Of a stretch of 64,000 bases of DNA, positions 1 to 64,000 are shown piece by piece. The notes below the pieces were generated by a model. The model made no database searches, was not told where the DNA came from, and saw only the letters and a list, made by a program, of their open reading frames with translations. How positions within the stretch are numbered: the stretch's first letter is position 1; every line of letters begins with the position of its first letter. This DNA comes from Echinarachnius parma (lineage: Eukaryota > Echinodermata > Echinoidea > Clypeasteroida > Echinarachniidae). The translations under genes and the position numbers were made by a program. The DNA lies in contig JBAMJV010008015.1 of assembly GCA_037951105.1 (NCBI GenBank), positions 1 through 64,000 on the forward strand, given 5' to 3'.

Positions 1-184
1 GTGCCCCGTAGCTACGCCATTTGGGGAAAAACGACATACATAGTGTGTTCCCCCCATTATGTGCCGTGCCCTCTACCGATCAGTAAGCCCACGCAACGCT
101 TCTGCCCATAGGCCGGTGTGGTGCGAAATCCGTACCCAGTGGCAAATGCGCAGCGCTTAGTATACAAATAATGCGCAGGTATGA

Positions 185-305
185 GTGGGTCGGTAGGAAT
201 TGTTTGCACATGGTAACTATGGAACTGTTAAACCCACGAGGCGAAGCCGAGTGGGTTTAGACTAGTTTCCATAGTTACCGCGTGTAAACAATTCCACCGA
301 CCCAC
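185..305. repeat. ~120-bp hairpin (inverted repeat)
   Basis: The left arm 185-237 begins GTGGGTCGG and ends AAACCCAC; the right arm 251-305 begins GTGGGTTTAGA and ends CCGACCCAC. The arms pair almost throughout around a 13-base spacer (GAGGCGAAGCCGA). Confidence 0.85.
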
Positions 306-390
306 GAAATAAACTTGCGCATCATCTGTTTTATAGAATGGGCATTGTTACGCCCCCCAAAAAGTCAACAAATTAAAAATTAGAAAAATT

Positions 391-597
391 ACCGGATGCA
401 TGAAATAATTTTACCGGACGCATGAAATTTTTTACCGGACGCATGAAATTTTTTACCGGACGCATGAAATTTTTTACCGGACGCATGATTTTTTTACCGG
501 ACGCATGACATTTTTTACCGGACGCATGACATTTTTACCGGACGCATGACATTTTTACCGGACGCATGATTTTTTTACCGGACGCATGACTTTTCAT
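391..597. repeat. Minisatellite, ~20-bp unit, ~10 copies
   Basis: Tandem copies of TTTTACCGGACGCATGAAAT with changes confined mostly to the A/T part. The array is itself bracketed by GGATGCATGA on the left and TCATGCATCC on the right, so it sits at the centre of a smaller inverted repeat and may be an expansion of that hairpin's middle. Confidence 0.9.
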
Positions 598-1134
598 GCA
601 TCCAGTACAATTAATTGTCTGCACAAATTTTGCTCTCAACCAATCAGATTGCAGGGATTTATCAACCCATTCTATAAACAGTTATGGTGCATGTCTTGCG
701 ACAATCGTTACCATTATTACGCCGCAATTTAATGCTAATACAAAATTGACGCATGTTTCTAAAACATTTAGCTGACAACACTTTGTGCCGCAAGGAGGCA
801 TTTTGCATGCTTTATTACGACTGGGTACGATTTTTGCAGGCTTGTTTACGAGTTTATGCGCATGCTCATTTGCGACTTCGTACGGATTTCGCAGTGCGTA
901 CAGATTTAGCGTGACACCGGAAGGTATGTGTTGCAAAAAACATGTTCACATCTTCGTAAGATAACCTTGCAGATCGATGCGTATGAAGTTAGTATTACCT
1001 TTACCGGATGGTGTTCGTATATTGTTATTTACTTTGTTTGTGTGCAATAGGAATACTTGCTAAAAAAAAACACTCACGATTATATCGTACACATCCGTTC
1101 AGGTTAATTGTTCCAGTGATTGTAAGATGTCCAT

Positions 1135-1420
1135 TTAATAGAGGGATCTTGTAACTGTTTTGTCATCTGCAAAAAGTTAAGAATGGTTGATAAAATGTAT
1201 ATTTTGGTGATCTGATATGTCACATATCATATGTGCCCCCTGAGTTATCCAGTGGATAATCAAAATCCCCACACTTCAATCGTATATAGGTAGGGAAATA
1301 CGAAAAACGAAACCTGTTCCATGCTACTATATTGGCAATACGACTACAGCAAGATATGTGAGAACTGCTAGTTTCCAAGTCAGTTTTGAAGATTTTGACA
1401 ATGTTACTAGATCCCTTTAA
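1135..1420 (+). mobile_element. TTAA-flanked MITE, family A, copy 1
   Basis: It begins TTAA then GAGGGATCTTGTAAC and ends ACAATGTTACTAGATCCC then TTAA. Related copies start near 4015, 21437 (reversed), 25559 and 51175. TTAA duplication is the hallmark of piggyBac-type transposition, so a piggyBac-driven non-autonomous element is the likely class; no transposase is visible. Confidence 0.75.
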
Positions 1421-1483
1421 TAACGCTTTGTTGCGCATGTACACATGCACATCGTACTAAACATCGAGTAATTAATCAAAAGA

Positions 1484-1531
1484 AAGAAAGAATGAAACAG
1501 AAACGAAAGAACGAAAGAAAGAAAGAGAGGT
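1484..1531. repeat. Purine-rich GAAA/GAAC microsatellite
   Basis: Imperfect runs of AAAG/GAAC units directly downstream of the first TTAA MITE. Confidence 0.7.
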
Positions 1532-1539
1532 GCATAATT

Positions 1540-2215
1540 AAACCTTCGAGGATGTTGTTGTGATAGTCATGGCGATGATAAATGGGGCATCAAAGATTGT
1601 CAGCCTCGATATTAAGTTATTAAAACATGATGAAGAAAACTTAAATAATGGAATATATTATATAAAAAACAACAACATAGTATCCGAAAGGTGAACCTCC
1701 ATCCAGGATGTTCGAGGGTGACCATTATAAATGATTGTGGGTGTAAATGGGTCATTATTGAAAATTGCTAGCGTCAAAACAACACGATAGATTAAACTGG
1801 AAAAAATGAAGAAAGAATAAACTGAGAAGAAAACAAGTTTCTAAAAGGTGCAAGCATGGGCATCCGTCCAGGATGTTCTTTATGATTATTGATTTGGTTG
1901 TAAGTAGGGCATTACTAAAAATGCCTGCGTCTTCCAAATAACATAAAACTATGAAATGGACTCAAATAATGTGATTGAACACAAAAAAAAGAAGAAAAAA
2001 AAAGAGAACAGAATACGAATTTTTCATATCCGTCCAGGTTCTTCTAACGACCATTTAGGTGATGATAATTAAGACATATACTCGCAATTGCCCGCGGCCA
2101 CAAAATAACAGAATATAATCAGAAAAGCTTAAATTGCTAAAGTTCCTAAAAGGTGCATATCCGGCCAGGACCTTCTGGCGAGCAAAATGGTGATGATAAT
2201 TAACTTAGTCTGGAC
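1540..2215. repeat. Degenerate tandem repeat, ~150-170-bp unit, about 4 copies
   Basis: The phrase AAGGTG...CATCCGTCCAGGATGTTC recurs near 1690, 1845, 2025 and 2150. Each is followed by a segment resembling GATGATAATTAA and then a CAAAATAAC-like stretch. Copies have diverged in length and sequence. No coding potential. Confidence 0.6.
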
Positions 2216-3292
2216 TGGTCCGCAAAATGTTTGGACTGGGTATATGGAGAATGCATGTCAAAACACATTCAAACAGTCGATCTCGGACGGGTTAAAATAC
2301 TGCTCACAATAATATTGCGCGCATCTACAAGAAAGTCGGGCGAGGTGAGAAATTTGAACTAGATTGCCTACAACTCTTCCAGTTGTTCGTTTAATTTCAT
2401 ATCCAATTTTTAAAATGAACATCTAGCCGAGGGCAACTATATAAAGCATACAATAAAAAATGATTGCGCACAAACACACAAATTATAACAGAGGCCGTCC
2501 TCGCAAACAAAGGATATCAACGGGAAATAAATTGAAAAACAGTTCTGATGAATAAATGAAATTTCTGGCAAGTTATGCTCCATCAATTTGTAATGTCTTG
2601 CAGCTATATGTAGAGAAGATGAAATGTCAATTATGCATGCGACGAAATATGAAACGTTGTCCCGAAGAAATAAATGAGGTTTTGTATTTCATGAATGTTA
2701 GGGGAATTTCCACCTGCAAAACATGTCGACCGCATGAAAGTGGACATGGTTAACACATACCCTCCGATATATCGAAATGCCAACAGGGTTTATACATGTT
2801 GCACCTATTCCTATTAACAGCTTTATGGGTGCATGTGGCAATTATGAAAATAATCTAAAATTTTTGACATTGTTGATTTTAAAGGGTATTCTTCTCATTT
2901 CCGTTTTGATTATTTTATCTGATGTTACCTTATTTGTACAAGATTTTGTATTCCTTTTTTTCTGTATTGTGCATTTCAAGATTTACCTATCTGCTTGCTC
3001 CATCATTTGACATCTATACATCCATATGTATGTATTCTCAAACAAATGGTGAAAGTGGAGCTTTGAAAGACATTTTTTCAATTGCTGAGATATTCGCACG
3101 TGGTGGTAAGATGGAATATATTATAATTATTCATTTGGGCCTATACTGGACAACGAGTTATGGATTTATGGATCTGTACAGTAAGTTTTTGATAAAGGTA
3201 CTATGAATTTTGGTATTGATGTTATACTTTGTTATAATTTGCAATATTTCCGAACTGAACATGATTCAGAAAAACCTTTATATTAACCTATC
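2216..3292. other. No recognisable feature
   Basis: AT-rich sequence with only short chance reading frames (the longest is under 100 codons). No repeat, RNA or protein similarity recognised. Confidence 0.5.
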
Positions 3293-3482
3293 ACAGAAAA
3301 CGGGGCAGAGGTCGTCCACCAATATCTTGGACTGAATATATCAAGAGAGTGTCTAGACAAGGAATGAAAGGTGCAACACATACATGACATATGGCAGAAG
3401 ATAGAGTTGCATGGCGTGCTCTCGTGAAGACCACAGCAGCGCTCTACAGCGCCACCTCAAGTTGATGATGATGATCAGAGAA
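3293..3482 (+). mobile_element. 3' end of a non-LTR retrotransposon (LINE) ORF2, 5'-truncated
   Basis: In the frame starting at 3295 the translation reads RKRGRGRPPISWTEYIKR, then an in-frame stop, then AEDRVAWRALV and terminal stops. RGRP..W...I followed by A.DR..WR.LV is the usual C-terminus of endonuclease/reverse-transcriptase LINE ORFs. The frame closes in a TGATGATGATGA tail, also common at LINE 3' ends. This is a dead fragment; the clade cannot be assigned from so short a piece. Confidence 0.75.
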
Positions 3483-3761
3483 AGTAACTTCCCCCTAAAC
3501 AACTCCTCCTAATTGCTAAACCAGGATACATTTAAAGATTTCCTTTCGCCAAATATTTATATTGTAGATGGGAAAACTTTGAGTAAAAACAAAATATATT
3601 CATTACTTCGTGGTGACAAAACGGTAATATTTTATATTTCGACATTTTAAAATTAAGACATTAAGACTAACTTGTTGGTGTTATATTTATATTTGAGTTA
3701 TCTCTGATTTTAACAGTCTCGCTTTCATGTCCCAGCAACTATATCATTATACGCATGTATA

Positions 3762-3998
3762 CAGGGTGGCCCACAAATAACGGAACGGGGTACTTGCCAT
3801 TCTAAAGACTCATGATGCCCGCCATACTGCATCGAGTAACGATCAACCGTGCGCCATTGTGAGTGTGCGTTCAGCTGTGTATAGAGAAGAAAGGGTACTA
3901 ACAATGGCGCACGCATTGTACGTTACTAGTTGCTATGACGGGCATCATGTGTCTTCATTATAGCAAGCCCCCCGTTCCGTTATTTCTGGGCCACCCTG
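3762..3998. mobile_element. TA-flanked MITE, family B, copy 1
   Basis: TIRs begin CAGGGTGGCCC and continue AAATAACGGAACGGGG; the right end is the matching reverse complement ending GGGCCACCCTG. Pairing extends inward through a GATGCCCG segment on both arms. TA lies on each side (3760-3761 and 3999-4000), consistent with Tc1/mariner-type insertion. No coding potential. Confidence 0.85.
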
Positions 3999-4411
3999 TA
4001 TTGTATAATAATAATTAAATGGATCTAGGAACTGTGTTGACATGTGCGAAAAGTGCTGTATGGTTGATAAAATGTGCCTTTTTGTGATATGATATGTGAA
4101 CTTAGTCATGTGTAAACATTTCACGTTAAATGGCTGAGTAATGAGCAAAAATACAATGTGAAATTCGCTAACTCCTTACACTGACTTTGTAAACAGTTAC
4201 CGTATAGTTGATAATTAAAGATCCAAACACAATCAATCTTAGATATCTTTTTAACGAAAGGAAAATTCGAAAAACCCTGTTACATGTCTCTATTGGTAAT
4301 ACAAATGCACCAAGGTATGAGAGAACCACGAGTAATCTTTGTGGATTTGGACAATAGGGACTTTTCGCTAGTGTGGACGAGAACGAGTTTCCCGTTCTAA
4401 AACGACCATTT

Positions 4412-4646
4412 CAGGGTGGCCCAGAAATAACGGAACGGGGCATTTGCCATTATGAAGAAACGTACATAATATGTTCACTGGATAGATAATCTTTTAAAAG
4501 AAATTCGTTATTCCGAACACCCAAACAAAAACATTACTGTTGTTGATATCAAAGTTCTTTTTAAAAGATTATCTATCCAGTGAACCTAGTCTGTATGTTT
4601 CTTTATAATGGAAAGTACCCCGTTCCGTTAGTTCTGGGCCACCCTG
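4412..4646. mobile_element. TA-type MITE, family B, copy 2, hairpin core
   Basis: Same TIR as the element at 3762 (CAGGGTGGCCCAGAAATAAC and its complement), but the interior is unrelated. Here it is a second near-perfect inverted repeat: CACTGGATAGATAATCTTTT pairs with AAAAGATTATCTATCCAGTG. The right flank is TA; the left flank (TT) has drifted. Confidence 0.8.
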
Positions 4647-4651
4647 TATAA

Positions 4652-4806
4652 GCAAATAATATGCGTATGACGTAATACTCCACGTTGGCACTGTGTAACA
4701 ATAGTAACTAGGTCCGGTAAGCTCCGGCATATTAATCTTGCCGGACCTAGTTACTATTGTTAAGCATGCCAACGGGGAGTCTATACGTCATACGCATATT
4801 ATTTGC
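4652..4806. mobile_element. Palindromic MITE, ~155 bp
   Basis: The arms read GCAAATAATATGCGTATGAC inward on both strands and also share AACAATAGTAACTAGGTCCGG. The spacer is only about 15 bases. It starts five bases after the previous MITE ends. Confidence 0.8.
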
Positions 4807-4899
4807 ATACATCACAGAAGCGGTCTATTGGATCTAGTCAACCCGTCCTGTTCACTACCTGTTCGCTGCCTTTCAACCATCTTCGCTTTTAGTCAACAC

Positions 4900-5640
4900 T
4901 CATGTCAAACACTCACATACACACATACACATGCGCACCGAACACTTAAATACTCAAACTCCAACACAGACACACACACACATACACGCATTCAATCACA
5001 CAAACACACACACACACTTACACACACGTATACTCACACGCACAAACATCCACTCCCGCACGCACGCACGCACTCGCACTCAAACAAACACAAATGCACA
5101 CACACACCCCACACATGCGCTCACACAAACACAAACCCTTACACACGCGTATACACACAAACACAAACCCTTACACACGCGTATACACACAAACAAAACA
5201 TTAATAAAACTCCCACACATACGCATACAGATACACAACACACACCCACACAAACACAAACACATGAATGCACACTCACAAATGCACACAAACACCCACA
5301 CACGCACATCCACATAAACACAAACACACGCACGCACACTCATCCACGCGAGAACTCAAACAAACACAAACACACGCACACACTCAAACAGAAACCCATA
5401 CCCGTACACATACGCATATACACACACGCACGCAGGCACTCGCATTCCAACAAACACAAACAAACACATATACACTCACAAACACACACACACACACACG
5501 CACAAATGCGCACACACGTACACAAAGCCACACACGCACACATTCAAACACACACGCATACACCAGTTACATAATCCACCACACATACACATACACACGT
5601 ATAAAACACACACACATACATATACATGTTGATACTTCTC
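4900..5640. repeat. ~700-bp CA-rich cryptic microsatellite
   Basis: Interrupted (CA)n with ACACAAACAC, ACGCAC and ACACGCGTATACAC variants. An internal duplication of ACAAACCCTTACACACGCGT occurs at about 5129 and 5160. Open frames of up to 278 codons run through it on both strands but are His/Thr or Cys/Val low-complexity artefacts. Confidence 0.9.
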
Positions 5641-5782
5641 TGATTACGTAATTCTGAAGACGGTGCACTGGATTTTCCGACGAACCTGAAATCGAGCATG
5701 AACTAGTGCTCAGATTGGCCAGACGACGAGAGAGAACGTAAGTGACGTAATTTCTCGCCTAAATGACGTCATTTCTTCTAGT

Positions 5783-6022
5783 AGGGGCCACAAATATGGG
5801 TGTTCACTGCAGTTTGGGGTACAATTGTTTTACTTGGCATACAAACTCCTTGGATCAAAAGAAGAACATTCATCCAAACAGACACTCTGTATCAATTATG
5901 GAAATTAGGCCTAATTTGCATAAATACAGAGTGTCTCTTTTGACGAATTTTCTTCTTTTGATCCAAGGAGTATGTATGCCAAGTAAAACAATCGTACCCC
6001 AAAATGCAGTCATGGACCCCTT
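5783..6022. mobile_element. Palindromic MITE, ~240 bp
   Basis: Arms 5806-5892 and 5924-6010 are close reverse complements, sharing TGTTTTACTTGGCATAC, ACTCCTTGGATCAAAAGAAG and GACACTCTGTAT around a ~30-base loop. Outer ends carry GGGGCC and GGACCCC. Confidence 0.8.
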
Positions 6023-6091
6023 AATCACCCCACTACTCGTCGTCCTCAGGTTTGCGAAAAGTCCGTATTGTTACTAGTAAGATCCCTTTAA

Positions 6092-6540
6092 AACACATCG
6101 ATACTGCATGCCAGTTTTTTTTTTATTGCATTATGTTATACTAATTATTTCAACCATGTTATGGCTCATAACATTAAACATGAAAGCTTGAGTTGTGATT
6201 ATTTCAGTTGCTCCTTTCTATGTTAAAAAACCTCGTAATTTAATTCTTAAAAAAGACGATAATGCCCCATCTAAACCACATGGAAACCTCTCATGAAACA
6301 TGCTAAACATGACTGTTGAACAAGAAGGATTTTGTACGAGCCGACGATCGATAAGTTTTGAGCCCACAGGAATAAAGAGCAGATAGAAATGTGTTTGTTT
6401 TCTAAATCACTTCAGTTACTTTCTCCAACAGCCGTCCCTGGATCTTGCTTGAGGTTAGGGCTTCTTACTCCAGGCCCCATCACGGTAGGCGTGTACTGCC
6501 TCTAGGACCTCTTCATCGGTAGCGTGGCCGGACCGGGGAG
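6092..6540. other. No recognisable feature
   Basis: Unremarkable AT-rich sequence; the right edge runs into a G-homopolymer that belongs to the next MITE. Confidence 0.5.
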
Positions 6541-6797
6541 GGGGGGGGGGGGGGGGTGTTTCACAAAGAAATATTTTGTCATTATGACAAATTTGTCATA
6601 ATGACAACATTTTATGGTGGCATTATAGGGTCATTCTGGTTAAAATGTTGCCATGATTTGGCCAAATTCGTATTAATTGGTCACATTTTTTGCCAAAATT
6701 ACACAACATTTTGGCCAAAATGTCCCTATAAAAGACTCCATAAAAATGTGTAATTATGACAAATTTGTCATAATGACAAAATATTTCTTTGTGAAAT
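6541..6797. mobile_element. G-run-tipped MITE, GTTTCACAAAG type 1
   Basis: A ~48-bp terminal inverted repeat, TTTCACAAAGAAATATTTTG then TCATTATGACAAATTTG, is present at 6559-6605 and inverted at 6749-6795. The left tip is preceded by a run of 16 or more G. The first bases resemble the MITEs at 24837, 52006 and 58502 but the interiors differ. Confidence 0.8.
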
Positions 6798-7638
6798 TCT
6801 TTTTGTTACTCAAACAGGAGGGTGCAAGGTCTGTTAAGTTTAAAGGTTGATGAATAAGTTGAAAGCCACAGTCACGAATTGCGGCCATCGCCGCGGCCAC
6901 CACAAATGTCTGTGTCTGATAGAACACGATCCTATGATTAACATTTTAAGCCTCTTCTTCTTGATGTTCTTGGGCAGGTATTTCAGCAGGTTGGGGTAAT
7001 AATGTTCGTGGCCCTTTTGGAGTTAATCAATCAGCAATATTCCTCGTCACAGATAACGTAGACTAAATTTAATTTGCCTTCCTCACAGTTTTCCTAAGAG
7101 GTGCAAAACTTACACCCTCCTCCCCCTCCGTCAATGAATGGCTCCTAAAAATACATCCTTGTCAGAACACTTTTGGTATTGAGTGTTTGTATGCAGGTGC
7201 ATGTAAATACACATTGTTTTTATAATCTGCTACGTGACAATTTGTGAAACACGTTGGTCCTTGCCGGTGGATTTCCCGTATTAAAATAAAACCATAATAC
7301 ATGCCGCAGGAAATTCAATCTTACTTGATAACCGAATTATGCCAGTATATAATGCAATAGCTAAAAGACCCACTCCGGATTGGCATCGCCTTACGTTTTA
7401 TAGGAATCCTTGCCATATTCAAACATTTACCCATCCATTTTCTGCAACACTTGACTTCTTGCACGTATTCACAATTTAAAGGGTAACTACATTTTGGGGG
7501 AGGTGAGAAAATGCCCCCATGAAGTGTTATGTTTTACGAAAGCTTATGATTTCAAAACAAAATTTACATTATCAATTAAAATTGGTTCAGCAACAGCTGA
7601 AATATCGTTGGAATAAAACAAAGTGGGACTCACGTGTT
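6798..7638. other. No recognisable feature
   Basis: No inverted repeat, tandem repeat or homologous frame recognised. Confidence 0.45.
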
Positions 7639-7746
7639 CTTGGGCGTCGATTTGTCATTGATACCCATTCATCAGGGGGGATGATCTATTCATTCATTCC
7701 CCCCCCCCCCCGATGAATAGGTATTACGTAAGTATCGACGCCCATG
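7639..7746. mobile_element. Tiny hAT-like MITE (family C), copy 1
   Basis: TIRs are CTTGGGCGTCGAT on the left and ATCGACGCCCATG on the right, with further pairing through the GATACC/ATTCATC segment. The 8-bp direct repeat CACGTGTT flanks it exactly (7631-7638 and 7747-7754). An 8-bp target duplication is typical of hAT elements. The centre is a C-run. Confidence 0.75.
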
Positions 7747-7754
7747 CACGTGTT

Positions 7755-9640
7755 ATTAGATATACCTCCTTACTTTAATACAAAAAGTAAATGTTGGTTG
7801 TTGAAACTCTCATATTCACAATGTGTGCCATATTGCTTCGACGGCTGTTAATATTTGAATTGATACATTTAATATTTATTTTATGTAAGCATGGTTTTTT
7901 TAAACTCGTATAATTATTCCAAGGGCAAAGTGCACGTTTTAGGAACTAAACTGACTGGCCTTTTAACTATACATTTCAAACATTTTGTTGCGAGATATTC
8001 ATTATACGATTCGGCAAGAACAATTAAAATGCACATCGATTGGCGGTATGTTTCCGTTTTAGTATGTCTGGGGGACATTGATAGTACCCCATGCATGGGC
8101 AATTGGTTTCACCTGTAGTTTCATCAATCTCAATTCGTCTCAATTCACCCCTCTGGGTACCGTGAACGAATCCGGTCATAGATGCATCGGGGGATAAAGC
8201 AATTCATGCAAACCCGTCTAACGAATTTGATGAAGTTGATTGGTACAGTGAATGTTGTTGGCACCTACTGGGTTAACAACCGCATTTTCTTGCTTCTGTT
8301 CATGGCGGGAATGAATAACTAGGAAGTGTTCTATCCATTTCCCTTTATTCCCAAAACATTGCAACCGATATATTGTAATTATACATTTGTGTCATGGCTT
8401 TTTTAAACAGAAAGGACAGGGCTGGGAATTTCGCTTGTAAAAACACACACCAAAAATTGTAAGACAATTTAATGCATAAACAAATCTCGGTATCATCTTT
8501 CAATCCGTATTTGAAAGTATGATATTCATAAGTAGTGATTTTGTATCATTAATGCAAATGATGTTTACAAACGTATTTCCGCAGTCTTATTTATATACAG
8601 TTAATGGCATTTAGGAAGGATGATGGAGAGATAAAGTGCGATAAAGAGGGGCGGAAATAACTCGCTCTCAGAACGAAAACCCATTACACGTCTAAAAATG
8701 CATCCATTATCCCGCAGAGCACATCCATTATTGTTTATATTATAATATGTACCATTTATTCTTATCACAAACTGACGCATGCGACGACAATTTAAAAATA
8801 GATGTAAGAAAATAAGGAAATAATCAAGCTAGATAGTACCATGGTGGTATTAAAAAAAATATATATATATATTTTCATTTATTTTCAACAAATGGACGGG
8901 GTATTACGTCATAGTACGATGAGTTCAGCGCCTTAAATAATGGTACACAAATACAAAGCACACTCAATATCTCATAAACATGACGAATTAATTTTTCATT
9001 CAAATAAAGTTTCAGCGCATCGTTTGAACTCAAAGTCTAGGCGATGATCCAGAGCCTGTTTATTGTCAGACAAAATAATTTGACGTTTTTTTAAAGTCTG
9101 TTCTGGACCGTACATTATTTTAGACATGATACAGGTAGTCAATATGAATAGCACGAACACGTTCAAATATACTCAAAATATCTATAGTGTCCATTTTCAA
9201 CCTGGGAATAACCGGGGATTCGAAAGCCGGATATTTAACCCGATTCTATCGCTGCTAAATGCGATTCCCATAAATAGTTTATCACATATTGTCCACCGGA
9301 TTCCCGTATGCCCTGAATAAACCTGTTCCCTTATACCTACTAAATGTTGCAAACCCCGTAGCGTTATTAATACAGACCCCACATGGTTCCCGTAGGCAAC
9401 GGGTTAACTATATAATCTCTCGCATCCGCCCATCGCATCCTTCCCGTTGAATCTCAGGAGGAGGATCGACAATGAGGCGATCATCCACCAGTTCCTTCGG
9501 TCTTTGGTGCAAAGTTTCAAGTTTCAAGTTTGTTTTTCATTTCCCCAACAGGAAATGGACATAATATATTATACATTATCAGGATAATAAACAACATCAA
9601 CAACAAAGGAAGACGGATATCAAAATAATGATCCTCGAGC
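7755..9640. other. No recognisable gene; short AT microsatellite
   Basis: Contains a short (AT)n tract near 8860 and scattered sub-80-codon frames with no recognisable product. Nothing else seen. Confidence 0.45.
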
Positions 9641-9648
9641 TGCCAATG

Positions 9649-9813
9649 CAGTGGCGTAAGTCTAAGGGGTGGGGGGGGGGGGGGGGGGGGTGTCTTTGCC
9701 CCCAATAATTTGACAAAAACAATACAAAACAGAAGGGGAAAATCTTTAAACATAATATTATAAAGAAATACATAAGGATTGCCCCAAATCAGTTCAACCA
9801 TGGTACGCCATTG
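9649..9813. mobile_element. hAT-like MITE (CAGTGGCGTA family), copy 1
   Basis: TIRs are CAGTGGCGTA on the left and TACGCCATTG on the right. The 8-bp target duplication TGCCAATG is perfect at 9641-9648 and 9814-9821. A G-homopolymer follows the left TIR. The interior (GCCCC, TTTGACAAAA, CAATA) matches the copy at 43353. Confidence 0.85.
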
Positions 9814-10019
9814 TGCCAATGTCTTTTTATAAAACGTGTATTCATATTATATAATGTATAGGTCTATAATCCTTTATGTATATAATTACAGATCCATAGT
9901 TATATACATGATTATAGTTAAGACATTTATCACAACAAATTATGAAGCATATTCTAGAGCGTCTAGTTTTTCGTGGAAATCCAAAGATTCCGGGCGAAAA
10001 CAACAGGAAGGGGAACCGA

Positions 10020-11900
10020 TGTTCTTCTAAAGATATAAAGGAGATCTTAAATCCTCCCATTAAAATGGGATTAGTCGGTAAACCGCTTGATATTGAAACG
10101 CCATGATGGTTTCTGAGCGATCGTTCTGGTCAAACTTGAATTAACAAGTGTAAGCACATTATCTTTTCCTTTTTTTTGCAGAAAACTTGCCAAACGGAAA
10201 TTTTTCATGAACAATGTAAAAATATAGATTACTAAAGGCTTACGGGATATTTAATGGTTAATAATCATTGTAATTATTACAATGATTACTGTTAATAACG
10301 ACTTCGATACTGAGAGATGTACTGTAAATATCGCTAATTGTGGTATACCCTTAATATAAGTATAATACGAATGCAAATTTCCTGGAATAAAGTGTTATTG
10401 CTAACTAAGTATTTGCGTTATATTTTGTCAAAATATGTTTAAGTAATGCCTTACCGGATGCATTATGGTATTTTGTTGCTTTAAACAATTTAGACCCATA
10501 TTCTGATAATTTAGTCGTATATTTCTTCTTGGGTATCAATAATCAATGATTTTGAAACCACTATAATCTGTTTTGACTGAACAGAACATTGGAAGCTGCC
10601 ATGTTTCCAACTGTATACGCTATGAAACGTCATCTGACCTTGCATTAAAAGCGGGTTACGTAACCACTGACAAAAAGTATATATGAATATGTGCTACAAA
10701 GGTATTTGCTTTATTTGTTGGCAAATTACGTTTGATGATGCTTTACAGGTTGTATCATATTTTATTAAATTACTTTAAACAAATTTAAAACATACCTCAT
10801 AATACTAAGATATAATATAATTATCGCTATTACACGATTGCTGTTGTAAAACCTGAATACAAATCATTGTAAACAAATTTAATGTCCAGGATATTGGTTA
10901 AAAAGGGCATTTCCATTTATCTGTTTGCAAAAATATGTTTCGTAAAGCCTTACCAGATGCCTCATGGTTAACTTCTTCAAAGTAATGTCTGCCTTTTGCT
11001 AGCTAAATGCAATAGTTGCAAGATTATTGGCATACATGTGAATGAAAATACAATTTAAGAGCTTATCTTTTATAGAAGGTAAACATTGGAAAATAAATTG
11101 TAGTTTTATTTTCAGAGCTCGAAATAATTAATGACCACTAAGACTGTTTAAAGTAGTCTTGTGAATGTAAACCCTGTATATTGTAGTTCGTGTTTAAATA
11201 TACTTCATGTCCACACACCAAACATTACACCTATATAATTTTGCTTATAATTAATAAGTAATATCAAATTGATTCAATCAGATTTGCGAGGTAACATAGT
11301 GATTTGTCTTTTTACTTTGTCCTTGTTCATTCATGGTGCATAGATTTAAAAAAGAAAGAAAATTAGCCTGAGAATACTCCGACGCGATCGTGTTTCTTGC
11401 ATCATTTGAATTCTATATCACTGCGAACTTAATATATAAGTTTTCTCCAACTTGATGCATGTACGTATAGTACATTTATGGTTTACGTATGGAATGTTTA
11501 TTAAACGAGAATTGAGGATGCCTGCCAAAGAGGGACATTATCTTTAAAACGATTTCGAGCAAATCTCCTGATATTAAGATGCCATTATCATTATTGATTG
11601 TTCTGGGAAATCTGGGATGCAAAATGTATAAGAAGGGAGGACATTAGCTAAAAAATAAATTGCACTAAATTGGCAAAATTATTTTGTTCCCTGGTGCCTC
11701 GCGGTTAATTGCTTAAAACGATTAGGAGAACAGACTTCGACATTGAGATGGAATTATCGTTATTATTCGTCCCGGAAACACTCAAAATTTAACAAGTTTA
11801 AGGATAATACATTTAAAGGATATTGACTAGTTAGAAATTTGCATTAAAATTGGCACAATAATATGTGTTAAAGTAGCTCAACGCATATCACACCATTTAA
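10020..11900. repeat. Degenerate tandem or dispersed repeat, roughly 200-300-bp spacing
   Basis: Two recurring phrases mark the unit: GCCTTACCGGATGCATTATGG-like (near 10448, 10737, 10945 and, weaker, 11693) and GATATTGAAACGCC-like (near 10091, 10305, 11569, 11738), the latter often followed by a TTATTGATTGTTCTGG-like stretch. Divergence is high, so this is an old array. No frame is conserved across copies. Confidence 0.5.
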
Positions 11901-12600
11901 GATTGTTGAGCATGTTAGTTTGATTTGAAATGCAATGTTATTTGTTGGATGTGAACAAAACAGTTAAAGCTATCCTTATTAGAAGTTTACGTATTACTAC
12001 CTAATACAGTTTACAGCTCCAGTCAGATCCTCCAATTGTTGTACCGAGTGTATCAGAATGGTTCAGAAGATTAGCTATGTAAATGCCTAGAAACAACGGA
12101 AGTTATATCGATCTACTATATATATTATGCATTAGCAATGTGGAAGAAGATATAAGAGATAAGAAGTTTAACGTTTTGCATTATTTATGTACACCGTCTT
12201 ATTTTGGACATCAATGATTGGCGTTTCCATATAATATTGTATATATTCGGAGAAATAAAATATCTATGGCGCTCGTAGTATCTAGACCGTTCTGTCCATC
12301 AATCTACCAACTTGTTACATCACTCGCCGATACATAATACAATTAAAATTCGGCTTTCGGAGAAACTTTTCCCCGCATGAACCGAAAATCTTGTTCTCAT
12401 CCCTTATAGCTTTACATACCGTAACTGTATCCATCACGAGAAAGCGGTTCGCACCGGTGTGTGACGACGGAATAATGCATGGACTTTCTTCATTTTATTA
12501 TACTCGAGTATACGAATGACGTCATTCAGGTGAGGGACATGAGTTTTAATCATCCTGGAGTGGTTAGGTTAGCATGCGAGATTAAAGCCAGGGGGCTAGA
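11901..12600. other. No recognisable feature
   Basis: AT-rich, no tandem repeat, foldback or protein-coding signal recognised. Confidence 0.45.
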
Positions 12601-13110
12601 TCATGTGTCAGGTTACTAGGTTAGACAGGTTTATACCGAATCCTTCGAAGATCGAATCCGACTTTTACATAATTTAATCATTCTTTTCTTTTTCTTCTTT
12701 TGTAATGTAAGCCAGTTCAACTCCACTGTACATGTATATAGAATTCAAGTTAATTACATTCTAGATGCGAATAAAAATGAATTAAAGGTGTGTCAAGTTA
12801 GATAGGTTTAAACCGGATCCTGGGAAGATCAAATCGGACTTTTGCAGAATGTAATCATTACTTCTGTTGCTTCTTTGTATATACGTCAGTTCAATTTAAT
12901 TGTATATTTCAAGACTTCTACGTTCTAGATAAAAATTAATGAATATTAATTAAGGGGCTCATGTATCAAGTAAGACAGGTTTATACCGAATCCTCGGAAG
13001 ATCAAATCGGACTTTCACAGAAAATGAATTATTCCCTTGTTTCCCCCCTTTTATGTACGCTACTTCAAAACTACAACGTTCTAGTTAAGAATAAAAAGTA
13101 ATTATTGTCA
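12601..13110. repeat. Tandem repeat, ~180-bp unit, 3 copies
   Basis: AGACAGGTTTATACCGAATCC then GGAAGATCAAATCGGACTTT recurs near 12620, 12800 and 12975. Each copy is followed by a T/C-rich stretch and then TACGTTCTAG near the unit end. Confidence 0.8.
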
Positions 13111-14555
13111 AGTGTGGAGAAATATTCGTAATAATTATTGTATGGAAGTGTTCAAGGAATAATTACACAGGATGTTCTTTGATCTATAAAGGGGAAAATG
13201 GGAGTTTTCCCCGATTCTGTATAAAATTTACCACATAATTATATCCTTGTTAAGGCCCATATCTAATTTTATTGTCAGTTCTTTGTAAAAATATGTTTTT
13301 AATGCCTTTTTAGTCTTAACAAAATGTTTACATATATTTTATTGATAAAGATGATTTTAATATACATTACTGTTATGGACGGAACCACAGCAATTTGTCC
13401 GTGTTATTAACATTTAAAATGGATTCTGGCCAAATTATTTGTAAAACTATTGGTTTATAAAATCATTAATTAATCGATATAAAATGTTTGGGAAGAACAA
13501 AATCGACATGTTTCATGTGAAAAGATTTTATAATGAAATTTTAAAAGGTCTTTGTCGGATTTGCTACCTGTTCTCTATGCTATACGGAATGTTATAATTT
13601 TGCCAATTTTTTTAATTTTTCATAATAAAGTAATTTTGTTCGTGTGCGTCAATCAAATTTGATCGTCTAATTGAAGACCGGAGAATTCTCATGTAGGAAA
13701 CTCAATATTTATTCCAAGCTGCTAAAGCTGTCAATGCATTCTAATTTCCCCTCTCGGGATTTAGATTGATGCACATTGTTACTCTAAGGTGTTTCTTACA
13801 AGATACTTTGTCTGCCAAGACCTTGGCAAAGAATACATTTGCCCCTCAAAAGTTCTACGAAATGTCACTTAATAGCTCTCATGTTTTAAATGTATAATCC
13901 ACACCTAGGTCTGCTTACAAAATTGAATAAGTCTTTAATCCTTTATGTGCGTCGGTTACGAGAAGGGAATTCCCGTGTTAAATATGTATTTACAAATCTT
14001 GACTATCGGTGCATCGTGTATGTTCCTTTTTTAGTTTGATAAACCTTGTTATTTACAGATGTACGTGATGATTGTAATCTTCAAGAAAACGCGAAATCTT
14101 ATTCAAAAGTAAAAATATTCATTTTTGGCTATCAGTCTGTCAGTGCTTGTGTTTGTTCCTTAAAAAAAAATAGGTTTCATGCCTTTTAAAAAGTATGTGG
14201 GATAGATTGAATTGAACTGGACGCTCATGTAAAAAGGGCATCTGCCAGGCTTTCCGTTTGCGGCATATACAAGGGGAATGTTTACGAGAAAACACAAGTA
14301 TTACGAAATGCAATCGCTCAGAAATTTGGTCTATCCATATTTTAAAGTAAAAATATAATATATTTAATGATTGTAAAAATTAACAATGATTAAGAGAAGA
14401 AGGTTATATGAATAACCTGGCAACACTGGAGTGGTGATTTGGGAACTAGTATAATTATACTTAGCAGCGCATCATGTTGTCAGAACTAGAAAACTAGTCC
14501 AGATTCTGGTTGTGTTTTAATGAATATCGTGAGTATAGCATCGCGCGCTCAGAGC
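13111..14555. other. No gene; weak repeat traces
   Basis: Mostly featureless. Two similar passages (GACTATCGGTGC...TGTTCCTT near 14015 and GGCTATCAGTCTG...TGTTCCTT near 14128) hint at a decayed tandem repeat. Confidence 0.4.
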
Positions 14556-14556
14556 T

Positions 14557-15108
14557 TTAAAACCCCGGGGGTGTCACTACACATTGGACGTGGACACGCA
14601 TGATCGATCACAATTTCGAGTGAAAAGGGGTCTTTTTCGTATGTGAACGCGATATTTACTTGCACGCGGAAATGGACAAATAGGGTCTTTTTCATGACGA
14701 TGTACGCGAAATTCCATAAATAGGGTCTTTTTTCAAGATGATATACGCGACATTTTTTTTCATGACGATGTTCGCGAAATTTGAAATTTAGGTATGTTTT
14801 TGTGATGGCTACAAGGATTATTTTCATGCACGACGATGTTCGCGAGATGTAAAACATTTCGCAAGGGTACTATTTTTTGTTCGTGTACTTGAAATCGTGA
14901 AAATAGAGGGTCTTTGTAAAGTATGTACCTGACATGCAAAAATTAGGGTCTCTTTTAAAGGCCACTTTGTACTCGTTTTTGCGATAAAAAGGGGATCTAA
15001 TTTTCTGAAAATGTACTTCAAACCCTGCGAAATAGGGGTAATTTTCAACCTATAGAACGATCATGTGTCCTACCTCTGAATACGAGGTGACACCACCGGG
15101 TTTAAAAC
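14557..15108. mobile_element. TIR element with internal ~60-bp tandem repeats
   Basis: The left end contains GGGGGTGTCAC and, further in, ACACGCATGATCGA. The right end has the complements CGATCATGTGT and GGTGACACCACC. Between them, AATAGGGTCTTTTTCATGAC then GATGTACGCGAAAT recurs seven to eight times with decay. Overlapping minus-strand frames of 102 and 74 codons are translations of the repeat, not a recognised protein. Confidence 0.6.
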
Positions 15109-15214
15109 CCCCGGCGAATTGTGCACGAGGGCCAGGCCTTCCGGTTTTAGCATAATATACAGTACGCCATCTTGCGACATTCGTATGTCCATCAGTGCAC
15201 CTAAAGATCTTTAA

Positions 15215-15306
15215 TTAACTCATTGAGTGCCAAGCTCTCATTTTTGCAAGTTACAATACACACAAATGCCATAGAGCATTAAAATCCCTGGCACTTTAAG
15301 AGTTAC
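15215..15306. mobile_element. ~90-bp TTAA-type MITE
   Basis: The left end is TTAACTCATTGAGTGCC; the right end GGCACTTTAAGAGTTA is its inverted counterpart. TTAAC(C/T)C-TT-GTGCC ends are seen in piggyBac-like elements; that assignment is inference. Confidence 0.5.
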
Positions 15307-15936
15307 AAATACCCGTCCGTTATCCAGACAGTGGACAGCGCACTGCATGAGCGCGCGGCGACACGCGAACTCTCCCATCTGTACATATCAGCAGAGTCGC
15401 TCACTCGGCTTGGCGTCTCCGTGCGAACTTTTCGAAAACGCCCTCTTTTATAAACACGATGACACGGCCTCTTTCCGTGCTACAATGATGAATAAATAAT
15501 AATATAAGGGGATTATTTAGATGTAGTTTCAAAAGACTGAAATGAATTCCCGCTCATCACCATGGATTTAGATTATATCTTTTACTGGAATAAATGCGCA
15601 GGTACAGCTTTAACATTTGTTTAAAGCACGATGGACGGATTAAATCTGGCCACGGGGAACATTATGAAAATGTAAACAATAACATAAACATAACTGTTTT
15701 CATCACTAAATTTTACCGCATTTATATAAGAGGGTAGACGTTCATGCGTACATAAATCTCTGTTCCTAGGCGAAAATGATACTGTCTACCTCATGTAAGA
15801 AGAAGTTTGCAGTTTTTATTTTCTTTTTCCCTTTGTTGTACTTTGTATTGAATTCAGTTCCTAAATCTCATTGGTAGTTCCATAATTATTTTCGTGTTCT
15901 CGTACACCAATTTAATCCTGATATTGTATATAATAA
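15307..15936. other. No recognisable feature
   Basis: Includes a somewhat GC-richer patch at 15340-15480, but no frame or motif I can name. Confidence 0.45.
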
Positions 15937-16337
15937 AGGTTTTCCCGCTCAATTTTGCACTTTTTTCAATCGAATTCATTAAGGGTCATTCGAATTCGCG
16001 CGTTGCCGCGTAATCGTTGGTATCGGTCTTCCAAATTCCGAATACGTTCATGCGAATTCATGCATACGCACACACTTTCGTGAATAGGCAAAGAAGTTCA
16101 TTAAGGGCATTCGAATTCGCGAATTTGCAGCCAACTGTCAACTGCCCTTTCGCGAATTCGAATGACCATTGATGAAAAGGTATGCACTTTGTGCAAATTC
16201 ACTTGCTCCTACGTGATTTTGAACGACTATTTACGAATTCGAATGCTGCTTTGGTACGGCGATCGCAAATCGCGCGAATTCGTTTGCTCCTATTATCAAT
16301 TCGATTGACACAATCGCGAAATTGAGCGGGAAAACCT
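15937..16337. mobile_element. ~400-bp MITE (family D), copy 1
   Basis: TIR AGGTTTTCCCGCTCAATTT with the complement AAATTGAGCGGGAAAACCT at the right end. The interior is dense in GCGAATTCG and GAATTCGCGA palindromes. A close copy lies at 55750-56151 in the same orientation. Flanking bases are TA-rich. Confidence 0.85.
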
Positions 16338-17670
16338 ATATTATCTTTGTATTTGGAACTGAAATGAAACGAATTAATTGAATTGAATTGAATTCTCTGT
16401 TATTATATTTTATTTTACAAACACTGCCAAATATAGACAGCAACATTTGTTTTGTTGAACACAAGAATCTGTGATGCAAGTTCACATACATTTGATACAT
16501 TGGCGGCTCTAACGCCCCCCGCCCCCCTTTTTACAATTTATTTTTTTACCATACATTATATATTCTATTTACCCCCTCTATCGCAACAAGCGCACAGTTA
16601 CCAAGTTAGAGCGCAGCATAAGAGGGAAAACAACAAGCCCCTTTTCAAAATCGATATTTTCTCAAAACGTTTATCGATCATTCTCACTTTCGGCTGACCA
16701 TACCCACTCAGGCACTTAACCAATATAATGTATGAGCGGTCATTGCGGTCAAGCTAACCGTTTACAAGAATTGTACACTATTCATTTACACGCTCTCACT
16801 TTCTATTGATTACTATTGTTGTATATAGTTTCAGTTTTGTAGTGGACGCAGGTTGTTGTTGATGTTGTTTGTGTTATATCTGTACAGGCTGGTCTACCTA
16901 TCACGGCCTCGACCCTCGATTGGGACCAAATAACGCTGTTCCAGGAACTACATCGTAGCTCAGCTCGCGCCAAATAAACAGAACTCATGTAATGTGGCTC
17001 TTTGCCCAAAGATGATTGGCATACTTGATACAGGTCGCACTTTTCTAATTCACTGCGTAGATTTAATAGGGAATAGGTAATAATATGCTACTTCATTGCG
17101 ACTTTTCCCACTATATTACTGTGAATTTGTGATTCACATTATGTGTTGTGAACATATTAAAAACAAATCAATTGTGTTATGCAATTTTGGACTTCTCCCT
17201 TTAGCGTCCATTTTATTTGCTTGTGTATCTATCAATTTATGTATTTATTGATATATTCATTATAATAATTTATCTTCTTGGGGGTGGGGGACGGGGCGGG
17301 GATTGACAGGAAGAAAGACAAAATATTGCCTTCTTGCCCGACCCGCAGTTTCTTGCAATTCTGATGAATTGGACCAACCCTTTCACCATCTTATTGTATC
17401 ATTTGTGCTAATGTGATTTCAGAAATTAAAATAATATAAGCAAACAAACAAAACAAAACCCAAAACGACCCATATCTGCTAAGTGGTTATCTAGAAGGAT
17501 CTTCGGACGTGTTTAAAAAAAAAAATTTCTATTCAACTTTCCAAGAAACATTAACCATGTGCAATTAGAGGCGGCGTACATTTTATTGATTTTTAATGGC
17601 ATTAAGTGGTCAAAAGTAATTACATATGTACATGTATCGTTGAGATTTACACGTATACGTCTGTTGACTC
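16338..17670. other. No recognisable gene
   Basis: Contains a possible one-ended hAT-like scrap near 16497-16530 (CATTGGCGGCTC followed by C-runs). Otherwise featureless. Confidence 0.4.
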
Positions 17671-18264
17671 TGCCATGTTAGGCCTAGGTCACAAATGCTC
17701 AGAATCAGGATAAGGCGCGCCCAAACAATGCCACTTTTAGGGGAAATCTTGCGGGAATCTTGAGGCGGCCGCAAGGGTGCCGTTGCTATCCTGCGGTCGC
17801 CGTTGCATTTTATCCTCGCCGTACGACGTCGAAAAAAAATATAACGCGGAGTTTGGCCGTAAGCCCGTAGACACGTCGTACAGAGCATCGCACGGGCACT
17901 GCACGGGCGCAGCACGGACACCGTAGCATTTACCCGAATATCGTACGATTTTGCGACTGGATTTTGGGCCATTCAAACCGTACGATAGTCGTAAGGTGTC
18001 AAAGATTTCGTAAGAGTCTCATGCGATGTCTGTAATAGTCCCGTATTGCGTCCATATGAGCGCTCAGATTGTAAGTCCGGGAGGCGTGCGATTTACTTTT
18101 GATTAAACTCCTAAAGTCGTCGCACGTGTCCCGGCGAATATGTGACCGCCGCAGACATCGTACGATATCCCAACTCCCCGAAATCGTAGAAAATCCGCCG
18201 TAGGCAAATGGTAGGTTATAAGATCGTGCGGCACCCGATGCATTTGTGACCAAGGCATTACTTA
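17671..18264. mobile_element. GC-rich TIR element with 9-bp flanking direct repeats
   Basis: Inverted ends share GGTCACAAATGC (left 17688-17699, right in 18238-18250). TGTTGACTC occurs directly outside both ends (17662-17670 and 18265-18273). A 9-bp duplication fits Mutator-like elements. The interior is strikingly GC-rich for this window and full of CGTACGAT-like words. Frames of 120 and 116 codons here have no recognisable domain. Confidence 0.5.
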
Positions 18265-18627
18265 TGTTGACTCGATGATGTTTTACGTTATGATTGTATC
18301 GATTAGCTCTTAGGCCTAGCGAATATTTCTCTCTCACCTTACCATGCACTACCCCCCCCCCCCCCCCCCTCCCCTCCCCCCTCCTTTTTATGTTTTACAA
18401 CTGTGAGGACTGGAGCCTCTAGATACTGAAGGCACGCATTGTGTTAAAGCCAAGTACAATGTAATAATTATTTTGTCACTTGGTTTGTAATACGTATCAT
18501 TCAAATTTATCAGTAAAAGATATGCATAATTGTATGGTACTAATTACTCCACTCCCACACACTGTTCACAATGAGCTGAGTAAGTAATACATAATGTTTT
18601 GATAATTTTAAACTGATCATACAAATG

Positions 18628-18808
18628 CATTCAAACCTGTAATAGCGGCCACCTGTTTATAGCAGCCAACCTGCCTACAGTGGCCACCAAAAGTGTTCGG
18701 CCCTGCAAGGGAAAACAATGTTCTGGAACCTGTCTATATAGGTCACCTGTCTACAGTGGCCACTTTTATTGTATCCCTTGGATGGTCACTAAACACAGGT
18801 TTGACTGT
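18628..18808. mobile_element. pogo/Tigger-like MITE
   Basis: The left tip CATTCAAACCTGT and right tip ACAGGTTTGACTG (then TA) match the CAGTCAAACCTG-type ends of pogo/Tigger elements. The interior has several variants of AGCGGCCACCTGTCTA. Confidence 0.6.
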
Positions 18809-20277
18809 AATTAGTAGTTTAATAAATCTAAAGTAAACATTTAACTCGCGAACCGTCGATCTTTAGTGCGTCTTCCCTTCTCCACGGGAATACCCCCAAA
18901 ACAAAATGCGTCACGTCTTTTATTGCTACTTATATGTCCTTCAAAATACCATACAAAATGGGGACAAAATAATTATACTTCAATAACCAAACGACAAGGG
19001 TTTCAGGGAATAATGTAATAGCTCATTGATCTTCAATCTATATAGGGGAATCCTTCAATACGCTACATCGGATATGTCCTCAGAAACACATGGCACGCCA
19101 TGCTGCTCGAGAGTGCGTAGCCGCCCCCTGCGACTTTGTATTGCTGACCGAAATTAATGTGACCCACCAACTTTATATTTTTTCCCCAAAAGTAATTTTT
19201 GAGACGTCAGTCATTATTATCCGGATTTCATCGTTAGATTCATGGGAATGATATGTGAGATTTTCATATTTAAACGGAATGATGTTTACTTTAGTTAAAA
19301 CAGAGAAAATCAAAGTCTTATTTTATCCCGATCGTTTGCGTGAATTATCTGAATACCGATACTATTGACTACGGTCGGAAGCGTACATGGACGTTTCCAA
19401 ATTGAATCTTATAGAATTATCTCCATAATTAAGAGGAAGTTTGAAAAATCAAAACCCACTTCAGTATTCTGTTACCATTTAAGCAAAGCAACACGATACA
19501 AGAGAAGTGTGAAAGCTCAAAGTGATTTTTGTTGACAAATTCGGCCACTCTCTATACCTGCTGTAAATGTTTCCGTGCAAATCAGCAGATCCGGTGACAG
19601 CGCATGGACTGTCCGTCGGGATAGGCTTTCGGGTGACCATGGTTACCCGCACATCCTAGGATACCCTGATGGATTCGCCATCGTATCCTAGGACAGGTAT
19701 GTGCCGTCGGACGAAAAGACTGCTTCAATAAGAAACCAACGGGGAAAGGGTGACAGGCCGAGCGCGAAAAACAAAAACAAACTAATTATGTGGTAAATAT
19801 AAATATCCCGAATCGTGCATTAGGGCGTAGTAGGGTCATGCTGCTGCTTGTTTTACTTTGTTATTTACTATACAACAAAACAGCTTACTTTTGTCTTGAA
19901 TAAAGGCATTTGTAGTGTTAATAAATATCCATGATCGAGAAAAACAAAGAGGTGCTCTGGTCTATTATTCAGAGCTCATGATATTAGTGCTAATCAGCCC
20001 GGGTTCGAACCAGGACTGCGTCCCATAATAATATTAAAGGGCGGTCCAAGACCGTGAATAATCGAAATAGCTGACGATAACCAACCAGTCAACCAATCAA
20101 AGATAAGTAATAAATTGGTGTCAAGTATACTTTTATTTTGCGACTAAAAACTTCAGGAAATAATACTTTGTTTCATTGTACAGTTATTACTGTAAACTGG
20201 AATCAAGAAAAACATAAAGCTCGTTGAACTTGCATGGTACATCAAACGGCTATTCGAGTGTGTTTTATTTTTTATTT

Positions 20278-20279
<2 letters not shown>

Positions 20280-20345
<66 letters not shown>

Positions 20346-20351
20346 TGTGTG

Positions 20352-20408
<57 letters not shown>
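20280..20408. repeat. (GT)n microsatellite, ~64 repeats
   Basis: Nearly pure GT with two interruptions (GTAT, GTGC). Reading frames here on either strand are Cys/Val or His/Thr artefacts. Confidence 0.98.
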
Positions 20409-20410
<2 letters not shown>

Positions 20411-21436
20411 CCCGTCCACTGCATGTACATCACTAATACAAACAAAAATAATCGCCTTCAGCCACTCAGTGAACAATAAAAGAAAGGAGCCTAAGGGAGT
20501 ATCATGATGACAGTTAGACTTTCAAGATGGACAAAACAAAAGGGTCCCAAGAGATAACTAGTGCTGCATCGATTACTGCAAATCCTGAAGACATGACTTT
20601 GTCTTTCATTCGAAATTCACGTGGCAAATCATGCTGTTAAAAGTGTTTGGCGTCCCCACTGTCTCTTGTTGACTCGAAATAACTATAAAAGGGAATATTG
20701 ATGTCAATTACATTTTCAAGATTGATGAAACGGCCTCTGGAACCGATTATTGTTTCATCACAGACCTGCAAAAAACGAAATACGTATTTCTTTTGAACCT
20801 CACGTGGCAAATCATGATGTCATCGTGGTTATAGAGTATATTTTATTCTTTACACTCTCGGGCACTGTCCGGTTGATCTGAAGCTTAAAGTGATGCCTGT
20901 AAAGTGTCAGATATTGCACAAAATGACATTTGAGACTTCAATCCTACATCAATATCATTGTAAAATACAATTGAAAGATTTGTGAAAGTTTGAAAGAAAA
21001 CGAACACTGTTTACCTAGTGAAAAAAACGAATATTGAGTTCATATTTTATCACCGAATACTGATGGCTTGTCTGATGGAATTGTCGCAGTAATGAATGAT
21101 CCGTTTGAGATATTCGCACCCGTGTACTTTTACACACGTAGTACATAATTCATGGAATTTGAACTCGCTCGGCTCAAAGTTCAATCTCCAGACTGTTCTC
21201 ACGGGTGCTGCATGCGGACATTCTCAGCTAAGACAATTGTACTTTTTTTCAATTGCGTTGATTAACGCTTTAGAAATTATGATTTTCAATGATAATTATC
21301 TTCATACTAAGGGGACATTTGAAAAAATCAAACCCTATTTTATTCTTCTCTTACCATAAGCTAAACAACACGGTAGAAGAGAAACGAGGAAGCTCTAAGT
21401 AATTTTCGTGGATTTGGACACTTTACAGGTATGACT

Positions 21437-21575
21437 TTAAGGGATCTAATAACATTGTCAAAATACTCAAAACTTACTAATTTTGACATAATTATCAGAT
21501 CACAACAATACACACTTTATCAACCATTCATCACTCTTTGCACTTTTCAACAAAGTTACTAGACCCCTTTTTATA
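21437..21575 (-). mobile_element. TTAA-type MITE, family A, copy 3 (short, reversed)
   Basis: TTAAGGGATCTAATAACATTGTC at the left and CAAAGTTACTAGACCCC at the right are the family A ends in reverse order. It is only ~140 bp, so an internal deletion derivative. Confidence 0.7.
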
Positions 21576-21579
21576 AATA

Positions 21580-22226
21580 AGGGAGTTCGTAGTTAACACA
21601 TGGAGCAATGGACGTAACCGGGTTTTCGGAAGATTGTACCAAAATTTAGGCTTTACGCGTACGTTTACGGCACAGCCTGTGACGCACGCATTTAAAGTAC
21701 AGGAGCTCTATGCAGAATTTCCGCGTGCGTGCGTGAATTCTCCTTGTGTTTCGTTACGTTTGAAAGACCTGACCAAAAAAAATCTCACCTTAATCCTAAA
21801 ATATGTAAAATTGAATAAATATAACCATTCATTTTAATTTTCAAACTTGAAGCAGGCTAAATAATTTTTTTTAGAATAAAAATCACACCTTTGCCCGTTT
21901 TCAACACAAGTACACACAAATCTACGTATGGGGCCTTTGCGATTTCAATAAAAGCCCAGATACGAACGTTGACATTTTGTTAAAATCCGAAAATAAATGG
22001 AAAAAATAAATTAAAAAAAATCAGTCTTATGTATATGAGATGTCTATTATGATTAATTCAGAAAAACATTTATGACTTCGAGCCAAATTTCCCGTGAAAA
22101 CACGTTTCAAATGTGACAATAATTGCACGAAGGTCTATGGGACAACGGGCAATATCGATGTTTTTGGTACAGTGAATTTTCGTCTCAGAAATTGGCGCAT
22201 GCGCAGTTTGTAACTACGAACTCCCT
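21580..22226. mobile_element. TA-flanked TIR element, ~650 bp
   Basis: The left end AGGGAGTTCGTAGTTA pairs with the right end TAACTACGAACTCCCT; TA lies on both sides. It abuts the previous MITE inside the satellite array. No coding potential recognised. Confidence 0.8.
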
Positions 22227-22243
22227 TATTGGGACACTCCTAT

Positions 22244-23107
22244 ATATGATGACACACGCGGTACCCCGGGGTACCGTTGTACCCCGGGGTACCGCGTTGT
22301 GTAGCGCCATCTTGCGTCCAACCGTACCGCAGCTATTGCGTTGTGCATGCAGTGCAGCGCGCGATTGTATGCACGCTATACCCCAGGGGGGGTAAACTCA
22401 GCCGCCATGATGGTTAGGTATGTATGCGATTAGAAGCAGTTTAGCTACGTCACAAAACGTCATCAAAAGTATGACAGGCTGTGTATATCGAAATTGATCG
22501 GGAATTTAATAATAAAATACATCCCATTGAGCGGTGAAATATTCACCACCTCTTTATCTAGCGTAATCAATTTGTGTTGCCCTTTTCTACCCCATTAATA
22601 AGAGCATTTTTTAGTTACATTTTGTGTTAAATACTGTTTATGATTGCTCAATATTTGCAGAAGAGTCGCTCTTCATACACGGATCACTGTCTCGGCCAAG
22701 GGCAAAAATTGTTTACAAATTAATCGCGCGCAAAATCACAAATGTACGCGCTATTGACATCTTTGCCATAGAAAATGTACAGTGTGAGTGCGCTTGGTAA
22801 AGTGCGCGCCTTACGCACATTCCTATTGTTTCGTCATATTATTTCCCCACAATGCAGTTTTGTGACGAACTTCCTCCGTTCAATACTGCTCGTAAACAAG
22901 ACCGTCAGCCCGCCATTGTTTTATGTACAAAGGGTATGGGGTACGGTACCTACGGGCAATACAGTTTACCTTCTAGTTCTACAACGGCAGTGTTGGAGTC
23001 ATACTTCTATGCTATACCCACAGTACAGCCCTAAAAATTAAATAAAAAATTAAACAAAATGGCGGATTTTCGTCTGGTACCCCGGGGTACCGTTTATGTC
23101 ATCATAT
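22244..23107. mobile_element. TIR element with GGTACC palindromes, ~860 bp
   Basis: Ends are ATATGATGACA and TGTCATCATAT. Just inside each lies the 18-base palindrome CGGTACCCCGGGGTACCG, complete at the right and at the left followed by a second near-copy. The left flank (ATTGGGACACTCC) and right flank (TGTAAGCGTTAATGG) join to give the satellite consensus, which confirms an insertion. The frames inside show no recognised domain. Confidence 0.75.
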
Positions 23108-23424
23108 GTAAGCGTTAATGGATACTTTTGATCGAGGCAACAACGGGAATTTTAAATTGAGGTCAATTACATTTTCACGATTGAGGAAATGGCCCTGTGA
23201 AACCATTTATTTAATCATCGATTATACTAAAATCTTAAAAATACGTTTTTCCTTCGAAACTCACGTTGCATATCATGCTGTTAGAAGCGTTTTGCTACTT
23301 CGCCCTCTCAAACACTTGTCGACCCGAGGATAAGATACTTCACACATAATGTAAGCGTTAATGGACATTCATGGACAATAAAGGGGAAACCCCAGAGTAC
23401 GTCTTTCCTTCGAATGTCACGTTG

Positions 23425-23525
23425 CATGTGCGTCGATCTGTAATTGATACCTATTGTTTAGGGGGATGATCTATCAATTCATCCCCAGCTGAACAATATG
23501 CATTAAGTAAGGATCGACGCCCATG
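23425..23525. mobile_element. Tiny hAT-like MITE (family C), copy 2
   Basis: Ends are CATGTGCGTCGAT and ATCGACGCCCATG; the 8-bp direct repeat TCACGTTG sits exactly outside (23417-23424 and 23526-23533). It interrupts one satellite unit inside its CACGTTGCAT motif. Confidence 0.85.
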
Positions 23526-24836
23526 TCACGTTGCATAATAACATGTTGTTTAAAAGTTGACTCGATGTTGACTTGACTTGTTGACTCGAGGAGGTAAACA
23601 AAGAAAATCGGACACTTGCTAGTAAATTGATGCCAATATTCATAGTGCAGAAAACAACGGGAATATAATTTTTAATGTCAATTACATTTTTGTTTCTAGA
23701 GTGATAAATAGCCCCATGAAACAAGTGTGCCTTCATTGATTACTGTTAATCTTGAAAATGCGTCTTTCCTTCGAAACTCACGTTGCATATCATGCTGCTA
23801 ACAAGTGTTTGGCGCCACCACTGTCCCAAGCCTTGTTGAACCGAGGTAAAACAAAAACAAATCGGACTTTTTCCAGTAAATTATGTAAATTTATAGGCGA
23901 AAAAACAAAGTGAAAATATTAAGGTCAGTCACATTTGTTCTACATTGAGGCAATTTCGCCTTCATTGATTACTGCTGATCTTGATAATACGTCTTTCCTT
24001 CGAAACTCATGCACGTTTTTGTTTATGTCATGCTAATATCACAAGTTTTGCGTCTTCGCCAACTCGGACAAGACAGTCTTGGTGACCCGATTTAAGAAAT
24101 TCGGACACCCTCCAATGTATATACGCGTAAATGGACACGGACGAACTAAACCAAACAATAATCACAAAGGGAATATATTGAAGTCGATTACATTTTTAAA
24201 GATTGGCCTCGTTAACCAATCAGTGCTTGATTAACTAAAAATCCTGAAAAAAAGTTTTCCCTTCAAAATTCACGTTGCATTGCTTCTTCGCCCTCTCGAA
24301 AACTTCTTGACCCAAAGTTGAACAAATCGGAAACCCCCTATTAAAGCGTTAATGAACATTGAATGTTCATGAATTCCATGGATACAAAACAGAGGAATAA
24401 ATTGCAAGTTGCAAGTCTATAACTTTTTCAAGATTAATTTAAAAGGCCTATGGAACTAAATCAATGCTTGATCAACTAAACAGTCCCGAAAATGTTCTTT
24501 TCTTTTCTTTTGAAACTCACGTTGCATATCGTGCTGTAGAGTGTTTTGAGTTCCCGCCATCTTAAACAAGTCTTGCAAACCATATAGGTTAAGCAATTCG
24601 GACATCATCCAATCTTTGTAAGCGTAAATAGTCATTCACGGGCAAGAAAAGGAAATTTTGTTGGAAGTCTATCACATCTTCAAGATTGATGAAAAGACCT
24701 CGGGCATCAATTTGTTTAATTTGCCTAAAATCATGAAACCACGCCTCTCCTTCGTAAGTCACGTTGTATTTCATGCTGTTAGAGAGTGTTTTGCTTTCCC
24801 ACCCCCACAGATTAGCCGTGTTGACCTGAAGTCCTA

Positions 24837-25496
24837 GGGATGTTTTTACAAAGATGAACTTAACACTAACAGGCAATTCATACTTACGTCTAGCACTGGC
24901 TCAGCACTGGATAAATCCACTGCTAGACGCAGATATGAATGGAATGTCTAGCATCAGTCTGGCATAACTTTGATCCACTGTTGATCCACTGTTGATCCAC
25001 TGTTGATCCTAGACACTCGTCTAGCACAAGGTTGCGCATGCGCATTACGGTATTACGCGTTCAGAATTTGCAAGTCATCGTTACGTCACAATAGAAGTGT
25101 ACTAGTGCGCATGCCCAGTCATGTCTTAGACATTTCCAATCCACTGTTTGTATTCATACTTGCGCGTCAGTTATCCACTGTTGATGCCAAGTATGAATGG
25201 TCGGCTTTTTCGTCTAGCACTGGCTCGGCAGTGGATTTATCCAGTGCTGAGCCAGTGCTAGACGTAAGTATGAATTGCCTGTTAGTTGGACTTTATGGAA
25301 AGCCAGTTTCATTTTTGTGTGTGTAAAAGTCCTTTAAAAAGGCATAAAATTATAAAGGATATTCCATGTTCTTCATGTAAAATTTATGAAAAGTCTAAAA
25401 TACTTGCAAGTTTGCTTATGAAAATATTTTATTCCAAGGCTACAAATGGCTTTCCATAATAATAAAGTCCAACTTAGAATCTTTGTGAAACACCCC
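24837..25496. mobile_element. GTTTCACAAAG-type MITE, type 2, copy 1, split by insertion
   Basis: The left piece (24837-24868, GGGATGTTTTTACAAAGATG) and right piece (25283-25496, ending AACTTAGAATCTTTGTGAAA then CACCCC) together match the uninterrupted element at 52006-52317. It is inserted in the satellite array. Confidence 0.75.
24869..25282. mobile_element. TA-flanked TIR element nested in the previous MITE
   Basis: A ~60-bp TIR begins ACAGGCAATTCATACTTACG and contains TCTAGCACTGGCTC; its complement ends at 25282. TA is duplicated at 24867-24868 and 25283-25284. The interior has three direct copies of TGATCCACTGT. No coding potential. Confidence 0.85.
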
Positions 25497-25558
25497 AAGA
25501 AGCTTAGAAATTCGGACACCGTCCAAATGTCCAATGGAATGTCCAATCTACGTAAGCA

Positions 25559-25933
25559 TTAAAGGGCTCTAGTAACTTTGCAAAAAGTGATGAGAGGATG
25601 ATACAATATATTTATTGTTATCTGATATGTCCACTAGGTGATGTGTGAAAATTTCAAGTTAAAAATACTTTATATGGCCGAGTAATGAGCAAAAATGCAC
25701 AGTGACATTCACCAACTCATTGCACTCACTTTGTACATGGTTCCGATGATCCGTTGGGTAATTTGACATCTAAACACTTCAATCGTAAATATCTTTTTAA
25801 CGAAAGGGAGATTTGAAAAACCGAAACCTGTCCCATGCTTTTGTTTTTGATAAGAATACAACAATGTATGAGGGAACCGCTAGAATTTCAATTGGATTTT
25901 GAGAATTTGGACAATGTTACTAAGTCCCTTTAA
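25559..25933 (+). mobile_element. TTAA-flanked MITE, family A, copy 4
   Basis: TTAA, then AGGGCTCTAGTAACTTTG, through TGGACAATGTTACTAAGTCCC, then TTAA. Removing it and one TTAA restores the satellite motif GTAAGC(G)TTAAT followed by ACATTCATG, directly supporting TTAA as the duplicated target. Confidence 0.9.
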
Positions 25934-27370
25934 TATACATTCATGAGAAAGACAGAATAATGGAATATATTGTAGTTACATATTTAAGATTAATTAAAAG
26001 GCCTTGGGAATCGATTATTGTTTCATTACTGCGAAACCCCCAAAGTACGTCTTTCCTTCGAAAATCACGTTGCATATCATGCTGTTACAGGGTGTTTTGC
26101 GTCTCCACCTAATACACGGACAAGCCTTGTTGACACGAAGTTAACAAATTCGGACACCCTCCGATCTATGTAAGCGTTAAATAGACACCCACGAAATAGA
26201 AAACAAATATATACATTGAAAGCCTATATCCCATCGAGAAAGGGCCTCGGGAACCAATTCCTGTTTCATTAAATACAAATCATGAACATGCGTCGTTCCG
26301 TCAAAATCTCACGTGGCATATCATGCTGGTATACAGAGTGTTTTGCGCGCCCCCCTCCCCCCCCCCCCCCTTTCTAAGAGTCTTGTTGACTTGAGTCGGA
26401 CACCTTCCAATCTATGTATTCATTAATGGTCATACATGGGCGAGAAAAGGAGAATCTTCTATTGGAAGTATAACACATCAAGGCCTCGGGAACCAATTAT
26501 TGTTTCATTATTAACATGATTAACTAGATACTACAATCTTGAAAATACGTCTTTCCTTCGAAACTCACGTTGCATATCATGCTTCTTCGCCCTCTATCAC
26601 CTGGGGACCCGCAAATTCAGAAAATCTAAAAATAAACACAATACTAGTATGGACATTCATGAACGAGAACACAGATGGAATATATTGAAGTAAATTACAT
26701 TTTCAAGATAGACGAAAGTTCCTTAGGAACCAATTATTTTTGTAATAACTATTAAAAAGATCCTGAAAATAACCACCTTTCATTCAAAGCTCACCTGGCA
26801 TATCATGCTGTTTGAAAGTGTTTTGTGTCCCATCATGACCACTAATTTATAGTCACCGAAATTTAAGAAATCAGGTCAATCGGTATTTCAATTTCAATTT
26901 CAATTAATTTTATTTCCAATAATTTATAAACATCAACATAATATTGAAGTGCAAAATTAATATCACAAATGAAATATCACATTGTTACATAGATATGACC
27001 GAGTAATATTAATAATGTATAATCGTATGATAAATAAAATTAGAAATATGGGACGCCTGCAAAGCTTAAGCTTGTAAAAAGGACAACCCGTTGTAATATT
27101 CTGAACTTGTTTATTTTATTTATTTTTTTTTTGTGATGTGAAATGTGTAATTCATCATTTGTATTTTAGCAAAGATATGATTTCAATTATATAAGACAAG
27201 AGTCATGGTTGTATAAGATTGATCTTCAGCATTATAAATGCAATCCCATATTTTCTTTCAATAACTAATTTTAACCATCATACAACCATGTTAACTGATA
27301 GAGTTTCCAGGAACAAAGCAAATCACCCTTGTTTCTCAATGAAAGTCACCCCTTTCCCCTTTTAAAATGA

Positions 27371-27830
27371 ATATTATCGTAATATCGTTTCTCTTCAGAG
27401 ATTTTTTTTTTTTAAACCAGCGACTTTAACAGAGGGCTAAGACGCACAACACTGTCTATTTATACAGCATGATTCGCCACGTGAGGTTCGAAAGAAAGTC
27501 TTTTTTTTGTTTTAGGATTTAGACTAAGCGTGCACAACTATTATTTGTCCGGAAACTGTCTATCGATTTCAACTCTTAATTGATATCTATCTATAGAATA
27601 TTATCGTAATATCGTTTCTCTGCAGAGATTCTTTTTTCTTAAAATCAGCGACTTTAACAGAGGGCTAAGATGCAAAACATTTTATATTTATACAGCATGA
27701 TTCGCCACGTGATGTTCGAAAGAAAGTCTTTTTTTGAGGATTTAGACTAAGCCTGCACAACTATCGTTTGTCCGGAAACTGTCTATTAATTTCAACTCTT
27801 AATTGACATATATCTATAGACCATTTGATG
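27371..27830 (-). repeat. ~228-bp tandem duplication, satellite in reverse orientation
   Basis: Two copies (27371-27598 and 27600-27828) share ATTATCGTAATATCGTTTCTC, GCGACTTTAACAGAGGGCTAAG and CAGCATGATTCGCCACGTGA. The last is the reverse complement of the satellite's TCACGTGGCAAATCATGCTG motif, so the array is flipped here. Confidence 0.75.
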
Positions 27831-29951
27831 TCCCTTTGTTATGGCACTCCTTACATAATTTGTGAAGTTAAGGTATTTGATTGGAGGACCAAATTTGTGA
27901 GCATAGTGAGGGGAAAAGAAAGACGTGCGTTGAGGATGTCAGTAGTAGTATGATCGTTTCCGGAAACTTTCTATAAATGTTACAATTCAATTGAAATCTA
28001 TTTCACGTGTCTTTGTTTTGATACCCTTTGAATAATTAATGAAGTCGAAATGTTTGATTTGAGGACCAGAATTCGGTGAAAAGTATGGGAAAGAGGTGGT
28101 GTATAATACGTGTCAAACAAAACTAAAAATCGAACAATGTGCCCCTTGTCGGCATTTGAAATTGACGTTGAAATAAAATACTACTAGTCTAACGAACTAC
28201 TTTCAAATTACTGCAGAAAGTTTCTTCTTATGCAATTTATAATAACATAATTTATACATGTGATAGTGATTTTTCTGCCTTTGTCAATATAAAGCAAAAT
28301 ATATTCTAACCTTGCATATTGATTGTTGCAATACGGTCCGTAGTTTTGGACATACGGTATACCGCATGCATTCGCTGACCGCCGTTAAGAAATTCGGCCA
28401 CTCACCGTATAAGTATAAAAACAAAGATATTTATACACGTATCTGTAATAAAAAAAATTAAAAAGGGCTTTGATAGAAGTCAATGACATTTTTGTTCAGC
28501 TGAATCCAAATTATCAGGGTAAAAATCCCGTAAATTCCCGCAATTCGAACTTCCCTTGGAAATCACGTGGCACACCATGTTGGAATATAGAGAGTGTTTT
28601 GCGTCTTCGATCACTTTGACGCTTTGTGACCGATCATTACGAAATTCGGCCAACCGGCCATCAGGATACGTGTGGATAAAGCATTATATTATTTGTAAAA
28701 GATAATAAGCGAAATGTCAAAATGTACTTGACAAAGAAAATGGTTACTACCACAAAAATGTAAAATATGATTAGGTATTCATCAATAATTGATACTGAAT
28801 CCAGTAACTTATCCAGCTTATGTAATAATACTGACATACACAATTGGTTTACTTGTATTGTACATCAGACGCTTTGAGACCGAACATTAGGAAACTCGGC
28901 CAATCGTCTATCAGGATTCATGTAGATAGAGCATCATAATTATTGTTAGAAATAAAAACGAAAATTTCCAAATTTACTTAACGTAGAATATATATATATT
29001 TCTGTATAACTATTAAGATAGCTCGAATCACTATTAAAAAGGAAAGCCATTTCGTGTGACTTTGTTTTAATATATCCATGGAATAATTCACGAAGTCGAA
29101 GTGCTTGATATGAGGAACATAATTTGGGGAAAGAATGAGAAAAAGGTTTTTTATTACTATAATACGTGTCACACAAAACGTAACAAAATTAACGTTGAAA
29201 TAAAGTATTTCTATTGTCTAACGATTTAATTTCAAATTATAACAGAAAGTTTCTTCGTATAATGTTATTTCGAATAACATTATTAATACATGTTTACGTA
29301 ATTTGCAGCCTTTGACAGCATAAAACAATTCACATTCTAACATTGGACTTTTGCAACACATATTAGTTTCAATAAAAGCCTTCATGTTTTGCTTTAAAGC
29401 ATCACATGTTACATAAGTGCAAAACACTCGCTGACCGAATTGAACAAATTCGGCCACCCACCCGTCATGCCCGTATTATACATTATAAGTTTATCAAAAC
29501 AAAGATATTTATATACGTATATATAATAAAAGAGGGCTTTGATAGACTTAAGGCAATTCTTTTTTCTACAGCAGTATAAAAGGCATCAGGGAAAAAAACT
29601 ACTGTCAGATTAGTGTAAATCCCCACAATACGTACTTCCCTCGAAACTCACGTGGCAGACCATGTTGGTATATTTATAATAGAGAGTGCTTTGCGTATTC
29701 GATCACCTTGACGCTTTGTGACCGAACATTACGAAATTCGGCCAACCGGCTATCAGGATATGTGTGGATTAGCATTATATTATTTGTAAAAAAAATAACC
29801 TAAATGTATATTAAGAAAACTTACTATCACACACATATAAGATATAATTAGGTATTCATCAATCCAGTAACTTTGCCTATGTAATAATGCTGAAATAAAA
29901 ATTGGTTTACTTGTATTGTACATCAGACAAATAATGTACCTATATTTAGTT

Positions 29952-30229
29952 AGTTAAAGTCCTTCCCGTGCCAATGTTGGCACATAAGGCGGCGCCAATC
30001 TCCGATTCATTAGCCCTGGGCCACACGTCTACTAAATGTAGCGAAAGCTATAGAAGGGGGCCAGTCCTCTGGTAACTCGTGTGATTAACTGTCCCTTCTC
30101 TATTCTATAAATGCCGAGCACCTGACTAGAATGAAGAAGGTACAAATTTTAAAGTATGGGTTCGAACCCGGGACCTCCCGTGCATGAGGCGGACACTCTA
30201 ACCGCTAAGCCACCATGCTCGGACTCCTG
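29952..30229 (-). mobile_element. tRNA-derived SINE
   Basis: On the minus strand the head at about 30224-30160 reads as a tRNA-like domain: box A-like TGGCTTAGCGGTTAGAGTG, an anticodon loop CTCATGC (CAT), and box B GGGTTCGAACCC. A ~200-bp body follows with GGCGCCGCCTTATGTGCC and a tail GGAAGGACTTTAACTAACT. The direct repeat TATTTAGTT flanks it (29943-29951 and 30230-30238). It is inserted in the satellite. The body may belong to a widely shared SINE superfamily; I cannot verify which. Confidence 0.85.
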
Positions 30230-30721
30230 TATTTAGTTGTCACTATTAATTGTCACAAGCGGGCATTCGATAAGTATTATCTGTTTAATATATATTTTTT
30301 CGCTCACTTTGACGCTTTGAGACCGAACATTAGGAAATTCGGCCAATCGTCTATCATGATTCATGTCGATAGAGCATCATAATTATTATTGTTAGAAATA
30401 AAAAAAGAAAATGTCCAAATTTACTTAACATAGAATTATTTCTGTATAACTATTCAAATAACTCTAATTAATATGAACAAAGAGAGCCATTTCATGTGAC
30501 TTTGTTTTGATATCCCTGGAATAATTCACGAAGTCGAAGTGCTTGATTTGAGGAACAGAATTTGGGGAAAAGGATGAGAAAAACTTTGTTTGTATTACTA
30601 ATACATGTTTACGTAATTTGCAGCCTATGATAGCATTAAACATTCTATAACATTGGACTTTTGCAACACATATTATTTTCAATTAGAGCATCACATGTTA
30701 CATAACTGCAAAACATTCGCT

Positions 30722-32237
30722 GACCGAATTGAACAAATTCGGCCACCCACCCGCTATGCCTGTATTATACATTATAGGTATCAAAATAAAGATATTTATA
30801 TACGTATCTGCGATAAAAGAGGGCTTTGATGAACTGAAGGCGATTCTTTTTTCTTCAGTTGTATAAAAGGCATCAGGGAAAAAAACTATTGTCAGATTTA
30901 GTGTAAATCCCCACAATACGCACTTCCCTCGAAACTCACGTGGCACACCATGTTGGTATAATAATAGAGAATGTTTTGCGTCTTCGATCGCTTTAAAGCT
31001 TTGTGACCGAACATTAGGAAATTCGGCCAATCCCTGGAATAATTCCCGAAGTCGAAGTGCTTGATTTGAGGGACAGAGTTTGGGGAAAAGGATGAGAAAG
31101 CGGGTTTTAAATAGTAATACGTGTCACACAAAATGTAACAATCATCAAATGTGCCTTTTCGGCATTCAAAATTAACATTGAAATAAAGTACTTCTAAACA
31201 TAAAACATAAAACAATGCACATTTTATAACATTGCACTTTTGCCACACATATTAGTTTCAATAAAGGCTTTCATGTTTTGCTGCTTAGAGCATCACATGT
31301 TACATTACTGCAAAACACTCGCTGACCGAATTGAACAAATTCGGCCACCCACCCGCTATGCCTGTATTATACATTATAGGTATCAAAATAAAGATATTTA
31401 TATACGTATCTGCGATAAAAGAGGGCTTTGATGAACTGAAGGCGATTCTTTTTTCTTCAGTTGTATAAAAGGCATCAGGGAAAAAAACTATTGTCAGATT
31501 TAGTGTAAATCCCCACAATACGCACTTCCCTCGAAACTCACGTGGCACACCATGTTGGTATAATAATAGAGAATGTTTTGCGTCTTCGATCGCTTTAAAG
31601 CTTTGTGACCGAACATTAGGAAATTCGGCCAATCCCTGGAATAATTCCCGAAGTCGAAGTGCTTGATTTGAGGGACAGAGTTTGGGGAAAAGGATGAGAA
31701 AGCGGGTTTTAAATAGTAATACGTGTCACACAAAATGTAACAATCATCAAATGTGCCTTTTCGGCATTCAAAATTAACATTGAAATAAAGTACTTCTAAA
31801 CATAAAACATAAAACAATGCACATTTTATAACATTGCACTTTTGCCACACATATTAGTTTCAATAAAGGCTTTCATGTTTTGCTGCTTAGAGCATCACAT
31901 GTTACATTACTGCAAAACACTCGCTGACCGAATTGAACAAATTCGGCCACCCACCCGCTATGCCTGTATTATACATTATAGGTATCAAAATAAAGATATT
32001 TATATACGTATCTGCGATAAAAGAGGGCTTTGATGAACTGAAGGCGATTCTTTTTTCTTCAGTTGTATAAAAGGCATCAGGGAAAAAAACTATTGTCAGA
32101 TTTAGTGTAAATCCCCACAATACGCACTTCCCTCGAAACTCACGTGGCACACCATGTTGGTATAATAATAGAGAATGTTTTGGGTCTTCGATCGCTTTAA
32201 AGCTTTGTGACCGAACATTAGGAAATTCGGCCAATCC
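30722..32237. repeat. 602-bp higher-order tandem repeat, ~2.5 near-identical copies
   Basis: Blocks offset by exactly 602 bp (for example 30722, 31324 and 31926) are almost base-for-base identical; one difference I noticed is C versus G near 32182. Each block spans more than two diverged ~245-bp satellite units. Identical open frames of 110 and 116 codons recur only because the DNA was copied; they show no domain. Confidence 0.9.
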
Positions 32238-33900
32238 CTAGAATAATTCACGAAGTCGAAGTGCTTGATTTGAGGAACAGAATTAGGGGAAAAGGATGAG
32301 AAAGCGGTTTTTAATACTTAAACGTGTCACACAAAATGTAACAATCATCAAATGTGCCTTTTCGGAATTCAAAATTAACGTTGAAATAAAGTACTTCTAT
32401 CGTCTAACGATTTAATTTCAGATTATAACAGAAAGTTCCTTCGCATAATGTAATTTCGTATAACATTATTCATACATGTTTACGTAATTTGCAGCCTTTG
32501 ACAGCATAAAACAATGCACATTCTATAACATTGGACTTTTGCCACACATATTAGTTTCAATAAAAGCCTTCATGTTTTGCTTAGAGCATCACATGTTACA
32601 TAACTGCAAAACACTCGCTGACCGAATTGAACAAATTCGGCCACTCACCCGCCATGCCCGTATTATACATTTACAGGTATCAAAACAAAGATATTTATAA
32701 ACGTATCTGTAATAAAAGAGGGCTTTGATAGACCGAACTATTTTGTCTTTAGCTGAATAAAAGGCATCATAGAAAGAAAAAAAAACTATTTTCAGGTTTA
32801 GTGTAAATCCCCACAATACGCACTTCCCTCGAAACTCACGTGGCACACCATGTTGGTATAATAATAGAAACAATTTTGCGTCTTCGATCACTTTGAAGCT
32901 TTGTGACCGAACATTACGAAATTCGGCCAACCGGCTATCAGGATACGTTTAGAAAGAGCAACGTATTATTATTTTTAAATGAGCGATCATTTGTTAATAT
33001 ATTTGAGTAATTTGACAAAGAAAATATGTGTATTTTTGTTAATTAAGATAACTCGTACTTACTATAGAAAAGGGAAAAATATGCCATGAAATTATGCATT
33101 CATTAATTTATAGAAACAAATTATTTTCTCTAATAACATTTTTAATACATGTTTACATAATTTGCAGCCTTTGACAGCATAAAACAATGCTCATTCTATA
33201 ACATTGGACTTTTGCCACACATATTAGTTTCAATAAAGGCTTTCATGTTTTGCTTAGAGCATCACATGTTACATAACTGCAAAACACTCGCTGACCGAAT
33301 TGAACAAATTCGGCCACTCACCCACCATATGCCCGTATTATACATTTACAGGTATCAAAACAAAGATATTTATAAACGTATCTGTAATAAAAGAGGGCTT
33401 TGATAGACCGAACTAGTTTGTCTTTAGCTGAATAAAAGGCATCATAGAAAAAAAAAAACTATTTTCAGGTTTAGTGTAAATCCCCACAATACGCACTTTC
33501 CTCGAAACTCACGTGGCACACCATGTTGGTATATATATTCTAGAGAGTGTTTTGCGTTTTCGCTCACTTTGACGCTTTGTGACCGAACATTAGGAATTCA
33601 GCCAATCAGCTTTCAGGATACGTTTAGAAAGAGCAACGTATTATTATTTGTATATGAACGACATTTGTAAATGTATTTGAGTAATTTGACAAAGAAAATA
33701 TGTGTATTTTTGTTGATTAAGATAACTCTTACTTACTATAGAAAAGGGACAAATATGCCATGAAATTATGCATTCATCATTATTATAGAAACAAATTATT
33801 TTGTCTAATAATTGTGACATTAAAATGGGTTTCCTTTTTATTTTATTTTACACCTACACAATGATCATAACAGATCAGTAATTGAATGTCAATGTCCACA

Positions 33901-34246
33901 TTATTTGACATAAACGAGGGTTTGATATAAAAGTAAAATGTACTTAGATAAACTAAAAATCATATTTGTCTTCATAATGTTGTTATAATTCCTAACGTGA
34001 ATATAGTTATTCATCTATAATAATAGTACGGTTCTGTGCCCAACATGTCACAAAAGAGTGTTTATGTTACTTTTTGGTTTAACATGTTTGATATATTGGT
34101 CTCTCTAGACGATTTTTTGGTATGACCAACACTTTGGAAAACATGTAATTTTCAAATACCCCCATGCAATTTTGTTTCTTGTATCCCAGTTGATGTTACC
34201 ATCGTTACGTTCTCTGTTTGTAGCTCGACAGTAGTTTATTTCCAAC
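33901..34246. other. No recognisable feature
   Basis: AT-rich spacer between the satellite array and the Penelope-like element. Confidence 0.5.
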
Positions 34247-34281
34247 ACTCTTTATTAGGATGAAATCTATTTTAAACTTTT

Positions 34282-34350
34282 GATCACAATACAAATATTT
34301 ACCTCCGAAATTTTCGGCTGTCGTCTACAGCCTTCGTCAGCGATGTGACC
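34282..34350 (-). ncRNA. Hammerhead-ribozyme-like motif, sense-orientation terminal repeat
   Basis: On the minus strand: CTGACGA, a hairpin GGCTGT/ACAGCC, then GAAA, the conserved hammerhead core order. A distal stem I GGTCACA/TGTGATC can form (7 bp, one G-U). Stem III could only be the short palindrome AATT, implying a dimeric type I form. One extra A sits between the core and stem II. This copy lies at the 3' end of the PLE, in the sense direction. Hammerheads are established in PLE terminal repeats; activity here is inference. Confidence 0.6.
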
Positions 34351-35988
34351 CGACTTGACCTTTCGTGACGTAACGATCGATCAACGGGTCGTAGACATTC
34401 GGTAGCTTGTATCGCCCCCCGCCTCGGTTCAGTGAAGGTTGAAAGGCCCGGATATAGATTGCTTCCTTCACCCCTCTCTCGAAGTATCGAGCCTCCCTGT
34501 CCAAGATGCTGACCTCTTTCAAGTCTACTTGATGGCCAGGAGACTCGATATGGATGTGTTGTGAAACCTCCGATGCATACGAGCTGGGGCGTCGATGTTC
34601 CAGAAACCTTGTTTTGAGTGATCGCTCTGTTTCTCCGATGTATGATTCCTTGCAGATGCCTTTCGTTGTCTGTCCTTGGCAAGGAATCATATACACCACC
34701 CCCGTAGCGTTCTTCTTCTCGGTCTTGTCTTTCGGAGCTACTAAGAATTGGCGTAGTGTTCGAGTTGGTTTGAACGAGACTCTAATGCCAACCTTATTGA
34801 AGTTCCGTCGAAGAGCTTCCGAGATGCCATTGATGTAGGGAAGAACCACGTGTCCTTTTGGAGGTTGAGTGTCTTTCCTGGCCGGTTCACCCTCCGTTGG
34901 CTTTTGGCGTTTGTTGAAAGCCCAACGAGGGTAACCGCACTTGGAGAGAGCTTTAGTGATGTGTTCTTTCTCTTTCTTGACAGTCAGAAGATCAGTGATT
35001 ACGGTCTCAGCACGGTGGAACAAAGTACGGATAACTCCTAATTTATGTTCTAGTGGGTGATTGGAAGTGAAGTTGAGGTATTGATCGGTGTGGGTGGGTT
35101 TCCGGTAAATCTGAATGTCCAAACTACCGTCGGGCTTGATCACTGTGGACGTGTCGAGGAATGCTAGCGACCTGTCTTCCTCACCTTCAGTAGTGAACTT
35201 GATGTCCGGGTCAATCGAGTTCAGATGTTCAGTGAACTCCTTTGCGAACTCTTTCTTGAGTTTTGTGTGCGTGTCGTCCACGTAGCGGTACCACCAAATC
35301 GGTGGATGGGGGGCAGTGTTGATGGCTATCTCCTCAAAGTGTTCCATATACAGGTTACATACAATGGGAGAAACCGGCGAACCCATTGCTGCTCCATGAA
35401 TCTGTTGATAGAAGACGCCATCGTAGACGAAGTACGTGCACCGTAAGCATACTTCTAGGAATTGGACAATGTGGTTTACGGTGATTCGAGTCCTATCCTT
35501 GAGAGTGTTGTCCTCTTCTAGTTTAGATTTGATAATCTGTAGTGCTTTGTCAATCGGAACAGTGCGGTCACATCATACGAACGAAGTTCTTCGTCTTCCT
35601 CCACTCGTTCACTCTTAATCGCTTCTGCAAACGTCTGAGAGTTGGCAACGTGATGGCATGTCTTGCCCACGAGAGGGGATAGAATATCCGATAGATGTTT
35701 AGCACATTGATAAGTTATCGAGCCAATACTGCTTACAATCGGACGGAGCGGAATGTCAGGCTTATGAACTTTCGGTAGACCATAGAACTTTGGAGGGTTT
35801 TCTGTTGTGGGGTAGAGTTTGCGGTATTCATCTCTGTTGATACCTCCTTCATTTTCTATGTCTTGTAACACTTTAACCAGTTCCTTCTTGTATTTCTGTG
35901 TCGGGTCTCTCTTGCCTAGGTTTTTGTAGGTAACACTATCTTTGAGTAAAAGTTCACATTTCTTTTTCGTTACGTCACGAAAGGTCAA
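34337..35988 (-). pseudogene. Penelope-like reverse transcriptase with GIY-YIG endonuclease, frameshifted
   Basis: Two frames make up one protein. The upstream frame (35988-35518) holds PPKFYGLPKVHKP and RPIVSS, and motif A as SYDVTALF. The downstream frame (35386-34337) holds GSPVSPIVCNLY (motif B) and the catalytic YVDD, then a linker with KPTHTDQYLNF, then a GIY-YIG domain: GVVYMIPC, SYIGETERSLKTR, a His-containing EHRR region, the putative catalytic Glu in KEAIYI and a PSLNRGGG end. The 35387-35517 stretch is open in the downstream frame, so a single frameshift, probably a ~10-base loss right after TALF, separates the halves. The N-terminal region of typical family members is missing: the frame starts inside the terminal repeat. 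The copy is inactive. Confidence 0.93.
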
Positions 35989-35992
35989 GTCG

Positions 35993-36061
35993 GGTCACAT
36001 CGCTGACGAAGGCTGTAGACGACAGCCGAAAATTTCGGAGGTAAATATTTGTATTGTGATC
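35993..36061 (+). ncRNA. Hammerhead-ribozyme-like motif, inverted terminal repeat
   Basis: The same motif as in the other terminal repeat, on the plus strand, therefore antisense to the PLE frame. The core CTGACGA is at 36003-36009, stem II at 36011-36027 and GAAA at 36028-36031. The two copies look identical across the motif as far as I can compare. Confidence 0.6.
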
Positions 36062-36131
36062 AAAAGTTTAAAATAGATTTCATATTAACTACCAATACAG
36101 ATGAACTTTCATAGTAATACTCTTTATTAGG

Positions 36132-37288
36132 GTTTAAACAAAACAACAACAGCAACATCGAATAATGGTTCTACAAGGTGGAACATTAAAGAAAAACACA
36201 TTAAAATGGAAAAGACAAAGCAACGGGATATCTATGATAGAGAGAAAGTGTTTGCAGCTATTTGCAGGTTTCTTAGAAAATGTCTGGCAATTAAGTTCGA
36301 GTTGACAAGATAATGTTGCGTGAATTATTTTGTTTTCACATCTAACGCTGCAAGCAAGTAGCTACTTTTCTGGAGGTATACCAAGGCTAGCTGCACGATT
36401 GTGATTGCGGAGAATTAACCCGTTGCTGCTTTCCGGGATCTAATGTGCCATGTATATATTAGGTAAACGTTGTTATTTTCGCGCGATTAATATTTCGCTC
36501 TGAGTGACACAAAAACAAATTCGAGGATTTTTAATTTCGCGGCCGAGCAAGTGTTCACACGCATTGCAAATCGCGCATTTATATTCGCGGGTTTTCATAT
36601 TCGCGGACGCCGACTTCAGCGCGAAATCCGCAAAAATGAATGCACCGCGAACATTACCACGTATGCATCAACTTTATGGGATTGCGAATCGTATAAATTA
36701 GTGAACAGGTTAATGAAAATAATCCCAGAGCTTGGTTGATGCAACATAAGCATACATAGCATAAACATATATGAAATACGATAATGATGACAGCGGGTTT
36801 TAGTTCCATAAGTTTAAACATGGAATGACACGTGCCCGTGTATTTGTAAAGACATGTAGATTATGAATCTCACTTTCTCTTACTCAAATCAAACTATTTT
36901 ACATTTTATTATTGTCTATGTTGTGGATATGGATGCACCGAAATGAAAAATTTCAAGTTCATCAACTTTTAGATAAATCTTAATACTTGCAACAACACTT
37001 TTCTCCAGTAAAATGCACGTTTTTTGTTTGCATAATCCTAGCATTATCGCCCAGTTACCATGGTTATTAATAAACGTTCACCACTTACACAACCATTGCC
37101 ATGTTTTAAGAATAATGAATGTCGGTCCTTTCTGCGCCAAAATGCTAAGAAGTTTAAACTGGTTAAACATCCATTATTTAAAGACCTTAGACTTCGTTAA
37201 ATCTCCGTTTGAGATGAGGGTGCTCATACTGACAGGCTAAATCCTTGGCAGCTCGATTTGAATACTCATGTCAAAACCGATATCACTG
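36132..37288. other. No gene; CG-rich scrap of a dispersed repeat at 36480-36640
   Basis: The patch at 36480-36640 alternates TTCGCG and CGCGAA words (TTATATTCGCGGGTTTTCAT), resembling a decayed MITE; its ends are not defined. The rest is featureless. Confidence 0.4.
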
Positions 37289-38159
37289 TTAAAGGGGTAG
37301 TACAGTTTTGGTAAGGCTGAGCTTTTAGTAACCAAACCTGCACAATAACATTACAAACTAATAGTTATAACTCCACCATGCTCGAAAGATACACTCTCAA
37401 AAAAATGTTAACCAACTGGTTAAAATTTTAACCAACAGTTGGTTTCCAGGTAAACCGACCAACTCTTGGTTAAAAGATTAACTAACCCTAGTTGGTGACA
37501 AGTTTAACCAACTATTTATTAAAACTTTAACTAATTATTTTTTAAATATTTGTTTATCAACCATAGTTGGTTACGATTATAACCAACTATTTATTAAAAC
37601 TTTAACTAATTATTTGTTAACTATCTTTTAATCAACCTTAGTTGGTTACAATTATAACCAACTATTTATTAAAACTTAAACCAATTATTTGATAAATAAT
37701 TTTAACCAACCCTGGTTGGTTAATAAACGTAACCAACAGTTGCTTACATTTTCATCTATGTAAACAACTGTTGGTTAATTTTATTATCCAACCAACAATT
37801 GTTTGCAGGTAAGCCAAAAAAAATGTACATTACCATTCTACGGCTTGGTACGAACAGTCACGTCACGTTCACGTTCACGTCACGTGAAGGTTCTGTACCT
37901 TTTGTGAAACAGGTCACCCAAATCTACGAAGTGTAGGGTAAAATGACCCAACAATTCGTGAAATAGGTCACCCAAGTCTACGAAGTGTTGGGTTACGTGA
38001 CCCAACAGTTTGTTGATATACTATATGCAATTTATGAAAGCTCACGTAAATTGGCGCTTGCGTACAAAAATGAATGTAAATTGTCGTTGAGAAGAGACTA
38101 ATTCTCGGTATATTTAATCGTGAACGAACAAGTCCTACCTATACTGTTATACCAAGTAT

Positions 38160-38417
38160 AGGCGTACCCAGGCATGGGGGCAGGGGAATGGACACCCCCT
38201 ACCCCCCCCCCCCCCCCCCCGCCCCTTACATAATTCTCAAGAAATGTCTTGGTTTCGGCCTCGAAATGTGTGACCGGTCCTGGTCTCGGCCTCGGCTGCG
38301 ATCATTTTCTACGGACACCCCCTACCCACACTCCCCCGCTGACTTCAATTTGTCTGACGAAATCCCCCCCCCCCCCCTTCACCCACCCCTTGAAAAAATC
38401 ATGGGTACGCCACTGCC
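38160..38417. mobile_element. hAT-like MITE (GGCGTACCCA ends), innermost insertion
   Basis: The left end is AGGCGTACCCAGGCATGGGG; the right end ATCATGGGTACGCCACTG complements the CAGTGGCGTACCCA-type tip. Two C-runs lie inside. I could not find a clean target duplication. The 80- and 71-codon frames here are C-run artefacts. Confidence 0.6.
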
Positions 38418-38616
38418 TACAAGTAGCTAGTTCGGATGCCAAATACTTTAATTTATTTATTTAGTATTGATTGGTTGGTGTGATTAATTGTTTCATTGAC
38501 TGATTAATTGATTGATTGATTGTTAAATTAAATGATTGATTTATAGATTGACTCGATTCAATCACCATAATTTAACACTATTAATCAAATCATTGTTTTA
38601 TTACTTTTAAACTCAT

Positions 38617-38664
38617 TGATCACTCACTCACTCACTCACTCACTCACTCACTCACTCACTCACT
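38617..38664. repeat. (CACT)n tetranucleotide microsatellite
   Basis: About eleven uninterrupted CACT repeats. A cruder ATTGATTG-rich stretch precedes it at 38465-38560. Confidence 0.95.
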
Positions 38665-40483
38665 TTCACATGCAACGCCACTAATGCCCACGCGCAGACG
38701 TCCAGCACGGGAACTTCAGGCGTATGCGAACCGAAGGTCCGCTGCGTGTAGCATGCAGTTCAGCTGGAAATCAACATTTGCCAAAATCCACGCACGACAC
38801 GTCTTTAGAAATACTCTAATAACAAGACAAATAATGCAAGTGGTATGGTTGTACATTACCTAAATGACAGAACTGCATATTATCGTCTCAGATTACTCTG
38901 AATTATGCACGTAAATATTATAAACATAATGATTGAAATGATTTGATAAGGCGGTTTCGGCATTTTCGTCGACATTTTTAAATGTCTTTGTGCGTGTATG
39001 TCTAGTCTTAGTAACAAGCGCTTGCAATTTTAAAAATCTTGATTAAACACTCACGTCACGTTTTGGTAGACGTGACGATTCGAGTTTTACTGGCATGGAA
39101 AACGACAAATTGTTGGGTCACTTTACCCTACACTTCGTAGATTTGGGTGACCTGTTTCACAAAAGGTACAGAACCGTTCACGTGACGTGAACGTGAACGT
39201 GACGTGACTGTTCGTACCAAGCCCCATTCTACCATGTCTACTGATGAATTTTAATAATACATTTGAAACCGTTAAAATTCCCACAATATTTTGAATATTG
39301 AGAAATGGTAGGGTGATTCCTATGTGGTGGAAGTGAAAGATCATTTTGCAAAAATACAATGGATACATATGGTTTAGCAATCCTACAACAGAAAGATAGT
39401 GTACACTTAAGATTCCAATCAAAAACAGGAATACATTACGCCATTATGACATTATGATTGCCGATTACCTGCCTGGTAATCATGGTAATGATGTACCGTA
39501 ATGCTGCTGCAGACTTGTCCCGACTCGTCCCGAGCTGGCAGCGCAGCGCGCTGCATGCATGCAGCTGCAATCACTTGGAATTTGCCCGGGGCTGCATGGG
39601 GGAATTGGCGGTCACGTCACGGCGATTTTAACACATTATTCAACATATTGTGGGAATTCTAACGGTTTCAAATGTACTATACAAATTAACCAATAGATTG
39701 GTATAGTAAATATTTGTTTGGCTTACCTGCAAACGCTTTAATGAGGAATTCAAAACCCAACTGCTTGAGTCTTTCTGTTACAGCTTCCATGATGCTTAAT
39801 TCTAGCCGAAAACATATTGCTGCGATTCCTTGTTTCTCATTGGCTAATTTCATGTCACATGTTCAAAACTTTTAACCAACTTCGAACGGCGGTAATTCCA
39901 CATTATCTTTAACCAACGTATGCAGAACGATCTTTAACAAACACCATTTTAAACCAACCATGTCACTTTAACTAACGATTGGTTATTTATTTTAACCAAC
40001 CAGTTTTAATACATGAACATTTTACCAGTGTTTTGAGACTGTATAGAAAATTACAAACGACTCAGTAAAAAGCCTGTTATCATTAAACAAAAGAGCCATT
40101 AAAACACAAGAGGGCGCTCTCTAAAAAAAAGCATTGGTTTCAACCATTTTCATACAAATTATGCATGTGATGTTTTGTTGAAATAATGATTAAATAGAGA
40201 GATCATCAACAACTATTTAAAAACACCTTTTGAACATTTTTGAAAAAAGTGTAAGCATTTTTGTTTTTTTAAATCATCGAATAAATCTGGGCCCCTGATT
40301 TATTACGATCGGATATATGTATTGATATTTCAGCCGTTTCTGAACCGATTTTGATAATAAAAAAAAAGTTTGTTCTGCCACTAAAGTTGGATGCTCTTTC
40401 ATATTTTACACTCAGATTTTCATTATCTCACAACAAAATTATTTTGTGCAGCGCCCTTTATACCAAAACTGAACTACCCCTAA

Positions 40484-41404
40484 CGAAACCGTCACTTGTT
40501 TGTGATTTAGGAAATAAGAAGATTACATCCATTAGTTGTAAACCATTTTGATCCCCGTTAGAAATAAAGACTTCTTGTGGCAGGCTCACTGGCAGAATAA
40601 CATGTATATATCACCATCACACCAAAGATCACACTACCATTGGCACATTTTGAGAGTAATAACCTGGTGACATGTTTGTGCTTCGGTAGTGAGCGGGTTT
40701 ATTCCCCTCCTTATTACATTTTATCTCCATGTTTTAAATAGAGATGAGGATGTTTTAAAGGCATAATGAATCTTTAGTAGTGCAGACATACATCACACAA
40801 TACCATTCTCACATTCTAATAGTTATAATAATGTGACTATTTCGTATATAAGACGTTAAGAGTTAAACACACTTTTTAAAAACCTATTATCATGAATATA
40901 ACCGTTTTGAAGTAAAGGCATTTCCTGTATGCAGGCTAAAATCCTTGACGGGGAGCGCTAAGCCACTCACTACTACTGTGACAGTCCCATATGCAGAGTT
41001 ACAACCCAGTAACGCTGTATATTTCGGGGTATAAAAGAGTTCGAGTCCCTTTGTTATAAATTCTTCATCCCATCTTTGAGATGAGGATATTTCTTCTTGG
41101 AGATTAAATCCCTGGTAGGAGCAGTGGCGGAGCCAGAATTATCTATGGCAGGGGCGCACAGAATTCGTATAGGTGAAAAAGAGAAGGGCGTGAGATAATC
41201 ATGTTTACAGTTTGGGAGCCTTGTATATGAACAAAATTGAGCTATTTTGTATTTGCTATTTTGTTAGATAGTCCCAAAACTATGACTAAGTAGTATCTGA
41301 ACAATATTTGCAATTACATATAGAAGGCTCCGACCTACGAGATGGTATATAGGCAGAACTCAATTTAGCCAAGCATCGACATTATAACGCCCTTCTTCGT
41401 GTTC
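40484..41404. other. No gene; possible hAT tip near 41124
   Basis: CAGTGGCGGAGCCAGAAT near 41124 looks like a single hAT-type end; I did not find its partner. The rest is featureless. Confidence 0.4.
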
Positions 41405-41752
41405 TAAAGCCCGGCGCAAACAGAGCCGACTCGACCCGATCCGACTGGTTTTCAGTCAGGCTAGAGTCGGTTTCGCTCAGTCATCAGGTCGTAGCCGATT
41501 CAACATGTTGAATCGGCCTCGAATGATCTCCGACTGGCTATTGACCGGCCAAACGGGGGTCCTGAGGCAACGTATACTGAGCTGAACCGACTCAGGACTC
41601 CCGTTTTGCCGGTCAATAGGCAGTCGGAGATCATTCGAGGCCGATTCAACATGTTGAATCGGCTACGACCTGACGACTGAGCGAAACCGACTCTAGCCTG
41701 ACTGAAAACAGGTCGGATCGGGTCGAGTCGGCTCTGTGTGCGGAGGGCTTTA
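41405..41752. mobile_element. Near-perfect palindromic MITE, ~348 bp (family F), copy 1
   Basis: It starts TAAAGCCC and ends GGGCTTTA. Arms of roughly 155 bases are almost perfectly complementary, with CAGAGCCGACTCGACCCGAT, TTCAACATGTTGAATCGGC and TGATCTCCGACTG on both. The only unpaired part is a short centre around 41573-41590. Confidence 0.92.
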
Positions 41753-41996
41753 CTCTCATCCGATTGTAAATTGATGCTTGCTGTACACCCTTTTGGTTAA
41801 CGTCCCATTTGGCCTTTAGGGGTTATAATTGTGATTAGGAATAGGAATGAAGATTTTGGCATGGGGATAAAGTAAGGGTGGGTTAAGAGATTCTAGGCAT
41901 GTGGTATTTTGTTTTGCCCATAGCTATTGAACTTTTTTTTCAGAACAAAATTACACTGAAACCACAAGTTGATGATCAAGTTTTACAAATGTACAG

Positions 41997-42223
41997 TCGA
42001 AAGCACACAGAGCCGACTCGATCCGATCCGACTGTGTTTTTGTTGGATCGGGTAAATGTCCCGTAAATGTGCGTTGCCTCGCGAATCTGATTTTGGCAGT
42101 GGGATGCTAGTCCGAAGCAAGTCGGCCCCGATTCAAGATGTTGAATTGGCTCCAACCTGACTCTACCCTGACTAAAAACCAGTCGGATCGGGTCGAGTCG
42201 GCTCTGTGTGCGTTAGGCTTTAC
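41997..42223. mobile_element. Palindromic MITE family F, copy 2 (shorter, diverged)
   Basis: Both ends carry CACACAGAGCCGACTCGAYC then CGATCCGACTG-like sequence as in the element at 41405, but the interior is unrelated except for CGATTCAAGATGTTGAATTGG. Confidence 0.8.
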
Positions 42224-43352
42224 GCATCTCTGTATAATACTTCTCCCCTTTAATATGGGGTGACAGTGAGGGTCGAGGGGGGGGGGGGGGGGGTGGGGGT
42301 GATAAAACTTTCCAGAGGAGAGAGGGGAATATTACAAGGGGTGCTTTTCTCTCCTCCAGACTTTCCGGTTCCCCTTTTTGTTTAGCTACGTCACTCTAGC
42401 TCAGATGCACACCATGAGACACGTGCGTTGATTGTAGCCTGAAGATGAACTAATGTGAAAGAGGATCAACATAAAGAAGCGGGAGAGGGTGCGTAGGATG
42501 TGAGATCTTGAATATCTATGCGGGAGAGAGAAACAAATGCGATATGACCGTTGTCTTGTTTTTATTTCATCACATGTATATAAAGACCATTTTTATTCAA
42601 TAGGAATTATCAATTTTGTGGATCCAATTTTTGTATTAATTTAGCAACCGTTTATGGAGAGCAGAATTTACTGTGAGAGGACTTTCACATATCCTACCTC
42701 ACACAGAGCCACTACAATTAATACATTAGTTGTATTTACATCTCGTGCATGATAACCAATAGTAATAATGAGCCTTCGAATTGTGCATCTAGGTCCACTA
42801 TTCAATAAAAGTATATGTTATTATCATTATTTCGGTACAAAAAAAAAGGTTGATCGTTATTTTTCCTCGTGAAGCATAACAACGTTCTGGAAATAATTAT
42901 TCCTGTAGTAAAATAATTAGGTTTGATCTAGTTAGATAGCCTGCTGGAAAAAAAATATTTAAGATTCTAAATAATTATGTTTACATGGAAATGAGAATAC
43001 GACTTTTTTCCGAATAACAAATTGCGAAATAATCACAAAATTACAAACATTTATTTAATAAACAAGGTACAGAAATACATTGAAGTATTATTTTTAAAAC
43101 TATCCTAAATGATGGATGACCATTACATGAATAATCGATATAACTTTATAGACGTATTCAATCTCTGAAAATACAATACATCGTAAACAGTATTGTATAA
43201 TCCCTTGTTATTTAAAAATCAAAACAAATTAAAATGCAGTCTGTGTCAAAACAACTCGAAAATAGACAATCTGGGAGAGGATCTTGTGATGTATAACAAG
43301 AGAAAAGGGATAAAGCAGCTGAACCCGGTACGAGAAGGAGGACAGATCAAGG
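42224..43352. other. No gene; G-run at 42278-42297
   Basis: A long G-homopolymer follows the MITE. The remainder is AT-rich and featureless. Confidence 0.45.
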
Positions 43353-43542
43353 TAAAGAGCGTAGCAGCTAAGGGGGGAAGGGGGATTGGGGTACATGAGA
43401 GGGGGGCATGTGCCCCCTCCTTATTTGACAAAACAATAACAAACATAAGGGGGAAATTTATATATGAAAATAACGTAATGCATAGAGTGCGCCCAAACTA
43501 ATTCGCATCCCGCCAACCATTACCATTATAATAATAATATTG

Positions 43543-43586
<44 letters not shown>

Positions 43587-43638
43587 AAAATAATAATAAT
43601 AATAATAATGTAATCAGTCCGACATCGCTACGCCACTG
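43353..43638. mobile_element. hAT-like MITE (CAGTGGCGTA family), copy 2
   Basis: The right tip GCTACGCCACTG is intact; the left tip is decayed (GAGCGTAGCAGCTAAGGGGG). 8-bp flanks are GATCAAGG and AATCAAGG (one difference). The interior shares TTTGACAAAACAATAAC, AAGGGGGAAA and GCGCCCAAACTAATTC with the copy at 9649, and contains an (ATA)n microsatellite at 43531-43612. Confidence 0.78.
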
Positions 43639-43646
43639 AATCAAGG

Positions 43647-44400
43647 CAAAGATATTTCTAATAATCGATACTAATAAAGTAAGTTTCCATCAAAACAACT
43701 TAATCTGCGTGTTTCCTAATTTCAGCGATATCAAGAGATAAGTTTCGAAAATCGTTTTTCTTAGCAGCGGCGTAAATAGGGGCATTTGTCAAATTTCCAT
43801 ATTGTTTTTTCCACATAACTCTCCCAGCGATTGGCTTATCTGGATATAAATCCCTAAATATTTCTCTACCTAATTAAAGTTGTTTTTAAATTCCTTCCAG
43901 TTCCAGATCGTTTCTCCCTTTCGTTTTTCTTAATTTAATTACGAAGGATGATTTAATTTCAGTCATGTATTTTATTATTTTGTTTAAAGTCTTCTAGTGT
44001 CTTCTTTAATTAAAATTTGTTTTGACCAGAAATGTTTGTCACTTTCAAGGTTAAACATTCGCATCAATATTCCTAGCAAAAAGGTAGATTTTGTGTTTAA
44101 ATCTCGTGTCTTCTTTTCCCGTTTTGGATATTTGTTTATGTGTAAAACTTACTTTCCTCCAGTATTAAACGCCGCTCCCGAAATCGAATGTATGTTTTAA
44201 CACCCGGCACAATAATAGTTTTTTATGTATGTTTTTTATATATTAACATCTTCTTTAATTGTGTATTTTTTTTACAGGGATTTATTTGTTTTTCGATCAG
44301 GAAAAGATTACTACTCAAATGAAATACCTGGTGTAACGATTGATAAAATTAATGTCTTGTCTTTATAATTTTTGTTATTATTTTATTATTTCATTATGTT
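43647..44400. other. No recognisable feature
   Basis: AT-rich and featureless. Confidence 0.45.
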
Positions 44401-44534
44401 ATTATTCGGTGCGCAAGATAATTGTGCGGGTTTGACCTGTACCTGATGACCAAGGGTATTAATAATGCGCTTAGAAACATTGTATTAAGCGCTATATAAA
44501 TGTGATATATTATTATTATTATTATTATTATTAG
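44401..44534 (+). mobile_element. Probable LINE/SINE 3' tail
   Basis: AAGCGCTATATAAATGTG followed by a (ATT)n run at 44511-44533. This tail pattern is common at 3' ends of CR1/L2-type retroposons. No coding part is recognisable upstream. Similar inverted tails occur at 58007 and 59098. Confidence 0.5.
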
Positions 44535-44839
44535 TGTTTTTTTTTAGATTTTAGATTCTTATTCCTTGTAGACCATGAATTCATCACATACATACAGTGT
44601 ATATAGTGTATTTGTTATCATGATACAGCATATTAAAAAACAATATTTTAAATACTCAGTAGTAATTTGGTTAGATAATTGTTCTCATCTACCATCTCTG
44701 TTTCGAATTTTAAAACAGTTTGGTTGTGTAGGATTGTATTTTTGAATCTCGCTCCCAATAACACATATATTCGCATCGAATACGAGGCCTGCACGGCGAT
44801 TGTAGGTAATATCCTCCCGTGCACTGTATTTGATTGATT

Positions 44840-45330
44840 ACTACTTTGGCTCAATATCCCTTATTATCTAGGACCAATTTCCCATTTTGTAAACACTTTT
44901 TTTGTGAATTTTTTTCTTTCTATGAACTAATGAGCACGCAGATCAAATATATGTATACAAAACTAAGCTGTCATTCCAATGTATTTTGTAATATCATCTT
45001 ACATATCATTATCTGTTATTTCTTAATACTTTCGTTCAATATTCATTATTATCTAGGATTTTTCCCCATTTTGTAAACACTTATTTGGTGATATTTTTTT
45101 TGGCGAGTGGCGACCATGAACGTATGACACCGCAGCCCAGATTAAATATCTGCATCAACTACCTAGGGTGATATGTTATGTTTGAATGTTATATTATCGT
45201 GTATAGTATCCTATTTATTATGAACAAAAATGGTTTTATATTAATCATCATCTACGACGATTTTCCCATTTTGTAAACACTTTGAAATGTGTGTGAGGAT
45301 TGATTCTTTGTTCTACCATGGATGACCAGG
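44840..45330. repeat. Tandem repeat, ~190-bp unit, 3 copies
   Basis: TTATCTAGGA, TTTCCCATTTTGTAAACACTTT and GCGCAGATCAAAT-like motifs recur with starts near 44863, 45051 and 45246. Confidence 0.75.
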
Positions 45331-45702
45331 CCTGCTGCGCAGATCAAATTGCCGTTTTCAAAGTCAGAATACCTGGTAAAGAATTGATTGCAATTGGATA
45401 CGCTCGATAATATCGATGTCTCTTATGCCCAGGGTACAATAGGTATAGTTACTCTATGGAGGTATAGGACTTGATGATCATGATGGTGCGCATTGATAAC
45501 AAGGGCGTCAACAGATGCTCAAAAAAAAGGGGGGACACATTGCGAGAGAGCGAAGCGACCGAGCAGGGGAGGGTGTGGGAGGGGGTGTCCCCCTCCCACT
45601 GTAGGGAGATTTTGTATAATCATTTTGGCTTAAAATTATGCGATCTGGCGCATATGAAGTGCAAGCTCTGGAATCAAACATACAATGTATACAAAATGAA
45701 AA

Positions 45703-45738
<36 letters not shown>

Positions 45739-46300
45739 GACAATCCCCTCCACTTTCAAATGTGGGGGGGGGGGGGGGGGGACACATATCACCCCGTCCC
45801 CCGCATGTGACGCCCACGAGTGTGGAACAGATAACCAGGTAATACAAAAACACAGGCCTTGCTTACACACAAACAAGACTAATCTATTTAATAGGCCTAT
45901 CATGTGCAAACGTGTGGCAAATCATGTGCACATTTTTTTTCCAGGGCACGAAGGTCGTTTGCCCACTCCTCTTGTCAAGAAGAAAAGGTGCCTTATACAC
46001 CTGTCGACAAAAACACAAGAGTGTGCATACATATGAGAAATGTTTGGGTACTAAGGTGGGGGCTTGATGATGCGCATTGTGGGAAAAATTACCGGTGATA
46101 AAAAAACAAAAGCCTCTCTCACACAAACAAGACTTAAAAGCCTAAACATGTGCTAACGGGCAATCTTATCAGGGATTGGGGTTGTTTGCCTGAAAACATT
46201 GCCCCCTCCTCACGTGTAGAAAAATGGTCATAATATTCCTGCTGAAAAAACAGTGTGAAAACATGTGAGAAAACAATGTTTACGCAATGTTAAGTTCGGT
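45331..46300. other. No gene; TE scrap and GT/G microsatellites
   Basis: The stretch 45525-45640 (GAGAGCGAAGCGACCGAGC, then complementary G- and C-rich runs GGAGGGGGTGTCCCCCTCC) looks like a fragment of a common G-rich DNA element. A (GT)n tract at 45703-45735 and a G-run at 45766-45781 follow. The 123-133-codon frames across it are low-complexity artefacts. Confidence 0.45.
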
Positions 46301-46309
46301 CATTTCTGC

Positions 46310-46890
46310 GGTGTCACCACACAACACTCAATATCAACACACTGTGTTAACACTGCGTCCACACTGAATGGACATGGTGTACACAGTGTATTCAAGATGC
46401 GTTGACAGTGCGACCACACTGTGATCATTTTCTGAAGTCCTCCCATACCCCGTGTCCCCTACCCCACTCCACCCCCCCCCCCCCCCCCCCTCCCCGCCTT
46501 CTCTGTAGCTTGATAAGACCTTGATCTGTCCTCCATCTTGTACTGGGTTTAACTGCTTTAACCTTTTCTCTTTGTATACATTGAAGGGTTCTCTGCCAGA
46601 TTATCTATATTCATTTTAACTTGTTTTGATGTTAGGGGGAAATTACAATGGATTATAAAACACCGTTTACATGAATTTCAAAGATTAATTTCGTAGATTT
46701 AGAAAAATAATGTGTACGACAAAATTAAACCGTTTCTCTATGAAAACAAAATGGAACAAGGATAATAGATCCCCAGTGGCAACAAATAACAATGATATGC
46801 AAATAGGGAGGTGTCAGCTAGTCTGTGCTCACAGTGCGTTCACAGTGTGTTCAAAGTGTGTTGACAGTGTGCTTTCGGTATATATTCCTC
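46310..46890. repeat. Two clusters of CACACTGTG-like words
   Basis: 46318-46425 and 46826-46875 each contain four or more near-copies of ACACACTGTG or CACAGTGTG. Between them is a C-run (46471-46490) and plain sequence. This could be the subterminal zones of a DNA element, but no outer TIR or duplication was found. Confidence 0.35.
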
Positions 46891-49171
46891 ATACTTTGTG
46901 AGTTTTGGTGGAGACCAACGGTACCCCCCCCCCCCTACCCCATATCTTTCTTAGATATCTCTTCTGAATGTTGACCATGAATATGTCACTACTCTCAAAT
47001 ACATCATCGCGCTTCATGCGTGTCCTGTTCGAGGTAGAATATCTCAATTTTCCAAGAGATATGTCTTCTAAAGTTGTACTAAATTTTCAAAGAAAAATCA
47101 TACATTGAGACAGCTATCGCATGATGCATTTGTCAAGACAAACAATCCGTTTAATTGCAAGAACGTCTAATTGTTCCGCGAATTATTAAAAGACGTATTC
47201 ATGCATGTAGGATCTTGAATATCGATCCACCATTGTTCTTTATTAAAGGGTCTTGCTAATCATTAAGCTGAGGTTATGTCACTATCTACAGTGGTTAGAA
47301 TTGTAATCGATTCGCGTATTGTTCAGCGACTTTTACTGTGAAAGCGTCCGAACCCGAAGATGAATTATTCGCACTGATTAACAATTCTTCAAAAAGTTAT
47401 ATAATTATAATTTCAAGGAAGTTACAAGCATCATGACATGACTTTCACATTATGCAATACTTCTGTGAAACATACTTACATAACCAACGTGTACATGTTT
47501 GACTGACCCTGTAATTCAGGGAAAATAATATCGAATACAGTCATTGGAATAACGTTATTGTTACAGGTTAAATCTGTTTAGCAGTTTCCTCCACCTATAA
47601 TGTCAATAAAAAGTGTAACAAATAACATAAGTTTGTAAATGCTTTTACTGACAATGTATCTCTGTATCTATTTTGTTTTACCATTGCACATTTTAAAAAC
47701 GTGAAACAGTTTATAATTTAGAGATGGAAATAAGAAAGAGTCTGATTCCCTGTGTTCTTTCTGGTAGGGTGCCGCTACCAACTAGCCCTACTATTTGTTT
47801 TCAATCCATTCTTTCTTCTTTGGTTTCTGTTCATGGATTTGTTGTTCGTTATTTATTTGTAAATAATTGCCTTACATCTAGAATTTGAAACTACAATACT
47901 CCTTACAGTCCTCACTCCTCGGGCTTATTTGAGTTTTCCGATGAGACAACCGTATTATGATTAATTAAATCCTCCCGATCATGCAGTATTCAGTTATACC
48001 CGTTAGCATGTTGTTACCCTTTACACACAAAGGAGCTATTCAAAGCAACCGTATACCAGGGGAGTGGGAGTTTCCCTGCGCGCTTGCCTGAAACGAAATG
48101 CAAAATTGATAGTCAACCTTTGATAAGTTCTCGAAACATAATCTGAAAACAACATATACAGTAACCCATGGGGTACGATAATGGAATATATTCACTCTCG
48201 GTTTGTTCATTGTCTTTTGTTATCGCATTTCAAATTTATCGGATTTTATGGATTGAATATAAAAGCGTTCAACCTTTACCATTTATCAAAACATAATCCG
48301 CCAAAAACATAAACAAATTGTGTATACGGGAGTTGCGTCTAGTACATTCGGTTATGTATCTTTTTTTTTATGGAAGTTGCAATTCTTAGGAAAGGTCAAC
48401 CGATTAAATAAGTCGAAGACACGTTCACGATCAACTACAACATTCACACTTAGCCACCGTTGAGTTTGATACATCACTTTATTTCAGACATGTCAGACAT
48501 GACCGGGGGCTACTACAGTTTCCACGTATTCAAAGGTTTGATACTGAAATAACACTCTATCCATGATATTGAATCCCGGTGTTATTTCGCAAGTTTGTTA
48601 AACTCTGAATGTTTTTTTTTTATCACAATATTATGATCCCGACGAGAATTAACCCGTGTCCTTATATACATGAATACTGCAGTACATGGCACGCTAGGTT
48701 CCCATTTGTAATGGGTTAATAATTTGAAGAATGTTTTTCTTTTCAAAGCATAATATAAAGACCAACTGTAAAAGTAAGGCCCCTCACGTACAACAACATT
48801 AAGAACGCCCTTGAAATTATACTATACTTCGACGTTATGTTTCCCAGTATTACGTATTTATTTTTGTTATAATTGTCTTTACATTTTTGTTACATTTTTA
48901 ATCGCAGATATCTCAAAGTTACAATTTAGGATATTTTTGTATGGGCCGTTTATTCCATGTAACAAAATATTTGATACCCGATCCGATTACAAATACTATA
49001 CCTTTATATCTTGGAAATTATTTGTCAAACTTGCTACCAAAAAAAATTGTAGGTAAATCATTTAATTTGGATTTAAATTTTACATTCTTGCAAATTCCAT
49101 GCTATAACTGATGTAATGTATACTGCTCCAAAACGTAGTATAATAAGGCGTTTTCTTTTGAACTATTTATT
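46891..49171. other. No recognisable feature (longest plain stretch)
   Basis: About 2.3 kb with no foldback, tandem array or recognisable protein. The largest frame (81 codons at 48811-49056) shows no motif. Confidence 0.5.
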
Positions 49172-49430
49172 TTAAAGGGGTAGTACAGTTTTGGAAAGGC
49201 TGAGCTTTAGTAACCAAAACATGCACAATGACATTACAGACTAATAGTTATGACTCCACCATGTTCGAAAGGTATATAAAATTACAAATGACTAGGTATA
49301 TAAAGAAGCTTGTTATCATTCAAAAAGAGTCATTTAAACACAAGAGGGCGCTCTCTTGAAAAGCATAGGTTTAAACCATTTTCCATTCAAAATTATTCAT
49401 GAGATGTTTTGTTGAATTAATGATGCAAAC
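49172..49430 (+). mobile_element. TTAA-type MITE, family E, copy 2 (3'-truncated)
   Basis: TTAAAGGGGTAGTACAGTTT through AGAGGGCGCTCTC and GAGATGTTTTGTTGAA, then similarity stops near 49430. Its uninterrupted GAAAGGTATATAAAATTAC is the empty-site comparison for the nest at 37392. Confidence 0.8.
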
Positions 49431-49890
49431 GGGGAAGGACGTTCACTAATTGCCACACCGCGATGACACTTTATGGGAAATGGTATATATTTAGGGGCGG
49501 CGACATAACAACAGCTGCCTCATACCACGGGACAGTAATTCGACACTCAATCAAATGCATGATACGTGCATACTTTTTAAAAATGGGACAATTACCCAGA
49601 AATGTTTATTAGATATATCAAAATAACAAGTTTCATCCTTTCTATATTATGCACGACATGGGCACAGACGTAGGTATATCCCGTTTTGTTTATCCTTGTC
49701 TGTGCGTATGTTTGTATGTACGTGCTTTATTGCTTTATACATTATATCCCTGCCTTTCCATGGAAAGATGGAGATTGATATCGCTATCATCATCCCACCA
49801 TGACAACCAGGGGATTTGATTACTAGTAAACTTCCTTCGCTGTCGTGCCTCTAACCATACCCACCACCACCTTGACTGACGCAAATTACT
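49431..49890. other. No recognisable feature
   Basis: No repeat or coding signal recognised. Confidence 0.45.
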
Positions 49891-49914
49891 TTGCGTTTCA
49901 TTTCGTTTTATATA

Positions 49915-50146
49915 GTCGTCTTTTCTTTTCCTTTTCCTTTTTCTTTTCTTTTCTTATTCTTATTCTTTTTATTTTTCTTTTCTTTTTCACTTTTTCTTTT
50001 TTTGTTTTTCTTTCTTTCCTTTCATTCCTGTATGTTTCTTCACTACAAATTAGTTGTTATGAGTACACTATTTTATCATTTCATTTCATTTCATATCATT
50101 TCATTTCATACCATTTCATTTCATTTCATTTCATTTCATTTCAACC
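49915..50146. repeat. Pyrimidine tract and (TTTCA)n microsatellite
   Basis: A T/C-only stretch (TTTTC-rich, 49918-50035) followed by about twelve TTTCA pentamers with two interruptions (50078-50145). The Phe/Ser-rich frames over it are artefacts. Confidence 0.95.
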
Positions 50147-50319
50147 AAACAAATTGTGAACAATGCAAATTCATGGTTTTGAACGGTTGGACCCTTGTAG
50201 AAGCTACAGGCGCGTAAACATATAATGTACGATACAAATTATACCATTCAGCCCAGCAACAACAATAAACAATTACTTATTTACCAAAAATGAGGCAATT
50301 ACACACCATACACAAATAA

Positions 50320-50860
50320 CCTCCAAGATGCCCACATCCCGCTAAAATAAATATGACAGATACGGTGAGGTGGTTCACTTCGCACTAAACATGCTAAATG
50401 GTAGCTAAACATTACATCACTTCATAGGAAAATTCACGTGGATTGAAGGGGGTATTTGTTTACTTTCTTTGCTACTCCCTCTTCCCAAACCTTTCCCGCT
50501 ACCCCTTAACCGCGCTTACCCCCTTCTTCCTGCTAAAATCAATAGGACATACACGGTGTGACGGTTAACTTCGCACTAAAGTCGTTATAGGTATATAGCA
50601 CGACGCTGATCATTGCTGATGCATTCTAGGTAGCTGTAGGTAGCTAAATGTTATACCGTTTCACGCAAATTATTACTGTCTTCCCGCATCCAGGGGTGTT
50701 TATTTACTTTATAATTTACTGCACCCATTTCCTTCCCTCCAACCTTTCTCGCTACCTCTTAACCACGCGTAGCCCCTTCTTCCCGCTAAAATCAATACGA
50801 CATTGTTGTGATGGTTCATTTCCAACAAAATACTTTGAATTCAAACATAAAGGAAACTGA
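50320..50860. repeat. Degenerate tandem repeat, ~200-250-bp unit
   Basis: CCCGCTAAAATCAATAGGACA, GTGATGGTTCACTTCGCAC and a CTACTCCCTCTTCC...CTACCCCTTAACC block recur near 50340, 50535 and 50785. Weaker copies follow near 52560 and 52890. Confidence 0.65.
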
Positions 50861-51174
50861 CTAGAAATATTTTAAATTATTAAACAAATACTTTGATGGT
50901 AGAATTCGATGCATAATTTCTTCTAGGTAGAAGTAAGAAGGGGGTGACCGGGACATGTCTCGTTGCGGTAAATATAAGATTTCTGCACTTGCGGCTTGTG
51001 GATAGTGGATAGTGACTATTCAGAAATAATCAAACCACCAAGGGCTTCTCTTTAAAATATATGACGTCATATTACCACCCTATATGAAGTCTAGAAAGTA
51101 CCCAACTGAAGGATTTTTCTGATAAAATCCATGGTTTACCGGAGATTGATGAACCTTTTACCCATGAAGTTCTC

Positions 51175-51570
51175 TTAAAGGGATCTAGTAACTTTGTTGA
51201 GATGTGCAAAAACTGATGAATGGTTGATGCAATGTATACTGTTGTTATCTCATATGTCCTCAGGGTATTGTGTGAAAATTTCAGGTCAAATGGACAATGT
51301 ATGGCCAAGTAATGAGCGAAAATGCAAAGTGATATTGGGTGATATTCACCAACTCACTGCATTCACTTTGTACAGGGATGAAAATCTCGCCCGGAGATTT
51401 TCTTATCTAAATACTTCAATCATACATATCTTTGTAATGAAAGGGAAATTTGAAAAACCGAAAGCTGTCCCATGATTTTATTGTTAATACGAATACAACA
51501 AGGTATAAAGGAACCGCTAGAATTACAATTTTATTTTGAGGATTTGGACAATGTTACTAAGTCCCTTTAA
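51175..51570 (+). mobile_element. TTAA-flanked MITE, family A, copy 5 (most complete)
   Basis: TTAAAGGGATCTAGTAACTTT to GGACAATGTTACTAAGTCCC then TTAA. Internal landmarks AGTAATGAGCGAAAATGCA, CATTCACTTTGTACA and GAAAGGGAAATTTGAAAAAC match the copies at 4015 and 25559. Confidence 0.9.
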
Positions 51571-52005
51571 CCAATTGCCTACGGGAGCATTGTATTATTA
51601 TCATGAGGCTATAGGGGGGACCAGGTTAATATGAAAAAATACACTCGAAATATATCACATGGAAACAAAACATGGTCATACCTTCCCTACGGACACTTAG
51701 TATCTTATATTGTTCAATTGTTCAAACTTCTAACTAGTCTTGAAGTTCTCCTATAAGATAATAATTGTCTTGATACACCCTATTTTAGTTCCAACCTATT
51801 AATTCTATTTTTTTAATGACATGTAGGGCTAACTGAAGAGTGTTCAACACGGAGTGTTCTTAATATAGTTTCAAGCATCATTACCTACTAAGTTAAAACA
51901 AATTTTTTTCAAGTAAAATGATCTCTCGTTGTATACTTAGATCTATCATCTAAAACAAACTTAGACTGGAACCAAGTTAGTGCGGTGGTATGAATAAGAG
52001 TCCAT

Positions 52006-52317
52006 GGGGGTGTTTCGCAAAGATCCTAAGTTGAACTGAACTCTAAGTTGGACTTAAATACATTGTATTATGGAAAGCTATTTGTAGCCTTGGACATGAT
52101 GGAATACAATATAATATTCAGAAGCAAAAATGCAAGTATTTGCAACTTTTCATAAATTGTACATCAAGCTCATGAAATCTCCTTGATAGTAGAAATAATA
52201 ATAATTTGAATCAACATTTTATGCCTTTTAAATCAACTTTTACAAACAGATTTCAAAGACACGAACGGCTTTCCATACATTTTAAGTCCAACTTAGGATC
52301 TTTGTGAAACAACCCCC
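52006..52317. mobile_element. GTTTCACAAAG-type MITE, type 2, copy 2 (intact)
   Basis: The left end is GGGGGTGTTTCGCAAAGATC then CTAAGTTGAAC; the right end is GTCCAACTTAGGATCTTTGTG then AAACAACCCCC. An inner pair of TATGGAAAGC and GCTTTCCATA is also inverted. This copy is the reference for the split one at 24837. Confidence 0.85.
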
Positions 52318-52919
52318 TGGTATAATTATAATCGTATTCTTCTTCCGTTACCTGTGCATAACCTTCTTGGGGTATATATAGTCAAGGAGCTTAATTTTCT
52401 CTTGGTATAATACTCGCATAACAAGTATCAAGGGATGTTCTTCGTGGAAAGTAGTGAATAGATTTGCAAATACTTTGAACTCGCACCCTGGGGTATATGT
52501 TTACTTCCTCTACTGCCACCCCAGCCCTGAACCATAAATATCAAAGTCGCCCACATCCTCTCTTCCACCTACAATCAATAGGGGGCATGCATGACCATGA
52601 TGAAAGCCTCGATCGGTGCGGAGGTGCATTCTAATGAGCTCGTATGCATACGTATGCTATAATTAGGTGAACTTGTGTGGATGCAAATAGTTCAAGAGGG
52701 ATTCTGGATAGAATACGTATAATACAGAACTTCACGGAATGATTTGGACCGGAAAACCCGATTGCCCCCAAGAGCATAATTTTGTTTGCTTCCTCTAACA
52801 TGTCTACATGCTCGGTCGCCCCGTACTCCATCCATGTACCCTCTCCCCCATCTCAACTTAGCCACCCGTATATACCACTTTTCCCGTTAAAATCAATAGG
52901 CTGAGTGATCGTCTTTACT

Positions 52920-54830
52920 TATTCTCATTGGAGCGTTTTGATGCATGATTGAGCGAATTGACTTGAATCGATTCTAGCCTTTTCGTGGATGGTGGTTTAT
53001 GTATTAATTGGAAAAGACGTTTGTTATCATTGCATAATCATGATAATAGACTGCTTGATTTGAAACAAAAGAGAGAAACAAGAACAATTGAGTATTTGGA
53101 TGCATGATGGATGAGTGAATTGAAATAAGAATTGAATTGATTCAATAACCATTTCGTGGAGGACAGGATCTGAAACAATCAGTAACAACTGATACGTTCA
53201 ATATCATTGAGTACGCTCTGTCCGAGACAAAAGAGTGGACACAAGACTTAGTTAGAACGATAAGTTGCAGAAGTTATAGTTGTCGTTCTATGACCTAAAC
53301 TTATGGTGGGATATTCTACAGTAATATTATAAGCATCGACATTATTCCTAGGTATTGAAGAAAGGAAGGGGGCTCAAGGTCCGAATAAATGTGGCGTTCA
53401 TTAATAGAATTATTGAAGCCTTATTTAGTATGGTTTCATTCACTATATTCACTACATTCACTATATGACATGGCCACGTAATGTTTGGTTGCCCAATTAT
53501 CTTTATCAACTTTTCCTGTCCTTGTTCTGTATAAAGAATGCTTTAAAAATGTAAGGCACATTTCATGGAATGTAGTTTATGCATCAATATATTGTAAAGA
53601 CTTTCTTTATCATTGCTTAGCTGCCGCTTGACCCGAAACAAAAGGGGGAAAACAAGAACAAGGAAGGGTTGATACCTCGCCTTTAATTCACTTTTGAGCG
53701 CTTTGATGCATGATAGGTCAATTGAAATTGATTATACATAGCCATTTCGTGGAGGATAGGACCTAAACTATAAGTTATAAAGGATATGTTCCTTTTAATT
53801 GAGTACGCCCGGTTCCGGTTAAAAAACAAGTTAGAACAATAAGTTACAGAAGTTATAGTAGTCGTGCTGTAACCTGTCTATCAAATTTTAAACATTGCCA
53901 TTATTTATTTTTCTTTGAACAAACGGATGTGGGAACAAGGTTCGTATTTAAGTGTGGGTTAATTCACATTGAAGCCTTGTTAATTATAGTTTCATTCACT
54001 AGGTAGTGCCCAAGTAAAGTTTGGGTTTCCCAATTATCGTTTTTTAATTATTTTTATAAAGAATACTTCAACGTTTAATTATACATAAGGCCGTATTGTG
54101 TGTGATTCAGAGCTTCAGTATCTATTATCCAAGAAAACCCACATTTAATGCTAAATATACAAACGAAATAATGTTGAAAAGGCCGTCTAATTTCAAATTC
54201 ACGTTCACTCTTTTTCTCGCTTACTTTTCCGTCCCCCAAGATATCACAGCAGAAAGGCTCCATTTCGTGGAGGATAGCATCTGAAACTATCAGTAACAAA
54301 ATATAATACGTTCCTAATTATTGAGTACCATCGGTCCGAGACAAAAAAGTGGAAAAAAGTATGTGCAATAAGTAACAGAAGTTTTAGTAGTCGTACTAAT
54401 TATAAGCATTGTCATTATTCATGCATGTTATTCCTTTCCCATAAACAAACAAACGGAAGTGCGAACAATGTTCGAATTTAATTGGGGTTCATTATTATTG
54501 AAGCCTTGAAGCCTTGAACATAATTATGAAGTAGGAAGGGTCGTCTAATCACAAATTCACGTTCACTCTTTTGCTCGCTTAATTGTTCGTCCCCCAAGTA
54601 TCTTTAGCTTTATAAAGAACACTTTAAACTTTAATGGTACATAAGTTTGTATCCTGTGCGATTCAGTGCTTCAAAATCTATTATCCAAGAAAACCTACAT
54701 TATACATAAGTGATGTGTGCTTCAGTGCTTCAAAACCTACATTGCTAAATACATGAAATACACAAACATAATTAATTACATTTCAAATTCACGTTCACTC
54801 CTTTTCTCGCTTATTTTTCCGCCCCCACCC
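52920..54830. repeat. Degenerate tandem repeat, ~500-600-bp unit, 3 or more copies
   Basis: CATTTCGTGGAGGATAGGA, GATCTGAAACTATCAGTAAC, ATTGAGTAC.C...TCCGAGACAAAA and AGAAGTTATAGTAGTCGT recur in order from about 53151, 53744 and 54263. TTCACGTTCACTCTTTT recurs at 54190, 54560 and 54790. No conserved frame. Confidence 0.7.
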
Positions 54831-55749
54831 CCCTCCTTCCAATTCTTTATCAAAGAATAAAGTGATGATACCTCGCCTTTGATTTGCCTTAATGAGCCTT
54901 CGATGAATTTGTCGTATATATAATTATGTAGACGTCACGACCAGTCGTTTCACGAACCTATCCAGCCTCGGCAAGGGCTTGACAGGTAGTACAGGTTAAC
55001 AGTTAACAGCTTACCCATAGGGTGTAATATCTAAAGCAAACTACTGAGAATCACGCCTATCCATGTACACCCATTAGAAAGTATTTTGAGAAAGTGCATA
55101 ACCTTAATGCAAATTTAGTGGGAACTCTTAATTGTAATTATAGTAACTCCGAGATCCTTTCATCACTGAATAGCATAAAGTAGAAATCCTTAATTTAGAC
55201 GTTTATGTATTCCCCATTCCAAGTAGTATCCTAAACGGAACATGAAAACAATTATACCTTTTTAAAATCCTACTTTTGTTCTTCTTTTCCCAGTACAACA
55301 TTCAGCTAATAATATTGGGGGAAGGTACATTATAAACTAGGTTGACTCCAGGGGCTCGCTATATTTGCTTATTACGGTTTACTTTATGACTGTTCCGAAT
55401 TCATGACTCCCCGTATTTCTTGAAAGCAAACTGTTCTCCTGCATACATCTTGTTAAATATTTATTGACCGAATAACATTGATTAAAAGTTCCCCGTTTTA
55501 GCTCAAGTTTTATTTTGTTTTCCAAGTAGACGTACCCAGTAACACATAATAGAAGAAAGACAAAATAGGAACTTGATCTTTTCCCAATATACACTATTTA
55601 GCAAAGGATATATTGGGGGAAGTAAGATCAATAATTTAACAAATTTTTCTCCAGGGGGTCATTACATTATTTGCCTATTTAGGTTCACTTCTGATTGTTT
55701 TGTGTTCTGCGCCTGATAGCGAACTATTAATACTCGCGATATTTACTAT
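54831..55749. other. No recognisable gene
   Basis: Weak internal similarity around 55370-55440 and 55675-55690, but nothing definable. Confidence 0.4.
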
Positions 55750-56151
55750 AGGTTTTCCCGCTCAATTTTACACTTTTTTCAATCGAATTCATTAAGGGTC
55801 ATTCAAATTCACGCATTACCGCGTAATCGTTGGTATCGGTCTTCCAAATTCCGAATAAGTGCAAGCGAATTCATGCATACGCATAAGCTTTCGTTAATAG
55901 ACACAGAAGTTCATTTATGGGCATTCGAATTCGCGAATGTGCAGCCAACTGTCAACTGCCCTTTCGCGAATTCGAATGACCATTGATGAAAAGGTATGCT
56001 CTTTGTGCAAATTCACTTGCTCACACGGGATTTTGAACGACTATTTACGAATTCGAATGCTGCTTTGACACGGCGATCGCAAATCGCGCGAATTCGTTTG
56101 CTCCTATTATCAATTGGATTGACACAATCGCGAAATTGAGCGGGAAAACCT
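55750..56151. mobile_element. ~400-bp MITE (family D), copy 2
   Basis: Same ends and interior as the element at 15937, same orientation, with scattered substitutions only. Ends AGGTTTTCCCGCTCAATTT and its complement. Inserted in unrelated sequence. Confidence 0.88.
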
Positions 56152-57886
56152 ATATTTTTATTTTGTGTTCTTTTATTCTTGACTGAATAACATTGATAGG
56201 AAACCCTTCGTTTTAGCTATATTTCTTTTCTTTTCAATGTAGCCTGAAACCTAGTTACAAATATGACGTAATATAAGAGAAAAAAGGAATATAATATTCA
56301 ACCAAAGATAATATTCGGAAGAGTCCTCCGTGGGTTTTCTCGCGATATATACACCTTATTTTCTTTCGATTTATTCTTGAATTAAATAACATCGATTGGA
56401 AACTCCTCATTTCAGCTATATATGTTGTTTCCAATTAGATTCCTAGTTGACAAAAAAAATTATAATAGAAGAAACGAATAACAGAACATAAATAGCTGAT
56501 GTGATTGGTACTCTAAACATTAGATTTCATTTGTCAGCGAGCATGGTAAAACACGAGACACCCTCGTTGATTCTCCGAGGGATATTAAACAATATTGTAG
56601 TAAGAACTATCCCTCGGAGGATTGGTTAACAATCAGTGTGTTAATATAACGATACTTTTGGGATTTGGTTTTCTCACATGTCTCAATATCTATTTCATTT
56701 GTCAGTGAGCATGTTGGAACACGAGACACCATCGTATCTGCAATCAGTACAGAATTTCATAACCATAATCATGCTAATTAAATCATTATTTGCAAGTTCT
56801 ATGTTTTTGTTTGTCTTCTATTTTTTTAAATTGTAATTAGCCTAACGGCGATTTATACCGATGACTGTATTGAATACTTTCAAAATAGTCTTTATTAGCA
56901 CCAACATAATACATTGTTTTATAACGAGGGTTGCTTCTCGTAACCAGGTCTTCGTTTTGTTTGGTCGCAATTATTGTTGAACGTCAATGGACCTACTTCA
57001 TGTACATTATAGTTCATTGTTGGTTCTCCGGAATGTTACACTGATGATCATGATTATAAAGTATCAATCTTTTCCTCTGAGGATTGGTAAAAACATTTCA
57101 TTGTATCGCTGATAAGTGTTAAGATGTTTTTATTGGATTGGTATATACCCACATGTCTCAATCACATATAATTTGTCAGTGAGCATGTTGGAACACGAGG
57201 CAGCATCGTATCTGCAATCACCGCAGAATTTCATAACCACAATCAAGCTAATTAGATTCATTATTTGCAATATTTATGTTTTTGTTTGTCTTCAATTTAT
57301 ACCGATGACTGTATTGAATACTTTCAAATTAGCCTTTGTTAGCATCAACATGTAATACATTGTCTTATAGTGAGGGTTACGTCTCGTATTAAAAAAACAG
57401 GTCTTCGTTTTTGTGTCGCAAGTGTTGTTGTACGTCAAAGTATCAATCTTTACCTCTGAGGATTGGTAAAAACATTTCATTGTATCGCTGATAAGTGTAA
57501 AAATACTTTATATGGGATTGGTATTCCCACATTTCTCAATCACATATCATCTGTCAGTGAACATGGTGCAATCAGCACACATTTCGCAAGTATAATGATT
57601 ATGTCATGTTAGTGTTTATACTTTCCTTTATATTTATTCCTTCTCTATTTTCATCATCTTCACGGCAATGTAAAATGAATGTAAACCAAGTTTGTATTGA
57701 ATATTTTGATACAAATCTTTGTAAGTATATACAATAGTGCTCCTTGTAAACCAGTTTCTTCGTTTTAGTGGCATTTGTTGTTGAACGAGCTAGATTGTTT
57801 CATTGTTCATTCGCCGACGCATTTTTAATATAGTGCCAGCATTTCCCTCTGAGGATTGGTCAACAATCAGTCTTGTTATCACATTG

Positions 57887-58501
57887 TTAAAGGGATAGCT
57901 TAGTTTTGGTATAGAGGGCGCTGCACGAAATAATGTAGTTGTGAGATAATGAGAAACTGAGCGTCAAATTTGAAAGAGCATACAATTTTAATTACAGAAT
58001 AATAAATAATAATAATATGACGAATTTATATAGCTTTTAATGCAAACAAGCCTCTAAGCGCTTTATAAAAGGAAAATTAGAGTATACGGAGTATAGAAAT
58101 AGAGAGTGTTTGAGCTATGACTGATAATGTTGTTTGAAGAGATGATTTTTTAGATTATCTTTGAAAGAGTCAATTAAGGAAGAGTTCTTGGCCCAGTTAG
58201 GCAGAGAATAAACTTTATTTGATCCAAATCGGTTCAGACACGGCTGAAATATAAATACATATATCCGATCGGGAAAAAACCTGGGGGTGGTTTATTCGAT
58301 GATTTTAAAAAAATGTATAAAATGCTTACACTTTTCCAAACATTTTCAAAAGAGGTTTTTTAATAGTTGTTGATGATCTCTCTATAATCATTGTTTTAAC
58401 AAAACGTCACATGCACAATTTTGTATTAAATATGGTTGAAACTAATGAGTTTTTAGAGAGCGCCCTGTTGAGTTTTAATGGCTCCTTTTTTAATGATAAC
58501 A
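57887..58501 (-). mobile_element. TTAA-type MITE, family E, copy 3 (reversed, split by a LINE end)
   Basis: TTAAAGGGATAGCTTAGTTTT then AGAGGGCGCTGCAC is the family's right end in reverse. Similarity resumes after the LINE fragment at AAATCGGTTCAGACACGGCTG and continues through AGAGAGCGCCCTG. The other end is lost at the next MITE. Confidence 0.75.
58007..58201 (-). mobile_element. LINE 3' end, ~195 bp, 5'-truncated
   Basis: On the minus strand the frame gives PNWAKNSSL then SFKDNLKNHLF and a stop. The W....SL..FK..LK.HLF pattern is typical of the C-terminus of CR1/L2-like reverse transcriptases. The 3' UTR runs through AAGCGCTT and ATATAAATTCG to an (ATT)n tail. Near-matching direct repeats CAGAATAATAAA (57995-58006) and CAGAGAATAAA (58202-58212) flank it, consistent with target-primed insertion. 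Confidence 0.75.
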
Positions 58502-58780
58502 GGGGGGGGGGGGGGGGGTGTTTCACAAAGATCCTAAGTTGAACTTATGTCTAAGTTGGACTTAACTATTATGAAAAGCCATTGTTAGCCTTGGAATACA
58601 TTAAATTAAAAAAGCAACTAAGCAAGATTTGTTTAGACTTTTCATAAATGTTGCACAAAGAACATGAAATTTCCTCGATAACAGAAAATATTAATGATTT
58701 GAATCAACATGTTATGCCTTTTAATAGAACTGTTACAACATTTGTTCAAAAAAATAACTCCTTTCCAACTTAGTATCTAA
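58502..58780. mobile_element. GTTTCACAAAG-type MITE, type 2, copy 3
   Basis: A run of 17 G, then TGTTTCACAAAGATCCTAAG then TTGAACTTA. The right end CCAACTTAGTATCT is truncated or decayed. Matches the intact copy at 52006 internally (GCCTTGGAATACA, CATGAAATTTCC, TTATGCCTTTTAA). Confidence 0.75.
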
Positions 58781-59097
58781 AGATACTAATGGGAATTGTA
58801 TTCTCAATACTACACTTCATTTTGTCAGTGAACATGGTAAAACACGAGACATCATCGACCTGCAATCAGCGCAGATTTCATAATTATGATTATGTCATTA
58901 ATTGCATTACTTTATTGTCTGTATCTTTTATTAGCCTTACTGCAATTTAGACAAATTATTAATTGAATACTGTCATAATAGTCTTTGTTATAGGATAAGC
59001 AATACTATTGTTATGATTAGGGTTACTCCTTATCGAATAGCGTTTTTGTTTTAGACGTAATTATTGTTATGAGCTAGTTTGATTCACTGACGCATTA

Positions 59098-59200
59098 TAA
59101 TAATAATAATAATAATATGAACATTTATATAGCGCAGCTACTATAAATATATACTCTACTGCGTTTAAATAAGTATTTAAATTATTATTACCCATGGTTA
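59098..59200 (-). mobile_element. Probable retroposon tail, (TAA)n
   Basis: (TAA)n followed by ACATTTATATAGCGCAGCTA; on the minus strand this is the GCGCTATATAAATGT-(ATT)n tail type. No coding remnant recognised. Confidence 0.45.
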
Positions 59201-59480
59201 TCAGGTATACATTTTAAACCAACACAATGATATTGCGTACTTTCTCAACTCCCCGGGGAGCATACTATAATTGGTAATCCTTTCTTGGGAGGATCGGTAA
59301 AGCAACCAGTGTTATTGTATTGTTAATATAGTCGAAATATACTTTGGGGATTTGGTATTCAAAAGAAAAACACGAGGCGCCATGCATGTCCGTCACTTCA
59401 TCGTACAAATATGGTTTGGTTTCATAACCATTCGTGTGTCATCATGGTCATTGTTTTATTTTCTTGTTTCTTCTCTTTCT

Positions 59481-60064
59481 AGCCTTACTAAAATTAAGTG
59501 AAAATCAATAATATATTGAATACTTTTGAAACAAAATCTTTGTTAGTATGAACAATTGTATTTTATTACGGAGAGTTGTTCAACATAACAATTTTGTTGG
59601 CTAAAACCACGGGAATAATGGTACATGATATAGTACATGTAAAACATGTTATGTATGATTTTCCCCTTTTCATCTCAATTATTATTGTGATAATCATGTC
59701 TATTGTCTATACAATAGTTCAATTTTAGTTCACAGAATAAGGTTATCATTCTATTATTTCCTCGTACAAAGTAAATAAAGACATGAAGTAAAAACGTACG
59801 CTACAGCTATAATTTCCATGGGAGTCTGGATGGTTTTCATTATTTTGTTATGTCACAGACAATTTATTATCGAACCCTTCAATGCTCGATATATCGTATC
59901 AGTAATTATGATGTTTAAAGATCTTTGTTTATATTTGGGAACAATGAATTGTTAGTTCGTCGAAGAAGACACCAGCTCAGCCCCCCCCCCCCCCCACACA
60001 CACACACAAACATTTTGGGGGGCTCGTATACATGTACCTATGCCAATCGTTTTGTAATAGTCTA
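59481..60064. other. No gene; C-run and CA microsatellite at 59981-60006
   Basis: Otherwise featureless AT-rich sequence. Confidence 0.45.
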
Positions 60065-62061
60065 CACTGTGAAAAAAGAGGGTAAATATTTACCCAATAT
60101 TTTACCCAACGTTGGAAGTATAGTCAACCTCAACAACTATTGGGCAATATTTTAACCAACGTTGTTGGGCACATTAATGTGCCCAACTGTTGGGTAAGTA
60201 CGTATATTTACCCAATATTTTACCCAACGTTGGAAGCATAGTCAACCTCAACAACTACTGGGCAATATTTTAACCAACGTTGTTGGGAAATGAATGTGCC
60301 CAACTGTTGGGTAATTACGTATATTTAACCAATATTTTACCCAACGTTGGAAGCATAGTCAACCTCAACAACTACTGGGCAATATTTTAACCAACGTTGT
60401 TGGGACATTAATGTGCCCAACTGTTGGGTTATATTTTGAACTAAGTTTTGGGGACATTAATGTGCCCAGCCTTTTAACAAAGTAATTTACCCAGTATTTG
60501 GGCAAGACCTATAATAATTACCCAGAAAATGACATAATTTAACTAAGTTGTTGAGTTATTATGATATCAAAAAAATCAATAAAACTATTTGTTGGGCATT
60601 TTCAGTTGCTTTAAACAACAAATGGTCATTATCTGACTGCCCAGGACGAAAAACCAATTGAAATTACCAATCAAAAATTACCAATTGAAATTTCCAAATT
60701 GGTATTCCCAATTGAAACTAGTTTGCAATTCGGACGTATGGGACATGTGGTCCAAATCATGTGGGATACATTGGGGTCAATGTATAATCACACACAACTG
60801 GTCTATTTAGACTTTCTAAGTGCAATCTGGCTGTGCCAGCTTAGGAATGAATTTATAATACACACGCAGCATGTCGCGTATATATATCACATGTGTAGCA
60901 TACATAAAAAGTGGTTATGAAAACAAATCAAGTCAAATTCAACAGAAAACCAATGGTATAACAAGGTAAACATGTGATGCAAAGTTTGTCATAATAATTT
61001 TTACATAAAACACAAACGATTGACACATGAATAACGAAAGAATTTTTACTTCAAAATTAATATTTGTTCATATTTTGTGATTTTTTGTTGAAATCACAGT
61101 GGCACGCACGTATACAGATTACCACTCAGTAGGGCAATTACTTGCCCAACATTTGGACATCTGTATTTGGGCAACGGCAGAGTAAAAATTTGCTCAAGTA
61201 TTGGTCAAATAATGCCCAACAAAACAAATACCAACGTATATATTACCCAACAAAAAAATTACCAACGTAAATTTACTCCTTTTTTCCACAGTGGCACGCA
61301 CATATACAGTTTACCACTCAGCAGGGCAATTACTTGCCCAACAATTGGACATCTGTATTTGGGCAACGGCAGAGTAAAAATTTGCTCAAGTATTGGTCAA
61401 ATATTGCCCAACAAAACAAATACCAACGTATATGTTACACAACAAAAAAATTACCAACATAAATTTACTCTTTTTTCCACAGTGGCACGCACATAATATA
61501 CAGTTTACCACTCAGCAGGGCAATTACTTGCCCAACAATTGGACATCTGTATTTGGGCAACGGCAGAGTAAAAATTTGCTCAAGTATTGGTCAAATAATG
61601 CCCAACAAAACAAATACCAACGTATATATTACCCAACAAAAAAATTACCAACGTAAATTTACTCTTTTTTTCACAGTGGCACGCACGTTTACAGTTTACC
61701 ACTCAGCAGGGCAATAACTTGCCCAACAATTGGACATCTGTATTTGGGCAGCGGCAGAGTAAAAATTTGCTTAAGTATCGGTCAAATAATGCCCAACAAA
61801 ACAGTTACCGACGTATATATTACCCAACCAAAAAATTACCAAGGTAAATTTATTCCTTTTTTCACCATGGCACGATCGTATGTAATTTACCACTCAACAG
61901 GGCAATTAATTGCCTAATAATTGGACATTTGTATTTAGGCAGCGGCAGAGTACAACTTTGCTTAAGTATTGGTCAAATATTGCCCAACAAAACAGTAACC
62001 AACGTATTTATTACCCAACAAAAAAATACCCAACGTAAATTTACTACTTTTTATCACAGTG
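60065..62061. mobile_element. TA-flanked 2-kb TIR element built of TTACCCAAC repeats
   Basis: The left tip is CACTGTGAAAAAAGAGGGTAAA; the right tip, read inverted, is CACTGTGATAAAAAGTAGTAAA. TA borders both (60063-60064, 62062-62063). The left side has three ~118-bp tandem units (starts 60092, 60210, 60328) with TTACCCAACGTTGG and CCCAACTGTTGGG; the right side has about five ~192-bp units. Frames in it (up to 109 codons) follow the repeats and show no domain. Superfamily uncertain. Confidence 0.85.
61095..62061. repeat. ~192-bp tandem repeat that includes the element's own 3' terminus
   Basis: Units begin at about 61095, 61287, 61478, 61672 and 61863 with CACAGTGGCACGCAC and run through CATCTGTATTTGGGCAACGG, GCTCAAGTATTGGTCAAAT and ACCAACGTAAATTTACTC. 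The end of each unit plus the start of the next recreates the terminal sequence (TTTACTC, T-run, CACAGTG) found at the real right end. Confidence 0.92.
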
Positions 62062-62069
62062 TACAGGGA

Positions 62070-62780
62070 TTGAGCCAATTTAGAATTGTGATGGATGTTG
62101 GATTGTATAAGTATCAACAATGATATTATGGGGGAAGCTTTACAGCTGGCCTTCAAGTCGCAATTATTAGGATTGAATCAATTTAGAATGAGACTTATAT
62201 ATCACATTTCATTTGTATGATGGAGTTTGAAATTAATTTGTATCATCGATGATATATTGGGGTCGCTTTACAGCTTTAGGTCGCAATATCTACTTTGATA
62301 GTTTACAGAGATAGTTTACAGAGGTTGAATCAATTTAGAATGAGATCTATATATCACATTTCATTTGTATGATGGAGTTTGGATTATATTTGTATCATCG
62401 ATGATATTTTGGAGTCGCTTTACAGCTTGAGGTCGCAATTATTATATTGATAGTTTGCAGAGGTTGAATCAATTTAGAATAATGTTGACTTACATCACAC
62501 TTCATTTGTGTTGGATGTTGGATTGTATCAATAATGACATTTCTTTGGGGGTCGCTTATTATAATCATGGCAACTTCGAGGTCGCATTTACTTTTGTTAT
62601 AGTCTACAGATATTGAATCAAATTAGAATGGGGCTTACACACATCACATTAAATTTGTGAGGTATATTATATGATTTTGAAATATATAAGTATCTATTTT
62701 GTCATTTCTCTATGGGTCGCTTAACAATCATGGCGACTTGGAGGCCGCAATAATTATTATTATAGTCCGGAGAAAGCTGT
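62070..62780. repeat. Degenerate tandem repeat, ~135-155-bp unit, ~5 copies
   Basis: TTGAATCAATTTAGAATGAG, ATATCACATTTCATTTGT and GGGGTCGCTTTACAGCTT then GAGGTCGCAAT recur with starts near 62075, 62174, 62331, 62467 and 62617. Confidence 0.85.
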
Positions 62781-63174
62781 TCGATTTCGATTGTTAGTAA
62801 AACGCGAGACATATCACTTTCCCCGAAATCAGCATTATAGCTTTCATAACCATCACGATGGTGAGAATAAAAAACAAAAATCATATTTCATAACCATTCA
62901 TATGTCATAACAAATATTTCATTAAAGCTATTACAGAGTGGTTTTTATTTCAATTCCGCATCTGCCCAAGTTTGAGAGCTGCTTATTTTATTGCTTAATT
63001 TATTATTTTAGTTTTTTCCTTTTAATCAGATCACTTTTCGTTTGTTATTAAAGCACAACATAATATTCCCCGGAAATACTGATCATCCATGTCGTAACAA
63101 ATATTCCTTACTGTAACAACTTGTCCATATACCTACAACGATTCTGCAAAATCCATGTCTCATCGTATCGTATG

Positions 63175-63420
63175 GTTTAAACCATGGTCTACATCTATGG
63201 AGTGCCATTTGTAAACTGATGGAGAAAGAATGTAAACTCCTTACTTGTTAACAATGTTGATGCGATGCACATTTACTAAAAACACCAAATAAATGTTTGT
63301 CTTCTCAGATGGTGAAATTTGCTGGTTAGCAAGCACTATTTAAACAGTCATACCATTGGAAATTATAAATGGTTTTACTTGTCTACGAGCAGCACTCCAT
63401 AGATGTAAACCATGGTTTAC
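63175..63420. mobile_element. Foldback MITE, ~250 bp
   Basis: GTTTAAACCATGGTCTACAT then CTATGGAGTGC at the left is inverted at the right (GCACTCCATAGATGTAAACC then ATGGTTTAC). The spacer is unrelated. Pairing does not clearly extend outside. Confidence 0.7.
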
Positions 63421-64000
63421 ACAAACCTCCTTTGTGAATCCGGGCCTAATACAAATGTCCTTAAACAAAAACTGATTGAAGGATAACGAGTCGATTTCTT
63501 TCTACGAAAAAAACTTATCACGATTCTACTGTAAACAATATCACTGTCGGCATTAACTCGATGTTTTCGAAAACTCGATGCTTTTATGTATCAATAATCA
63601 AATTATTATATGGAATTGCAGTATCCCTGACAAAACGGGGATATAACTATCTTGTGAAGCGGTCAATGGAAAGGGGGACTTGCTTTTTTTTTTTTTTGCG
63701 TTTTTTTGTAAACAAACATCTTGGAAAGAGGTATCACCTGCAGATTCCATTCCATCAAAACATGAAACATCATCTTTCGCGGAGAAGTTGACACCTCGCA
63801 TTATCGTGCAGCTTATGTCATAACAAATTGGAATCTATAGCCGCAGTGAACCGGTTCAGCCAGGAGTGCTACTTGCTCAAATCCCATCGTATTCACGCGC
63901 CTACCCTATATATCATCTGAGTACATAAACGAATTATGTACTCATATTGCTGCTATACAAATCCCCTTGTGACCAAGGAGGTATTAGATAACCTAGATGA
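63421..64000. other. No recognisable feature
   Basis: AT-rich with a T-run near 63685; no gene or repeat recognised. Confidence 0.45.

Follow-up and report, generated by a model that had tools for sequence, protein, structure and literature searches.

Strict duplication of a TA dinucleotide is the mark of Tc1/mariner transposons, subterminal repeats are a habit of CACTA elements, and long terminal inverted repeats (TIRs) together with duplications of mostly 9 bp are typical of Mutator. Kolobok elements have 5'-RR..YY-3' termini, by which a passage of PMC9587614 contrasts them with piggyBac. CA..TG termini and duplications of 2-5 bp are assigned to the CMCT group in an excerpt of PMC12730594, and the marks given for Merlin in an excerpt of PMC8101967 are 5'-GG termini, TIRs of 24-462 bp and duplications of 8 or 9 bp. 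In the window, i.e. the whole stretch of 64,000 nucleotides that was analysed (64 kb from the start of a contig of 127 kb; the assembly holds 1.2 Gb in 14,790 contigs), four sequences are stacked inside one another between positions 37,289 and 40,483; they are referred to below as layers 1 (outermost) to 4 (innermost). An earlier interpretation made from the letters alone (the sequence-only reading) had placed all four at, or within a few bases of, where they were found, and had taken them for four successive insertions. Comparison with other copies of each family indicates, with high probability, that the locus received three independent insertions, first layer 1, then layer 2 and finally layer 3, and that layer 4 is an older passenger.

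Copies of the families were taken from the window's own 1.2-Gb assembly. For layer 3, the best 40 of 1728 first-look candidates were scored and all 40 were read, the window copy included. For layer 2, the best 40 of 82 candidates were scored and 29 non-window copies were read as loci. For layer 1, the best 40 of 6938 first-look candidates were scored, again including the window copy. Consisting of the best-scoring 40 in each case, the three samples are biased towards likeness to the window.

Layer 3 (37,842-39,223, plus strand) is a non-autonomous long-TIR element of 1382 bp that begins 5'-GGCTTGGTACGAACAG, sits in the left arm of layer 2 and itself holds layer 4. Its TIRs are perfect over 47 bp and 97.5% identical over 119 bp. 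The perfect 9-bp duplication that had been read around it was confirmed: CCATTCTAC occupies 37,833-37,841 on the left and 39,224-39,232 on the right. Among the 40 copies, 35 had both ends, and these were flanked by duplications of 9 bp (26 copies), of 8 bp (7 copies) or of neither length (2 copies). The window copy was 0.59% from the majority of 34 aligned copies, with a pairwise mean of 1.0%, and the closest other copies among the best 40 scored were 93% identical for layer 2 and 94% for layer 1. By divergence, the dating check put forward by the sequence-only reading, the layer-3 insertion is recent, at 0.6% from the family majority. The insertion site was empty in 26 of the 29 other layer-2 copies, not all of which are independent because some share flanks; the remaining three lacked an anchor, and L019, a deletion copy without the layer-3 site, was not counted as spanning. 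Conversely, layer 2 was absent from the 400-bp flanks of all 34 other layer-3 copies that retain both ends. Four layer-3 copies sit in layer-1-type sequence (L006, L009, L048 and L063), with family matches at 70-85% for the last two.

Layer 3 has both the long TIRs and the mostly 9-bp duplications of Mutator, and the genome holds 24 Pfam MULE matches. The sequence-only reading had called it "Mutator-like", but membership of that class is unproven: 5'-GG ends, 119-bp TIRs and duplications of 8 or 9 bp suit Merlin at least as well. As far as the excerpt of PMC8101967 describes them, Merlin elements share with layer 3 the 5'-GG ends (here GGCTTGG), a TIR length that lies within 24-462 bp (119 bp) and the two duplication lengths (9 bp in 26/35 and 8 bp in 7/35). 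They differ in that no transposase match was obtained in the frames scanned within layer 3 and the nest. GG ends combined with 8-bp duplications in 7 of the 35 copies set layer 3 apart from Mutator-like elements and form the combination given for Merlin in that excerpt, and 77 matches to the IS1595 domain exist in the genome. A layer-3-like TIR was not found in the stretches fetched at four of the 77 IS1595 loci, nor in those fetched at four of the 24 MULE loci. In our judgement layer 3 is probably, by a modest degree of confidence, a Merlin element; that it would belong to the Mutator (MULE) superfamily instead is doubtful, if still a serious alternative.

Many of the IS1595-domain matches, on C13940, C10530, C7829 and C14262, have the same span and score and contain one in-frame TAG, and several of them are paired, 6.5-7.1 kb apart on one contig. 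They possibly represent an element of recent origin whose transposase gene is split or broken. Within the nest, no transposase remains were detected by a Pfam scan of 12 of the 23 frames of at least 45 amino acids that overlap 37,842-40,041, all matches of the 12 scanned frames being far under the curated cut-offs. The transposases that would have moved layers 1-3 we infer.

Immediately to the right of layer 3, nine additional bases, CATGTCTAC (39,233-39,241), may be a degenerate third target copy. They are left over when layer 3 and one target copy are taken out, they are lacking from 26 of the 29 other layer-2 copies (one of the 26, L039, has three different extra bases), and they are not accounted for by a single insertion of layer 3. 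Ungapped, CATGTCTAC matches CCATTCTAC at 6 of 9 positions. Exact duplications of 9 or 8 bp flank 33 layer-3 copies, and two others of these, L052 and L053, also reach 6/9 on one side, so that the resemblance alone is weak; the exact net gain of nine bases is the better argument. One tentative explanation, which we consider rather unlikely, is that two insertions struck this site: a first element, duplicating 9 bp, would have entered layer 2 at CCATTCTAC and been excised, leaving CATGTCTAC, and layer 3 would then have entered the remaining 9-mer. Three stacked target copies would result from such a double hit. Slippage duplication would be another possible origin of the nine bases.

Layer 2 (37,392-40,041, plus strand) has the ends CACTCTC...GAGA(G/C)TG, measures about 1.2 kb without its insert and carries subterminal TTAACCAAC repeats, the kind of repeat mentioned above for CACTA elements. 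It is flanked by TA at 37,390-37,391 and at 40,042-40,043, both read directly in the sequence. When the layer-1 flanks were joined with one TA, they aligned to 49,163-49,440 with 87.5% identity (gaps aside), and the junction showed no length change. The incomplete layer-1 copy at 49,172-49,424 (plus strand) is thus an empty site for layer 2, and the length-exact comparison on which the sequence-only reading had based its TA duplication holds, with the restriction that this copy matches only as far as about 49,424, where it is truncated or interrupted. The 39 other copies among the best 40 of 82 were 80-93% identical. Seventeen independent copies (window excluded) have both ends, and 14 of them show a 2-bp duplication: TA/TA in 10, TG/TG in 2, GA/GA in 1 and CA/CA in 1, the three mismatched pairs being gt/ca, ta/tc and ca/ta. 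The 17 copies were obtained from 19 flank pairs merged by hand, L075 lying at the same place as L016 and L014 and L018 sharing flanks. Layer 2 is therefore TA-flanked here, as had been claimed, but as a family it duplicates 2 bp with a preference for TA and is not strictly bound to TA.

This pattern is compatible with the CMC group and speaks against Tc1/mariner. Across the 17 copies the strict TA duplication expected of Tc1/mariner was not observed, and the four non-TA pairs (TG/TG twice, GA/GA once, CA/CA once) look like true duplications. CA..TG termini with 2-5 bp duplications are, moreover, the features that the excerpt of PMC12730594 assigns to CMCT, and layer 2 shows them as CACTCTC..GAGAGTG with 2 bp in 14/17. 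Despite the TA on both sides in the window and in 10 of the 17 other independent copies, a Tc1/mariner-type element with strict TA targets is improbable. With the CACTA/EnSpm-Mirage-Chapaev (CMC) elements, including animal TRC, layer 2 shares 5'-CAC..GTG-3' ends and 2-bp duplications, as described in excerpts of PMC12730594 and PMC1636069; it differs in ending in CACTCTC rather than CACTA or CACTG and in its long, repeat-rich arms. A non-autonomous element of CMC/CACTA type would be the best fit. The arms 39,237-39,300 and 39,634-39,697 were considered as a fifth, hidden element and rejected, as they are the inner ends of the layer-2 arms.

The nesting of the two outer families is not fixed. 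The layer-2 copies L022 and L032 each enclose a layer-1-type element, a nesting opposite to that in the window; the insert of L032 has TTAA on both sides, and the corresponding place is empty in the window's layer 2. Genome-wide there is no fixed family order between layers 1 and 2. The layer-1-type insert of L022 belongs to a related subfamily with longer ends. As a separate observation, the layer-2 copies L014, L015 and L018 on contig C4294, together with L017, share flanks, pointing to a stretch multiplied by segmental or tandem duplication, and a 119-127-bp fragment of a layer-3 end lies near L014 and L015.

Layer 1 (37,293-40,481, plus strand) is a non-autonomous element of TTAA type with the ends AGGGGTAGTACAGTTTTGG...CCAAAACTGAACTACCCCT and a length of about 540 bp without its inserts. 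The left TTAA target copy is read directly at 37,289-37,292. The right TTAA is not preserved at 40,482-40,485, where the flank reads CCCCT and then AACG. The TTAA-type MITE proposed for 37,289-40,483 is accordingly borne out by its left side and by its family, and not by its right flank. In the family, TTAA flanked 24 of 34 distinct end matches (at most 4 mismatches; fetched loci plus the window), and the ten without TTAA include decayed ends and inner motifs as well as the right end in the window. Five complete copies with true ends were flanked by TTAA left and right; this count was derived from 7 rows, of which L022 and one of two L078 rows were dropped as the inner motif of the related layer-1 subfamily with longer ends (shown for L022). 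The family is very abundant, with 6938 first-look candidates, and the other 39 of the best 40 scored were 88-94% identical. Its termini, AG...CT, are of the form 5'-RR..YY-3'. Duplication of TTAA at the family level and 5'-AG...CT-3' termini are shared with Kolobok as characterized in the excerpt of PMC9587614, whereas the loss of the right TTAA at the window locus is a difference; a Kolobok-type non-autonomous element would fit best.

A further incomplete layer-1 copy lies on the minus strand at 57,891-58,503; it has TTAA at its sole intact end and an insert of its own of about 200 bp (58,004-58,204), whose AATAATAAT...TTTATATAGC stretch recurs at 44,459-44,531 and 59,094-59,135. Other repeats were seen elsewhere in the window. 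A reverse-transcriptase frame at 34,260-36,083 (RVT_1 match, E 1.2e-4, under the Pfam cut-off) lies between inverted repeats of 117 bp with 100% identity; with a GIY-YIG-like stretch recognized by eye, it is presumably a recent Penelope-like element. An array of units of about 600 bp extends over 28,000-33,800, with 96% identity between 30,640-31,798 and 31,219-32,399, and two of its units share an open frame of 141 amino acids without a Pfam match. Two copies of a 417-bp element with inverted ends, at 15,927-16,342 and 55,740-56,156, are 93.5% identical. Searches of the window for Rfam families and for tRNAs gave no match.

Layer 4 (38,157-38,415, plus strand), with its CAGTGGCGTACCC ends, we take to be a hAT MITE, here as a relic. 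Of its inverted ends of CAGTGGCGTA type, the right one is exact, and the left one is decayed, reading TATAGGCGTACCC for CAGTGGCGTACCC. An exact search of the assembly gave 2907 occurrences of the 16-base end motif CAGTGGCGTACCCAGG and 0 of its reversed control. Among 10 copies taken from the first places listed among the 2907, a perfect 8-bp duplication was found in three (L082, L083 and L090) and an imperfect one in L087 (7/8) and L089 (6/8), and the other end was not found in five. Layer 4 thus shares with hAT MITEs bearing CAGTGGCGTACCC ends an identical right end; sampled copies of the latter have 8-bp duplications elsewhere, whereas layer 4 has a decayed left end, is without a clean duplication and is cargo of layer 3 in the copies seen. 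At its conserved ends the flanks are ATACCAAG and CCTACAAG, which match at 4 of 8 positions, so that an 8-bp duplication is not present. The CAAGTA pair around layer 4 requires a G that is private to the window (0 of 33 other aligned copies).

Of the 40 layer-3 copies (window included; best 40 of 1728), 36 span layer 4 in the same position; the other four were truncated or had a larger deletion, and none presented a clean empty site. Layer 4 occupies this position, with the same left-end decay, in two layer-3 relatives that show 90 and 92% identity across about 480 bp. Both belong to the 10 sampled hAT-motif copies; since the hAT end motif had served to find them, relatives lacking it would not have been picked up. 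In the assembly, 120 exact matches to the hAT-containing left junction were counted, against 0 for a hAT-free junction pattern (32 exact bases plus a gap of 0-30). The hAT-containing pattern fixes 26 bases and the other 32, so that a diverged hAT-free ancestor could be missed. From the 36/40 spanning copies, the two relatives, the junction counts and the private base it follows that layer 4 is older than the enclosing insertion. It is a fixed component of the layer-3 copies examined and did not insert at the window locus. Its presence in the relatives implies that the hAT element had entered a layer-3 ancestor before the subfamilies parted. This entry would have occurred by hAT transposition, and we infer the age of the capture relative to layers 1 and 2.

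The same observations bear on the reading in which the locus received four insertions, each into the previous one, and the hAT-like MITE came last. In its favour, the hAT-like piece does lie deepest in the nest, and 8-bp duplications surround copies of this end motif at other places (perfect in L082, L083 and L090). Its constant place in 36/40 layer-3 copies and in the two older relatives, the 120 versus 0 junctions, the 4/8 flanks and the dependence of the better match on a private base make this succession extremely improbable; that layers 3 and 4 are linked is already enough to refute it. Thus, the four stacked classes of target duplication that had been described are reduced by the innermost, and the insertion order that had been called unambiguous is upheld for layers 1, 2 and 3 and fails for layer 4. 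Searching for each layer separately and for empty sites, as had been advised, gave a corresponding division. Layers 1-3 are independent families, each found without the others among the fetched copies, whereas layers 3 and 4 travel together, none of the 40 copies having a clean hAT-free site, so that the outcome which the sequence-only reading had named as its own refutation holds for these two layers; empty sites were obtained for layer 2 in layer 1 (at 49,172) and for layer 3 in layer 2 (26/29), and for layer 4 there was none.

A segmental duplication in which the entire stack was copied as one larger repeat has a next to negligible probability: some layer-2 copies do share flanks (L014, L015 and L018 on one contig; L017), with a 119-bp fragment of a layer-3 end about 0.6-0.7 kb from layer 2 in L014 and L015, but those fragments fall outside layer 2, the 400-bp flanks of the 34 other layer-3 copies are free of layer 2, and layer 3 is absent from all 26 readable layer-2 sites.

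The three-insertion history with an older passenger would run as follows. A very abundant TTAA element, layer 1, would have inserted first. Layer 2, with its CACTCTC ends and 2-bp duplication, would then have entered layer 1 at a TA. In a third and recent step, the GG-ended layer 3, a duplicator of 8 or 9 bp, would have entered the left arm of layer 2, already carrying the decayed hAT MITE from an event that had taken place elsewhere, before this step. Cut-and-paste insertions of this kind would pile up by chance in a large, repeat-rich genome. Three details weigh against this best explanation: layer 4 is without a duplication that would prove hAT insertion, the right TTAA of layer 1 is missing, and a single layer-3 insertion leaves the nine bases at 39,233 over. 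Nothing relevant to nested MITEs that were amplified together was among the literature matches listed, and the families are not claimed to be absent from the literature.

As an example of transposon nesting in a repeat-rich genome, the stack is good but ordinary. Depth in a nest is not the same as order of insertion, as a carried passenger predates the insertion by which it arrives; the rule commonly applied to nests is right for three of the layers and wrong for the fourth. A genome-wide test of whether adjacent layers travel together settles the order. The layer-3 copies, about 1% apart and with duplications mostly intact, point to a recent burst that would be usable for population study.
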